A program made the position numbers and the translations under genes. The notes under the pieces are model-generated. The model was not told the DNA's origin, searched no databases, and worked only from the letters and a program-made list of their open reading frames with translations. Of a stretch of DNA of 64,000 nt, positions 1 to 64,000 are shown in pieces. Source of the stretch: Ligustrum vulgare (lineage: Eukaryota; Streptophyta; Magnoliopsida; Lamiales; Oleaceae). The first letter of the stretch is position 1. Each line of letters begins with the position of its first letter. The stretch covers positions 13,468,133 to 13,532,132 of the forward strand of contig OY743187.1 in assembly GCA_963555705.1 (NCBI GenBank), in the 5' to 3' direction.

Positions 1-232
1 CTAAAGTCTAATCAGGCCAGCTCTATGATTGATTTTGAGTGTTCCGTGAGATAATTTAAAATGATGAATTGTAATTCAATTTTTTCATATAAGTGTCATA
101 ATAATTGTTATCTCTTTAACGTTATAGTCTTGTGCTGTGCGATCGCACTTTCTCACACTTTGTAAAGCGTAGCTGTTGTCTGTACTATTTATTGAGCAGT
201 GCTATTATTAATAACGAATAATTCTATTTATA

Positions 233-344
233 CAATTTGATCAACAATGTTGATGACAATCCACTCACATTGGGGTGGGGACCACAAATTTGTGATCTCC
301 ACCCCAATGTGAGTGAATTGTCTTCCACATTGTGAATCAAATTG
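233..344. repeat. Long imperfect palindrome (foldback)
   Basis: The two halves are near-perfect reverse complements. The inner arms 255-278 and 299-322 (ACTCACATTGGGGTGG and its complement) are nearly continuous, around a perfect centre CACAAATTTGTG at 283-294. Outer arms starting CAATTTGAT at 233 pair with ATCAAATTG ending at 344 with a few mismatches. It could fold into a hairpin of about 56 bp. No coding content; it resembles a small foldback MITE, but no target-site duplication was established. Confidence 0.7.
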
Positions 345-3300
345 TGAATGTAGCATTGTTGTATTACAGACCATGTGATTTTTTTTCCTGTAGCAGTATG
401 ATTATAGGGGAGGCAAAAATCTCATGGCATGGAAAATGAAAATATTTTCTTACCTTACTCACTTTAGATTGTTTGATGGACAAAATCTTGCAAACAAAAT
501 ATTTTCATAGGAGTCACTAACGAGCCTCATTTTCATAATATTGATGGAAAAAAATTTCTTGTGTTTTATATATATAGGAAATCATTTTATATATATAGAA
601 AATGGTTTTCATCATATTTAATTATTTTTATTGCTGTTAATTAATTTTGTTTAAAAAATAACATTATTATTAAGTATAAATGTGTTAAAAAAAATTATTA
701 TTACAATGGCTAAATTTTATACTATTTTTCATGAAAAATAATGTCGATCAAACAACAAAACTTGAAAAATCTCACACTTTTTTCACCTAGAAAATTAAAC
801 CAATCAAACACTTCCAATTGATATTTTCCACAAAAATAATTTCGTGACAAATATTTTCCTTGAAAAATATTTTCCTTCCACCAATTTTCTACCCTTACAA
901 TCAAACATATCCTTAAGGTAAAATATATAGTTACTTTGTTACATAAGAAAAATAAATAATTATTTAAAAATATCATCTCAAATTGTTAGTTTTCATACTT
1001 ATGTGATGGTGGCGTGGAAGAAATTTTATCTGGTGCTATATCCAAATATAGATAACGTGCTAGATAAAGGGACTAGACAAATATTAATTTTTCAATTTAT
1101 TTAGGGAAGTTTGTTATTTGAGGTAATGTTAATTTGAAGACATGTGTATACATAAAAAATTGTAGACAAAGACCATTGAAATTAAGCTTTGAATTTCAAT
1201 ATCTATTTTATCAACATGAGTGAGACATTTATCTATTTAACTACTACATATATCAAAATATGCATAAATCATTAGAGATGCTCTAAGAACTGCATTGAGA
1301 AATTGTTTTATTTAGCCCTTGTTTGACAAATTGTTAAAAAATATGTTTTTAAACAATACAATTTCCTAATCTTTCTCTACTTTTTTAATAATGTATTTTA
1401 ACTAAAAAAACATAAAAAAAACATGTTTTTAAACAAAAAATTTAACAAACTGAACCTAAATTGATTTATAAATTATAATAATTACCTTAAAAACAGAGGC
1501 TAAGAAAGTGTCCCGTTAGGGTGAGATGTAATGGACTGACTCTATAACTAATGAACCATGCTACTTGTACTTGAAGGTCAACAAAGATGATGTTTGATTT
1601 ATTGCTTAACGTGGACAACATAAGATTTGCACACAACCCATAAAAAATTGTCAAATATCCAATATTTTAAACATTAGACACTTGTCATTTTTTCACTGAC
1701 CGTGGGCAATTCTTATGTTACCTATGGTGGACAATAGACCAAAATTGTAACAAAGAGATTGACACAATATAAACATGGTACAATCTTATCACTTTATCCA
1801 TTACATCAAATCTTAAATTAATACACACAATCTCTCCAACCTACAAATACAAGTAGCATTAGTCATTACTAATTATTAACCATGTAAAAAAGTTATTTAG
1901 TTCTGTTTGATTCCAATTTTTTAGAACTCATTTTTACAGCACATTTTCTGAATTCAAAAAGAATTTTACTGCACAGTTAAAATGAACATTTTTTTGAAAA
2001 CTAATTTGATTAATTTATACAAATCATTTTTTTTAATTAAATGAAATTTATGAAAAAGTTAAGTGGACTTTCTTTTAAAAAAAAAAAAATCAGGAGAGAA
2101 GGCGGTCTTACAAATTATTTTTTAGCCTGCATTTGGTTTTACATTTTCTCAAAATACTTTTTAATATATACATTTCTTTAAACTATTTTTCAATCACATA
2201 TTTTAATTAAAAAACATTACATTCTTTATTAAAAAAAATTACTTAACACGGCATTGAAATGTACTGAGTTCTGACAAGGGAAAAGTCAACTATGTGGACA
2301 GCAATTTATTAATATATATATTTTTTCCTGTTATTGGACCAATCATGCTCTTTCTGATATCTTTAATAATGACTTTTTCAAATATAATATTTTAGTTTTT
2401 TTTATTTCCCATTAGTATAATAATGCCTCAATTAGTGGGGGTTTTTTTTTTTTTTTTTTTTTTAATAATAACCGAAGGTGCTTAATCACCGCTCATTTGG
2501 TAGGTTTAACACTCACATCGGCCAAAAATTCATAATTTGTCAAAGACGATAATAAAATGCAATCAAGGGACCTTTCTCTAAGAACTAAACCCCTATTTGA
2601 TTACCTTTGCTTTCTTGATAACTTGGTATTCTCGTCTTTTCTTACCATTTTGACTGTTTGATGTGTAAACTTTTTCAAGGCAATTCTTTTCTCTTTTTGT
2701 CAAGTGAGACATTTTGCCTTGATTTGTTGAAATTGGTTTGGCAAGGACAGTGTACATAAAGCATTTTCATGTAAAGTTGGTAAAAAAAATTGCTTTCTTT
2801 AATTATTTTTATTGTTGTTAATTAACTTTTTATTTTTTCCCTAAAAATTAACATTATTATTATTATCAAGTACAAACATGTGACAAAAATTTTAAAAATA
2901 TTTTTTTGATTAAAATAGCTAAATTTTGCTATAAAAAACATTGTCAATCAAATAATAAAATTTGAAAAAAATTTCACTTTGAAAATCAAACCAATCAAAC
3001 ACATTAAACTTCCAATTTCCAGAAATTTAATTCTCTGAAATTCATTTTCTTACCACCCAAATTCCACTACCAATCATTCATATTTATAAAAAAAACAACC
3101 TGCTTCATTCCACACTAATATACAAAGTTGACCAAAATCAGTTTAACACACTACCACAATAATCAACCTATTCCGAATTACCGATACTACAGCTAAAATA
3201 AGTAGAAAATACAAGAAAATAATAAAGAGCAAAAAATCAAATAAGATTATTTGAAGTTACATACTACTTCCATTAAGAGAGTCGCATTATAATAACTCTC

Positions 3301-3441
3301 CCAGTGGTGTCCACCTCACTTTGAAGCATACGTTCCTTTTCAACTAGGCTTTATTTCAAATCCATGCTCACCGGGGTTTGATCAGATCCCACTGTTTTCT
3401 ACCGTCCAAATTCAATGCCTAAATTTTTTGTAGACTTCTTA
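345..3441. other. AT-rich intergenic DNA downstream of the WRKY gene
   Basis: No supported gene. The 84-codon minus-strand ORF at 722-976 has no recognisable features. Homopolymer runs include a T tract at about 2439-2462. Segments at about 1312-1452 and 2130-2235 look like copies of the short dispersed 'ACCACACATTTT' repeat family seen elsewhere in the window. The last few hundred bases probably include the WRKY 3' UTR. Confidence 0.6.
1312..1452. repeat. Dispersed short MITE-like repeat, copy A
   Basis: It begins near GCCCTTGTTTGACAAATTG and ends near TTTAACAAACTGAACC. The outer parts are inverted (TTTGACAAATTGTTAAA against TTTAACAAACTG) around an AT-rich core with TTTTTAAACAA motifs. Similar copies lie near 13762, 16080, 52480, 61925 and 62192. 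The class is not determined. Confidence 0.45.
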
Positions 3442-6400
3442 TTAGTTCGCTTCAGTCTCATTAATTTGCACATTGTTCAAGGAAGCAGGAGATGCAGTAG
3501 CAACTAGAGAATCGCTCGTTGTGCCACGAGTTTTCTTTGGAACCGGCATTTCATGATCATGCACTCCTGTGTATGATACAATTGCAGCACTCGAACTATC
3601 TGTAGCCCTTTCAATATGCTTTCGAACAGGACATCCAGCTGATGTACATCTGTAGTAGTTCCTGAAAATTCACTCAACAGAGGTTACTTCATAAAATAGA
3701 GCTTGCATTTGATTTATACACTGGTTTATTTATGTTTATTTATATTTTGAGGTAAAAGGTAGTGGTTGGAAATTGATGAGATAAAATATGTGTCATTAAA
3801 AAGTTATTTGAGAAATTGTGTAGTTTATAAATTCCCTTTTTCTTATTATGACAGAGTGCAATAACAATATTTCAGGGATAAAGGCAGTGATGTGATTGTA
3901 GAAATCCTAATTCCATTATCTCTTCTTAATCAAGAATGCCTCAACTACATAGATTCACTTGTTTCCGTTACCGACAACTCCCGTCTACACAACGTTAATC
4001 CTTGCTTGGTCGGTCTTGAGATGCATATGAATCAGAAATCGAAGAGCAGCCATTATGACAACCCTGAGTCCAAAGAGTCATTTTCCCTTCTGATTTTATT
4101 TAATTTGCATCTGTCTACAGTTGTAAACCAGTTGCAGATAGAGCTAATTTTATTCAAGAGATGGAAACAGCATTTTTTTGTGAATGGTGAAAGTGGAAAA
4201 CTTCTAGCCAACTCCACCGGTCAGTCTTACCCGAACAACAATCACGTTGTTCTGGGATTAACTAGAGGCAGCTATGAGCACACTGATGGTCAGTTCAAAT
4301 TCCGAGGAGAAAGACAGAACACGCATTTTTGTGGAATCATGTTTTTTACTACAGCGATCTCTCCTGGGCAGGGATTTAAGGCCAAACTCACAAAAAGTCA
4401 ACCTTCTAAGAAGTATACCAAACCTCTTCCGACATTTTTTTTAAAAATTAATTTGACTGCTGGAAATCTCTCTCTCTCTCTCTCTCTCTCTCTGGGTGTG
4501 TGTGTCTGTCTGTCTGTGTGAACACACTAGAGTACGCAATGTGCTCTCTCCCAGTCTCTCTCTCTATCTCTGGGTGTGTGTGTCCGTGTCTGTTTGAACA
4601 CACTAGTGTACTCAATGTGCTCTCTCTCTCTCTCTCTCTCCGTGTGTTTTCCTTTTCTTTTAGGGCGGGGGTTCTGAGTGTGAAATGTTATGCTACCCTC
4701 ATGCAAATCAGGTTCATAATAATTCCAATTTGAAAAATCACTTTAAACTATGAAAAATTAGAAAAAGAAAGAATTATCATGCGATTTCGGGTTGATGTGC
4801 AGAAGAGACATGCAGAAACTATGAGAAATGCAGACTATATTGAAGTTTCTCTTATTTCTCAAAAATTGAGCAGTTAGGGAAAAAAAATAATGAAATAAAT
4901 CTAATCTACGAGATAATCACAATGTAATATAGAAAACTGGGAATTCACCTTGGATGATGGTTCCCTTTCACCATCTTCTGTCCATACTTGCGCCACCTGT
5001 AGCCATCTCCTGATATCCCCATATCACCAGCCTCCTCAACAACAGTTTTGGGTTTCTTTCCAGGTTTGGTGATGGTTACCATATCACCGGTGACACTTTT
5101 CTTCGGCCTAGCAATTCAAAGAGGTGAAATACTATCAGATCTATTTGCTAGAAAACTATCAGCTGGAAAAGAAACATAGGTAACGTAACTTAAAGGCATT
5201 GGCTGTCACTTAATCAGCAACTTGCCTTTTATTAAGTTCAAGTTCATTAACATATTCTTCCTTAGTACTAATTTCCAGAGTCTCATCAGAATTAGTTGCA
5301 TCCTGTCGCTTTGTCTCAGCTATCTGAGCCGTCTCCATTGAGGGTTTTCCCAAAGAGGAATCATTAATAGCTCTTAGTGAATGAGCTGCATTGTCACTCT
5401 CATTGGCCGGCACGACTGATAACACCTGCCTACTTTCCCTGGTGCAGTTTACCTTTTGAGGCGGATCATGATTGTGTCGACTTTTATAAACAATCTCAAT
5501 GACATTGCCAAACTGATCACAGCACTCAATCTTCTTTGCATGACACTCAGAAAATGTGCATCTGTAATAACTCCGAGAACCTTCAGAACTCTTTACGTGC
5601 TTTTGACCATATTTCCGCCAATTATACCCATCAGTAGAAGTCTTCAGCTTAGGTGCTGATAGCATTTTGGGGTTTGAAGAATTCTGTCTGTCCTGTTCTG
5701 CCAGGCATGAGTTGTTACTGTTCTCTATAGGTGATAATTTTCTTTCTTGTAAAGCTGAATTTGAACCTGGTGAAATGTTCCGTGAAGCGGAATTTGGGGA
5801 GAGATCCAACTTGGACGGACCATCAGATACCTTTATCTGATTGTGTGTCCCAACATGGGGAGATTGGACAGTATTATCAATTGAAGGTTCTTCAAGGGTG
5901 ACTCTTACTTGATCCTGAGGTAATTAAGAATAGGATGATGGAATTATAGAATTAAATCTACTGTATATTATCAAAGATGTGCAGTGTGCCTCTTTAAATA
6001 TAAGAATAAATAGTTGAACACTCATTAAGTCAACGAAATACTTGCTCTATGTATAAACAAAGAGTAAGCATAAGTTCTCATCAGCCATGCCATCGAGTCA
6101 ATGAAAGATTTTTAAAAGCCAATATGTGCATGATAACATGAATTAATGAAGCCAGATGTTGCTGCAGAAACAGTGCCGCGAGAATACATAAATGAAAGAT
6201 ATATTATCCATTCACTTCAGTATAATAGGTCTGATGGATATGATAAATGCAATTCAAGCAAAAGAACTTCCAAACTACAGGAAATAAAACTATTCAGAAA
6301 CTGGCCACTACTTTTGTATAATAAAAATGAGATCTCTATCTCGTTAGCAACAAAAAGTTAGAACAATCTCAGTATCAGAAGTCCGATCATACAGATGCCA

Positions 6401-7684
6401 ATTAAAAAAAGGCACTTCCAGACTAGAGGGAATGAAACTTCCCAGAAACAATCGTCTAATCACAATCTTCATTTTTACTTTTATTTTTTAAAAAAAATGG
6501 AAGAAGAAAAGATTAAAAAAGGCCGACCTAGTTAGCCATCCAAACCATTTAAATATCAAAAGCTCTGATATGTCAAAGGCAGTCAATGAAAAGGTCCTTC
6601 TGGGCTAGAGCAAATGAAAATATCCAGAAACAGTTATTTCGCCTCAACGTTTTGTATTTTTAAAGTAGAGCTTAATATAGGTAGCCATCAGGAGCTTGGT
6701 GAGCTATATTCCATAGGATCCAACCGGTTAACAAAACCATGAAACATGTATTTAACAAAGAGATAGTTTGCAAACTCATTCAAATTTTATATGGTAAGAA
6801 AAAGAATGAGGGGATTATAAGTCTCTAAATATGAAGATAAGTAAAGAACAAACACAGAATTCTAGTAATGGTAGTATAGTAGATTACAGGTACATAATTC
6901 TCATAAAGAAAGCTGAAACACATGTTAACCATTCAAATGGAAAAGGAAGACATTCAATATGCAACAAATGAAGTACAGATTAGCTTAACCATTATTCATG
7001 CGTGCAAAATAAATTCTCATTCTGCGTTCTTATGCTTCCGCATAGCTTATTTATTTAATGACAAATTAATCTAATCAAGAGTCCATATCAATAACCGTAA
7101 AGTGATTTCAACTCACTTTCTAGAGAAAATATTTGAGAAAAGAACACTTGTAATCCAATTAATTTTATTGTATGAAAAATCCAGTAATCAAATTTAATCT
7201 AAAATGATTAAAAAAAGGACCATGTAACTTGCAGCTAACCTTTAATTCATCATCCGAGACTAGCGGTTGCAGAGAATATTCCACCGACACCTCTGCCAAC
7301 AAAAAATCATCACAGTCACTATGCTTTGCTCTAACGTACACAAATGAACACGGAAAATTTTTCGGAAAAATCCATTTAAATTTTTATAAACAAATTGCAG
7401 CGATTATAAAAGGAGGAATCAGAGGTACCGGAGAGGTGTTCAGACGATAAACTAAAATTGGATTTGAAATCACTCTCCGACAATTGTGCGGACGGAAGAA
7501 CTTTAAATTCAGAGTCTTTTGATTCTTCTGCAACTCCAATTGAAGTATTCTGAACTGGTAAATAACTACTTCCTCGACTCTGTTCATCATCTCTCCCATT
7601 TTTTTCTCGAATTTTTCCTTCCTTGCGTGGCTTCGAATTTTCCATTTTCATTCCTTCCAGAGTGTTTGAGGCCTGTTCATTCAT
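3442..7684 (-). CDS. WRKY32: Group I WRKY transcription factor (WRKY32/WRKY1 type), five exons
   Basis: Nuclear transcription factor of the WRKY family, which binds W-box (TTGAC) promoter elements. Exons inferred on the minus strand: 7684-7429, 7292-7240, 5914-5226, 5107-4949, 3661-3442. They join to 458 codons in frame. The N-terminal WRKYGQK is at residues 202-208 with a CX4C...HXH zinc ligand set (C222, C227, H250, H252). The C-terminal WRKYGQK is at 371-377 (C391, C396, H420, H422). Two complete domains make it group I. The intron after the PR of the C-terminal domain is the conserved R-type intron. The third intron (5225-5108) uses a GC donor, AAAAG|GCAAGT; only this donor keeps the frame. 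The start is the first ATG of the upstream exon; an in-frame GTG lies at 7705. From memory, length and the C-terminal wording fit WRKY32 best; WRKY1 is the alternative. A GGA repeat lies in the presumed 5' UTR. The gene looks intact. Confidence 0.88.
4468..4641. repeat. CT/GT microsatellite with tandem duplication in WRKY intron 4
   Basis: A (TC)n tract runs into GTGTGTGT, then GAACACACTAG and CAATGTGCTCTC. The whole block of about 85 bp is repeated with small changes: GAACACACTAGAGTACGC in the first unit, GAACACACTAGTGTACTC in the second. It lies in the 1,287-bp intron that splits the C-terminal WRKY domain. The 209-codon ORF across it is an artefact. Confidence 0.8.
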
Positions 7685-7737
7685 TTCCGTGCCAGATTCG
7701 CACACACACTCCTGAGTGTGCGTGCGTATGTTGTGAA

Positions 7738-7759
7738 GGAGGAGGAGGAGGAGGAGGAA
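7738..7759. repeat. (GGA)n trinucleotide repeat in WRKY 5' leader
   Basis: About seven GGA units, read as TCC on the WRKY strand, lie 54 bases or more upstream of the WRKY start codon. Pyrimidine triplet repeats are common in plant 5' UTRs. Confidence 0.75.
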
Positions 7760-8247
7760 GAGAAGCTGAGAAGGTCAAGGCTTCCTCTTTCTTTAATCGA
7801 ACCGTCTACTTAAAATGACACAATTACCCCTTGTTAAGTGTTAACGGAGAATGAAGGAGGATGATGGACGAAGGTTGAAATTGTCATTTTAAAATTGGGA
7901 ATATTGGCAGTGGCGTGGAGTCAGGGTATTTGGAGTGGAAAGTAGGGAAATTTGATTATAATTCCAATAATAATGCGAATCGGGGAATTTGATTGCGTCA
8001 ATCGGACATTATTCCGGGTTTGGATTTTTGTGCGGGTTTCTGGGCCAGATGTTTTGACTAGTGTTGAATCTGGTTCTTGTACTGATGTTACATTAATACC
8101 CTTAGGCCGGCAAAATAATTACAGTAACCATTTGTTTGGTTAATTTTTGTTTATAAAAAAATAAACATATAAGAGCATCGGCATCTCCAACGATTAATTT
8201 TAGATATAATTGGTGATTTACAATTCCAAATTTGATGGAATGATTTC

Positions 8248-8986
8248 TGTTGACCACAAAATTCGGCTGGACCTTGGATCAACACGTCTCAACTCCTCCC
8301 TTTTGAACACGTGGATCTCCTGCGTACTAAGACAAACAATCAGCTTGCAAAGGGGGTCGAGGTGGCTCCCGTTTGCACTCCGATGCCTAAGTCAGTGCTC
8401 ATTTTAGGCAAATATATATATTGGGTGCGGGAAATATAAATGTGTAAAAGAGAGAAAAGGGAGTGAGAGAAATGTATCGTTTAGAGTGAGAAATTGCTAA
8501 CCCTTTCCTTGGAGGCAAGTGTGCTCTATTTATAGAAGGTGTAATCATCTTAGATTGTGACATGTGTTATGCTTTACATATGGTAAGATCCTAACCTTTC
8601 ATGAGGTAAACCATTTCTTTGGTTATAATCATTACTACATGGCATGGGTTAAAGCAACCATCAAATCCCTTTAAAGATGTTGTCACATCAAGCTGTCTTG
8701 TCACATTTTTAGGGTATTCCCCTCGGATTAGGAGTACCTCGGCATAAGGGTACCTCGGCACAGCATCACCCCGGCATAGGTTACCTCGGCTCAGTATCAC
8801 CCCGGCATAGGTTACCTCGACATAGCATCACCTCGGTATAGGGTCACCTCGGCATAAAAGAATCCAGCCAAATTGGTATCCACAGTTTTGGCCTGTAGGT
8901 CATGATTAGGTGACTTGATGTTTTGTGGCTCCCCTGGTGGGCCCATATAGATGACGTGTCATGTCCAATTAGTCATGGTCGTAACA
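8248..8986 (-). repeat. 3' LTR of the array-filled element
   Basis: On the minus strand it runs TGTTACGACC...GGTCAACA. It is the same length as the other copy at 11803-12541, with only scattered substitutions. A TATAAATAG box reads on the minus strand at about 8526-8534. It contains repeated ACCTCGGCATA-type motifs near 8730-8860. Confidence 0.92.
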
Positions 8987-9659
8987 CTAGTCCCTCAAGT
9001 CTGGTTGGTTCATTTATGTGCGAACCGGACTTGAAAATATAAGGGATCGAAGATGATGGAGTGTGTTCTGAACTTACGAAGACATATAGGCTCATAGCAA
9101 TATCCCAAGCATGCCTCAAATAGGAGGGGAATTATAAGGTTGTCTTCAATAACATTGAAGATCTTACTCCTAGATGTGTGAGGGCTAATAGCCCGTCTGG
9201 ATAGCAGAAAGAATACGCTTAATTCAAGCGACTGGAGGGCTTACAAGCCTGTCTCGTTTTGACATGTGTATCTTTGGAGAATATGAAACAAAGTATATAT
9301 ACATTGTGTCTCGTGTTGAGATGCATGTATATGCTCTCTAGTCCCTCAAATTTGGATGTCCCAGACATTCATGGATGGGGTTCGGATTTATAGCTTTCGG
9401 ATATTTTTCCTAGAGTGAAATCGACCAATGAAAGAGTCCTTTGTAAAAGGAATTCGTTGAAGAAGTCCTTCTCTTGGAAGGATTCCTCAGGAAGAGGGGT
9501 TCCTCATTTGGAGGGAGTCAATCGACGTAGTTCTTCTCTTAGAAGAAGTCCCTTGTAGGAGTCCTTCTCTTTGAAGGGGTCCCTCACTTGGAGGGAGTTA
9601 ATGGAAGAGGTATTTCGGAAGGATTTCATGGAAGACGTCCTTCAAGAGAGGTACTTCGG

Positions 9660-10120
9660 AAGAAGTCTATGGAAGACGACCTTAGGAGAGGTACTTCGGA
9701 AGGAGTCCATGGAAGAGGTCCTTCGGAAGAGGTGCTTCGGAAGGAGTCCATGGAAGAGGTCCTTCGGAAGAGGTGCTTCGGAAGGAGTCCATGGAAGAGG
9801 TCCTTCGGAAGAGGTGCTTCGGAAGGAGTCCATGGAAGAGGTCCTTCGAGAGAGGTGCTTCGGAAGGAGTCCATAGAAGAGGTCCTTCGGAAGAGGTGCT
9901 TCGGAAGAAGTCCATGGAAGAGGTCCTTCGGAAGGAGTCCATGGAAGAGGTCCTTCGGAAGAGGTGCTTCGGAAGGAGTCCATGGAAGAGGTCCTACGGA
10001 AGAGGTGCTTCGGAAGGAGTCCATGGAAGAGGTCCTTCGGAAGAGGTGCTTCGGAAGGAGTCCATGGAATAGGTCCTTCGGAAGAGGTGCTTCGGAAGGA
10101 GTCCATGGAATAGGTCCTTC
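9660..10120. repeat. 41-bp tandem array inside the retroelement
   Basis: About eleven copies of a 41-bp unit based on GAAGAGGTCCTTCGG / AAGAGGTGCTTCGGAAGGAG / TCCATG. Looser copies extend back to about 9420. Because 41 is not a multiple of 3, all frames stay open on both strands over 123-bp superperiods. This explains the long ORFs here; they are not genes. Confidence 0.93.
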
Positions 10121-10124
10121 GGCA

Positions 10125-11130
10125 TGCCACTTAGGCAATATGAGGGGAGCCACTTCGGCCATGCCACTTAGGCAATAAGAGGGAAGCCACATCGGCATGC
10201 CACTTAGGCAATATGAAGGGAACCACTTCGGCCATGCACTTAAGCAATAAGAGGGAAGCCACTTCGGCATGCCACTTAGGCAAATATGAAGGGAACCACT
10301 TCTGCCATGCACTTAGGCAATATGAGGGGAGCCACTTTGGCATGCCACTTAGGCAATAAGAGGGAAGCCACTTCGGCCATGCCACTTAGGCAATAAGAGG
10401 GGAGCCACTTCGGCATGCCACTTAGGCAATAAGAGGGAAGTCACTTCGGCATGCCACTTAGGCAATATGAAGGGAACCACTTCGGCCATGCCACTTAGGC
10501 AATATGAAGGGAACCACTTCGGCCATGCCACTTAGGCAATATGAGGGGAACCACTTCGGCATGCCACTTAGGCAATAAGAAGGAAGCCACTTCAACAATA
10601 CCACTTAGGCAATAAGAGGGGAGCCACTTCGGCATGCCACTTAGGCAATAAGAGGGAAGCCACTTCGGCATGCCACTTAGGCAATATGAAGGGAACCACT
10701 TCGGCCATGCCACTTAGGCAATATGAAGGGAACCACTTCGGCCATGCCACTTAGGCAATATGAGGGGAACCACTTCGGCATGCCACTTAGGCAATAAGAA
10801 GGAAGCAACTTCAGCATGCCACTTAGGCAATATGAAGGGAACCACTTCGGCATGCCACTTAGGCAATAAGAGGGAAGCCACTTCGGCATACGACTTAGGA
10901 AATAAGAGGGGAGTCACTTCGGCCATGCCACTTAGGCAATAAGAGGGGAGCCACTTCGGCATGCCACTTAGGCAATAAGAGGGAAGCCACTTCGGCATGC
11001 CACTTAGGCAATATGAAGGGAACCACTTCGGCCATGCCACTTAGGCAATATGAAGGGAACCACTTCGGCCATGCCACTTAGGCAATATGAGGGGAACCAC
11101 TTCGGCATGCCACTTAGGCAATAAGAAGGA
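10125..11130. repeat. 36-37-bp tandem array inside the retroelement
   Basis: About 27 units of GCCACTTCGGCATGCCACTT followed by AGGCAATAAGAGGGAA, with a CATGCC/CCATGCC length variant and an AATAAGAGG/AATATGAAG variant. The variants alternate in higher-order blocks. Units abut directly with no unique spacer. It lies downstream of the leader repeats on the element's own (minus) strand. Confidence 0.93.
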
Positions 11131-11204
11131 GAGTCCCTATTTCGGGGAGGCCTTTCTTCAAGGCATTTGTTACCAATCTTTTTCAAAATGTTTCCTTCCT
11201 TTTT

Positions 11205-11700
11205 CAAGGGTTTTATGTAGTATTTCTCCTCTATTTTTCAAGAGGTTCTTCACCTTTTTTCAAGGTTTTTGTGGTTCTCACTCTTTTTCAAGAGGTTATC
11301 AACCCTTTTCAAAGTTTTATGTAGTATTTCTCCTCTTTTTTTCAAGAGGTTCTTCACCTTTTTTCAAGGTTTTTGTGGTTCTCACTCTTTTTCAAGAGGT
11401 TATCAGCCTTTTTTAAGGTTTTATGTAGTATTTCTCCTCCCTTTTTTCAAGGTGAATACACTTGTATTTCAAAGTCTTAAGCCTTTTTCAAGGCTAACCA
11501 GCTTATCTTTCAAAGCTCTTGCCTTTTTTCAAGGCCAACCAGCTTATCTTTCAAAGCTCTTGCCTTTTTCAAGGCCAACCAGCTTATCTTTCAAAGCTCT
11601 TACCTTTTTCAAGGCCAACCAGTTTATCTTTCAAAGCTCTTGCCTTTTTCAAGGCCAACCAGCTTATCTTTCAAAGCTCTTGCAGTTATCCGCTCCTTCG
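11205..11700. repeat. Leader tandem repeats of the array-filled element
   Basis: Two approximate copies of a block of about 120 bp (CAAGAGGTTCTTCACC, TTTTTGTGGTTCTCACTC) are followed by about five copies of a 40-bp unit with AACCAGCTTATCTTTCAAAG. Read on the minus strand, the 40-bp unit (CCTTGAAAAAGGCAAGAGC) matches the leader repeats at 37205-37440 of the coding Tat-type element. Confidence 0.85.
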
Positions 11701-11781
11701 TAAGGGGTTCTTCGTCCTTTTTCAGGACTACATTTCTATGTGTGGCTTTTTACCATGTGTTTTCGTGATTAGCAGTATGGC

Positions 11782-11799
11782 TTCCCACAGACGGCGCCA
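11782..11799 (-). other. Primer-binding site, array-filled element
   Basis: The minus strand reads TGGCGCCGTCTGTGGGAA, three bases after the 5' LTR end. The same 18 bases follow the 5' LTR of the element at 36428. The site fixes the element's orientation as minus. The tRNA primer was not identified here. Confidence 0.8.
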
Positions 11800-11802
11800 A
11801 AA

Positions 11803-12541
11803 TGTTGACCACAAAATCCGGCTGGACCTTGGATCAACACGTCTCAGCTCCTCCCTCTTGAACACGTGGATCTCCTGCGCACTAAGACAAACAATCAGCT
11901 TGCAAAGGGGGCCGAGGTGGCTCCCGTTTGCACTCCGATGCCTAAGTCAGTGCTCATTTTAGGCAAATATATATATTGGGTGCGGGAAATATAAATGTGT
12001 AAAAGAGAGAAAAGGGAGTGAGAGAAATGTATCGTTTAGAGTGAGAAATTGCTAACCCTTTCCTCGGAGGCAAGTGTGCTCTATTTATAGAAGGTGTAAT
12101 CATCTTAGATTGTGACATGTGTTATGCTTTACATATGGTAAGATCCTAACCTTTCATGAGGTAAACCATTTCTTTGGTTATAATCATTACTACATGGCAT
12201 GGGTTAAAGCAACCATCAAATCCCTTTAAAGATGTTGTCACATCAAACTGTCTTGTCACATTTTCAGGGTATTCCCCTCGGATTAGGAGTACCTCGGCAT
12301 AAGGGTACCTCGGCACAGCATCACCCCGGCATAGGTTACCTCGGCTCAGTATCACCCCGGCATAGGTTACCTCGGCATAGCATCACCTCGGTATAGGGTC
12401 ACAGCGGCATAAAAGAATCCAGCCAAATTGGTATCCACAGTTTTGGCCTGTAGGTCATGATTAGGTGACTGGATGTTTTGTGGCTCCCCTGGTGGACCCA
12501 TATAGATGACGTGTCATGTCCAATTAGTCATGGTCGTAACA
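11803..12541 (-). repeat. 5' LTR of the array-filled element
   Basis: 739 bp, bounded by TG...CA on the minus strand. A TATAAATAG core promoter box reads on the minus strand at 12081-12089. The last 160 bases of the LTR (minus strand) closely match the end of the LTR at 36428-37097, including the segment CGCAGGAGATCCACGTGTTC. The upstream (U3) part does not match it. Confidence 0.92.
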
Positions 12542-12546
12542 ATTTC

Positions 12547-14069
12547 CAATGGGGAGATGTAAATTAGATGTATTTTAAATTTTCGGTAAAAAATGTTGGA
12601 TGCACATTTGTATCTAATTTTGCACTTCGTGTGGTTCACCTCTATGCGTACTACCGTCCAGCATTCAGCGTGTGAATGGTATGGATATATCTGGATATAT
12701 CCCCACATAAAATGGGATAAATAACTGCACACAAATGCTTACTGGGTTTATTTTAAAACTAAAAGTTGAAAATTAGTTTTTTAATTTCTTAATTAAATTT
12801 TAAAATATTAAAATTAAAGTTAATTTCTCAACCAAATTTCAAAATTTTTAAATAATATACATATAAATACAAAAATCGAAACTCAATTAATGCCTTGTTC
12901 GTCGGCTGTCAAATGGATTATAAACATTTTCTTGTTCAAATCTCGAGGTAAATAAATGGTTAAAAATTGGAGAGAGAAAAGATGTGTGGTTAAAAAGTTG
13001 TATTGAAAATTAAAATGATTATAAATAAAAAATAATCAATTTATTCGGACACATTGTTAATAAAAATTTTAATTTATATTTATCATTGAAGGAAAATCTT
13101 GATTTAAGTCCACAAGAGTGTAAATTGGTTGTAAAAGTGATTTTTCGAGATGTTAAATTACACCCGATTGCGGATGCTTTAAACACCACATTTCACAAAC
13201 CTACTTTTTAATTATATATACATTTTTCAAAATTACTAATATACTTCTTTTTCAGTTTGAAATAGAAGGAAATTTGTTATCCTTAGGGAAAACGGAAAAT
13301 AATTTCTCTACCATTTTAATTTTTCTTCATGCTAATGTCCCCTTATTTGATACAATTTTAATATAAGTCAAAATTAATAATTAATTTCAATCACACATCT
13401 CAGAGAATTTACAACTCTTTAATCACACAAAATTTATAAAAAAATCTGATTTTAATTTTTACCAAATAGGATTATAGTTTTTTATTTTATTTTTCCGCTT
13501 ACCAAATAGATTTAGAGTTTGTTTGGAACAATTTAAAATTATTTTTTCAACTCTAATCTTTCATTAATTGAGAAAGTGTGGTGGGACAGCGAAGTAGGAA
13601 GTTAAAATGGTGACACAAATCCTTCTTAACCGAGCCATATTTTTGAAGCTTGCTTATTTTTATAGTCACATTTCTTTTCTCTTCAAGTAAAGTTGACATA
13701 TCAAAGCTGCAATTAAGGTGCTGATTAATTTCATCGATGAAAGTTTCAATTAAGTCATTGTACTCCGTTTGGCAAACTTGTTTAAAAACAATTTTTTTAC
13801 AACACAATTCTCCAATTCAGTTTTTAACTACACATATTTTTCCTCTCCACTTTTTAACCACATATTTTACTTCGAAAATATAAAAAAAAATATTTTTAAA
13901 CAAAATTTTTTTTACAAATTTGTGTCATTTGAATTTGTTCTCCAATAAGGTCAAGGTTCAATCCTAAATTATTTATTTGTGTTAATATTATTTTAATGAA
14001 GCACCAGTTGGCCCCTCTTGGTCGGGTGTCAGGCGGGCCCCACGGACCCTACCAACACCTAATGTCTAC
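12547..14069. other. AT-rich intergenic stretch with MITE-like fragments
   Basis: No supported gene. The 84-codon ORF on the minus strand at 13553-13807 has no known motif and overlaps repeat-like sequence. The first 60 bases (TTTCCAATGGGGAGATG) and the bases before 8247 (GCATCTCCAACG) look like the two halves of an older repeat split by the retroelement. A copy of the short dispersed repeat lies at about 13762-13925. Confidence 0.55.
13762..13925. repeat. Dispersed short MITE-like repeat, copy B
   Basis: It runs from CGTTTGGCAAACTTG through CTCTCCACTTTTTAACCACA to ATTTTTAAACAAAA. Its core ACTTTTTAACCACATATTTTAC is shared with the copies at about 16080, 52480 and 62192. Confidence 0.5.
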
Positions 14070-14077
14070 CCATCAAG

Positions 14078-14706
14078 CAGTGGCGGACGCAGACATTTTG
14101 CAGTAGAGGACACAATTTGTGGTAGACCTTACAGGGATTCGGGAACAGCTCCCCCGAATTTTTTTTTAAAAGAAAAGATCGGAAATAACGATAAAATTCA
14201 AATTCACAAAAAGCCAATGTACTAAATAATATGCAATCTCACAAATATACTAAATTATTTTCAGTAAGATTTACGTTATAATTCAAAAGAAATTGACATA
14301 TTATATCGCAGTAAACAATCAATTAACATATTCAAATTTCAATAAATTATGTTCCTATTTAGTGTAGATTAAAATTAGATTTTTAATAGATTTTAATAAA
14401 AACTGATGAGATGTGTGGTTGAAAAGTTGTGGGTCCCATGAAAATGAAATTTATGGTTGAAATTGATTGTTAACTTTGACCAAGATTAAAATTTTATTTT
14501 TAATTGGTACCAAAAAGATGCTATATTTACTGAGTACATGCTACAATCTTTTACATATATTTCATCTAAAATAATCTATTCAATACGCATAAATTTCAAT
14601 TATTTAAAGTCCAAACATTATCTCCATTTTTTTAAAAAAAAAAAATCAAAATGGGGGGGGGGGGGGTCACACGAGCACCCATGCCCCCTCTCTCAGTCCG
14701 CCTCTA
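14078..14706. mobile_element. Non-autonomous hAT-type element
   Basis: Terminal inverted repeats CAGTGGCGGAC (left) and TAGAGGCGGAC (complement of right end) agree at 9 of 11 positions. The flanks carry an 8-bp target duplication with one mismatch, CCATCAAG (14070-14077) and CCACCAAG (14707-14714), as expected for hAT elements. The interior is AT-rich with no transposase ORF and ends in a G13-14 run at 14654-14666. Its left subterminal region resembles that of the element at 52822. Confidence 0.75.
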
Positions 14707-14714
14707 CCACCAAG

Positions 14715-16216
14715 TGACGGGTGGACATAATTTATAGTGCCCCTAAGTTTATGGAGTGAAAAGGTTATCTAAACTTTTTTTTAATAAACATTATTTTTTC
14801 TTATAAAACAAATAATGTGATGTTTTCGAGATAAAATATGTTATAAAAAATGATTTGAGAAAATATACTGTTTATAAATTTATTTGTAAATAAGTTTATT
14901 TACCAAATAGACGAGTCGTAGTTGCACAATTCAAAGTGTTGAGTTGGCATAACAATGACATCCACTTAGGATGAATGTTACTACAATTTTTAACATAAAA
15001 TTTTACGCTCACACATATATCAATAATTTAATTATTTACCCATCACATCAACTTCAAAATTAACAATCACAAATATTCGATCATCCAAGATGACAAGAGA
15101 AGGTGGCTAAGTGGCATTATTCATGTTAGAAACTGACATTTGCATTTGATATCCATACCCATATTATGAATAATTTCTTCTCTTCTTTATCTTCTTTTTA
15201 CTTACACTTTTTCACTTTATTGCAGAAGGGCACAAAGAGACCAAACCACATGAAAACATCAAGTGTTCTTTGCCATTCACTTACAAGACCTTATGTCCAT
15301 ACTTTTTACATTTTTCCTTTTTAGAAAAAGGTAATTATTGTAAGCAATATGTTATGATGTATTGTAGGTGAATCCAGAAACAATATGAATTGAACAGGAT
15401 GACAATGTCTTTCTTTCTTTTCTTTTTTTTGGAAACATCCCTCTAATGAATTCTCTGAGAACTTCTATAGTAAATGAAATATATAAAATCGCGATCAATC
15501 AAATATTGCAAAGCCCAGTATTTAGATCAAAATTGGACCAAAATGGATTTTCAGTCCATACCGGCACCATAATATCATATTGGGGAGGTAGATCAGAATT
15601 AGAGATTGAGAAAAGCAAGGATATGGGCTCGTGTGAGTAGAAAACAAAAAAAATATTTATTCTAGTTCTATCATAAGCTATGTGTTCGAATCTCTAATTC
15701 AGTATATTATGCATGCTCCACATTAACAAAAGCACGTCTCAAGAATTAACTATAAATTCGTCCACAAGAACTTTATGAGCATGCCCAATTGGGAAATGCA
15801 AACCAACAAAATTTATTCCCGAGTCCCCTTTTATGTGCAAAGATAGATTGAAGATTAGAAATCTATTTGAAGCCAATTAGAACAAATGTACCACAATCGA
15901 ACAAGCAACAAGGTGACCTAGAAATTAACAAATTATTAACCCAAAAAAAAAAAAACACTCAGCAGCCTAAATATGAAAATCAATAGTGTTGAACCACATC
16001 CAAAAACCTAAGCTAGAGGAATCACACACATTCATTTATCTAGTTAACATGTCACTTCACGTCCTGGTTTATTACTTACACTTCGTTTTTCAACATGCTT
16101 ATAAATCAATTTATAAATAACACAAATTTTCAAACATTTTTTAATCACACACATTTTTTAACCATATTTCTATCACATATTTTATCACAGAAACAACAAA
16201 ATTTTATTTTTAAATA
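14715..16216. other. Intergenic DNA without a supported gene
   Basis: AT-rich. The 64-codon ORF at 15446-15640 has no recognisable motif. GTTCGAATCTC at 15687 resembles a tRNA-type B box but no A box was seen. The right edge (about 16080-16221) is a copy of the dispersed short repeat, which the chromovirus-type element interrupts. Confidence 0.5.
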
Positions 16217-16221
16217 AAATA

Positions 16222-17100
16222 TGATGTGATCCAGACCACGAATACAAGCTCGTACAAAGATCCATTGAAGATCAAAGGAGGGCCAATGACTCGCCTGCAA
16301 ATAAAGAGGGCCAACGAAACAATGGACAAGCTAGTTCAAGGAACAATGACCAAAACAATGTTCGTATCATCAAAAGAAGCAAGTTCCATGTTGGGACCGA
16401 GCCAAAACGACGAGTGGATCAACCTCATTCAATGCGTCGAAGAAAATTGTGAAATTTCAATGTTACGGCCGTAACATATATTTCCTCACGGCCGTAATCA
16501 ACTCACTGCTGAAATTGATTTTGCGAGACATAAGGGATTACGGCCGTAAAGGTTGAGTATCACGGTCGTAATGGAGTCACTGCTTAAAACTGGAATTTGG
16601 ACGTTTTTGGACTTACGGCCGTAAGTCATATTGTCACGGCAGTAAGAGTGAATCAGTACCAAGGTTACGGCCGTAAGTGAGTTAGTCACGGGCTGTAAAA
16701 GTCTATACGCGTAAATTTTAGGGTTTTATTTATTTTCTTATTTTTAGCTAGTTGTTTCCTAGTATAATTAAAACTCTTAACCTAGATTTTGACCCTATTT
16801 ATAGGGATGTAATTTTCATTATTAAACACACAACTTTGATATTATTATTGAGAGGCAATTTGCTTTCAAACCTTATTCTTTATTGAATAAAATTCGAACT
16901 TGCGAGTTAATCTTGTTTGTTCAAATCTTGGGAGAGATTTATTTTCATTGTGATCAAGAGGTCAGCATATCTATTGATTGTGTTGGTTGCTTGGTTCAGT
17001 TAATTTGAATCAATCTCGAAATCGTGATTCTTTGGCGTTCTTGGGTCGATTCCAATAATTTGTGGGTTGCGTAGCTACAATTGCTACGTGGTTTACATCA
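16222..17100 (+). repeat. 5' LTR of the chromovirus-type element
   Basis: It pairs with 32161-34529. A promoter-like TATTTATAG box lies at 16796. Around 16460-16700 are about eight copies of a palindromic motif TTACGGCCGTAA or one-base variants. The first 250 bases carry an 82-codon reading frame that duplicates the integrase C-terminus at the 3' end. Confidence 0.93.
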
Positions 17101-17102
17101 TC

Positions 17103-17114
17103 TGGTATCAGAGC
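17103..17114 (+). other. Primer-binding site (initiator tRNA-Met)
   Basis: TGGTATCAGAGC begins two bases after the 5' LTR. This is the standard plant initiator-methionine tRNA primer site used by many Ty3/gypsy chromoviruses. Confidence 0.9.
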
Positions 17115-17661
17115 TTAGGCTCCAAAAATCAAGGTTTTATCTTTATTTTGTTTCTTGAGTTCCTTAATTTTGTTCTTTTTGTTCTTCAAGTTCTTGAGTC
17201 TTCAATCCAAAAAAAGTGTCACAAAAAAATTCAAAAGTCGTTATTCCCTTCGTTTGGTATCCAAATTAAATTCCGTTTGTTTCGTTAGTCTCGTAGTTGA
17301 ATTTTCGAAAAAAAAATGAAAATTCTCAGTCCAATAAAAATAGTTGATATTTGATTTCAAGAATTATTTTCTTGAAACAATCTTAGTTTCCATAAAAGTG
17401 TCGAGTCCTTTATAGAGTCAGATTACATTCTTTCAAGGTCTTCTTTGAGTTTTTCCAACAAGTTGATAACTTCTCACTCGCATTCGGTTTGAGTCATTCA
17501 AGTTTAAACTTGTTTGAGTTCGGATTCGTTCTTTGAAGCAATTGGGGTGAAAGCCATTGAGTGGAAAAATGCTAGAGAGGTGAGATCAATAGAGGGAAAA
17601 AGCCAAAATTGAGTGATACACGAGTGAAATACACGTGAGGCATATAATATTTAGTTTTAGG

Positions 17662-19893
17662 ATGTCTGAACAATCTTCTACTGCAAGAAATAACGATCGA
17701 GCCAACATGACGGAGGAGATGGTACAACGGTTTGAGCGGTTGTTTGGGGATGTGTTAAGTACGTTAGAAAGGCTTGAGCAACCTCGGGAAGTGCCTAATG
17801 CCCGCAGGCAAGGACGGCAAGGTCGTAGAGTAGAGGGGGTCGATGAGAATGAAGAAGGTAGTGATTTTGACGATGGGGCAATTGTGGATAGAGTAGTTAG
17901 GCATGGAAGAAGGGATAGAGATCTTGGTGGCGATAGAATGGATGGTAGTATGAGCAACATCAAAATGACAATTCCGTCATTCAAGGGTAGGAGTGATCCG
18001 GAAGCATACATAGAATGGGAAAAGAAGATGGAATTAATTTTCAATTGCTACACTTATTCGGAAGAGAAAAAGGTTAAGGTAGCTGTACTTGAATTCTCCG
18101 ATTACGCTATTACTTGGTGGGATCAATTGGTGACTTCTAGGAGGAGGAATCGCGAGAGACCCATTAGTACTTGGGATGAATTAAAAGCTATCATGAGAAA
18201 GATGTTCGTTCCTAGTCATTACCATCGGGAGCTTCATCAAAAATTACAAAGTCTATACCAAGGATCAAAGAGTGTGGAGGATTATCATAAGGAGATGGAG
18301 ATGTTGATGATTAGAGCTAATGTAGAAGAGGATAGGGAGGCTACGATGGCTCGATTTTTGAATGGCTTGAATAGGGATATAGCTAATGTGGTTGAACTAC
18401 AACATTATTTGGAGATGGAGGATATGTTGCACATGGCTATAAAGGTGGAGAAGCAATTAAAGAAAAAGGGAACAACAAGGTATCCATTAGGTTCTAATTC
18501 TTCTTGGAAGCCGAAGTGGGAAAGTAAAGGAGATTGGGTTGTTTCAAAAGGGAAGTTTGAAGCACCAAAAGGGAAGTTTGAGGCACCAAAAGGGAAGGAG
18601 GAACAAGCTAGTAAACTCGCACCTAAAGGGGAACCTCAACCATCTAGGAGTAGAGACATTCAATGCTTCAAATGTTTGAGGAGAGGACATGTGGCATCTC
18701 AATGTCCTAATAGGCGAGTGATACTTGTGCGAAAGGATGGAACCATGGAGAGTGATAGTGAGGAAGAGGATTATAGCGATATGTCGGTATTGCAGGAAAT
18801 ATGTGATGATGAGGATATATTATCCGGGGAGCATGGCGAGTTATTAGTGGCAAGGCGAGCTCTTAGTGCTCAAATCAACACGGATGATTTGGAACAACAA
18901 CGGGAGAACATATTCCATACACGATGTCGTATTAATAACAAGGTATGTAGTATGATTATTGATGGTGGTAGTTGCACTAACGTTGCTAGTACTATGCTTG
19001 TTGAAAAATTAGGATTACCTTTATTAAAACATCCTAAACCTTATAGGCTTCAATGGTTAAATGATAGTGGAGAAATTAAGGTGAATAGGAGGGTGTTGGT
19101 GAGTTTTTCTATTGGTAGCTACGTGGATGATGTTATGTGTGATGTGGTTCCTATGCATGCCGGGCACATTTTGTTTGGTAGACCTTGGCAATATGATAGG
19201 AAGGTAATGCATGATGGGTATAAAAATAGGTATAGCTTTACCAAAGGGGGAAAAACCATTACACTTGCACCATTGACGCCGTCACAAGTGTATGAAGATC
19301 AAATAAAATTGAAAAATGATGAAGAAAAAAGAGTGAGGGAAAATGCGAGAAAGAGAGTTGAGGCCACGACCTCAGAAAAAGGAGAGGAAAAGAGAGTTGG
19401 AACCACGACTCCAGAAAAAGGAGAGGCGAGAGAAAAAATGAGTGTTGGGGTACATACCTCAGAAAAAGGAGAGGGAGAGAAGAGTGTCAGAAAAGAAAGA
19501 AAAATGAGTTTCTACGCAAAAAGGAGTGAAGTCAAGAAAGCATTTATGGAAAAACGACCAATGGTCCTTTTATTGTGCAAGGATTCATTCCTTACCTTTG
19601 ATGAAACTAACAAATCCCTCCCTAGTTTGGCTATTTCTTTATTGCAGGAATTCGAGGATGTGTTTCCAGATGACATACCTAGTGGGTTACCGCCCATTCG
19701 AGGTATTGAACATCAAATTGATTTTGTACCTGGAGCAGTCATTCCAAACCGCCCCGCTTATCGAAGTAACCTCGAGGAGACGAAGGAGCTCCAAAGGCAA
19801 GTGGAGGACTTGATGAGCAAAGGGTATATAAGGGAAAGTATGAGTCCATGTGCCATCCCCGTGTTACTTGTACCCAAAAAGGACGGGACTTAG
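17662..19893 (+). pseudogene. gag-protease-RT start of the chromovirus-type polyprotein
   Basis: The first ATG opens a 743-codon frame. Gag capsid domain lies at about residues 95-260 (WEKKMELIF, TWWDQLV). A CCHC zinc knuckle CFKCLRRGHVASQC starts at residue 335. The protease active site DGGS begins at residue 434, and the connection and fingers of reverse transcriptase start at about residue 668 (FPDDIPSGLPP). It would make the structural and processing part of the virus-like particle. The frame ends at a TAG (19891-19893) inside RT where relatives have Trp, and homology continues unbroken after it, so this is nonsense decay, not a natural end. The charged linker after protease has three imperfect TSEKGEG-type repeats. 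No host gene function. Confidence 0.9.
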
Positions 19894-21149
19894 AGAATGT
19901 GTGTCGATTGTAGGGCCATCAACAACATAACGGTAAAGTATCGTCATCATATTCCTAGGTTAGATGATATGTTGGATGAATTGCATGGCTCTAGCATATT
20001 TAGTAAAATTGACCTTAAGAGTTGTTGTCATCAAATTCGAATGAAAGAAGGAGATGAGTGGAAAACTGCTTTTAAAACTAAGTATGGCCTGTATGAATGG
20101 TTAGTAATGCCTTTTGGACTTACTAATGCACCTAGCACCTTTATGCGTTTAATGAATCATGTTTTACGTGCATTTATAGGTAAATTCGTTGTAGTTTACT
20201 TCGATGATATCTTGATATATAGTAAAACTTTAAATGAGCATGTGGAGCATGTTAGGTGTGTGCTTGTGGTTTTAAGACAAGAACAACTTTTTGCTAATTT
20301 TAAAAAGTGTAATTTTTGCATGGAAAAAGTTGTGTTTCTTGGCTATGTGGTTAGTGCTAAAGGGATAGAAGTAGATGAAGAGAAAGTCAAAGCTATTAAA
20401 GAATGGCCAACACCTAAAAGCATAACTGAGGTTAGGAGTTTTCATGGCTTGGCTAGTTTTTATAGGCGCTTTGTTAAAGATTTTAGCACGATTTCCGCAC
20501 CACTCATAGAAATGTCAAAAAAAGTGTAGGGTTTAAATGGGGTGTAGAACAAGAGCATGCATTTGATACTATCAAAAATATGTTATGTAAAGCACCAGTT
20601 TTTTCACTCCCTAACTTTGACAAGGCTTTTGAGATTGAATGTGATGCCTCAGGGCTAGGCATTGGAGCTGTTTTAATGCAGGATCGAAGGCCAATCGCCT
20701 ATTTTAGCGAAAATCTAAAGGGGGCTGCTCTTAATTACCCCACATATGACAAGGTGTTATACTCACTTGTGCGCGCTTTGGAGACATGGCAACATTACTT
20801 GTGGCCACGGGAGTTCGTGATACACACTGATCATGAGTCCTTGAAGTATTTGAGGGGTCAAGCTAAACTGAGTAAGAGACATGCAAGGTGGGTAGAGTTC
20901 ATCGAAACATTTCCCTATGTCATCCGGTACAAACAAGGTAAGGAAAATGTGGTGGCAGATGCATTGTCTCGAAGGTATGTTCTTTTAAATTCTTTAAATT
21001 CTAAATTGCTTGGATTTGAATACATTAAGGGCATGTATGCTAATGACCTGAACTTTTCTAATATTTATGAATCATGTGGTAAAGGGGCTGTGGATAGGTT
21101 CGTTAAACATGATGATTATTTATTTCGAGAAAATAAATTGTGTCCCTAG
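19894..21149 (+). pseudogene. Reverse transcriptase and RNase H segment, chromovirus-type element
   Basis: Palm motif YFDD at 20197-20208 in the context [13 protein letters not shown], then the thumb and connection ([16 protein letters not shown]) and an RNase H domain ([17 protein letters not shown] ... [10 protein letters not shown] ... VVADALSRR). The usual GYHQ motif reads CCHQ at about 20024, two substitutions at a normally conserved site. A frameshift near 20535 separates RT from RNase H, and another near 21142 separates RNase H from integrase. Cytoplasmic cDNA synthesis would be its role if intact; this copy cannot make a full product. Confidence 0.9.
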
Positions 21150-22117
21150 GTGTTCAATGAGGGAGTTACTTGTGAGAGAGGCCCATAGTGGAGGCTTAAT
21201 GGGTCATTTTGGGGTTAAAAAGACCATTTAAATGCTAAGTGAACATTTCTATTGGCCTAAGATGAAGATTGATGTGGTTCGGGTTTGTAATAGATGCATT
21301 ACTTGTAAGAAGGTTAAATCTAGGATTAAACCCCATGGATTATATATGCCTTTACCCGTCCCTAGTGAACCTTGGGTCGATATCTCTATGGATTTTGTTT
21401 TGGGATTACCTAGAACTAAGAAGGGAAGAGATTCAATTTTTGTGGTAGTAGATCGCTTTAGTAAAATGGCACATTTCATACATGCCACAAAACTGATGAT
21501 GCTACTAACATAGCTGAAATTTTCTTTCGAGAAGTCGTGCGCTTACATGGGGTTCCTAAAAGTATTGTCTCGGATAGGGATGTTAAATTCCTTAGTCATT
21601 TTTGGAGAGTCTTGTGGAACAAATTAGGAACAAAACTACTTTTTTCTACAACTTGTCACCCACAGACCGATGGACAGACCGAGGTAGTGAATAGGACAAT
21701 GATTCAATTATTGCGCACCATAATCAATAAAAATCTGAAAAATTGGGAAGAGTGTTTACCATTTATTGAATTTGCATATAATAGGACTATACATTCTACT
21801 ACTTCTTGTTCACCATTTGAAATTGTTTATGGTTTTAATCCGCTAACACCATTGGATTTAATTCCTTTACCTGTGAATGAACGTAGTAGTTTAGATGGAA
21901 AGAAAAAGGCTGAGATGGTTAAAACACTCCACGACAAGGTGAGGTTGGCAATTGAAAAGAAAAATGAACATTATGCATCGCAGGCTAACAAAGGAAGAAA
22001 GGACGTCATATTTGAACCCGGTGATTGGGTTTGGGTACATTTGAGAAAGGAGCGGTTTCCAGAACAACGCAAGTCAAAGTTACAACCGCGAGGGGAATGT
22101 CCATTCCAAGTGATATA
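21146..22117 (+). pseudogene. Integrase, interrupted by the LOG-bearing element
   Basis: HHCC zinc domain ([10 protein letters not shown] ... CNRCITCKK), then a DDE core with Asp in SMDFVLGLP, Asp in VSDRDVKF and Glu in [10 protein letters not shown], all retained. An in-frame TAA lies at 21227, and a one-base loss in an A run near 21492 shifts the frame. The C-terminal region reaches [14 protein letters not shown] and then stops being homologous at 22117, where the LTR of the nested element starts. The remaining C-terminus resumes after 32020. The nested element duplicated ATATA at the break. Confidence 0.92.
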
Positions 22118-22734
22118 TGTAGCGCCCCGAGTTCCGTATACCCGATTCACTACGTCATTTTCTGTCTAAATTTTTCGAATAATATTTTTGCGGAAGAAAT
22201 AATTGAAATTCATTTTTGGCAACATTAAATAAACTGTAATGGCCGCTAAAATTGAAAACATTTATGAAACCATTTGAAATAGTAAATCGAACCATTAATA
22301 TTGTAAAGAAATTGCCAATATCATAATTTCTCAAATAAATGAACTTCTCTAAATTATTCGATTGTTTGGAAAATACGGAAATCATTAACGTCAAACTTTC
22401 AACCGTTCAACGATTATTGCCACCATCATTCATCGCTCGCCACCGTCTCCGAAATCTGCAAAACTGTTAAAAGTAGGGTGAGTATTTCATGGGGGAAATA
22501 CTCAGTAGACTCATCGCGAATTAATTTAATTTATAAGATGATTAAACACATAAATCCCTGCTCTTTATAAAACGGGCATTGATAGAGCTTCTTTATAAAA
22601 CTGCTCTTGATAAAACTCATATTGTGCATTACAGCACGGGACATATTTTGCAAATCATAGGCTCTTTGAAAATAGCTCTTTGAAAACCATATACTTATAA
22701 AAAACATTTTAATTATGCCAAGCATAATTTCTTT

Positions 22735-23165
22735 TGAAAGCATAACATAAGATAGGATTGAAATCCTCATAAACATAAGAAGACACAAGAACTTTACCGA
22801 ACTTAGGTGGCAAGAATTCTTATGCAGTAAAATCATAATAACAGTAAGTTTTCATCATAACATAGGATAATATCGAAATCCTCATAAACATAAGAATTTT
22901 ACCGAACTTAGGTGGTAAGAATTCTTATGTAGTAAGTATACCAAGCATAATTTTCTGAAATTCATAGGGATCAATTGCATCATAACATAAGATAGGATCG
23001 AAATCCTCATAAACATATGCGACAGGAATTTTACCGAACTTAGGTGGTAAATCCTCATAAACATATGGAAAGATAGGAATTTTACCGAACTTCGTGGCAA
23101 ATCCTCATAAACATAGGAGACACAAGAATGTTACCGAACTTAGGTGGCAAGAATTCTTATGTGTA
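22735..23165. repeat. Tandem repeat zone 1 in the 3.3-kb LTR
   Basis: About five imperfect units built on ATAGGATCGAAATCCTCATA, then TTTTACCGAACTTAGGTGG and AAGAATTCTTATG. Unit length varies as parts are dropped. An identical zone occurs 6,614 bases downstream in the other LTR (29349-29779). Confidence 0.8.
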
Positions 23166-23599
23166 GCGCTACTAAAACTCCGGTCCCCTTAACATATCAT
23201 AACTTATCATATGGGACCCAAAACAATCTTGGTAGATTGATTTCATAGCAATGATCCAAAAAAACATTTTCGTGAAGCATAGGGTATACTTACTTTTCGT
23301 AAAAACATAAAGTATATTTTCTTTTCATAAAAACATACTTACTTTTCATAACAACATAAGGTATATTTACCTTTCATAAAAACATACTTGTTTTTCTTAA
23401 AAATTGACTTTCACAAGTCACATGACATTCATATGAAATCATAATTTAAATCAATTAATAAGTGCGAGTCTACCTCAAATCCGACGAGTGCAAAGTTGAG
23501 CGGGAATGACTTCAATTTCTTTAAATTCTCCGTACGCTTCGTCTTAGCCAATAAGTCACTTTAGTATATCGAATATATAGTTCAAAATGATAAATTATA

Positions 23600-23880
23600 A
23601 TTTGAGGACTAAAATTGATGTTTTGAAAGTTGAGGGACTAAAATGAATACTTTTGAAAGTTCAGGGACTAAAATAGATATTTTGAAAGTTAAGGGACTAA
23701 AATGAATACTTTTAAAACTTGGGCTTAAAAGTAAATCAGCAGGTACTGAAATAAAAGAGTTTAAAGTTAAAGGGCTGAAGTAAATCATTTTAAAGCTTTG
23801 AGGCTGAAATGGATGAGTTTAAAACAGTAGGGACTGAATTAAAACAATTTAAAACATCAGGGACTGATTTGCAAATTCTG
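23600..23880. repeat. Tandem repeat zone 2 in the 3.3-kb LTR
   Basis: About nine degenerate units of some 30 bp around GGGACTAAAATGAATACTTT and later GGGACTGAATTAAAACA. The same zone is at about 30214-30494. No coding sense; it may be part of the LTR's regulatory region. Confidence 0.75.
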
Positions 23881-25406
23881 GAAATAATTAAAATATAAAA
23901 ATCAGCATTCTCTCTCTTCTTCGACCCAGTTTCAGAGACAGAGTGAGACGAGCGAGAGAAAGGCGATCGGTGAGATGGAGGAATCCGACGCTACAGCCGG
24001 TGGAACACCGCCTCGAGGTGGCGGCGAGAGGCAACCAAGTAGGACGGTTCAGATTTTAGAGCTTAGTTACGGGATTTGGTGCGAGACCGAGGCTGAAATT
24101 TGGGGATTGATCTAGGTTGAAAACGAAATTAGAGTTCGAAGGTCTTCCGGCGACTATCCGTTTAGATGACCGGTGATGAAGGTAGGTACTAGTTTTGTTC
24201 TGAGTTTGGTTTTTGGTTTGAGATTCAAGCTGGGCTGAGGGAGGTGGCGGTGGATCTTGGTTTGGATGTGATTGATGATGATTCCGGCTTCTTCTATTTC
24301 TGGGTTTTAATTTGTGGCGTAACTTGCGACTGACTGTTGTGCGGTGGTGATGAATGGTGGTGCCGGCGATTTGTGATTGGGGAATGGTTGGTGCAAACGG
24401 GGTTTGCAGTGGATGTATCCGATTGGTAGTGAATTTCTGACCGTGTGTGATGGTAGTGGAAGCAGAGTGGTGTAGTATCTGGTGGTGAAGATGGTGAATA
24501 TGGTTGATGGCTTGATGAATTGGTTAACTGGTGGTTTGATCTGAAATGTAAATTGCTGGAAATGGAATTGGAAAATGGATGGAGTTGAAATTGATTGGTA
24601 GGGATAATGTGTTGAGATTGATTTGGTTATGGCAGTGGTGAATTTGGAGAGACAGGGCGTGGAGCTATTGCTGTAGATTGGTGCCAATGTGATGATGGTG
24701 CAGTTTGGGGTTCTGTGGTGGTGCTGAGATAGTGGAGATGGTGGTTGGTGATGCTGGTTGTTTGATGGAAATGGAAGTGAAGGTTGTGCAGTGATTGTTT
24801 TCTGATGGTGATGAAGATGATGATAGAGTTTGATGGGAATAAGTGTTGGTTTTGTGCTGTGGAGAAGATGATGAAGAAATGCTGTAGGAATTGGTTGCAG
24901 CTTTCATCATGTATAATGGAGTGGTGTCATGTATAATGGAGTGGTGGTGAAATAGATGATAATGGAGAATATAATCATTATGTTCTTGCAACATAATGAA
25001 TACATACGGGTGGTGGAGTTAGTGGGGAATAAAATCATTGAATGGAATAATTATAATTTGGTTTAATATGATATGGATTTGGTGTAAAGAGAAAAGAAAG
25101 GAGGAGAAAACATGGGGGATGAAATCAACTAAAAATTTAACTATCTTTGATCAAGAAACGTTTTTAAAACAGATATATTTTTGACTGAAAAATACATTTT
25201 GAAAATAATACTTTGAATAAATAATTAAATAACATAATTTTAGAAATTCGGATTTTAATTTAAAATCGAACAAATTCGATATTTCTTGACTTGGCTAGAC
25301 GAATCCGTCGCGGCATTAATTTCAAAATAATAAATGAAATAGTAGCGACACAATTTTCTAAATATTAAAATAATTATTTATTGCATAAAAATTCTGGATC
25401 GCTATA

Positions 25407-25460
25407 ATCTTACCTCCTTAAAATAATTTCGTCCTCGAAATTAAACTTACTTAATCTTAT
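25407..25460 (-). pseudogene. Residual pol terminus and polypurine tract of the LOG-bearing element
   Basis: Read on the minus strand it gives SKFNFEDEIILRR and a stop codon, a pattern typical of the last residues of plant Ty3/gypsy polyproteins. It runs directly into AAGGAGGTAAGA and the 3' LTR. It proves the element's orientation and ancestry; the rest of pol is not visible. Confidence 0.7.
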
Positions 25461-25949
25461 AATTTCTGAATACTTAATCAGAATCTCTTCTTTTTATCAT
25501 CGAAAATTCTCAAAATAATCAAAGAATTACCTGAATATTTTCTCTACGTAAAATACCCAAACATATCAACATAATATCATCAACTTATCTTTCCAATAAT
25601 TGTAACCCAAAATTCAGTAAACAAATATCTCCCAAAACTAAGATTCTATACTTAAATGTCACCACATTTCCTGCAAAGTATTTCTTTCACTTGTATATAC
25701 GTATGAATTCTGATTCAATACGGTACTCATTTTACTTTCCACGTATCATCACATTATACCAAGATTATCATTATTAAAACAAAATATCAGTACCCATAAT
25801 CCAAGAAAATATTCTAAATCTCCAATCAAATCTCCTTTATCGATAAAATTTAACAGCGCATTACTTCTTGTCTCCTCTTTTCATTAAAATAATCCTGCGC
25901 TTTCTTGCTGGTCACAACATCACGCGGATTCACTCAGATCCTTTACGCT

Positions 25950-25958
25950 TTTAAATAG
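25950..25958 (+). promoter_or_regulatory. TATA-like box upstream of the cysteine-rich ORF
   Basis: TTTTAAATAG lies 33 bases or so before the ATG at 25991. The core TTTAAATAG recurs upstream of the LOG ORF, suggesting that each gene has its own promoter. The short distance implies a very short leader. A five-codon upstream ORF (ATGCTGAGAAGAGG) begins at 25962. Confidence 0.4.
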
Positions 25959-25990
25959 TTCATGCTGAGAAGAGGTTGAATCATCAAACA

Positions 25991-26542
25991 ATGGATATCA
26001 TTCTTTCTAACATTCGCAAGTATTATTCCAGTCTTCCTATGAATGATCTGAGAAAGATCTATAAAATAAGGCTCGAAAGATTGAGGTTGTTAATGGCTCA
26101 TGATATTCCAGAAGATGTTCGCTGGTTGATAGAAGCAAAGGTTCGACTATCTGGTGAATTACCATCAACATTTCCAAAACATATGCCTGGTTTAGGCAAA
26201 AGCACGTTCGCAAAGAAACGAAGAGCAAAAAGACTGGGTGGTTGCTACAAATGTGCTCGTTGGAACTGTAATACACTTTGCAAATCAGTAGGATATTCTT
26301 CTACTAATCGGGATGATAAAATCGAATTCATAAAGGGTGGACTGAGTAAGGAGTCTTTGGATGATATTCGACTGACTCTTGAGACGCACCCAAGTGGTTA
26401 TGTACAACGTGAACTTCTCTCCTTATACGCTCAGTTTAACGAGGACAAAAATCGTTATAATCTCCAAAATATAATATCGAAAGATCCTGTTTGCCAGTCT
26501 GTTTTACAAAATGAGGCTTCTGGCAGTTCAGCAATGATATAA
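25991..26542 (+). CDS. Basic cysteine-rich protein, possible nucleic-acid binder, retroelement cargo
   Basis: 183 residues from the first ATG; an in-frame TTG lies 15 bases upstream. Residues 1-60 are helical-looking and Leu/Arg/Glu-rich (LRKIYKIRLERLRLL, IPEDVRWLIEAKV). A strongly basic patch KKRRAKR at 75-81 is followed by four cysteines at 85, 88, 93 and 97 (CX2CX4CX3C, segment GCYKCARWNCNTLC). The tail is mixed and ends Ser-rich. There is no signal peptide or membrane segment. The order 'IPED helix, STFAKKRRAKR, Cys cluster' recalls the cysteine-rich nucleic-acid-binding proteins of carla-like plant RNA viruses (Pfam Carla_C4). That is recognition from memory, not a search. The ORF is intact, lies antisense to the host retroelement, and is 340 bp upstream of the LOG gene on the same strand. 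It could equally be a captured plant protein of unknown family. Confidence 0.7.
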   Translation: MDIILSNIRKYYSSLPMNDLRKIYKIRLERLRLLMAHDIPEDVRWLIEAKVRLSGELPSTFPKHMPGLGKSTFAKKRRAKRLGGCYKCARWNCNTLCKSVGYSSTNRDDKIEFIKGGLSKESLDDIRLTLETHPSGYVQRELLSLYAQFNEDKNRYNLQNIISKDPVCQSVLQNEASGSSAMI

Positions 26543-26599
26543 GGTAAATCTTTTTAAAATATTTTGCTGCTTTCTTTCACGCGTTTTGGAAATAAAATA

Positions 26600-26681
26600 T
26601 ATTTTCCTTTCTCGAGGTTTGATAAAGCTGGAAATAAATATATTTTCCTTTCTCGAGGTTTGATAAAGCTGGAAATAAATA
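26600..26681. repeat. 41-bp direct repeat between the two cargo genes
   Basis: Two identical adjacent units, each starting TATTTTCCTTTCTCGAGG and continuing TTTGATAAAGCTGGAAATAAA. They sit in the intergenic region upstream of the LOG TATA-like box and could be promoter elements duplicated in tandem. Confidence 0.85.
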
Positions 26682-26799
26682 TTAAATCGCCGAAAGGTGA
26701 CAGCCTCGATACGATAAAAATATTCAAAAGTGGGCTGATTTTGTCAAAAGTAAATCTTTACTTTTTCAGAATCAATCAAAAACAGTAAATTTTTCCGGC

Positions 26800-26808
26800 T
26801 TTAAATAG
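26800..26808 (+). promoter_or_regulatory. TATA-like box upstream of the LOG gene
   Basis: TTTAAATAG within GGCTTTAAATAGCC, 75 bases before the LOG start codon. This spacing is compatible with a TATA box about 30 bases upstream of transcription start and a leader of some 45 bases. It matches the core upstream of the cysteine-rich ORF. Confidence 0.5.
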
Positions 26809-26882
26809 CCAAACATATTTCATAGTTCAGGCATCCCAAAATCACATCTTCTTCGTAAGTTTTCCCTTCTTTACTATCAAAG

Positions 26883-27536
26883 ATGGAAGCACCAAAACTT
26901 CGACAGATCAAAACTATTTGTGTATTTTGTGGATCAAAAGTAGGGAAAGGCTTCGGTTATCTAGAAGCGGCTGTAGATCTTGGAAAGAAACTGGGGGAAA
27001 AAGGTATCACTCTTGTATATGGGGGTGGTAGCAGTGGTCTAATGGGTTGTGTTTCCCAATCTGCTCTTGCAGAGAAATCAAAAGTAATCGGTGTTATACC
27101 TGTCCCTTTGGTAGATGTTGCAGGCAAAACACGAGGGCATGAAGTTCAAACCTTATCCATCCATGAACGCATAACTTGTATGCTATATGGTTCTGATGCC
27201 TTTATAGCCCTGCCCGGAGGTTTTGGTACCTTAGAAGAAATCTTTAACATTACCTCGTGGGCTCAACTAGATCTCCATACTAAGCCTATTGGGCTTCTGA
27301 ATGTTAACAATTTCTTTGATGGTTTGTTAACCTTTCTTGATTATGCTGTGGAACAGGGATTCATCTCTCCATTTTCCAGAAGGCTTCTTATTTCTGCTCC
27401 TACTATTGATGAACTACTGGATAAGCTGCAGTCATATATCTCAATACAAGATCCAGCAGGAGTTAAGATAGATTGGTCGCAAGGAAGGGGAATCAAGCGA
27501 AAATGGAGTCCGGTTAATGTAAACTTAACTCTTTGA
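26883..27536 (+). CDS. LOG: LOG-type cytokinin riboside 5'-monophosphate phosphoribohydrolase, intronless, retroelement cargo
   Basis: LOG enzymes release free cytokinin bases from their riboside monophosphates in one step, in the cytosol and nucleus. The 217-aa product spans the whole family fold: ICVFCGS at 12-18, YGGGSSGLMG at 46-55, VIGVIP at 68-73, and the hallmark PGGFGTLEE at 111-119 (family PGGxGTxxE), followed by SWAQLDLHTKPIGLLN. The conserved arginine of the HxR motif is kept (HER, 94-96), although the following Lys of plant LOGs is Ile. Length matches plant LOGs. The frame is uninterrupted and lacks introns, whereas plant LOG genes are normally split into several exons. Residues 74-100 and the tail (RGIKRKWSP) are unlike the plant LOGs I know. 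It lies antisense inside a young LTR element with its own TATA-like box and 3' stem-loops. Function in cytokinin activation is probable from motifs but unproven. Confidence 0.93.
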   Translation: MEAPKLRQIKTICVFCGSKVGKGFGYLEAAVDLGKKLGEKGITLVYGGGSSGLMGCVSQSALAEKSKVIGVIPVPLVDVAGKTRGHEVQTLSIHERITCMLYGSDAFIALPGGFGTLEEIFNITSWAQLDLHTKPIGLLNVNNFFDGLLTFLDYAVEQGFISPFSRRLLISAPTIDELLDKLQSYISIQDPAGVKIDWSQGRGIKRKWSPVNVNLTL

Positions 27537-27547
27537 ATCTTAGAATA

Positions 27548-27758
27548 GGTGGGGGTAGAGTACGGAGTATTCTCACTCTCGAGACACCCCTCCATTTACT
27601 AGGATTTCCTTAATGTTTAAATCTTGTGTATACTTCAAAGATTCCAGGTGGTAGATTACGGAGTATTCTTACTCTCGAAACACACCTCTTTGAAGGTTTC
27701 TTTATTTCCTCAAAAGATCAGAGGTGGTAGGATACGGCTACTCCGGAAACACATCTCT
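27548..27758 (+). repeat. Three related stem-loop units 3' of LOG
   Basis: Units start at 27548, 27646 and 27721. Each reads roughly GGTGGTAGAxTACGGAGTAT, a C/T-rich loop, CTCGAAACAC, then ACCTC, so that AGGTGG pairs with the closing CACCTC. Spacing is about 98 and 75 bases. They lie between the LOG stop codon and an AATAATAAAA signal at about 27855, probably within the LOG 3' UTR. Possible roles are transcript stabilisation, 3' end formation or RNA recognition. Confidence 0.65.
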
Positions 27759-28716
27759 CATTCTGAGGATCTTTCCATGTTTTTCTCTTATGCTTTCGTG
27801 TGTTTCATGTATTTCCTTTCCAGTGTGACTCTTGTGTGTTCTCCTTATGAGAAAATAATAAAATCTCTGCTATCATCTACTAAATCTCGTTTGTGATGTA
27901 AATGATCTTGCATGTCTAACCTTAATTCCTTTAGTGGATGCTTATCATATTATGCTCTTAATTCCAAATGATAAAATTCTGGATAGAGTCTCCCTTGTAA
28001 TTTGGACTTATCCAAACCATAAGCATACTTCAAAACTCACAATAATAAATAACTCCACATTTGATCACAACGATCTAAAAATATTGAAAATGATTCCAAC
28101 ACTTCAATATCATCAAAATATCTCATAATTCAATTCATAATTCCTCAACATAACAATTTCAAATCATATTTTTCAATATCACAATATCACTTCCTTCCAT
28201 ACCTTAATTGGCTCAAAAGTTATTCCTACTTATAAATATATGCCATAAATCATATTCCCAAAATTTATTCACAAAGCCAAACTTCATAATAAATTTCTCT
28301 TCAACATAGAGGCATAATAAATTAACTCAACATAATATCCATTACTTAATTCTCAATAAAATCATATTATTCCCATTATGCTCAACACTCGTTTTCTTTT
28401 AGAAAAATTTCTCATACTCATACATTAAAGCATATAAGTTATGACAAAGCATAACAACATCATTATTTTCGAAGAAATACATTCTTATTTCTCATAAATC
28501 ATAAGTATCCGAAATACTCTTCATTCTTTCTCATAAATCAATAAAATGAGTATTCGAAATACTGAAATAACTTTAAACATCATAAACTTCTTTACCTCGG
28601 AGTTGGTGGAACGAATGATGGCAGTGGCAATCTTCATCAATAAAATTTTTTATAATGGAAAATATTTCTTGAAAATTCTTTTTGAAAATTTTTCCAGTCT
28701 ACAGAAACGCAGACTA
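27759..28716. other. Non-coding end of the cargo and element leader
   Basis: AATAATAAAATC at about 27855 may serve as a polyadenylation signal for LOG. From about 28000 the sequence is AT-rich with many CATAAT/CATAAA words and no supported ORF. The last 100 bases (minus strand: AGTCTGCGTTTCTGTAGACT) look like the untranslated leader of a Ty3/gypsy element. Confidence 0.5.
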
Positions 28717-28728
28717 GCTCTGATACCA
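28717..28728 (-). other. Primer-binding site (initiator tRNA-Met), LOG-bearing element
   Basis: The minus strand reads TGGTATCAGAGC, three bases from the LTR end at 28732. It shows that transcription of the element runs on the minus strand, opposite to the LOG cassette. Confidence 0.9.
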
Positions 28729-28731
28729 ACT

Positions 28732-31700
28732 TGTAGCGCCCCGAGTTCCGTATACCCGATTCACTACGTCATTTTCTGTCTAAATTTTTCGAATAATATT
28801 TTTGCGGAAGAAATAATTGAAATTCATTTTTGGCAACATTAAATAAACTGTAATGGCCGCTAAAATTGAAAACATTTATGAAACCATTTGAAATAGTAAA
28901 TCGAACCATTAATATTGTAAAGAAATTGCCAATATCATAATTTCTCAAATAAATGAACTTCTCTAAATTATTCGATTGTTTGGAAAATACGGAAATCATT
29001 AACGTCAAACTTTCAACCGTTCAACGATTATTGCCACCATCATTCATCGCTCGCCACCGTCTCCGAAATCTGCAAAACTGTTAAAAGTAGGGTGAGTATT
29101 TCATGGGGGAAATACTCAGTAGACTCATCGCGAATTAATTTAATTTATAAGATGATTAAACACATAAATCCCTGCTCTTTATAAAACGGGCATTGATAGA
29201 GCTTCTTTATAAAACTGCTCTTGATAAAACTCATATTGTGCATTACAGCACGGGACATATTTTGCAAATCATAGGCTCTTTGAAAATAGCTCTTTGAAAA
29301 CCATATACTTATAAAAAACATTTTAATTATGCCAAGCATAATTTCTTTTGAAAGCATAACATAAGATAGGATTGAAATCCTCATAAACATAAGAAGACAC
29401 AAGAACTTTACCGAACTTAGGTGGCAAGAATTCTTATGCAGTAAAATCATAATAACAGTAAGTTTTCATCATAACATAGGATAATATCGAAATCCTCATA
29501 AACATAAGAATTTTACCGAACTTAGGTGGTAAGAATTCTTATGTAGTAAGTATACCAAGCATAATTTTCTGAAATTCATAGGGATCAATTGCATCATAAC
29601 ATAAGATAGGATCGAAATCCTCATAAACATATGCGACAGGAATTTTACCGAACTTAGGTGGTAAATCCTCATAAACATATGGAAAGATAGGAATTTTACC
29701 GAACTTCGTGGCAAATCCTCATAAACATAGGAGACACAAGAATGTTACCGAACTTAGGTGGCAAGAATTCTTATGTGTAGCGCTACTAAAACTCCGGTCC
29801 CCTTAACATATCATAACTTATCATATGGGACCCAAAACAATCTTGGTAGATTGATTTCATAGCAATGATCCAAAAAAACATTTTCGTGAAGCATAGGGTA
29901 TACTTACTTTTCGTAAAAACATAAAGTATATTTTCTTTTCATAAAAACATACTTACTTTTCATAACAACATAAGGTATATTTACCTTTCATAAAAACATA
30001 CTTGTTTTTCTTAAAAATTGACTTTCACAAGTCACATGACATTCATATGAAATCATAATTTAAATCAATTAATAAGTGCGAGTCTACCTCAAATCCGACG
30101 AGTGCAAAGTTGAGCGGGAATGACTTCAATTTCTTTAAATTCTCCGTACGCTTCGTCTTAGCCAATAAGTCACTTTAGTATATCGAATATATAGTTCAAA
30201 ATGATAAATTATAATTTGAGGACTAAAATTGATGTTTTGAAAGTTGAGGGACTAAAATGAATACTTTTGAAAGTTCAGGGACTAAAATAGATATTTTGAA
30301 AGTTAAGGGACTAAAATGAATACTTTTAAAACTTGGGCTTAAAAGTAAATCAGCAGGTACTGAAATAAAAGAGTTTAAAGTTAAAGGGCTGAAGTAAATC
30401 ATTTTAAAGCTTTGAGGCTGAAATGGATGAGTTTAAAACAGTAGGGACTGAATTAAAACAATTTAAAACATCAGGGACTGATTTGCAAATTCTGGAAATA
30501 ATTAAAATATAAAAATCAGCATTCTCTCTCTTCTTCGACCCAGTTTCAGAGACAGAGTGAGACGAGCGAGAGAAAGGCGATCGGTGAGATGGAGGAATCC
30601 GACGCTACAGCCGGTGGAACACCGCCTCGAGGTGGCGGCGAGAGGCAACCAAGTAGGACGGTTCAGATTTTAGAGCTTAGTTACGGGATTTGGTGCGAGA
30701 CCGAGGCTGAAATTTGGGGATTGATCTAGGTTGAAAACGAAATTAGAGTTCGAAGGTCTTCCGGCGACTATCCGTTTAGATGACCGGTGATGAAGGTAGG
30801 TACTAGTTTTGTTCTGAGTTTGGTTTTTGGTTTGAGATTCAAGCTGGGCTGAGGGAGGTGGCGGTGGATCTTGGTTTGGATGTGATTGATGATGATTCCG
30901 GCTTCTTCTATTTCTGGGTTTTAATTTGTGGCGTAACTTGCGACTGACTGTTGTGCGGTGGTGATGAATGGTGGTGCCGGCGATTTGTGATTGGGGAATG
31001 GTTGGTGCAAACGGGGTTTGCAGTGGATGTATCCGATTGGTAGTGAATTTCTGACCGTGTGTGATGGTAGTGGAAGCAGAGTGGTGTAGTATCTGGTGGT
31101 GAAGATGGTGAATATGGTTGATGGCTTGATGAATTGGTTAACTGGTGGTTTGATCTGAAATGTAAATTGCTGGAAATGGAATTGGAAAATGGATGGAGTT
31201 GAAATTGATTGGTAGGGATAATGTGTTGAGATTGATTTGGTTATGGCAGTGGTGAATTTGGAGAGACAGGGCGTGGAGCTATTGCTGTAGATTGGTGCCA
31301 ATGTGATGATGGTGCAGTTTGGGGTTCTGTGGTGGTGCTGAGATAGTGGAGATGGTGGTTGGTGATGCTGGTTGTTTGATGGAAATGGAAGTGAAGGTTG
31401 TGCAGTGATTGTTTTCTGATGGTGATGAAGATGATGATAGAGTTTGATGGGAATAAGTGTTGGTTTTGTGCTGTGGAGAAGATGATGAAGAAATGCTGTA
31501 GGAATTGGTTGCAGCTTTCATCATGTATAATGGAGTGGTGTCATGTATAATGGAGTGGTGGTGAAATAGATGATAATGGAGAATATAATCATTATGTTCT
31601 TGCAACATAATGAATACATACGGGTGGTGGAGTTAGTGGGGAATAAAATCATTGAATGGAATAATTATAATTTGGTTTAATATGATATGGATTTGGTGTA

Positions 31701-32020
31701 AAGAGAAAAGAAAGGAGGAGAAAACATGGGGGATGAAATCAACTAAAAATTTAACTATCTTTGATCAAGAAACGTTTTTAAAACAGATATATTTTTGACT
31801 GAAAAATACATTTTGAAAATAATACTTTGAATAAATAATTAAATAACATAATTTTAGAAATTCGGATTTTAATTTAAAATCGAACAAATTCGATATTTCT
31901 TGACTTGGCTAGACGAATCCGTCGCGGCATTAATTTCAAAATAATAAATGAAATAGTAGCGACACAATTTTCTAAATATTAAAATAATTATTTATTGCAT
32001 AAAAATTCTGGATCGCTATA
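28732..32020 (-). repeat. 5' LTR (3,289 bp) of the LOG-bearing element
   Basis: Same length as the LTR at 22118-25406. All ORF translations and spot-compared segments are identical and every landmark is offset by 6,614. The RNA start site was not located. Confidence 0.93.
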
Positions 32021-32025
32021 ATATA

Positions 32026-32413
32026 AAGGATCGACAACAATGCCTATAAACTCGATCTTCCTGGTGAGTATAATGTTTCGGCTTCATTTAATGTTTCTGA
32101 TCTATCTCCATTTGATGCAGGTACAGATTCGAGGTCGAATCCTTTCGAAGAGGGAGGGGATGATGTGATCCAGACCACGAATACAAGCCCGCACAAAGAT
32201 CCATTGAAGATCAAAGGAGGGCCAATGACTCGCCTGCAAACAAAGAGGGCCAACGAAGCAATGGACAAGTTAGTTCAAGGAACAATGGCCAAAACAATGT
32301 TCGTGTTATCAAAAGAAGAAAGTTCCATGTTGGGACCGAGCCAAAACGACGAGTGGATCAACCTCATTCAATGCGTCGAAGAAAAATTTGAAATTTCAAT
32401 GTTACGACCGTAA
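32026..32413 (+). pseudogene. Integrase C-terminus of the chromovirus-type element, running into its 3' LTR
   Basis: After the nested element, homology resumes as RIDNNAYKLDLPGEYNVSAS, the usual plant chromovirus integrase tail. The frame continues through the purine tract and the LTR start (GGPMTRLQTKRANEAMDK) to a stop 250 bases inside the LTR. A polyprotein that ends within the 3' LTR is known for CRM-type chromoviruses. With the insert removed, the junction would contain a TAA, another sign of decay. Confidence 0.75.
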
Positions 32414-34529
32414 CATATATTTCCTCACGGCCGTAACCAACTCACTGCTGAAATTGATTTTGAGAGACATAAGGGATTACGGCCGTAAAGGTTGAGTATC
32501 ACGACCGTAATGGAGTCACTGCTTAAAACTGGAATTTGGACGTTTTTGGACTTACGGCCGTAAGTCATATTGTCACGGTCGTAAGAGTGAATCAGTAACA
32601 AGGTTACGGCCGTAAGTGAGTGAGTCATGGCTGTAAAAGTCTATACGAGTAAATTTTAGGGTTTTATTTATTTCTTTATTTTTAGCTAGTTGTTTCCTAG
32701 TATAATTAAAACTCTTAATCTAGATTTTGACCCTATTTATAGGGATGTAATTTTCATTATTAAACACACAACTTTGTGATAAGTGTATTTTATACATTTA
32801 TTTGTATGTCTAAATTAGGTGTAATTATTGTCGTTTTGGAATATTTGCTATTTAATTTGTATTTATCGTTTACTTTTCAGAAAATATCCCAAAAGATGAA
32901 GAATGATGAAATCAATGGGAAAAACGCATAATTGGATTGCTAATTGGAGCTAAATTGGACAAGTGAGGAGTTGGTGACGTCAACCGGAAAGAGGCAATGT
33001 GCCAAAATGAACGAATCAGAGATTGGAGGACCTAATTGAATGAATTAAGAGCTTAAATGGGAAAATCGAGAAGAAGATAAAGTTTGGGGACTAAATTGCA
33101 ATTATTGGAAGTTGAGGACTGAAGGTGCAATTAAAAGTCAGGGACCAACTTACACAGTCGAGAAAAGATGGAAGTCGCGATCGCTGGATACGTGACACGC
33201 AATCGCGAGATGGTGCGAAAATATAACCCGAGAGTAAAAGGGTCTTCCACGCGATCGCCGGCCATAAGCCTGCGCGATCGCGTGCTTGTCCGACTGGGCC
33301 GCAGATCAGATTTTTCTCGCGATTTTTAACAGGCTTTGGGCTTTTTGACCTAGGTATACAAATCACGAGGCACGAAATAGAGACCTTTGCCTCTCCAAAG
33401 AACGAGCCAAAACTGAGAATTCAACATCAAATCCTTGGAGATTCCAACATCGCAGAGGGGCGTGAATTGAAAACAATTGAAGAATTGATAATTGGTGCAA
33501 TTTTTTCCATTCTTTATATTGTTTTTCAATGAACGTTTATTTTTACTGTTTTTGTTATTTCATGATGGTGTGTAACTAATTTTAACGTTGGGATGAACGA
33601 TGTGGCCTAGTTAATTATTTTAATGTCATATTCCTTGTTTTAACGCTTTAATGCATGTGTTGATTTATTATTGCGTTTAATGCGTGAATGAACTGGCCAC
33701 TTATTCATGATTTCATGTGTTATTTCCATAATCCGAGAGGTGAGTTAATAACATAGATCTAGGTAATAAATCCGGTAATTGAACGAGAGATAGAGATATA
33801 CTCTTGTAATTATTGCGGTCGTGTGTGAATTCTTATGTGTAATGCATCTAGTTAAGGAATATTCAGACCCGCTGTAGAGATACAAGGTTGACTTATTTAG
33901 GTAGGATTGATTTAACTCGAGAGAGGAATCTCAATTTAAATTAGTGAATTCGACCGAACACACAAATAGGAAATAAAACTGGAATTTGAATTGATTTAAT
34001 TAGCTAGGTGAATTCGTGAATCCCAACTACTTTACAATCTTATTTGAAAACAAAACAAATTAACAATTCTTTTTAATTCATTAGTTCCATTTCTTAATTC
34101 TAGATTTTTATTTTTAAAACGATTTTCATTTGTTCAAATAAAGTTAAGAACTGAAATATTTCGGTAATTAATAGCAGTCCTCGTGGGAACGATAATCCGG
34201 ACTCTAAGGTCCACTTTATTACTTGATTTCGATATCGTACACTTGCGATTTCAAACACAACACTTTGATATTATTATTGAGAGGCAATTTGCTTTCAAAC
34301 CTTATTCTTTATTGAATAAAATCCGAACTTGCGAGTTAATCTTGTTTGTTCAAATCTTGGGTGAGATTTATTTTCATTGTGATCAAGAGGTCAGCATATC
34401 TATTGATTGTGTTGGTTGCTTGGTTCAGTTAATTTGAATCAATCTCGAAATCGTGATTCTTTGGCGTTCTTGGGTCGATTCCAATAATTTGTGGGTTGCG
34501 TAGCTACAATTGCTACGTGGTTTGCATCA
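32161..34529 (+). repeat. 3' LTR of the chromovirus-type element, split by a solo LTR
   Basis: The LTR segments are 32161-32776 and 34268-34529; together they match the 5' LTR. The CGGCCG palindrome array is kept at about 32400-32640, with some motifs mutated (for example ACGACCGTAA). The terminal GCATCA differs from ACATCA in the 5' copy. Confidence 0.92.
32777..34262 (+). mobile_element. Solo LTR (Athila-like) inside the chromovirus 3' LTR
   Basis: 1,486 bp, TGATAAGTGT...CAAACACAACA, flanked by a perfect 5-bp duplication CTTTG (32772-32776, 34263-34267). The uninterrupted 5' LTR copy shows the empty site. There are no ORFs, primer site or second LTR, so this is a solo LTR left by recombination. 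The end (CTCGTGGGAACGATAATCC ... TACACTTGCGATTTC) resembles Athila-type LTRs. A cluster of GCGATCGC-like palindromes lies at about 33175-33325. Confidence 0.88.
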
Positions 34530-34880
34530 GAATATAAGTAGCTGAATAGAGCATTAAACCAACGTTGACATGTGCTCCATGCATGTTAATAAATAGGTAA
34601 AGTGACACTTGAAGTTCATAAAGAATGCTTGCACGGGGTGAAAAGTCTTACTACTTCTGATTAAAAAGTAGATTTTTGTCAAAGTCAATAATTAATCATA
34701 ACCACATATTTAATAAGTTCCACAACACAATTTAACTACTCATATCATTAACTTTTATCAAAATTTGCTAAAAATCTGACTTTAATCTTTATCAAACAGG
34801 GGTAAATAAAATTAAAAAGAGGAGGAAATGGAAAACTAATCGGTCTAATCTCATGTTGAAAGTTGAAACTGCATCTCTAC

Positions 34881-35876
34881 TGATGTGATCTCGAGAGGGG
34901 GCCACAACGAACACACGGAATTAAACGAAACAAAGATAGGAAAGATCCAGATTCAGCCAAGAAACACAAGAACACAATAATTAAAATACTGGAAAGATAA
35001 AATTGACGATAGGACCTTGACCCAAGATTCACGACGCAAGAAATTAACGATGCGGAATCGAGATCCAAGGTTTTCGAAACACCACAAGGACTTGTCAATT
35101 TCCTTGATAATATTCTAATTGGAAACGCCACAAATATTCTCGTGAATATTTGATAAGTTCAACGCCACAAATATTTTCACAATATTTGATAAGTTGGATT
35201 TGTTCTCAAAGAACACCAAAGGGACTCCTCAACCTTTCAATTGGAGAAAACTCTCTCAAATAATATTAATCTCAAACTCAAACTTAACTGTTTACAATCA
35301 TGGTAAAGAATATAAATAAGAAAAATAACATAGCCGCTAATTTATTCAAAATAGAATTCTAATTAAACCAAAACACTAAATTAGGAAAATAACCTAAGAA
35401 CCAAAAAGGAAATAAAATGAGTGGAAAATCCGGAAAATCTGGCCGCTACTCATTTACGGCCATGAACAATACTTTTACGGCCGTAAAGGCCTCTCTGATC
35501 AAAAACTGATTTATTATTTACGGCCGTGGCGAATTTCTTACGGCCGTGAAATTCCCATTTTTGAATGTTACGGCCGTAACTTCCAGGCTTACGATCGTAA
35601 GTCTCGTTCTGCTGAAATTCTTCATTTTTCTTCGATAAATGATTACGGCCGTGATAACATGATTTACAGCCGTGAATATATGGGTTACGGCCGTGAAGGT
35701 CATCCATTACGGTCGTAATGGATTTTCTGCCCAAATAACTTCGTTTTCTCGGCTCGGCTTGATCCGTCCCTCTTCTCAGCTCGATCCCAACATGAAACTT
35801 ACTCCGTTTTGTACGTAGATCATTGTCGTATTGCCGATGACTCGACTTCACCCTTCAATGCCTGGTCCGGATATCA
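34881..35876 (-). mobile_element. Solo LTR related to the chromovirus LTR
   Basis: 996 bp flanked by a perfect 5-bp duplication TCTAC (34876-34880, 35877-35881). Ends are TGATGTGATC and GGATATCA. On the minus strand it shares with the LTR at 16222 the segment CATGTTGGGA(C/T)CGAGC and an array of TTACGGCCGTAA-type palindromes (35450-35720), but it is otherwise diverged. No internal region or second LTR is present. The 133-codon minus ORF over the palindromes is an artefact. Confidence 0.88.
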
Positions 35877-35881
35877 TCTAC

Positions 35882-36427
35882 AGTCCACAGAAAGATAAGA
35901 AATAAAAAAATAAAAAATCACAATATAGTTTTCATCATTTTAAGCCTCTGTTTGCCAATTTTTCTGTTTATAAACATCTTCTCCATTTTAGTGTCATTTA
36001 TGTCAATTTCATTTGCCCTTAATGGTTGCAGGTCTTAGGAAGAACATTAAGTCCATCAAATTGTTTTTGGCCTTACATACATAAAACGAATTAATTAGGG
36101 ACTTTACTTCTATCTAGTGTCATTAGATAAATACATGTTTTACATACTATTTAAATTTAGATTTCTATCTTATTATACATTCTCTCTCCTATCTCTCTCA
36201 CTATTTCCTTCTCTCTCCTCTCTTTAATTCATTTCTCTCTCATCTCTCTTAAGAAATCTATAATTATTTCTCTCTCACCTTATTATTACAAATCAAATCC
36301 CAAATATAAATATCACTTCAAACTAATTAATTCAAAGAAAAAAAATCATATTTTTAATATTTATAATTATATTATAAAATTAAAATAAACTTATAATGAT
36401 AATTGTAATGGAGAATACAATGCTTGT
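35882..36427. other. Spacer with a CT-rich tract
   Basis: No gene. A pyrimidine-rich segment (TCTCTCTC words) runs at about 36178-36290. The last 60 bases continue in style after the Tat-type element at 48433, as one AT-rich repeat split by that insertion. Confidence 0.5.
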
Positions 36428-37097
36428 TGTTGAGATCGTACCCAAAATGCGGCATATTGGACCACCAGCGAAGGCCCAGTGGACTCTAGCCCATGGTTAA
36501 AGCTTAGAATATCACCTTGGGTCAAATGTCGAGGTGGAATATCACGCGAACCTCTTTGGCCGAACTGATTTGTGTCTGACCAATTGCTTTATGCTTAGCC
36601 GAAGTGCTTTACAGTGACGCACAGAAGAGGGATGAGATAAGGGATAGAGTCAGAGATGTTACACCACATTTACCATGAAGTGACATGCGCTCATACCCTA
36701 CAAAGTATAGTAATGATTAATATCAAAAGGCAAGATCTCCTTTTTAGAAGTTAGGATAAATACAAGTGTAAAGTACGGCACATGTCACGATCCGAAACAA
36801 CGAGTTCCTCTATAAATAAAGCACTCCTCCCGCTTTGTAGGGGGTTAGCAATTTCATACTCATAACTAAATATTTTACTCTCACTCCCTTTTCTCTCTTT
36901 TAAACATTTATATTTCTCGCACCCAATTTATATCTGCTTGAAATGAGCACTGACTTTGACATCGGAGTGCAAATGGGAGCCACCTCGGCCCCCTTTGCAA
37001 ACTGGTCGTTTGTCATAGTACGCAGGAGATCCACGTGTTCAAGAGGGAGGAGCTGAGACGTGTTGGTCCAAGGTCCAGCCGAATTTTGTGGTCAACA
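36428..37097 (+). repeat. 5' LTR of the Tat-lineage element
   Basis: It pairs with 47752-48432, differing by an 11-bp indel and several percent substitutions by eye. TATAAATA at 36811-36818 (CTCTATAAATAAAGCAC) is the likely promoter. The last 160 bases closely match the U5 end of the array-filled element at 11803-12541. Confidence 0.93.
36811..36818 (+). promoter_or_regulatory. LTR TATA box, Tat-lineage element
   Basis: TATAAATA, also present in the 3' LTR at 48146-48153 as TATAAATAG. Its position in the LTR is consistent with the U3/R boundary. Confidence 0.6.
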
Positions 37098-37100
37098 TTT

Positions 37101-37118
37101 TGGCGCCGTCTGTGGGAA
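37101..37118 (+). other. Primer-binding site, Tat-lineage element
   Basis: TGGCGCCGTCTGTGGGAA, three bases after the 5' LTR, identical to that of the array-filled element. The matching tRNA was not determined. Confidence 0.85.
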
Positions 37119-37204
37119 GCCATACTGTGAACCTTGAAAACTCATGGTGAAAAGCTACACATGCAAAAGGAAACCTTGAAAAAGGGGCGAGCGACCTCTT
37201 ACAA

Positions 37205-37440
37205 AAGAGCAAAGGACCATAAAAACTTTGAAATATAAGTTTGTTAACCTTGGAAAAGGCAAGAACTTTGAAACACAAGTTTATTAACCTTGAAAAAGGC
37301 AAGAACTTTGAAACACAAGTTTATTAACCTTGAAAAAGGCAAGAACTTTGAAATACAAGTTTGTTAACCTTGAAAATGGCGTGAAACTTTGAAATACAAG
37401 TTTAATAACCTTGAAAAAGGCTTAGAGCTTTGAGATAAAA
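37205..37440. repeat. 48-bp tandem repeats in the Tat-lineage leader
   Basis: Five units built on AACTTTGAAACACAAGTTTA followed by TTAACCTTGAAAAAGGCAAG. They are homologous to the 40-bp leader units of the array-filled element. They lie between the primer site and gag. Confidence 0.88.
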
Positions 37441-37490
37441 GTTCACCTATCTTTGAAAGAGAAGATAAAACCAAAAAAATTGCTCTGAAC

Positions 37491-39276
37491 ATGAATGAAA
37501 GTAACGATGATATTAATCCTCGTAGGAGTAAAAATGACCAGCTCAGTGAGGAGGAGGCTCCTCAGAGGCCTCGTGAGAACAAAAACGAGGGGGTGGCCCA
37601 ATCTAACCCTCTGCGCCGGCACCGAAATCGCAGCATGCTGCGAGACATGACTCGCATAGCAGCCCAAATGCTGAAAATGCAGAAACAACAGATAGAAGAA
37701 ACTGCTGCGATGAATGCTTACATGACTAGAGGGTATGTTATGAACGAGCCCATTATACCCCCGCAATATTCACAGCCACATTACTCACCATTCGATGCGG
37801 CCACTGCCTCCTATTATTATCAAGATCCACAGTTATATGCCGAGGTGGAATCCGCGCCCCTCTACGAAGAAGGCCCGGAGCATGAAGCACCTGACGAACA
37901 AGACCAACTCCCAGCTAGACACAGGGAGGCTTCGCCCGCAAAATCCAGGACTGTCTTCAGCCGGATAGGAGGGCTATTCGGAGGCAAACGAGGGGGTCGA
38001 ACTGATAAAGGTCGGCACAATGCAGCTGAGCCTAGAAATAGACGGGAGCGACACGCTGAAGAAGCCTTGTCGCAGAGTTAAATGCATAGGGACCAGCATG
38101 GTACGGGAGCAAAAAAGTTGGCTCCACTCATGAGCCTAGGGATAGGCAGGAAAGGAGAACCGAAGCAGCTCGGACCAAATCTCGTAATGATTTACCGACC
38201 CATGAAAGGCCAAACTACGGCCGAGTATTGCCACCACAAAGGCAAGAGTACGCTCCACCGCCCTACGACCAATACCATGACCCAATGTATTCCGGTCATG
38301 ACTAGAACATTGAACTACCCTCATACGAGCTGGATGATGAAGAGGAAATAAGTCCCTTCATGGAGGGCATCCGTAGGTGCCTAGTGCCTCATGACTTCGA
38401 AATGCCATAAATAAAAAAAAGTATTCTGCCCGAGGTAACTCTGACGATCACCTGCTAAACTACCGTGCTAGCATGGAAATAGACGGAGCTACTCCGGAAC
38501 TGAAGTGCAAAGCTTTTGCTTTGACCCTTGAGGGAAGTACGATACGATGGTACAAAAAGCTCCCTTCTGGTAGCATCCATAGTTGGAGAGATCTGAAAAC
38601 AGCCTTTAAAAATGGCTTTGTTTCCTCTAGGCCTGGCCAGCTCCCACTCCAACGCCTTCAGAATCTAAGGCAAGGAAGGGATGAATCTCTGAAAAGTTAC
38701 TTAGCTCGGTTTACTGAAGAGATGCACATTTATGAAAACATCACCGAGGTGGAAATGTTTTCCGCATTGAAATGAGGGCTAGATATGACAAGCATGTTTT
38801 GGAGGGATGTCCGAAGCAGGAAATCGAGGGATTACAACGCCCTAGTAGACCTGATGAAGGAGGAGATCGTATCAGAAGAAATGGCTAGGGCCAGAGACAA
38901 CCAACCTTAAGGGAGATACAATCTTGGGTATTCTAATGAAACAAACCTCAAGAAAGGAGGTAACAAGGATAAGTTCGGCAGTAACCAAAGTGGAGCGCCG
39001 CGTCCATTTTCGGGGACAGGGTCCAGCTATGCAGCAGAGATCACTGAAGCTATCCCCAACTTGCACTCCAACGCTCCTTCTCAGAATCCTCCCATGGCTC
39101 AAAGAAGAATGAAAAGTAGCCAAAGTGGAAAACAGCCCATGATTGGGGCTTATTGCGCCTACCACAGGTATTATGGTCACGCAGCAGAATATTGTAGGGA
39201 AATCCACATGTTAGCTGACCAAAAGGCGCATGGAAGAAGGGGAAGTGATTTCTCCCCTAACAATGGGAGAACTTAA
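37491..39276 (+). pseudogene. gag of the Tat-lineage element
   Basis: The first segment (37491-38081, MNESNDDINPRRSK...) is the N-terminal region: Arg/Gln-rich, with a Tyr/Pro-rich middle. The capsid core at 38473-38775 has the retrotransposon gag pattern (FALTLEGSTIRWYKKLP, SWRDLKTAF, QGRDESLKSYLARF). A Tat-type zinc-binding motif CAYHRYYGHAAEYC lies at about 39156-39200. These sit in at least three frames, with stops at 38079, 38349 and 38773 among others, so no full Gag can be made. In an intact element Gag forms the cytoplasmic particle. Confidence 0.85.
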
Positions 39277-39548
39277 AAACCAGGTGACCAGAAGGTCAAC
39301 CGAGCTGACAGGAGAGCTCCGTGGAAGAACTCGACCAAAGAGAGGATTGACAATCGTCAGAGACACAGGAACAAGGGCCGGGATATCTCCTTGGCACATG
39401 CTAAAGATACAAGAGAACCACCTACACCTGTGGCCGACCCTCCTATTTGTGAAATCTACACAATATTGGGAGGCCCCCACCCAGGTGGGAGCACAAACAA
39501 CTCCCAAAAGAGATATATCAGAGAAGCCAAGCAGTCCGCCAACATGAA

Positions 39549-40019
39549 TTACCATATCCATTCACATCCTGTTGGGATGCATTGGACAGAATCTATCACC
39601 TTTACCCAAGACGATGCTATTGGAGTACACTTTCCACACAATGATGCATTGGTTATTAGGGTAGTAGTGGCTCGAAATGGGTTGTCACGAATGATGGTGC
39701 ATCGGTAAATGTGGTTTACGGGGTAACTTTTGATAAGATGGGGATCAGCACTCCACTCATTCCAATCTCGGATCCAATATATGGATTCACTGGGGACATC
39801 ATAACTCCCAGAGGATCCACAACCCTTATTACTGAGGTAGGGCAATCACCAACTCTTTCCAGAATCCCCATGGAATTCTTGGTTGTGGACAAAATCTCCT
39901 CCTATCATAGCTCAATTGGGAAGCCGGGCCTCATAGACTTGGGAGCTGCAACTCATACAAAATACATTTGCATGAAATTCTTCACAGAGCATGGTGTTGC
40001 AACTGTAAGGGGAAGCTAA
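39549..40019 (+). pseudogene. Aspartic protease region of the Tat-lineage element
   Basis: The N-terminal part (HWTESITFTQDDAIGVHFPHN ... VVVARNGLSRMMV) and the C-terminal part (VYGVTFDKMG ... STTLITEVG ... IGKPGLIDLGAATHT) of a Tat-type protease are both recognisable but in different frames. The frame changes near 39695, exactly where the catalytic Asp motif should be. That motif is not present, which suggests a short deletion across the active site. It would process Gag-Pol if intact. Confidence 0.72.
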
Positions 40020-40376
40020 ACTGAATCGCGGGCCTGTTACACAAACGCAATCCGAAAATTTCAAGACCAGAGGTTGAACATGATTAGTAATGTAGCAATG
40101 GGAGAGGCTACTCCAGACCCTGAAAGACTGGGTGGAGGACCCTTAGGAAATGAGGATATTACAATGACGCTGGAAGAAGATCTGACAGATCTGGACCCAA
40201 GAATGGCAGGAGGTAATTGCTCTACCCCAGCTGAAAGGTTGGAATGCTTCGGTGTAGATCCACTTGACCCAATCAAGGAGTTGCAGATTGGATTGGATTC
40301 ACCGATTGAATACAAAGATCAGTTGAAAAGCTTCTTACTTGAAAACCTCGATGTATTCGCATAGAAACATGATGAC

Positions 40377-41600
40377 ATGGTTAGGATCAATCCTAAAGTG
40401 GCATGTCACAGACTCCAGCTTAATCCCAGAAGCCTTGGGCACATGCAAAAGAGAAGACCTATGATTTTTGATAAGTATGAGGCCTTGAAAGAAGAGGTTA
40501 CGAAGCTATTGAAAAATGACTTTATCAGAGAATCCCGGTATCTGAAGTGGGTATCAAACCCTGTTTTGGTACCAAAACATAATGGGAAGCTGAGAGTATG
40601 TATTGATTTTTCAAATTTGAACCAGACATGTCCCAAAGACAGTTTTCCATTGCCTCGGATTGATCAATTAGTTGACTCCACAGCGGGACATGAGATGCTG
40701 AGCTTTATGGATGCATACTCCGGGTACAATCAAATCCCCATGTATGAATCAGATGAGGAGCATACTTCGTTTATTACAGATATGGGACTCTATTATTACA
40801 AAGCTATGCCATTTGGCTTAAAAAATGCTGGAGTTACCTATCAAAGGTTGGTAAATCGCATGTTTTCAGAACAATTAGGAAACAACATGGAGGTATATGT
40901 TGATGACATGCTGGTCAAAAGCATGGCCGCCACAGAGCATATTCGCTATTTTTCAGAGGCCTTCGATGTTTTGAGGAAATATCGAATGAAGCTCAACCCA
41001 GCGAAGTGCACTTTTGGGGTAGCGTCCGGAAAATTTCTTGGATTCATGGTGAATAGGAGAGGGATCGAAGCCAATCCTGATAAAATCAATACTTTGTTAA
41101 ACATGCGATCACCTCGGAATCCAAAAGAAGTGTAAAGCTTGACGGGGAGAATTGCGGCCTTAAATCGATTCGTTTCCAAGTCCACTGACAAATGCTTGCC
41201 ATTCTTTAAGGTCTTGAAGGGAGGGAAGCGATTTCAATGGACGCCGGAATGTGAGCAGGCTTTTACCGACCTGAAAGCATTCTTGGGACAGGCCCCATTA
41301 CTATCAAAACCAAAGGCTGGCGAACTTCTCTATTTGTATTTAGCCGTATCAAAAGAGGTTGTTAGCTCGGTATTGGTCAAAGAGGAGGATGGAAATCAGT
41401 TCCCGATGTATTATGTAAGCAAAGCCATGCTGGATGCTGAAATACGTTACCCAGATATGAAAAAAATTGCTCTCTCGTTGATCACAGTATCTCGCAAGCT
41501 CCGTCCCTACTTTCAGTCGCACTCCATACACGTGCTCACCAACTTTCCTATGAGACAGGTGTTGCAGAAACAAGATGTATTTGGAAGGTTAATGAAGTGA
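40377..41600 (+). pseudogene. Reverse transcriptase and RNase H of the Tat-lineage element
   Basis: The RT frame 40377-41135 shows SNPVLVPKHNGKLRVCIDF, FMDAYSGYNQIPM and the catalytic YVDD at 40896-40907 (MEVYVDDMLVKS). A stop at 41133 and a new start give the connection and RNase H (TGRIAALNRFVSKSTDKCLPF, LYLYLAVSKEVVSSVLV, DMKKIALSLITVSRKLRPYF). A stop also separates RT from protease at 40362. YVDDML wording is typical of the Tat/Athila group. Confidence 0.88.
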
Positions 41601-41734
41601 ACGATTGAAATTAGCCAGTTCGATCTACATTATGAGCTTCAGACCGCTGTAAAGGGTCAAACATTAGCGAATTTCATAGTTGAGTTCACACATCCGCCGG
41701 ACGTTGAGATGGTTGATAACATGGATGACAGCCG

Positions 41735-42135
41735 AGAGTGGAAATTGTTCGTTGATGGGTCCTCGGCTGAGGGACGATCCGGTGCGAGAATATTGCTAAT
41801 AAGCCAAGAAGGATTCAAACTGCACAGTGTGATCCGTTTTGATTTAAAGCCTCAAACAATGTTGCTGAATACGAGGTCCTATTAGCTGGGCTGAGACTTG
41901 CGAAATCTTTGAAGATTAAGTCCATAGTGGCGAATAGTGATTCGCAGCTCGTTGTGAGTCAGTTTAATGGACAATTCTCTGCCAAAGAACCAGTTATGGT
42001 CGCTTACTTGAAAAAAGTAAGAGATTTGACTGTGTACTTCGGAAAAATGGAGGTACGGCACATTCCCAGAACTGAGAATTCCAACGCCGATGCTTTATCC
42101 AAACTAGCAAGCAGCAATGATTCAGAGATCCATAA
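41735..42135 (+). pseudogene. Second, archaeal-type RNase H (aRNH) of the Tat-lineage element
   Basis: WKLFVDGSSAEGRSGARILL opens the domain. After a frameshift near 41856 it continues as YEVLLAGLRLAKSLKIKSIV, ANSDSQLVVSQFNGQFSAKE and HIPRTENSNADALSKLAS. The catalytic pattern (Asp in VDGS, Glu in EYEVLLAGL, Asp in SDSQLV, Asp in ADAL) is kept. A second RNase H of this kind between RNase H and integrase is the diagnostic mark of the Tat lineage. Confidence 0.85.
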
Positions 42136-42253
42136 TCTGATCCCAATTGAGCACTTGTTGACCTCTTCTATTGAGCTAGGGACGGAGATTTTGGCAATAA
42201 AAGAAGAAGGATCCTGGATGAATCCTATACTAGTATACTTGAAGCATTAGACA

Positions 42254-43452
42254 GTGCCAGACGAGCCTGAAACAGCTCGAAAGTTGCAAATATATGCCGC
42301 AAATTTCGTACTTTTGGATGACCTGCTCTATAAACGGAGCTATACCTCCCCTTTGCTGAAATGTGTGGGGCCGGAGGAAGGACGGTATGTAATGAAAGAA
42401 ATCCATGAGGGCATATGTGGTAAAAACACGCCGGGACGTTATCACTAGCTCGGAAAGCCCTTAAACAGGGATATTTTTGGCCGACTATGCGAAAGGACTC
42501 TCATGACTTCGTGCGCAAATGCGATAAATGCCAAAGGCATGCAACCATACCGCATCAGCCGCATCACAAGCTAACTGTGGTGACTAGCCCTTGGCCTTTT
42601 ACGAAGTGGGGAGTTAATATTATTGGTCCTATGCCTAGGGGTGCTAGTAATAATTGCTTTGCAATAGTGGCAATTGACTACTTCATCAAGTGGGTCGAGG
42701 AGGAACTCCTGATGAGGATTACCTAGGCCAACACCACAAAGTTCATCTGGAAGAATGTTATATGTCGATTCGAAAAACCGCACTCGCTGGTTAGTGATAA
42801 TGCAAAACAGTTCAAAAACAGAAGCATAGATGAATTGTGCGACGATTTGGGAATTAAGAAATTATTTTCATCTCCACATCACCCAAAAGCTAACGGACAG
42901 GTTGAAGCTGTGAACAAGACCATAAAGAATACCCTAAAAAGGAAGATGGAATCCAAAAAGGGAGCATGGGTAGATGAACTCCTACAAGTATTATGGGCAC
43001 TTCGAACCACCTCGCACACTGCCACTGGTGAAACGCCTTTCTCCTTGGCATATGGATCCGAGGCGGTATGTTCAGTCGAAATTGGGGTCCCTTCTCTTCT
43101 TCAAATCCATTATGACGAAGTGGGAAACGAAGAAACACAAAGGGCTAATTTGGATTTCCTCCTGGAAAAACGGAATGATTCTCAAGTAGTAATGACTAGG
43201 TACCATGAGAAAATGACCCGCTATTACAACAAAAGGGTTAAGAATCGGTACTTTAATGTTGGGGACTTAGTCCTCAAAAAGGTTCTTCCCTCAACTCAAG
43301 AACCAGGAGTAGGGACTTTAGGTTCTAACTGGGAATGCCCTTACAAAGTCTCTGCCGAGGTGGTACCCGGAACGTACATGATCGATGACTTATCTGGGGT
43401 AACTTTATGTAATCCTTGGAATACGGATCACCTTCGTCGTTATTTTCAATAA
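42254..43452 (+). pseudogene. Integrase of the Tat-lineage element
   Basis: Zinc domain remnants (EIHEGICGKNTPG, then CDKCQRHA) are split by a frameshift near 42445. In the catalytic core the first Asp is replaced: GVNIIGP has Asn at 42616-42618 where integrases have Asp. The second Asp (VSDNAKQF) and the Glu (NGQVEAVNKT) are kept. A TAG at 42724 interrupts the core. The C-terminus ends NPWNTDHLRRYFQ with a natural stop. An intact protein would insert cDNA into chromatin; this copy could not. Confidence 0.88.
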
Positions 43453-44054
43453 ATCAAATTCCTCTTCAGTGATTACAGCATTACCATATAATTTTATAAA
43501 ATCTTAAGTGAGTTACGTTGAGGATTATACCAAGTACTGATTAGACAAACATAATGGATAAACACAAATTTCTAGATTATTTTGGTTATAAGACCATACG
43601 TCTATGCCATGCATGAAATTTGTTAAAAACAAGGGACTCTTATAAGTATACACTGCGACCACTGCGTATGGGTTGAAAGTGTTAACACCATCAATAGGAG
43701 TTCATACAAATTTATAAACATAGGTGTTACAGAGTATAAGACAAAAATGTTCAAAAATTGGTCAAAATCAGATCTAACCAGCAAACATGAATGCCTTGAG
43801 CTACTTAGATCTAAGGGACTATACACATATCTTCATACGATGCGTTTACAAGGCGTTTGTGTCTGGAAGCTTTCACGCTTAAACAGAAGCGTTCACGCTT
43901 AAACAGATAAGGTCGTACAAACTAAGACATTAAACTAAATATAAATAAATCATTGCATTCATAAAATCAAAGTATTTACAATTTGAATGTTGTTACAATT
44001 ACAATATAAAGCGCCATTGTACTTACAAAAAAAAAAGGCAAATACAAAAGAGGA
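43453..44054. other. Non-coding spacer between integrase and the antisense gene
   Basis: No ORF of note. A short direct repeat GCTTTCACGCTTAAACAGA / GCGTTCACGCTTAAACAGA occurs near 43870-43905. It probably includes the 3' ends of both convergent transcription units of the element. Confidence 0.5.
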
Positions 44055-46735
44055 TCATTGCGTAGGGACATCCTCTGAAGAGCCCTTGCCAGGTGCATCC
44101 AAAGGATCTGCAGGATCATCGAGGGAATCATCTTGAGGCTCGGGGTACAGGGCTTCAATGGAGGATAGGTCTAGGGATGGGAAGGCTTCCTTCACGTCCC
44201 TCAAAGCCATCCTGGCCCCAATGTTCCCAAAGACCCTCTGCATGACCTCATATTCTGGTGTCTCTTCAAAAGTGTCTTTGAAATTTTGGATTACCTCAGA
44301 CACCTTGGCACTTAAAGTTCTCTCCACTCGTGATGCAACGGTCTGCTCCAGAACTTCCGTGATCCTAGATTGCATATGCCGTTCCAGATAGGCAAGGTCC
44401 TTCTCTGCCTTCCTCCTAGCCTCCACCTCTCTCCCCAATTTCTCAGAGGCTGCTGCCACCTCAGCATCTAGCTTAACCTTGGCCGCATTGGCTGCTGTCA
44501 GGGCCTCAGAAGTTATGGACTGAGCCCGGTTGGAATCGTCCAATTTTTTACAAAGGGACGTCACATCTGCCTCGGAAGCCTTTAGGTTGTGCCTTAACTT
44601 TTCATTGTCCTCCTGAAGGCGTTTGGCTGTCACCCTATCTTCCGAGGAGGCCTTGCGAGCAATGGATAGATGCTCCTTGAGGTCCTTAATCTCTCTAAGC
44701 ATATTGTCCGCGTGGCAAAGGGCAGTCTCAACATCCTTCTTGTCCCGTTGCGCCTCCTCCACAGAAGACTCCACCTCGTCAATAAGGGCTAGAGCCCTAG
44801 CATTCATAGCCTTGGCAGCAAGCAGCTTCTGGGATGGAGTGGCACTAGAGGAGAAGGCAGACCAGCCCTCTGTCCAAAATTTCTCAGTGACTAAAGCAGC
44901 CATGGCAGGAGGAGAACTGGGGAAGTCGAACAAAGAAGGACTGAAGGTAACATCTCTGGGGAGAACACTGGCTCTAATGTGCTTGAGCTCTTCTACCCCC
45001 TCAAGTATCACTTCATTAGCCAAATCTGGGAAAGACACAGATGACTCGTCCTCCAAATCCTGAATCTCTGGTGGCGGAGGTGCAGAGGTTTTTTCCTTTT
45101 CCTTGCCCCTTTTAAGCCTCTTTAATGGGACAGGCTCCTCCTCGGATACATGTTCAGAAATATCCTCGGACAAGGGAGATTGCACAGAAACGCTCTTAGA
45201 CTCCCTCTCCCTCTTGGAGCCCCCTGTCCGACTTTTTTCCTTTCCCCAATGTAGCAACCCTCTTAGGTTCAGCCCCTTTTTCTAAGCTCGGCTATCGGGG
45301 ACCCACCGGAAGCAGACTGGGTGGAGGCAGCAGTGCAAGAAGAGGACCCTGAAGTTGGGCTGTGGACGCCTTAGATACCTCTTTTGCCACCCCTACTTGC
45401 AGGTCAGCAAGTACTGCTTTCTGCCTCTTCTCGATTTCGCTGTCGTGGCGAAGAGCATGAGGGATCTTTTTGGCCATAAGACCCTTCAAAGGAATCTTCG
45501 AAAAATCCTTGGAACCTAGCAAGAAATGAAGGGGAATGAAGTTATGAACGGACGAGGTATAAGTTATGAAGGCAATAAGGAAACAAACTTACTCATGGCT
45601 CGCTTAAGGCCGTGCTTAACAAATAATTTATTTTGTTGAATGACCCCCTGAAAAGTGCCCTTATAAGCAAACAAGCACCTTACTGCCGCTAAGTCTGCGT
45701 CAGAGAGGAGGCAGGCAAAAGTATCCCCTGCCACAAACCAATAGCATGTTAGGAACCAATAAAGAAAGGTGAATAGAAAATAAAAAAAGCGAATGATGCA
45801 TGACACTCAAGGACACTAAAGCAAATAAAAGACTCACTAGGTGGGGAAAGAGTTTGGGGAACTGTAATTTCTGGACTAGGGTCCATAGGAGAGTTCTGCC
45901 ACTCCCCTGCAACCCAGAACCATTGGTTTCTCCAGTTCTTTATCGAAGTAGGATGACCAGTAATAACGGGAGGGTATGAGCCCCTAGGAGACAAGTAATA
46001 CCAGTCTTTGATGTCCGACCTCACGTCTTTTTCCCTTCTAACTGATTTCTTCAAGGTATACAAGCTATGGATGATGTGTAGTGAGATGGGATATTCAGGG
46101 TTGACCTCTTGCTACACTAGCCAAGTACCCACGGCTTGCGTCCAGAAGTTGAGAGCCAGCTGGTAGGGGCATAGGTTGTATCTCCTGAGCAATGCCCTGA
46201 AGAAGGGGTGCAGGGGTAGCCTCATCCCCCAGGATAGAGCATCATAACATATGGCCACTTGACCTGGGGGAGGGCTGCAAGGTCGGCAAGAAGGTGTAGG
46301 GTGCACTAATCGAACCCCTTCTGGCATCCTGAATTTCGCCGAGGCTCCAGCCAAATCAACCCCTCGAATTTCAGTGGCGATCTCGTTGTTTTCCCACGAC
46401 TCTGGGTTCAGATCAGGGTCTACATGATACCCTGATACTTTATTCACCAAGTCTACCCAACCTTCAAGTTGGGCTATTTCCTCCTAAGAAAGCCCTAGCT
46501 CTTCCCTATGTGCCCCAAATGGGCCCTAACAATTAATCTGAGGTCCAGGTGACCAGAAGAAGAGCCCACGACCTCTCCTCTTCTCAAATCCCCGTCTCGC
46601 TTGCTTCGGAGCTCTCTCAGAGAAGCCTCCTCCTCGGATGATAGATGAGCCATATAGTTCTGGTCTTTTTCTTCTTCACTGTCAGAATCACTCAAATAAA
46701 TTATACCACTGATTTTCCTATTCCTCCTCTTAATC
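44055..46735 (-). pseudogene. Antisense accessory gene of the Tat-lineage element (putative gypsy-type transposon protein)
   Basis: A reverse-strand gene between integrase and the 3' LTR. Exon-like pieces join across two introns in frame: about 46735-45838, 45727-45593 (donor GTGAGT, acceptor GTGGCAG), then 45515-44055 (donor GTAAGT, acceptor TTGCTAG). The N-terminal half (VAICYDALSWGMRLPLHPFF, CPYQLALNFW, SIKNWRNQWFWVAGEW) resembles the plant 'putative gypsy type transposon' family (Pfam PF04195). The C-terminal half (44055-45257) is a 400-codon region rich in Lys/Glu/Ser, followed by a long coiled-coil-like segment and an acidic tail. Stops near 46479 and 46112, a shift near 46530 and a shift near 45270 break it. 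Antisense genes here are known in Tat elements such as Grande; their role is unknown. Confidence 0.78.
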
Positions 46736-47589
46736 TGCTCCCTAAAGAAGCGGGAACAAAAAAATCGACAAAGATATTGGGCAGAAACCTCTGACAGGAA
46801 TCGTCATTGCTAACATTTTCTGTGAACCCGTTCCCCCAACTCCTTCCATTTATTCTTAAAAAAGAGCCAGACTCACCGAAAGATAAACAAAAGGCAAAAC
46901 AAAATTTTTAAATCCACGCTTGAAGATTAGAAGTAAAAAGGTTTTCTTTACACTTACAAAGGAAAATAAATTTACCTTCAGAAACGGAAGTCCAAGATTG
47001 TATACTCGGAGCGAAGAACGCGCCAATGAAGAGTGTAGAGCGATAGGGATGAGTTGTTACGTAAAAATCCCTTGAAGAGATAACAAAAACTTGCAAATAC
47101 AGAAGGGGCGCTGCAACTTCTTGCGGAGATACTACTGCAAAAAAGAAAAAAAAATTCTGAGGATACGGTAAAGGAGAAACAATTAGGAGAAGAAGGCTTT
47201 ATAGGGAACTCAATAAACCAAAACCCTTGGTTTGCAAGCCACATAATTAACACGAGTAACCAACGTCCCTTGGGGGATGGATTAATCAAGGCGCCAACTG
47301 TCAAATGAAGGGAGAAAACCATTCAGTTACCATAGTGGGTGCCACGCGCGGAGAGATGTCACCTATCATTCCTTTCCTGCTCCTTGGGAACCGATATTAG
47401 TAGCCCCCTTTATGTTAAATGCGCCGTCTAAAAGACATGTTGATGTAATTCCAATTTTCACTTGAAAAGTAGAACGGGAATAGAAGGTTGGCTTTACTTT
47501 CAATCCGAGCTCCCACTAAGAAATGTCATTCCGAGCTTTAAGCTTGCAGCGTCATACGATAATTTCCAACCAATAGAGGGAAGAATAAT

Positions 47590-47595
<6 letters not shown>
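46736..47595. other. 3' non-coding region of the Tat-lineage element
   Basis: On the minus strand this is the presumed promoter and leader of the antisense gene. No convincing coding exon was found. Short ORFs at 46908-47322 lack recognisable motifs. Confidence 0.45.

Positions 47596-47661
<66 letters not shown>
47596..47661. repeat. (AT)n microsatellite
   Basis: About 33 uninterrupted AT/TA dinucleotides, 90 bp before the 3' LTR. They generate spurious YIYIYI reading frames on both strands. Confidence 0.97.
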
Positions 47662-47667
<6 letters not shown>

Positions 47668-47751
47668 GTAACAGATAAAAAAAGTTAGTGCCTCGAACAT
47701 ACAACAAATCCTACCCGCCCATGAATGACCACATCGGATTTGAGGGACTAG

Positions 47752-48432
47752 TGTTGAGATCGTACCCAAAATGCGGCATATTGGACCACCTGCGAAGTCC
47801 CAATGAGGGCCCAGTGGACTCTAGCCCATGGTTAAAGCTTAGAATATCACCTTGGGTCAACTGATGAGGTGGAATATCAATCGAACCTCTTTGGACGAAC
47901 TAATTTGTGTCTGACCGATTGCTTTATGCTTAGCCGAAGTGCTTTACAGTGACGCACAGAAGAGGGATGGGACAAGGGATGGAGTCAGAGATGTGACACC
48001 ACCTTTACCATGAAGTGACAGACGCTCATCCCCTACAAAGTATAGTAATGATTAATATCAAAAGGCAAGATCTCCTTTTTAGAAGTTAGGGTAAATACAA
48101 GTGTAAAGTACGGCACGTGTCACGATCCGAAACAACGAGTTCCTCTATAAATAGAGCACTCCTCCCGCTTTGTAGGGGGTTAGCAATTTCATACTCTTAA
48201 CTAAATATTTTACTCTCACTCCCTTTTCTCTCTTTTACACATTTATATTTCCCGCACTCAATTTATATCTGCTTGAAATGAGCACTGACTTTGGTATCGG
48301 AGTGCAAATGGGAGCCACCTCGGCCCCCTTTGCAAACTGATCGTTTGTCACAGTGCGCAGGAGATCCACGTGTTCAAGAGGGAGGAGCTGAGATATGTTG
48401 GTCCAAGGTCCAACTGGATTTTGTGGTCAACA
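47752..48432 (+). repeat. 3' LTR of the Tat-lineage element
   Basis: 681 bp, preceded by the purine tract TTGAGGGACTAG. It carries 11 bases near 47800 (around CCAATGAGG) that are absent from the 5' LTR. TATAAATAG is at 48146. Confidence 0.93.
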
Positions 48433-49377
48433 CTTTAATGAAAATTATGATACTTGTAAGGAATATTATATTAAGTGTAATATTCATATTTTATATGTTA
48501 TAAAATTACAGTACATGTAATGAAGATTATAATTCATTTAATCAAACGAACTCAGCTTATAATTAGTGTCCCGCCAAATAGCATGTATATCTTACAATAT
48601 GAGGAATGCAATTTAAACGAATATTGTAATAGTTGTAATAACGCGTATTTCATATAATAAATACATATTACAATGGTTTATACCAACAAGAATATATGTC
48701 ACTTACAAGTTTCACGACATGAATCTGCCGTGTAATATTTTTTTTTTTGCCAACCATTACAATACGTGTAATGCAAAATCATCACATGAGGAACAATGAT
48801 TTATGCTAACTGAGATTTTCAGATGCCTTAAATTACATGATGTGCAATGTGTACAGTACTTAATAAGACACTTGTTATTACCACAACCATAATGCTCAGT
48901 AATCACCTGAAATTCATGAATTAAGATGTTATTACGGGCATTGTAATATTATGATTTACTATACATGCCCTACGCAATAAAACACAACGATACTACAGGA
49001 ACTTCTGAACTATTACGAAACTTCTGAACAGTTAGGCTATAACGTACAATGATATTGTAGTCACTGTAATATCATGTCCGATCTAAAAGATGACTTCCCA
49101 TATTATTAAACTAATTTAACAATTAAAATATCCATATTATTAGTTTTTTTTTAAAAGTTAATCACATTCCTAATTTAATCTCCTAAATAAATAGTAACTA
49201 CATTCCTAAATAATAGATTCCATAATTAATGAGGTCAATCAATTAATAAACCCTCTCATAGAATTCGGTATTTTTCTAAATCTAGGAAGTGAAATTCTGT
49301 AATATTACGAATAATTTCAAAATTACGTATTTTTCATTTACTATCCATTACATCTAGGTAGTTACTTAAATTTCCCA
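48433..49377. other. AT-rich stretch with recurring ATTACA/TGTAAT words
   Basis: No gene. Many short inverted words (TTACAAT, ATTGTAAT, GTGTAATA) recur between 48440 and 49080, consistent with an old palindromic repeat. Some of the same style precedes the Tat-type element at about 36380-36427. Confidence 0.4.
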
Positions 49378-49385
49378 CATAAACT

Positions 49386-50260
49386 AGAGGTGGGCGTCGG
49401 GTGGTTCGTTTCGGGTATCTCAAGAATTGAAACCGAACCATACTTTTCTGTTCTTGTAAAATAGAATCATTCGGTTCCATTAAATCGCAAGAACCAAATC
49501 AGAACCAAACCATTCGGTTTCGATTCTAATTCGGTTCTACAATAATGATTATTTTTCGAGGACCTTATCGAGGAATATTAGGCATCGAGAAGCGAGTCAA
49601 TAACCAGAAATAAACTTCTAATATACCAAGATCAACGATTTCGAAAATCCTTTCACCCCGAAGAAAACATATGATTTTCCATGAAACAAAAGATAATCAG
49701 AAACCAAAATAAAAAAACAAATGGTCTGGAAGGTTTTTAGAACGCGACAAGAAGCCATACAAATTGATAAATTTGTATAATAAACTTGTGAGATGTATCA
49801 TGAGTTTTAAATACATTATTATTAATTTTTTTATATTTGTATTTAAATATTTAATTAACTTCATCGTGGTCATTTACATCTTCGCTTATTAACAAGTTAG
49901 TCACATTCTATTTTCATTTACTAAGAATTTCAGTACAAGTGTGAAAGTAAACGGTACAATGAGGTAGAGACGTAACAAATTTCTAAAAAAGAATTTAATC
50001 ATTTTCACTTTATACAAAAAAATTACAAATTCTTTTGATTTTTATTTTTAGGACAATCAATTTAAATCGTCAAAAAAATAAACCAGGATCAAATGCATGG
50101 TTCTAACTTCGGTTTTAAAAGCGGATCGAGAACCGAACTGAGAACCAATCGGTTCTAAGTCCAGAACCGATTGCCATTTTATTTTTTTAAAACCATATGG
50201 TTTCGAATATTTCGATTTGATTCCGATTCGATCATTTCAGTTCCAATTTTTTTGCCCAGC
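49386..50260. mobile_element. Non-autonomous hAT-like element
   Basis: The left end AGAGGTGGGCG and the right end (complement GCTGGGCAAAA) share the TGGGC terminal pattern common in plant hAT elements. Flanks are CATAAACT (49378-49385) and CATAAAACT (50260-50268), an 8-bp target duplication with a one-base indel. Subterminal GGTTCGGTT/AACCGAACC words occur in inverted orientation at both sides. There is no transposase. Confidence 0.62.
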
Positions 50261-50974
50261 ATAAAACTCACCTTGATCAATGCATATTTATGTTGCCACT
50301 TTATAACAAAACTCTAGCATGCTTATCGAGGTGGATTAAACGGTGTTGTATATAGTGTTAAGAAAGAAAAAAATTAAATGCTTTTTAATTGTGATATCTG
50401 GAATAGTAACATCGAACATCATTTAAACAATGTCTTCTTCTCTGTAAATCTTTCAATGACATTGGTCTTCAACTCGTGTTTGGTATGTTATGCCAGACGT
50501 AATTATAAAATATTAAAATATTGTTCGTTAACATTTGGGATACTATTCAATATTGCACAGAATATGACTTGATCTTTATAATGCCTATTGTATATCAAGT
50601 AGGGCACACTACAAGAATACCCAAAATGTTTACCAAAAAAAAAAAAAGGCCCGAAATGCGATTTATCAATAATCACTTATCGAGAGGCTAACCCAGAAAA
50701 CTCGCAACTTTGATTGGTCCATAACTTTTACGAGTTATTCTAGTTTTTCGTGAGCACTTTAGTTTTGCTTGCTGGAATTTAGCGCAAAAATTGTATATAG
50801 ATGATCAAGCATGATTAGTCTTATACTAACGGAACATGTTTAAGTTACGAGGTTGGATCCACTTCTACAATCGTGATTAACAGTATTGATGATGATTAGG
50901 TGACCATAATCACTCTTTTATCTGTTTAATTAATGAATGAAATAACTTGTAATTATTATATATATCTTTGTATT

Positions 50975-51090
50975 TTGTTTAAAGGGAATCAAAGGATTTC
51001 ACCCCTTCCTCAAAAAAGGAGACTCAAATTCAGGTCATTTATCGACAAGATTTCACTCTCATCACTTGAGCTAGGCCTTGACCTCTATTA
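50975..51090 (-). repeat. tRNA-derived SINE-like sequence
   Basis: On the minus strand GGCCTAGCTCAAGTGATGAG resembles a tRNA A box, and about 40 bases later GAATTTGAGTCTCC resembles a B box, in the spacing expected for an RNA polymerase III promoter. Ends and target duplications were not resolved, and the boxes are imperfect. Confidence 0.4.
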
Positions 51091-52479
51091 TTAGGGTTAA
51101 AAGAAAATTCATGAATACAAATGCTTCAAAATACAATTTTACAAGTAACAATTTTCTGAAAAAATTTCAAGAATCAAGACAGTAAGGATAGTGGTGGTGG
51201 TTTGACAATAGCATTGGCAACTGCGAATAAAATGTTTGTTTGTAATTTGTTACTTTTTAATGCATCTTTGAATTGTTCCCTCAATATTTATTCTAAATCA
51301 CAATATAGGTCACAATCATTTATCAGAGTTGGTCACGCTCACATATCACCTTATGTTTGAATTTCTTTTTACAAGTTTATTAATTTTAAAATAGTTTCTT
51401 AAACTATATTTTCCCATGAAAAATATTGAAACTTTCCCTAACTTTATCTTCTTGTGGTAAAAATTATTACAAAACATTGGATATTTCCTCATAGTCATTA
51501 TAAACTCCCACCCCCAGAAGGGCATAATAATTCATTCACAAATTATAAGCTTCACCTTCAAGATTATGCCAAGAAAATAATTACTTTTTTGCTGTGATTC
51601 ATCATTCCACCAAATGATGTATGATAATTGAATTAAATAATCAGAAATAAGTAACTTCAGTTGTAAGTTGTTTTAGTCAAAGTATTCATTATGTGGGGAA
51701 TTAAAGTGGCGTTATTTTATTTTGGGTTGAAGATTTCTGGTTCGTGCTATTTATTCCATTCAAGAAGAAATCTAGATGATGGAGAAAGAGTAATTTGATG
51801 GTGGCAGCCACTTAAAGGCTGCTTTTATTAACTTAAATAATGTGATATGATGTATTGAACGGTAAAAGTCAATCAAATATATTACGAAATTAAATAAATA
51901 AAGGATAAAATTTTGTTGATTATACTCATTTGGTCTATTTAATATTGCGTATCAAACACACCTTTAAAGAGTTTAAAATAGATCGACTAGTTTCTCGCAT
52001 CCTTTTTGAAATGTTGAACCAGCTCGACTTGCCAAAAATTTGGATTGTACAAAGATCACTCGCTCAATCGCCATAACTAAATCACAAATATGTCTCCACC
52101 CCAGCCTATATTTGTGGCAAATTTCTATAAATTCGAGAAACTTTTAAGCATATAGCATCAAGCCTTCTGCACGACCAAACAAGCAAAATATAAAAGAAAT
52201 AAATAAAATTAAATATGATTAAACACAATTTGAAAGCCATAATTAAGTCCATATTCTTATAACTACAATTAGTGAGGTTGTCATAATTCTTTAGGAAATT
52301 TTCCAAAGAAAATGACCATTTGGAAATCATATTAGATTAGGTAAGGACACACATTCCTAGTATCCATCTAGATTTGCAAAACATACATTCGTCTCTCAAA
52401 CGTGATGCAGTATAATATTCAACATTACGAGTAATATAATTTTGACATTATTTTTACGTACCGTTCTTTTACGCAATGA

Positions 52480-52612
52480 TTACAATTTATAAACAATACA
52501 TTTTTTCAAATCACTTTTTAATCACACACATTTTCTCTCTCCAATTTTTAACCACACATCTCACTTAGAAATTACCAAAAAACACAAAAAAAATTCTTAA
52601 ACAAGGCCGCCT
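52480..52612. repeat. Dispersed short MITE-like repeat, copy C
   Basis: ACAATTTATAAACAATACAT ... CACTTTTTAATCACACACAT ... CCAATTTTTAACCACACATC ... TTCTTAAACAAGGCC. It shares the ACCACACAT core and the TTAAACAAG end with the other copies. Confidence 0.5.
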
Positions 52613-52821
52613 AACGATCTGTTAACCTCGTCAAATAATGTACACTCCATCTCCCAAAAATTGCCGATAAGTTTCGCATGTGATCGTGTGTAAATTATTT
52701 ATTCTATATAAAAGTGGCAATAAAACAAGTGTTAAGAATTCAAGTTTCATCTGAAAATGTCGATCTTGTTAACTTAAGAAGATAAGTAGTAAGAAATAAA
52801 AGAAGTATTAAGACTTCCAAG

Positions 52822-53573
52822 CAAGGACGTAGCTAGGAATATAATCTTGCGGGGACGAAAATACGGGGGTGGAGGGGGGCGGGGCCCCCTCCTGGGGGTT
52901 CGAGGGCAGAGCCCTCGAATTTTTTTTTTTTAACTAAGAGGATTCGAAGCGACAATTTTGAGTATCAAAATAGACAAGTTAATTTGGTAATGACGTTGTT
53001 AAGTGATAGGATCTTTTTGCTTAGAAATCCTCCATCGACCTGCTCTATATAAAGAAGTCATATCAGGAATATCTATGTGTTTTGAAGTACAAAATGACTT
53101 CACATTGTTCAACAATTCATCTCATCCATCTTCTTTATAGTTTTGAAGTTTAGTTTTCGTTGGTGGAGCAACAGGACTCGCGACTTTAGCAGCGGCGAAG
53201 CTGCAGAGATGAGTCGATTTGAGGAAGAATGAGTCCAAGGGTTCTGGGTTGTGAGGACTGAGGTGTGTAGTCTGATTATGCGTTACAAGATTAGGTAAGC
53301 TGGGTATATTTTTGGGTAATTGATTTGAGTCATTTGCTTTTATATTGAATTTGGGCTATTTATTTATTTAAGTAACTATTAGATCTTTTGTTTAGGTTTA
53401 AGATTTCTGTATGGTTAAATTTTAAAGTGTAAGTTATTCGGTCAATATTTATTAATGGAAAAAGAATAAAAAATTTCAAAATTTTGTGGGGACGAAACTG
53501 AAAAATATATTACAAATTAACTAGAAATAGTGGACCAATAAACAATGTTGAGGGGCCTCTATCTCCGTCCCTG
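52822..53573. mobile_element. Non-autonomous hAT-type element
   Basis: Inverted ends CAAGGACGTAG and CAGGGACGGAG (complement of right end) agree at 9 of 11 positions. The 8-bp target duplication is CTTCCAAG (52814-52821) / CTTCCGAG (53574-53581), with one mismatch. A GC-rich palindromic region GGCAGAGCCCTCGAATTTTT lies near 52905, similar in style to the element at 14078. No transposase frame was seen. Confidence 0.75.
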
Positions 53574-53794
53574 CTTCCGAGATTCATCCGAAAATGCCGA
53601 TCTTGTTAAGAAGATTGGTAGTAAGAAATAAAATAGCACGAAGAGTGAGATCTTTAAGGATCTAACATGGTTGTAAAAACTACAAGCATTTAGGATTTAG
53701 CCACCAACAATGTTGTTAACTGAGAAAAACAGCAAATTCACAAACAAACTCATAACAGAAAACTAAAAAAAACTGTGAATAATTTAATTCTCTC

Positions 53795-56365
53795 TTATGG
53801 TGTGATCGGTTCAAGATCCTTGAGTAGTCCAACTACTTGTTGCATGCTCGGCCTCTTTGAAGGAAGTTCGGCAGTACACAGATATCCAATCTTCAAAGCC
53901 TCGACCATTTGTTCCTCAGATTCTGTTGCATTGATTTTTGGATCAATAGCTCGTGATCCCTCGTTTCCCCGTACCAATCCTCGTACCCAACCTACTAATG
54001 TGGCGTCTTTTTCCTCGGGATAACAATCTCCGACCGGCTTTTTACCGGTAATTAGTTCAAAAAGAATAACTCCAAAGCCGTAAACATCATATTTTGGTGT
54101 CGGGGGCTGTGGGGAACCGGTTTCTGGCTGAAGAAACTCCGGTGGCACGTATCCAACCGACCCTCGTGAACGTTCACCCTCGAGCTCGTTTCCAAAAATC
54201 TTAGCCAGTCCAAAGTCCAATAATCTTGGCTCCAAGTTCGCGTCAAGATAAACACCGCTTGCTTTGACATCTCGGTGAATAATGGGAGGCGAGCAGCCAT
54301 GGTGAAGAAACGCAAGAGCGCGAGCCGTGCCAAGCGCGATTTTGTGCCTAAAGTTCCAAGACAATATCGACGCTTCCGATCCGACATTTTGTATCACGTT
54401 ATTTTCGTTTTCTTCACACGTGTCGGAGCTCCAGTCTTCAGTAGTTTGAACACCGAGTGGCAAATCGTAGAGCAAGTTCTCCAGATTTCCATTCTCCATG
54501 CTATCATAAATTGCAATCCTCTGCTCTCCAGCCAGGCAATATCCAGTTAGCGGAACAAGATTGGGATGCTTAACTCGACCGAGATACTCCAGTTCTCTTG
54601 CAGCTTCTTGGTCAGTCATGGTCGAACAATGGACCAAAACTTTAACAGCAATAGGGACTCCACCCGGTAACAATCCAGCATAAACAGGCCCAAATCTCCC
54701 TTCTGCCAACAATGTGCTCCGATCAAAATGAGAAGTTGCAGATAGAAGGTCCGCAAATGTGAAATTAAGCAGTGGCTTCTCAAACATTACCACTGGCACG
54801 GACGTCGCTTCCTTAACATCGGCTACCCAAGCAGTCGAATCAGTCTGGAACGAGAAGGGTCCCGACATAGTTTGCTCTTCTTTAATGGAGTCCTGTTTCA
54901 CAGCCCACATCCTGGTTCTTCTTCGACAACCGAAGGCTAAAAAGAGCAACCCCACAAGTAAAAAAACCATGGAGAGGGCAAGAGACAGGGCAAGCTCAAG
55001 TCCCCTATGTTTTGGAGGTTTTCTTTTAAAGAAAGCCGGATTTGCAGCAATTGGGCAGCTGTTCACTGAACCAATGAAAGCCACTTGAATGGTTTCTGGG
55101 GAGATTTCTGAAGCACAAAAGCTTAGTTTGTTATATGAGAAATTGAAGCTCTCCATCTCCTCAAGTTCTTGTAAGAGCATCAAAGGAATCTCTCCGGTTA
55201 AATCATTGTACGAAATGTCTAGAACTCGAAGATTTTTGGTGTTGAACTGAGGAATATGATTGCTTAGGTGATTCTGGGAAAGATCAAGCGTTCTCAAACT
55301 ACTCATATGTGATATATTTCTCGGAATTCGACCGATCAAATTAGTGCCGGACAAATTCAAATACTCTAAGTTGGTAAGCATATCAATTTGCAAGAATGGT
55401 TGCTCGATAAATCTATTGTGTGCCAGATTAAGGTGTTTAAGATTTTCAGCAAGATTTAAATCAGTGGAAAAGTGCCCACTAAACTGATTCTCAGATAAAT
55501 CCAGATAAACCAATCTCGACCAGTTGAAGCTGGAACTGAAATTTACCTGAGAAATGTGGCCTTGAAATTGATTACTGCTTAAATCAATCACCTCCAATGG
55601 TCCTTCAAAGACACCAACAACAGAACCCTTAAACTGATTGCTTGAAAGATTAAGATAACTGATCGATGCCATACCTGAAAAACCCGAAACCCGGCCTCCA
55701 ATCTCATTTTCAGCCAGATTCAAGAACCTCAACTCAGGCAATGCAGCAACAAAACCACTAGGAAGGGAGCCATTAAGCTTGTTTCCAGAAAGATCAATGG
55801 AAACCATAGAGCGGCATTGTGATATCCCCAATGGTATAACTGATTCAAACCCATTTGTACTGAGATTAAGAACTTGCAAAGTGATTAGGGAGCTTATGGC
55901 TTCAGGAATAATCCCAGAGAAATTATTGAAAGAAAGATCCAAACTTTGAAGTTGCCCAAAATTCCCTACGTTGCTGGGTAGAATTCCAGAAATTTGGTTA
56001 AATGAAAGATTAAGATTCGTGAGTGAACTCAAACTCCAAAAATCTGAAGACAGACCAGTAATTTTGTTATTGCTTAGATCCAACAATTCAAGATTTCTCA
56101 GTTTTCCAATGGTGTTGTCAGGAATTACACCATGTAGACCCAAACCAGAAGCTTCCAATTTAACAACGTATTCTCCTTTGGCATCACAAATCACCCCTTT
56201 CCATGAACAAAAAGAGCCAGAAAAATTATATCCTTTGGTTGAATTTACGCCCATTCCTTGCAAGAAATCATAGACAGAAGAATCATCTGTATTGGGATTT
56301 TGGGAAACAGAGGACCTAAAGAACAGACTGATAATCAAAATAGAATTGAAGAAACTGAAACCCAT
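53795..56365 (-). CDS. LRR receptor-like kinase (At2g24230/At5g58150 type), single exon
   Basis: A plasma-membrane receptor-like kinase of 856 residues, starting at the ATG that opens a signal peptide ([16 protein letters not shown]); the 45 upstream codons in frame are unlikely to be translated. An N-terminal LRR cap contains the paired Cys near 53-60 (CSWKGVIC). About 14 to 16 leucine-rich repeats run from residue 65 to 430 (LxxLDLSxNxxSGxIP pattern). A membrane helix lies at 455-479, followed by a Cys-Arg stop-transfer (GCRRRTR). The kinase spans about 549-850: G-loop AEGRFGPV at 554-561, Lys575 in IAVKV, HRD at 697-699, DFG at 717-719, PPE at 741-743. All catalytic residues are present and it is an RD kinase. 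Length matches the Arabidopsis pair, from memory. The ligand is unknown. The gene is uninterrupted and looks functional. Confidence 0.93.
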
Positions 56366-56929
56366 TTTTGGATAAGGTTTATAATATAGAAAAACAGATT
56401 TAACACCCCCTGCCAGTTCCTCACTTTGCCAGAGCTTCAATACCACCAGTTTTGCAGCATAAATTATTCTTCTGCGGCTATTTTCTGGCTTCGGCAACAC
56501 CCGTTAATCCATATCTAAGTTGCACAGAATAGAAAACGAAAACGAAAACAAAAAGACATGACATGACATCACAAGTCGATCACATAACCACCACCACACA
56601 AACTTCAGGGTTCATGAGAATGCTAGTGTTTTTTCTTCTTTTGATTCAGAGTCCCAAGAAAGTATGAAATTGTGCCTTAATACAAATACAAATGGGATTC
56701 TGGAAATGATTTGAGATTTCTGAGTCAGAAGAGGAGAAGAGTGTGACTTTTGCGGGTTTTAACGAATCCAAGACAGAATTATATAAAAATAATATATATA
56801 TATATATAAAAAAAAAAAATCCAACTGAATAGTCTTTGTCTGTGTGTTAAACAAGCTCGAAGTTTCTGAAGGATAGACAATTTCCAAAAGAAAAAATTAC
56901 AAGACTTTGGATGTGTTGATCTAGCCAAG

Positions 56930-57412
56930 GGCAATACCCTAAATTTGGGGTAATATGATAATATCCTCTCCGTTAGTGCCTCAAATTTGGAGTTGCACTA
57001 TTCACAATCTAAATTTGGGATTGACATTTTTTATTTACTAAATTGCTATTTTCATATTTAATTTAAATACTAAATATTTATAATTAGTGCAATAATTTGT
57101 TGTTTTAGTAATAATCGTATTTGTAAATATTATAATTCTATAATTGTTAATTTCATTTTTTTCTAAAAAAAATATTTTTGTTCATAATAATTTAATTTGT
57201 TTTATTCTACGCATTAGCTATTAAATTAAATTAAAGTCATTAATTAAAAAATTTATAATCAATGTAAAAATATTAAGGAATTATAAGAAAAATGGGTACT
57301 ATTCACTTGACCCCAAATTTGAGATCAAGTTGTTGAAGAAGAATTTGAATCTACCCCGAATTTGGAGTAAACTGTTGGAGATAGCCTAAGAGCATCTTCA
57401 AAAAGATGTAAT
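56930..57412. repeat. MITE-like repeat, copy 1
   Basis: The outer parts are inverted: CCTAAATTTGGGGTAA near the left and CCCCGAATTTGGAGTAAACT near the right, with TATTCACTTGACCCCAAATT inside. The same arrangement recurs at about 60950-61522. It lies just upstream of the kinase gene. TSD and superfamily were not determined. Confidence 0.55.
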
Positions 57413-57441
57413 TGGTGCAAAAATTTCCTATGTTTTACATT

Positions 57442-59401
57442 GGGTTAATAGCACAAAACGTCCCAACGTTTTGATTTTTGACGCTAAACGTCACAACCTT
57501 TACATTTTCTTGTGAAAGACATCATTTCCATCAAATTTAACCCCATTTCACCGTTAATTTAGAATTGAACAGTAAATATTTAACACATGCAAGGGCATTT
57601 TCGTCAAAATCAAAAGCAGCTCATTCATATTTGGGTAATTGGCACAAAACGTCCCTATGACACTTATTGTGGAAAAACGTCCATACGTTTATTTTTTTGG
57701 CGAATAACGTCCCTACGTTTATTTTTTTGCGAATAACGTCCCTACTTTTAAATTTTCTTGTTGATTAGTCCCCAAATTTTACTTTTCTTTCAATTTAGTC
57801 ATTCCTATTTGATTTAAAGGTAATTGTCTTCAAACGTGTATAACTTTTGATCTACAACTCCGAATTGCACTCCGTTTTTGCATTGAACTCCAAATTCAAC
57901 CATCTTTCTTATGATATATCATGTGCTCATTTATTAAACATTTCGTTTTGACTTTTGTATAGTAGATACTTATTTTGTTAGGGCATCATTGATTGACGTA
58001 AATTGATTTATGTAAATTTTATTGAAAGAGTGAAATTTTAATTTTAGTGTGTTCGGCGACCAGCGGAATTTATAAATTGGATTTATTTGACTTTTTTATT
58101 TTTTTAAGATAAAATATTTGATTAAAAATTTGTATGTTTAGCCCCTGTTTGAGCCATATTATAATCTCTAATAACTTTTTGAACAACACACATTCTCTCT
58201 CTTTCTCCAATTTTTAAAAAGTGATTTGAAGAGAGAGAATGTGTGGTGTTCAGAAAGTTATTAGAGATTATAACATGGCTTAAACAGGGGCTAAACATAC
58301 CAATTTTTAACCAAATATTTTACCTTAAAAAGATTACAAAGTCAAATAAATCCAATTTATAAATTCCGCTGGTCGCCGAACACACACTAAAATTAAAATT
58401 TCATTGTTTCAATAAAATTTACAGAAATCAATTTACGTCAATCAATTATGCCCTAACAAAATAAGTATCTACTATACAAAAGTCAAAACGAAATGTTTAA
58501 TAAATGAGCACATGATACATCATAAGAAAGATGGTTGAATTTGGAGTTCAACGCAAAAAACGGAGTGCAATTCGGAGTTGTAGATCAAAAGTTATACACG
58601 TTTGAAGACAATTACCTTTAAATAAAATACGGAATGACTAAATTGAAAGAAAAGTAAAATTTGGGGACTAATGAACAAGAAAATTTAAAGGTAGGGACGT
58701 TATTCGCCAACAAAATAAACGTAGGGACGTTATTCGCCAAAAAAATAAACGTAGGGACGTTTTTCCACAATAAGTATCAAACGTAGGGACGTTTTGTGCC
58801 AATTACCCAAGTATGAATGGGCTGCTTTTTTTTGGACGAAAATGCCCTTGACATTTACTATGCAATTTGAAGTTAACGGTGAAATGGGGTTAAAATTGAC
58901 AGAAATGATGTCTTCTACCAAAAATTGTAAAGGTTGGGATGTTTAGCGTCAAAAATCAAAACGTTGGGACGTTTTGCACAATACATGTCAAACGTTGTGA
59001 CGTTTTGTGCTATTTACCCTTAAATCAAATACGAAATGACTAAATTGAAAGAAAAGTAAAATTTGAGGACTAATCAACAAGAAAATTTAAAGGTAGGGAC
59101 GTTATTCGCAAAAAAATAAACGTAGGGTCGTTTTTCCACAATAAGTGTCAAATGTAGGGTCGTTTTGTGCCAATTACCCAAATATGAATGAGCTGCTTTT
59201 GTTTTTAACGAAAATGCCCTTGCGTGTGTTAAATATTTACTGTTAAATTCTAAATTAACGGTGAAATGTGGTTAAATTTGACGGAAAGGATGTCTCCCAC
59301 AAGAAAATGTAAAGGTTGGGACGTTTAGCGTCAAAAATAAAAACGTTGGGACGTTTTGCACAATACATGTCAAAAGTAGGGACGTTTTGTGCTATTAACC
59401 C
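57442..59401. mobile_element. MULE-type foldback element with long inverted arms
   Basis: Ends are perfect inverted repeats over about the first 18 bases (GGGTTAATAGCACAAAAC; right end GTTTTGTGCTATTAACCC), flanked by a perfect 9-bp duplication TTTTACATT (57433-57441, 59402-59410), the size made by Mutator-like elements. The arms of about 760 bp are near-complementary and meet around 58204-58224. The right arm is longer because its outer part of about 380 bp is present twice (about 58640-59022 and 59023-59401). The AACGTCCCTACG motif repeats many times. There is no transposase. The centre is a copy of the dispersed short repeat. Confidence 0.85.
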
Positions 59402-59410
59402 TTTTACATT

Positions 59411-60437
59411 TATTGTGCAAAACGTTTCAATATTCACATTTTTGACGTATAACATCCCTATTTACCAAATTCTTGCGAATAATGTCATTTCTGTTTAAAC
59501 GTCTCTTCACCGTCAAGTCTCATTAAAACTGTGAAGTTTTTAAAATCTAAAAGGCAGTTTCGTCCACAATCAATTTTAACCCCTTTCTCCCCATTAGTTG
59601 ATAATGTAAACTCTAGCCCAATATATTATCTTGTTGCTCATCCTCATCCGCTACGGAGGGTTGTGTATTATATTGATTTCTAAAATATATAGACATGAAC
59701 ACTAGATCTCAAGGCTACATTTTTTGTTTGTTGATGTTGAATTTTGTGTTGTAGATGGTTGTGTACACTGTACAGCGAATGTGATGAGAATTGCTTTTTT
59801 TAACAGGTTGGATTTTTTAACAAGACGATTTGTTGCGTGCTATTGTATAGGCAGAGACATTTTACGCAATATTTGTCAAAAGTACGGATTTTTAATGTTA
59901 AACATTTTCAAATATTGGGACGTTATTCACCAAAGTCATTTAAACATAGGGATGTTGAGAATCAAGTTCATCTCAAGAAAACTGTGTTACCTTTCTACAA
60001 AATTCCGCTTCGTTTTGTCACTATTAAAATTCAAATTGAAACACGACGAATTTAATTGATACACCTCCAATTCATCCTCTTCTATTCTTATTGTTGTTAT
60101 TATCGTGGTGAAGAGTGGGTCGTTTACCTATTTTACATTATTTTTTAAAATTAATTTATGAATTCATTTTTTAAATAATATTATTGGCAGTTACCGACAT
60201 GAAGGCGGAAAAGAAAGAAACGCGTTAAAATTGATGTGGACAAAACTACCCTTCAAAATTTAAAAACTTTATTGTTGAGATTGGACTTGACCGTGAAAAG
60301 ATGTTTAAAGTAACAAAAAGGGCGTTCTCAATAAGAAATTGGAAAGATGTGGACAATATGCGCAAAAAATATGAATGTTGGAATGTTTTCTACAACGAGT
60401 GTAAAAAATAGAGACGTTTTGCGCAAATTGCCCTTTT
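59411..60437. repeat. Degenerate relative of the foldback element
   Basis: TTATTGTGCAAAACGTTTCA at the left and GACGTTTTGCGCAAATTGCC at the right are in inverted orientation. Inside are decayed 'TTGGGACGTTATTC' and 'GTCAAAAGTACGG' motifs. The region in between is largely unrecognisable. Short ORFs here (59724-60059) are not supported. Confidence 0.5.
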
Positions 60438-60945
60438 AAAAGTGAATATGATTTACTTGGAGACAAAATGATATTATAGCAGTAAAAAATCTAACATCTG
60501 GGTCATGCACTTTGTAGAAACGAGATACTGATTTCTTTCCACTGTCTAATCACATTCATGAAGCTTTAAAGCAAATTTTGGTTTCATACATACAGCCACA
60601 GAATCATTGGGCCAGACATTTGTCCCTGTCATATAGTGGTGACTCATCTACTTTTCTTGGTCGTCTTCAACTAAGCATATTGCATTTGCAATCAACAAGG
60701 AACTTGATTTGGATTCTGCATACTAGACTGATTACCTTGCACTACTTACTCAATCCTAGAGTAGTGAAGAGAATGTGACAGACATGAGATATTCACATTA
60801 TGAATCTTGAGGACGAGGTTCATTTAAGGGGATGGTTTCACAGCCTTCTCAAACCTCACCCTCACTCCCTTACCTTTGCTCACCTCTCACCTCTTCTAGA
60901 ATATCCTATAACCAATTTAAAAATATAGGCATATAGCACATGTCC
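60438..60945. other. Short spacer, possible retroelement tail
   Basis: No supported gene. AATCTTGAGGACGAGGTTCA and the following TTTAAGGGGATGG (about 60802-60834) resemble the last codons and purine tract of a Ty3/gypsy pol, but nothing else of such an element is recognisable. Confidence 0.3.
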
Positions 60946-60949
60946 AAGG

Positions 60950-61522
60950 TAAAAGGGAGATTTGAAGATTATTATGTCCAATTTGGGGTTACACTATTCA
61001 TAACCTCAAATTTGGGGTTGGTCTTAATTAATTATCAAATTGTCATTTCCTTATTTAATTTAAATGTTAAACATTATTAATTAATCTAATAATTTGTTGT
61101 TATAGTAATTATCTTAATTGTAAATATTATAATAATAATTATTTAATAATTATTGTTGTAATTTTATAATTGTTAATTTAATTTTTCTTAGAAAAATTAT
61201 TTTTGTTCTAAATAATAGTAATATTTTTGTTAATATTGTTACAAAATCGGCACGAATTAGTTTGGATAATTAAAAATACTGAAATTTTATTTCCAAAACT
61301 AACGACGACATATGTCAAATGAAGCTACATATGCAACAATATCGTTTAATTTAGGGAATTTGTAGCCACTGGACGTATTTTATAATCAAGGTATAATTGT
61401 TAAAAAATTAGAAGAAAATTGGGTACTATTCACTTAACCCCAAATTTGGGGTTAAATGGTTAGAGATAAAATTTGAGTCTACCCCAAATTTGGGGTAAAG
61501 ATTACCATTGGAGATGACCTTA
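60950..61522. repeat. MITE-like repeat, copy 2
   Basis: CAATTTGGGGTTACACTATT near the left and CACTTAACCCCAAATTTGGG, then TTGGAGATGACCTTAG at the right. It shares the TGTCATTT(C)...TTTAATTTAAATGTTAAA interior with copy 1 at 56930. Confidence 0.55.
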
Positions 61523-62191
61523 GTGCTAACAGAATCCACCGCCCCCCCCCCCCCCCTCCCCGGGGCCCCTTCTGTCACGTTATCAATCTCTATCTTTGTT
61601 TCCTTTTCTCCTATATTTCTGCCTTTCTTCTATGTTTTTCATATGTTCATTTAATTTCTGCAATGTAATCAAAATATCAAGCAATGAAATGACAGTTTAA
61701 TTCATATTTCAGGCATTTACAGTTTATACTTCCTATTTGAGTTTATTGTTGCTTGGTATTGGTTGAGTTCTACATCAATTTGAGCCTCAACCATAACACT
61801 AGGCTTCGAAATTAGAAAAGATAAGATACACACACACAGATATATATAAATTTGCATACATGAAGAAATATTCTACTAAACATTGTCGCTTAGCTTATTA
61901 ACATATCAATTCAAAAATCTAATTAGCCATTGTTTGGTAACCATTAATTGAGAAAATAGTTTTTTGAATAGTGATTTTAAGATAATGTGTGACTGAAAAG
62001 TAGGGAAATTTTTTTTAGTTCACGTGCAAAATATTTTATTGTGTGAATGCGTGGTGGTCAATGAGTAGGGTAGGAAAATGTTTTTTTTTTTTTTTTTTAA
62101 ATGGTTGTTAAACAAGTGCTTAATATGTGCAATTCATAGTAAGTTTATTCACCAATTATCAATGTACTGTGTCAGTGTTATTTGGTTTAGC

Positions 62192-62362
62192 CACTGTCTG
62201 GTAACTTGTTTATAACACACATTGTTTATAATACACATTCTCCCCAAACTACTTTTTAAATCACAATTTTATAAAACTATTTTTCATCCACATATTTTAC
62301 CTTGAAAAAAGTAAATTTTTTGTTTATAAATGATAAAAAAAACTTTTACCAAATGAAGGCTT
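62192..62362. repeat. Dispersed short MITE-like repeat, copy D
   Basis: CACTGTCTGGTAACTTGTTT ... AACTACTTTTTAAATCACAA ... CATATTTTACCTTG ... TTACCAAATGAAGGCTTAAC. The outer inverted words TGGTAA and TTACCA bound a core like those of the other copies. Confidence 0.5.
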
Positions 62363-62493
62363 AACTAACATTGTTTAGTATATCATTTTTTGGCATTAAT
62401 TAATTTGACATTTTAAATAATATATCTAAGACGATGAAACAATTAAACTAGTAAAACCTTTTATTAAGTACTGAATAACATTATATATACTTA

Positions 62494-62522
62494 TACATAC
62501 ATACATACATACATACATACAC
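62494..62522. repeat. (CATA)n microsatellite
   Basis: Seven tandem CATA/ATAC tetranucleotides. Confidence 0.95.
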
Positions 62523-63630
62523 TACCTTAAAAGTATGAACATGAGAAAATATTTCATATCACCATTTTGTCCTTGCACTTTTTACTCTAAGCCAACTATA
62601 CATTTCTTCATTGCCCATTAACTATTTAACTAATTAATCGAGTTAAATAAAACAAAAAAAGATTTCTAGGTCACTTTTCACACCTTGCTTCGTCACTATA
62701 AAATATTTCTCTTTATTGTCATTGTAGAAATTCTTCAAATTATTATTGTTTGGGTTATCAATTATATTAGAATGAAAACGACAACACTGTAATAGACAAA
62801 ACAAATAATTTTTTTAAATTAAATATTCTGTAATCATTTTCTTTATGAGTTCTGGAGGTGGGTGTTTGAAGTTATCGAAAGAGAAAATTGGCTAATATTA
62901 GTAATAAAGAAGTTTTTCACAATTTTTTTTAACATCTAGATCGCACAAAATATCTGTCATGGTAAACTTTTTTCTTATATTGTCTTTTTTCAATTCAAAG
63001 CATGAAATTTGACATCAAGATCAACAATATTTTGAAAATTTTATTGAAAAATATGCATAATTGAATTTTCCTTACCAATTTCCAGTTAATTAAATAATAA
63101 AGAAAAATATGGTTGGAATTTGAATAGTTTTGTAACTTTCTATTACTATTTAGTACTCATTATCCTATTTAATATTTAAATCCTTACATCATTTAGCAAA
63201 CTCATTAGAGAAATAATACCATTTAGTATACAAAACCTGCAACATATTCCAAATTAATTATCGAACACACTAACTATTTCTTTTTTCAAATTTACATAGT
63301 TTTTTCATTTTTCAGTTTTGACCGATTAGTACTTCTCACATTGATATCTTCTTGTGGAGATGAATAAAGTGTTCAATTTCTCAACATCAACTAAAAAATC
63401 AGCAAGCATAAAAAAGGCGGGACACGTCCTTCGACATCATCATTTTCCCTGCTAAAGTTGGCTTACTTCTTTTCAATTTAACATTGGTCTCACCACAGTA
63501 TTTTTTGAACAATTCTCATCCACAACTTAAAATTAATTGAGGTTAGTGATGATATCAGCTTGGCCCATTAAATAATTTATTACATTGATATATTATCTAA
63601 TAATTTACAATGATAATAAGATTTATAATT

Positions 63631-64000
63631 GGGTAAACAACACAAATGGTCCCCCAACGTTTGGATTTTGGCATTTATACATTCAGAATCACCAAACGTT
63701 GCGAAAATGGTCCCTACCGTTAGATTCCGATAGTTTCCACCGTTAAAAAGTGTAAATAGTACAAATGGTCCCTAACCTTTAAGTTTCTTGCGATAATAGT
63801 CCCTAACGTATTAAGGTCATGTTTGACATATTTAGTTTGTAACATCCAAATGTTTGGCGTATTTTGTTCCTAACATATTAAGTCCCCACGTTTGGCATAT
63901 TTAGTCCCTAACTTATCAAGCCTCTATTTGAGACCAATTATTTCAAATAATATGGTTTGTAATTGTAATTTTTTTAAGAATTTGTGATTATTTTAGTGAT
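63631..64000. mobile_element. Left part of a further MULE-like foldback, cut by the window end
   Basis: It begins GGGTAAACAACACAAATGGT then CCCCCAACG, parallel to the end of the element at 57442. Repeating TAGTCCCTAACGTATTAAG motifs follow. The right end lies outside the window, so neither TSD nor coding content can be judged. Confidence 0.5.

Follow-up and report, generated by a model that had tools for sequence, protein, structure and literature searches.

An antisense pair of LOG-type and cysteine-rich ORFs in non-autonomous LTR retrotransposons of Ligustrum vulgare

Published plant elements with LOG-domain or antisense ORFs

LOG-domain ORFs are already known in plant Gypsy elements: elements of this type with a YgdH/LOG domain have been reported from Citrus and Populus (PMC9289625, crediting Steinbauerova et al. 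2011). The Ligustrum locus described here shares with them a LOG-family ORF within a plant LTR retrotransposon, and the report supersedes the statement in the first-pass annotation of this DNA that it knew of no described retroelement family with such cargo. All extra domains found in the Citrus/Populus screen were in Gypsy elements, and the portion of the paper available to us mentions no cysteine-rich partner, pocket residues or tail (PMC9289625). As outlined there, that screen began with reverse transcriptase, so elements lacking pol would be missed.

A second related class is the antisense aORF-3R of Grande, RIRE2, Retand and PvRetro13 (PMC7264820; PMC11963269), which lies near the 3' LTR, occurs in most copies and has a reported promoter of its own in Grande. 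These ORFs encode other proteins (TRP28, gene23, SMC-like) in elements described with gag-pol. In the available text of the review, such ORFs are characterized as having no similarity to non-TE genes, other TEs or viruses, unlike the two ORFs considered here, and what antisense ORFs do in plant LTR elements is treated as an open question (PMC7264820; PMC11963269). Within the accessible parts of the published accounts of LOG or antisense ORFs in plant LTR elements, pairing with a cysteine-rich ORF, sharing among backbones and a remodelled LOG are absent.

A non-autonomous element with two antisense ORFs

The window analyzed is a stretch of 64,000 nucleotides of the L. vulgare genome (contig OY743187.1). 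An LTR retrotransposon of the family that we call backbone A occupies positions 22118..32020 on the minus strand and displays paired LTRs, a target-site duplication (TSD), a primer-binding site (PBS) and a polypurine tract (PPT). In element sense, the 5' LTR (28732..32020, minus strand) and the 3' LTR (22118..25406, minus strand) are each 3,289 bp long and matched at 3,289 of 3,289 positions in pairwise comparison; the TSD, ATATA, is present on both flanks (22113..22117 and 32021..32025). The PBS, TGGTATCAGAGC (28717..28728, minus strand), is one that we take to be of the initiator-Met type, and the PPT, AAGGAGGTAAGAT (25407..25419, minus strand), abuts the 3' LTR. By eye, the backbone appeared Gypsy-like (Ty3/gypsy, Tekay), an assignment based on the PBS together with a motif at the pol end, read by eye, which presumably points to Tekay.

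Gag-pol was absent, the internal region holding no stop-to-stop ORF longer than 101 aa apart from the cysteine-rich ORF (CRP) and the LOG ORF, and the element is therefore a non-autonomous member. These two ORFs (CRP, 183 aa; LOG, 217 aa, PF03641) are intact and lie on the plus strand, antisense to the element. They resemble the aORF-3R class in being antisense and next to the 3' LTR; ORFs of that class lie between pol and this LTR, however, and the present element has no pol. The first-pass annotation had proposed a recent LTR element with a PBS, a purine tract and LOG and cysteine-rich ORFs on the opposite strand, and each of these features was confirmed. The nearest non-autonomous types are TR-GAG elements and LARDs, which likewise have LTRs and a PBS without pol; the elements studied here differ in bearing a conserved antisense module of two genes.

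Each ORF is preceded by a TATA-like sequence, TTTAAATAG, located 41 nt before the CRP ATG (25950..25958, plus strand) and 83 nt before the LOG ATG (26800..26808, plus strand). Upstream of CRP, this box was found in five of six copies of backbones A, B and C compared, the sixth (L024) having TTTAAAAAG; upstream of LOG, four A/B copies compared had TTTAAATAG and two C copies had TTTAAAAAG. Conserved flanking sequence with TATA-like boxes is common to both genes. The LOG 3' region contains three conserved repeats of approximately 40 nt (27548-27590, about 27648-27687 and 27721-27758, plus strand), whose hairpin-like character across 27548..27758 is a weakly supported lead. Single-sequence z-scores for the hairpins were weak (-1.97 to +0.23), and 2 of 53 pairs had changed on both sides. 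One spacer between the repeats was as conserved as the repeats themselves (16/17) and the other was conserved at 29/38 positions. An Rfam scan returned three matches, all far below gathering scores.

Copy number, backbones and selection

A LOG 29-mer, searched with at most 2 mismatches, gave 6,373 matches in the 1.385-Gb genome versus 0 for the reversed pattern used as a control. Genome-wide patterns for the PPT/LTR and LTR/PBS junctions (at most 3 mismatches) gave 3,892 and 2,431 matches, respectively, each against 0 for the control. The element family thus comprises at least 6,000 LOG copies, and these reside on three backbones. With this copy number an assembly artefact is unlikely, and it was rejected together with a single-copy origin, both of which the first-pass annotation had named as threats to its reading. 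Its account was correct as to the LOG and cysteine-rich cargo but incomplete as to the extent of the family.

CRP adjoined LOG in 20 of 20 stretches drawn from 15 places of the LOG match list. On C1, 20 copies with the exact 29-mer were sampled: 19 had CRP beside LOG, 17 had a LOG reading frame open across all 217 aa, and 17 had an open CRP. The pair is carried by backbones A, B and C and was antisense on all three wherever orientation was readable. Backbone B has LTRs and a PBS and, in 3/3 copies tested, encodes a gag of the Copia family (PF14223; E-values between 5e-25 and 9e-24), but it lacks pol, as judged from ORFs of at least 170 aa and the L024 sequence, which places it among Ty1/copia TR-GAG elements. 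Backbone C, a candidate Ty1/copia member, is a short-LTR element with TSDs of its own and a different PBS. Three sister elements on the same backbone as the window element (L055-L057) lack the pair and delimit the module to 25887..27902 (plus strand), with approximate breakpoints. BLAST similarity of the window extended over about 25745-27866 for backbone B and about 25991-27796 for backbone C. Relatives are also present in several eudicots.

Constraint on the two genes was estimated from 13 copies by the NG86 method as a pairwise rather than branch-wise list, restricted to pairs whose dS exceeded 0.02. In comparisons across backbones, where dS was 0.3-0.9, dN/dS was 0.07-0.17 for LOG and 0.12-0.20 for CRP, and these values indicate that both genes are under purifying selection; neutrality, a further outcome against which the first-pass annotation had set its proposal, is not what they describe. 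Constraint was weaker within subfamilies, where dN/dS reached 0.30 (B) and 0.40 (C) for LOG and 0.28 (B) and 0.44 (C) for CRP. It is very improbable that the LOG ORF is a captured host cDNA that the element carries without selection. Transduction of host genes by LTR elements is known in plants (PMC7264820), and this ORF is intronless and LOG-like; however, a dN/dS far below 1 over the divergence between backbones contradicts neutrality, barring bias from alignment or sampling, and the separate LOG clade described below, the thousands of copies (17/20 sampled being open) and the viral-type partner gene also argue against such an origin.

A carlavirus-type protein and a LOG with an altered pocket

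CRP (25991..26542, plus strand) was left unnamed by the first-pass annotation, which had noted its presence correctly, but Pfam matches make it recognizable as a carlavirus-type nucleic-acid-binding protein. It scored above the gathering cut-offs of both Viral_NABP (PF05515) and Carla_C4 (PF01623), with 31.6 against 23 bits and 27.4 against 20.9 bits; these are families of cysteine-rich nucleic-acid-binding proteins of plant viruses, and they matched 31/32 and 30/32 aligned sequences, including the window copy. The matches span residues 16-120 and 65-98, leaving the C-terminal third uncovered, and the predicted structure (pLDDT 59.6) was too poor for fold comparison. A basic stretch, KKRRAK, precedes the motif C85-x2-C88-x4-C93-x3-C97. 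The p12 protein of chrysanthemum virus B activates transcription and suppresses silencing (PMC7588395), and its zinc finger binds nucleic acid (PMC9650830). CRP has in common with carlavirus p12 its Pfam families, basic stretch and cysteine cluster, but it is borne by a retrotransposon and is longer (183 aa vs 12 kDa). These family names would be accounted for if both genes came from a plant virus, or a satellite of one, that had become integrated and whose DNA copy retrotransposons then caught. We consider this origin improbable, as no virus with both genes was found (55 pattern-matching stretches of viral contigs, 0 confirmed); a phage collection, which is not suited to plant viruses, also gave no match.

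The LOG-type protein (26883..27536, plus strand; tail KRKWSPVNVNLTL) matched PF03641 with E 1.3e-33 and exceeded the PF03641/TIGR00730 cut-off, making it a member of the LOG family. Foldseek alignment to Arabidopsis LOG3 gave TM scores of 0.96 (target length) and 0.77 (query length). The fold, catalytic Arg/Glu pair and nucleotide loop are common to this protein and Arabidopsis LOG3/LOG8 (2a33, 1ydh): R96 and E119 (R99 and E122 of CgLOG, mapped by motif) are retained, as is the PGGxGTxxE loop. In contrast, I97 and N122 replace Lys and Glu, respectively (K100 and E125 of CgLOG, likewise mapped by motif). Of these, K100 contributes to the adenine and prenyl sites and E125 to the latter, and both residues are present in AtLOG3; alanine mutants of AMP-binding and catalytic residues, not itemized in the available text, were nearly inactive, S19A excepted (PMC4979012). 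Residues of the LOG base site are also described as somewhat variable (PMC5379747).

These replacements extend across the family. In an alignment, the Lys beside the catalytic Arg was present in 8/120 retrotransposon-type LOGs versus 120/120 canonical LOGs, in agreement with a separate motif count (8 K, 7 unread), and the Glu that N122 replaces in the window copy was present in 7/120 versus 120/120, whereas the catalytic pair was retained in most. Retrotransposon-type LOGs formed one clade (support 100/97) apart from the canonical LOGs sampled, in a tree whose bootstrap had not settled and in which long branches meet, according to program warnings.

One explanation is a mobile cytokinin-activation cassette, in which a working cytokinin phosphoribohydrolase raises cytokinin, promoting meristem or germline division from which the element profits. 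The fold, the retained catalytic residues and loop, and purifying selection are consistent with it, but with the pocket Lys and Glu mostly lost we regard it as unlikely. The protein also missed the NCBIfam equivalog cut-off for cytokinin riboside monophosphate phosphoribohydrolase (109 of 300 bits), which is weak evidence because the model is bacterial/archaeal. Production of active cytokinin by retrotransposon-type LOGs is doubtful because both pocket residues are replaced, and the altered cytokinin dosage suggested by the first-pass annotation is likewise doubtful.

A further difference from LOG3/LOG8 is the extra basic tail with LxLxL in most retrotransposon-type relatives. LxLxL is the EAR consensus (PMC9956375); it ended 92/120 retrotransposon-type and 0/120 canonical LOGs, against 3.0 expected from shuffled tails, and a basic patch, scored with a loose expression, preceded it in 89/120. 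These features and the pocket changes suggest, tentatively, a remodelled LOG acting as a regulator, the fold sensing another nucleotide or serving as a nuclear scaffold while the EAR-like end recruits TOPLESS, with CRP as partner. The window copy, however, ends in VNVNLTL, a degenerate version (VNLTL) without a strict LxLxL, and most relatives still have the catalytic pair. This regulator would be a special case of the explanation that we prefer, so their odds overlap.

That explanation, to which we assign a probability of roughly 60%, is that the non-autonomous LTR retrotransposon carries CRP and LOG as an accessory module serving the retrotransposon rather than the host. Our best reading is a selfish module for counter-defence or host manipulation that is common to several retrotransposon types. 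CRP and LOG would be transcribed from their own putative promoters. Like carlavirus p12, CRP may bind nucleic acid and either dampen RNA silencing or activate host genes. The LOG-type protein may bind, and perhaps hydrolyze, a nucleotide monophosphate through its altered base pocket and, with the basic tail and EAR-like LxLxL of most relatives, could affect dividing cells through their cytokinin supply or through TOPLESS-type repression. For transposition, the element would depend on gag-pol proteins supplied in trans by other elements. Against the accessory-module explanation, a product acting in trans should benefit competing elements too, a difficulty for non-autonomous copies; the weaker constraint within subfamilies, the degenerate tail of the window copy and the partial Pfam coverage of CRP are further points against it.

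In its most specific form, which we put forward as speculative, a two-gene counter-defence module hitch-hikes between Gypsy and Copia elements across eudicots, combining a virus-type silencing suppressor or transcription factor with a neofunctionalized LOG-fold protein that has rebuilt its base pocket and gained a nuclear, TOPLESS-recruiting tail. If true, this would be a retrotransposon counterpart to viral accessory genes, with possible anti-silencing and host-manipulation functions. Because both antisense proteins belong to recognizable families, the question of their function is open to standard assays. The findings also suggest that some plant gene models labelled LOG-like or hypothetical are retrotransposon genes.

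The window element and copies of its cassette

The first-pass annotation had placed an LTR retrotransposon at 22118-32020 (minus strand), and this position was upheld; the two LTRs (22118-25406 and 28732-32020) are identical at 3,289 of 3,289 positions and are flanked by the TSD ATATA. At a substitution rate of ~1.3e-8 per site per year, one LTR difference is calculated to be expected per ~12,000 years; since the 3,289-bp pair shows none, the insertion is young. Apart from CRP, a cysteine-rich protein ORF (25991-26542, plus strand), and LOG, a 217-aa relative of cytokinin-activating enzymes (26883-27536, plus strand), the longest stop-to-stop ORF of the internal region is ≤101 aa, and the element is therefore considered to be without gag-pol. 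A perfect 41-bp tandem duplication lies in the CRP-LOG interval (26595-26676). In the left flank, an ORF (21537-22115) matches the SH3_Tf2-1 integrase-end domain at 29 bits, slightly under the cut-off of 30, and coding sequence seems by eye to continue beyond the right TSD. Judged from these flanks, the insertion interrupts a second Gypsy-type element at its integrase end. An in-frame TAA is apparently present at the target site, again by eye (flanks 21537-22117 and 32021-32400).

The cassette, initially annotated as mobile, is indeed multi-copy: a LOG 29-mer gave 6,373 genome matches at ≤2 mismatches (3,116 + 3,257) versus 0 for the reversed control, a lower bound and the least biased copy figure. 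Searches of the same 1.385-Gb genome (51 contigs) with the PF03641 profile (best 150 of 7,995 candidates all above cut-off, 1 with an internal stop, the highest-numbered contig hit being C23) and with CRP (best 150 of 8,793 candidates all 98-100% identical) yield lists biased toward intact copies. CRP adjoined LOG in constant order in all 20 stretches sampled; these represent 15 LOG-list places, comprising 5 tandem or paired places chosen deliberately and 10 single copies. Among 20 copies hand-picked along contig C1 from the 100 exact 29-mer matches listed, CRP was present in 19, LOG was open across 217 aa in 17, and CRP was open across its own family's length in 17. For the sole copy without CRP (L034), the gene may lie beyond the 2.2 kb examined. 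Tandem arrays of LOG units were observed at C2:24821734-24846566, C11:32533948-32548484, and C17:243997-256293 (stretches L009-L011 and L015-L018) and, from the match list only, at C22:20428363-20446770. Their period is ~5.9-7.1 kb, with unit-to-unit identity up to 100%, and they look as if LTR-LTR recombination generates LOG-bearing satellites.

Backbones and boundaries of the module

Three retrotransposon backbones bear CRP and LOG: A (the window family), B, and C. Backbone B (e.g., L024) has 1,905-bp LTRs that are 99.4% alike, TSD AAGAG, and PBS TGGTATCAGAGC; it encodes a Copia gag in sense orientation, the ORF spanning 305-315 aa (PF14223 matched in 3 of 3 tested, E 5e-25 to 9e-24). Backbone C (L022, L026, and L027, with TSDs TAAAT, GAAAG, and TTATC, respectively) has LTRs of ~180-260 bp that start with TGTTA and end with ACAACA or ACAATA, and its PBS, CGTTATCAGCACGAG, is unlike that of the other backbones. 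LTR-pair identity is 98-99% in L026 and L027 and 85% in L022; L020 groups with backbone C as a putative member. BLAST of the sampled stretches detected no window LTR sequence inside B or C elements themselves; in L009 and L014, window-type LTR sequence adjoins their own elements. CRP and LOG were antisense in all eight elements oriented by PBS (window, L017, L019, L022, L024, L026, L027, and L028). Beyond the ORFs, BLAST similarity to the window covers ~25745-27866 in B and ~25991-27796 in C; upstream of ~25991, C shows weaker similarity.

PPT/LTR and LTR/PBS junctions, listed with exact matches first, were assessed on C1 as far as 47.66 Mb, where the list of LOG places stops. Among the matches listed there, the cassette accompanied 18 of 18 PPT-side junctions (14 called via a LOG place, 2 via a CRP place, and 2 via sequence, L053 and L054) and 25 of 33 PBS-side junctions (19, 4, and 2, respectively). 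The other 8 are absent from the LOG and CRP place lists, and the three inspected as sequenced stretches (L055-L057) had neither CRP nor LOG in the 1.4-1.5 kb examined of each. At the cassette position, these sisters have an alternative common sequence (958 bp in L056, partly seen in L055 and L057) with a mutual identity of 94-98%, and comparison with them puts the module breakpoints near window positions 25887 and 27902. The cassette-free sisters may represent the ancestral state or may have lost the module. A 140-bp stretch on the left side of the breakpoint is similar in A, B, and these sisters, and more weakly in C; it may be the CRP promoter, or A sequence co-acquired when B and C gained the module.

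Selection and non-coding signals

NG86 estimates of dN/dS were obtained for 13 copies (6 A, 5 B, and 2 C). For LOG, values were 0.07-0.17 across A/B/C (dS 0.30-0.50) and 0.00-0.10 within A. Corresponding values for CRP were 0.12-0.20 (dS 0.38-0.92) and 0.11-0.25. Within-B pairs reached 0.30 for LOG and 0.28 for CRP, and the single C pair gave 0.40 and 0.44, in keeping with the expected post-insertion decay of copies.

A putative TATA-like box, TTTAAATAG, is located 41 nt ahead of CRP and 83 nt ahead of LOG and varies by ≤1 base among 6 compared copies (A, B, and C). Three hairpin-like repeats of ~40 nt 3' of LOG (27548-27758) are nearly invariant among the backbones; between the window and C (L027), they are identical at 40/43, 37/40, and 37/38 positions, with a LOG dS of 0.46 for the same pair. 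An Rfam scan of this repeat region returned no family at threshold.

Relatives of CRP and LOG in other plants

Window CRP, of the carlavirus nucleic-acid-binding type (NABP), matches Viral_NABP (E 2.1e-7) and Carla_C4 (E 3.2e-6), each above the Pfam gathering score. The best 120 of 352 CRP relatives (E ≤0.1) include 106 with the pattern CxxCx4Cx3C, with Orobanche, Populus, Xanthoceras, and Acer as named source plants. Three Orobanche gene models (P0017, P0019, and P0023) contain CRP and LOG domains in one protein, annotated fusions of CRP with part of LOG, and are probably retrotransposon genes joined by gene prediction. CRP/LOG match pairs on equally long contigs (P0010/P0141, 8,723 b; P0015/P0220, 4,511 b; P0118/P0133, 2,128 b) suggest linkage outside Ligustrum vulgare as well. 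Excerpts of PMC7588395 describe chrysanthemum virus B p12 as a transcriptional activator in the nucleus and a silencing suppressor in the cytoplasm.

According to PMC9289625, Gypsy consensus sequences from two Citrus species carry YgdH/LOG domains, as do, when no filter is applied, those from Populus trichocarpa, in agreement with Steinbauerova et al. 2011. Antisense ORFs of plant LTR elements are the topic of PMC7264820 and PMC11963269; the excerpted text of the latter lacks the words cytokinin, decarbox, and cysteine. Among the matches listed, titles and abstract openings (supplements, subscription journals, and preprints lying outside) reported neither a retrotransposon with a CRP/NABP gene nor LOG paired with CRP, and literature matches to the CRP Pfam names concern, by title, glyoxalase genes.

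LOG has 7,230 relatives, of which the best 120 were analyzed (named sources Xanthoceras, Diospyros, Reevesia, Diplodiscus, Populus, Primulina, and Parasponia); "retrotransposon-type" is used here as a label for rows that presumably, but not necessarily in each case, lie in an element. A tree of 62 proteins was built from 38 retrotransposon-type rows (35 of the 120 relatives plus 3 from Ligustrum vulgare), 22 of 120 canonical matches, AtLOG8, and 1 bacterial protein. In this midpoint-rooted tree, whose bootstrap had not converged, one branch splits off the retrotransposon-type rows (support 100/97) and another the canonical rows (97/93); the latter are LOG1/LOG3-like owing to query choice. In alignments, retrotransposon-type versus canonical rows retained the catalytic Arg in 112/120 versus 120/120, the catalytic Glu in 118/120 versus 120/120, the pocket Lys (window I97) in 8/120 versus 120/120, and the pocket Glu (window N122) in 7/120 versus 120/120, the residue roles being transferred by motif position from excerpts of PMC4979012. 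LxLxL occurs within the final 12 residues in 92/120 versus 0/120 (shuffled-tail expectation, 3.0). Basal Xanthoceras rows keep the Lys and lack the C-terminal LxLxL, the next branch (P0161) has both, and the remaining rows are mostly without Lys, P0189 being an exception; tree and residue alignment suggest that the tail was gained before the pocket changed. The predicted structure of window LOG (pLDDT 85.6) has AtLOG3 as its nearest fold; in the tail of window LOG, from residue 200 onward, pLDDT is <50.

Gene models of Reevesia, Diplodiscus, Populus, and Xanthoceras labelled hypothetical or LOGL10 look like retrotransposon-type LOG. LOG family counts in these four plants are possibly inflated by such genes.
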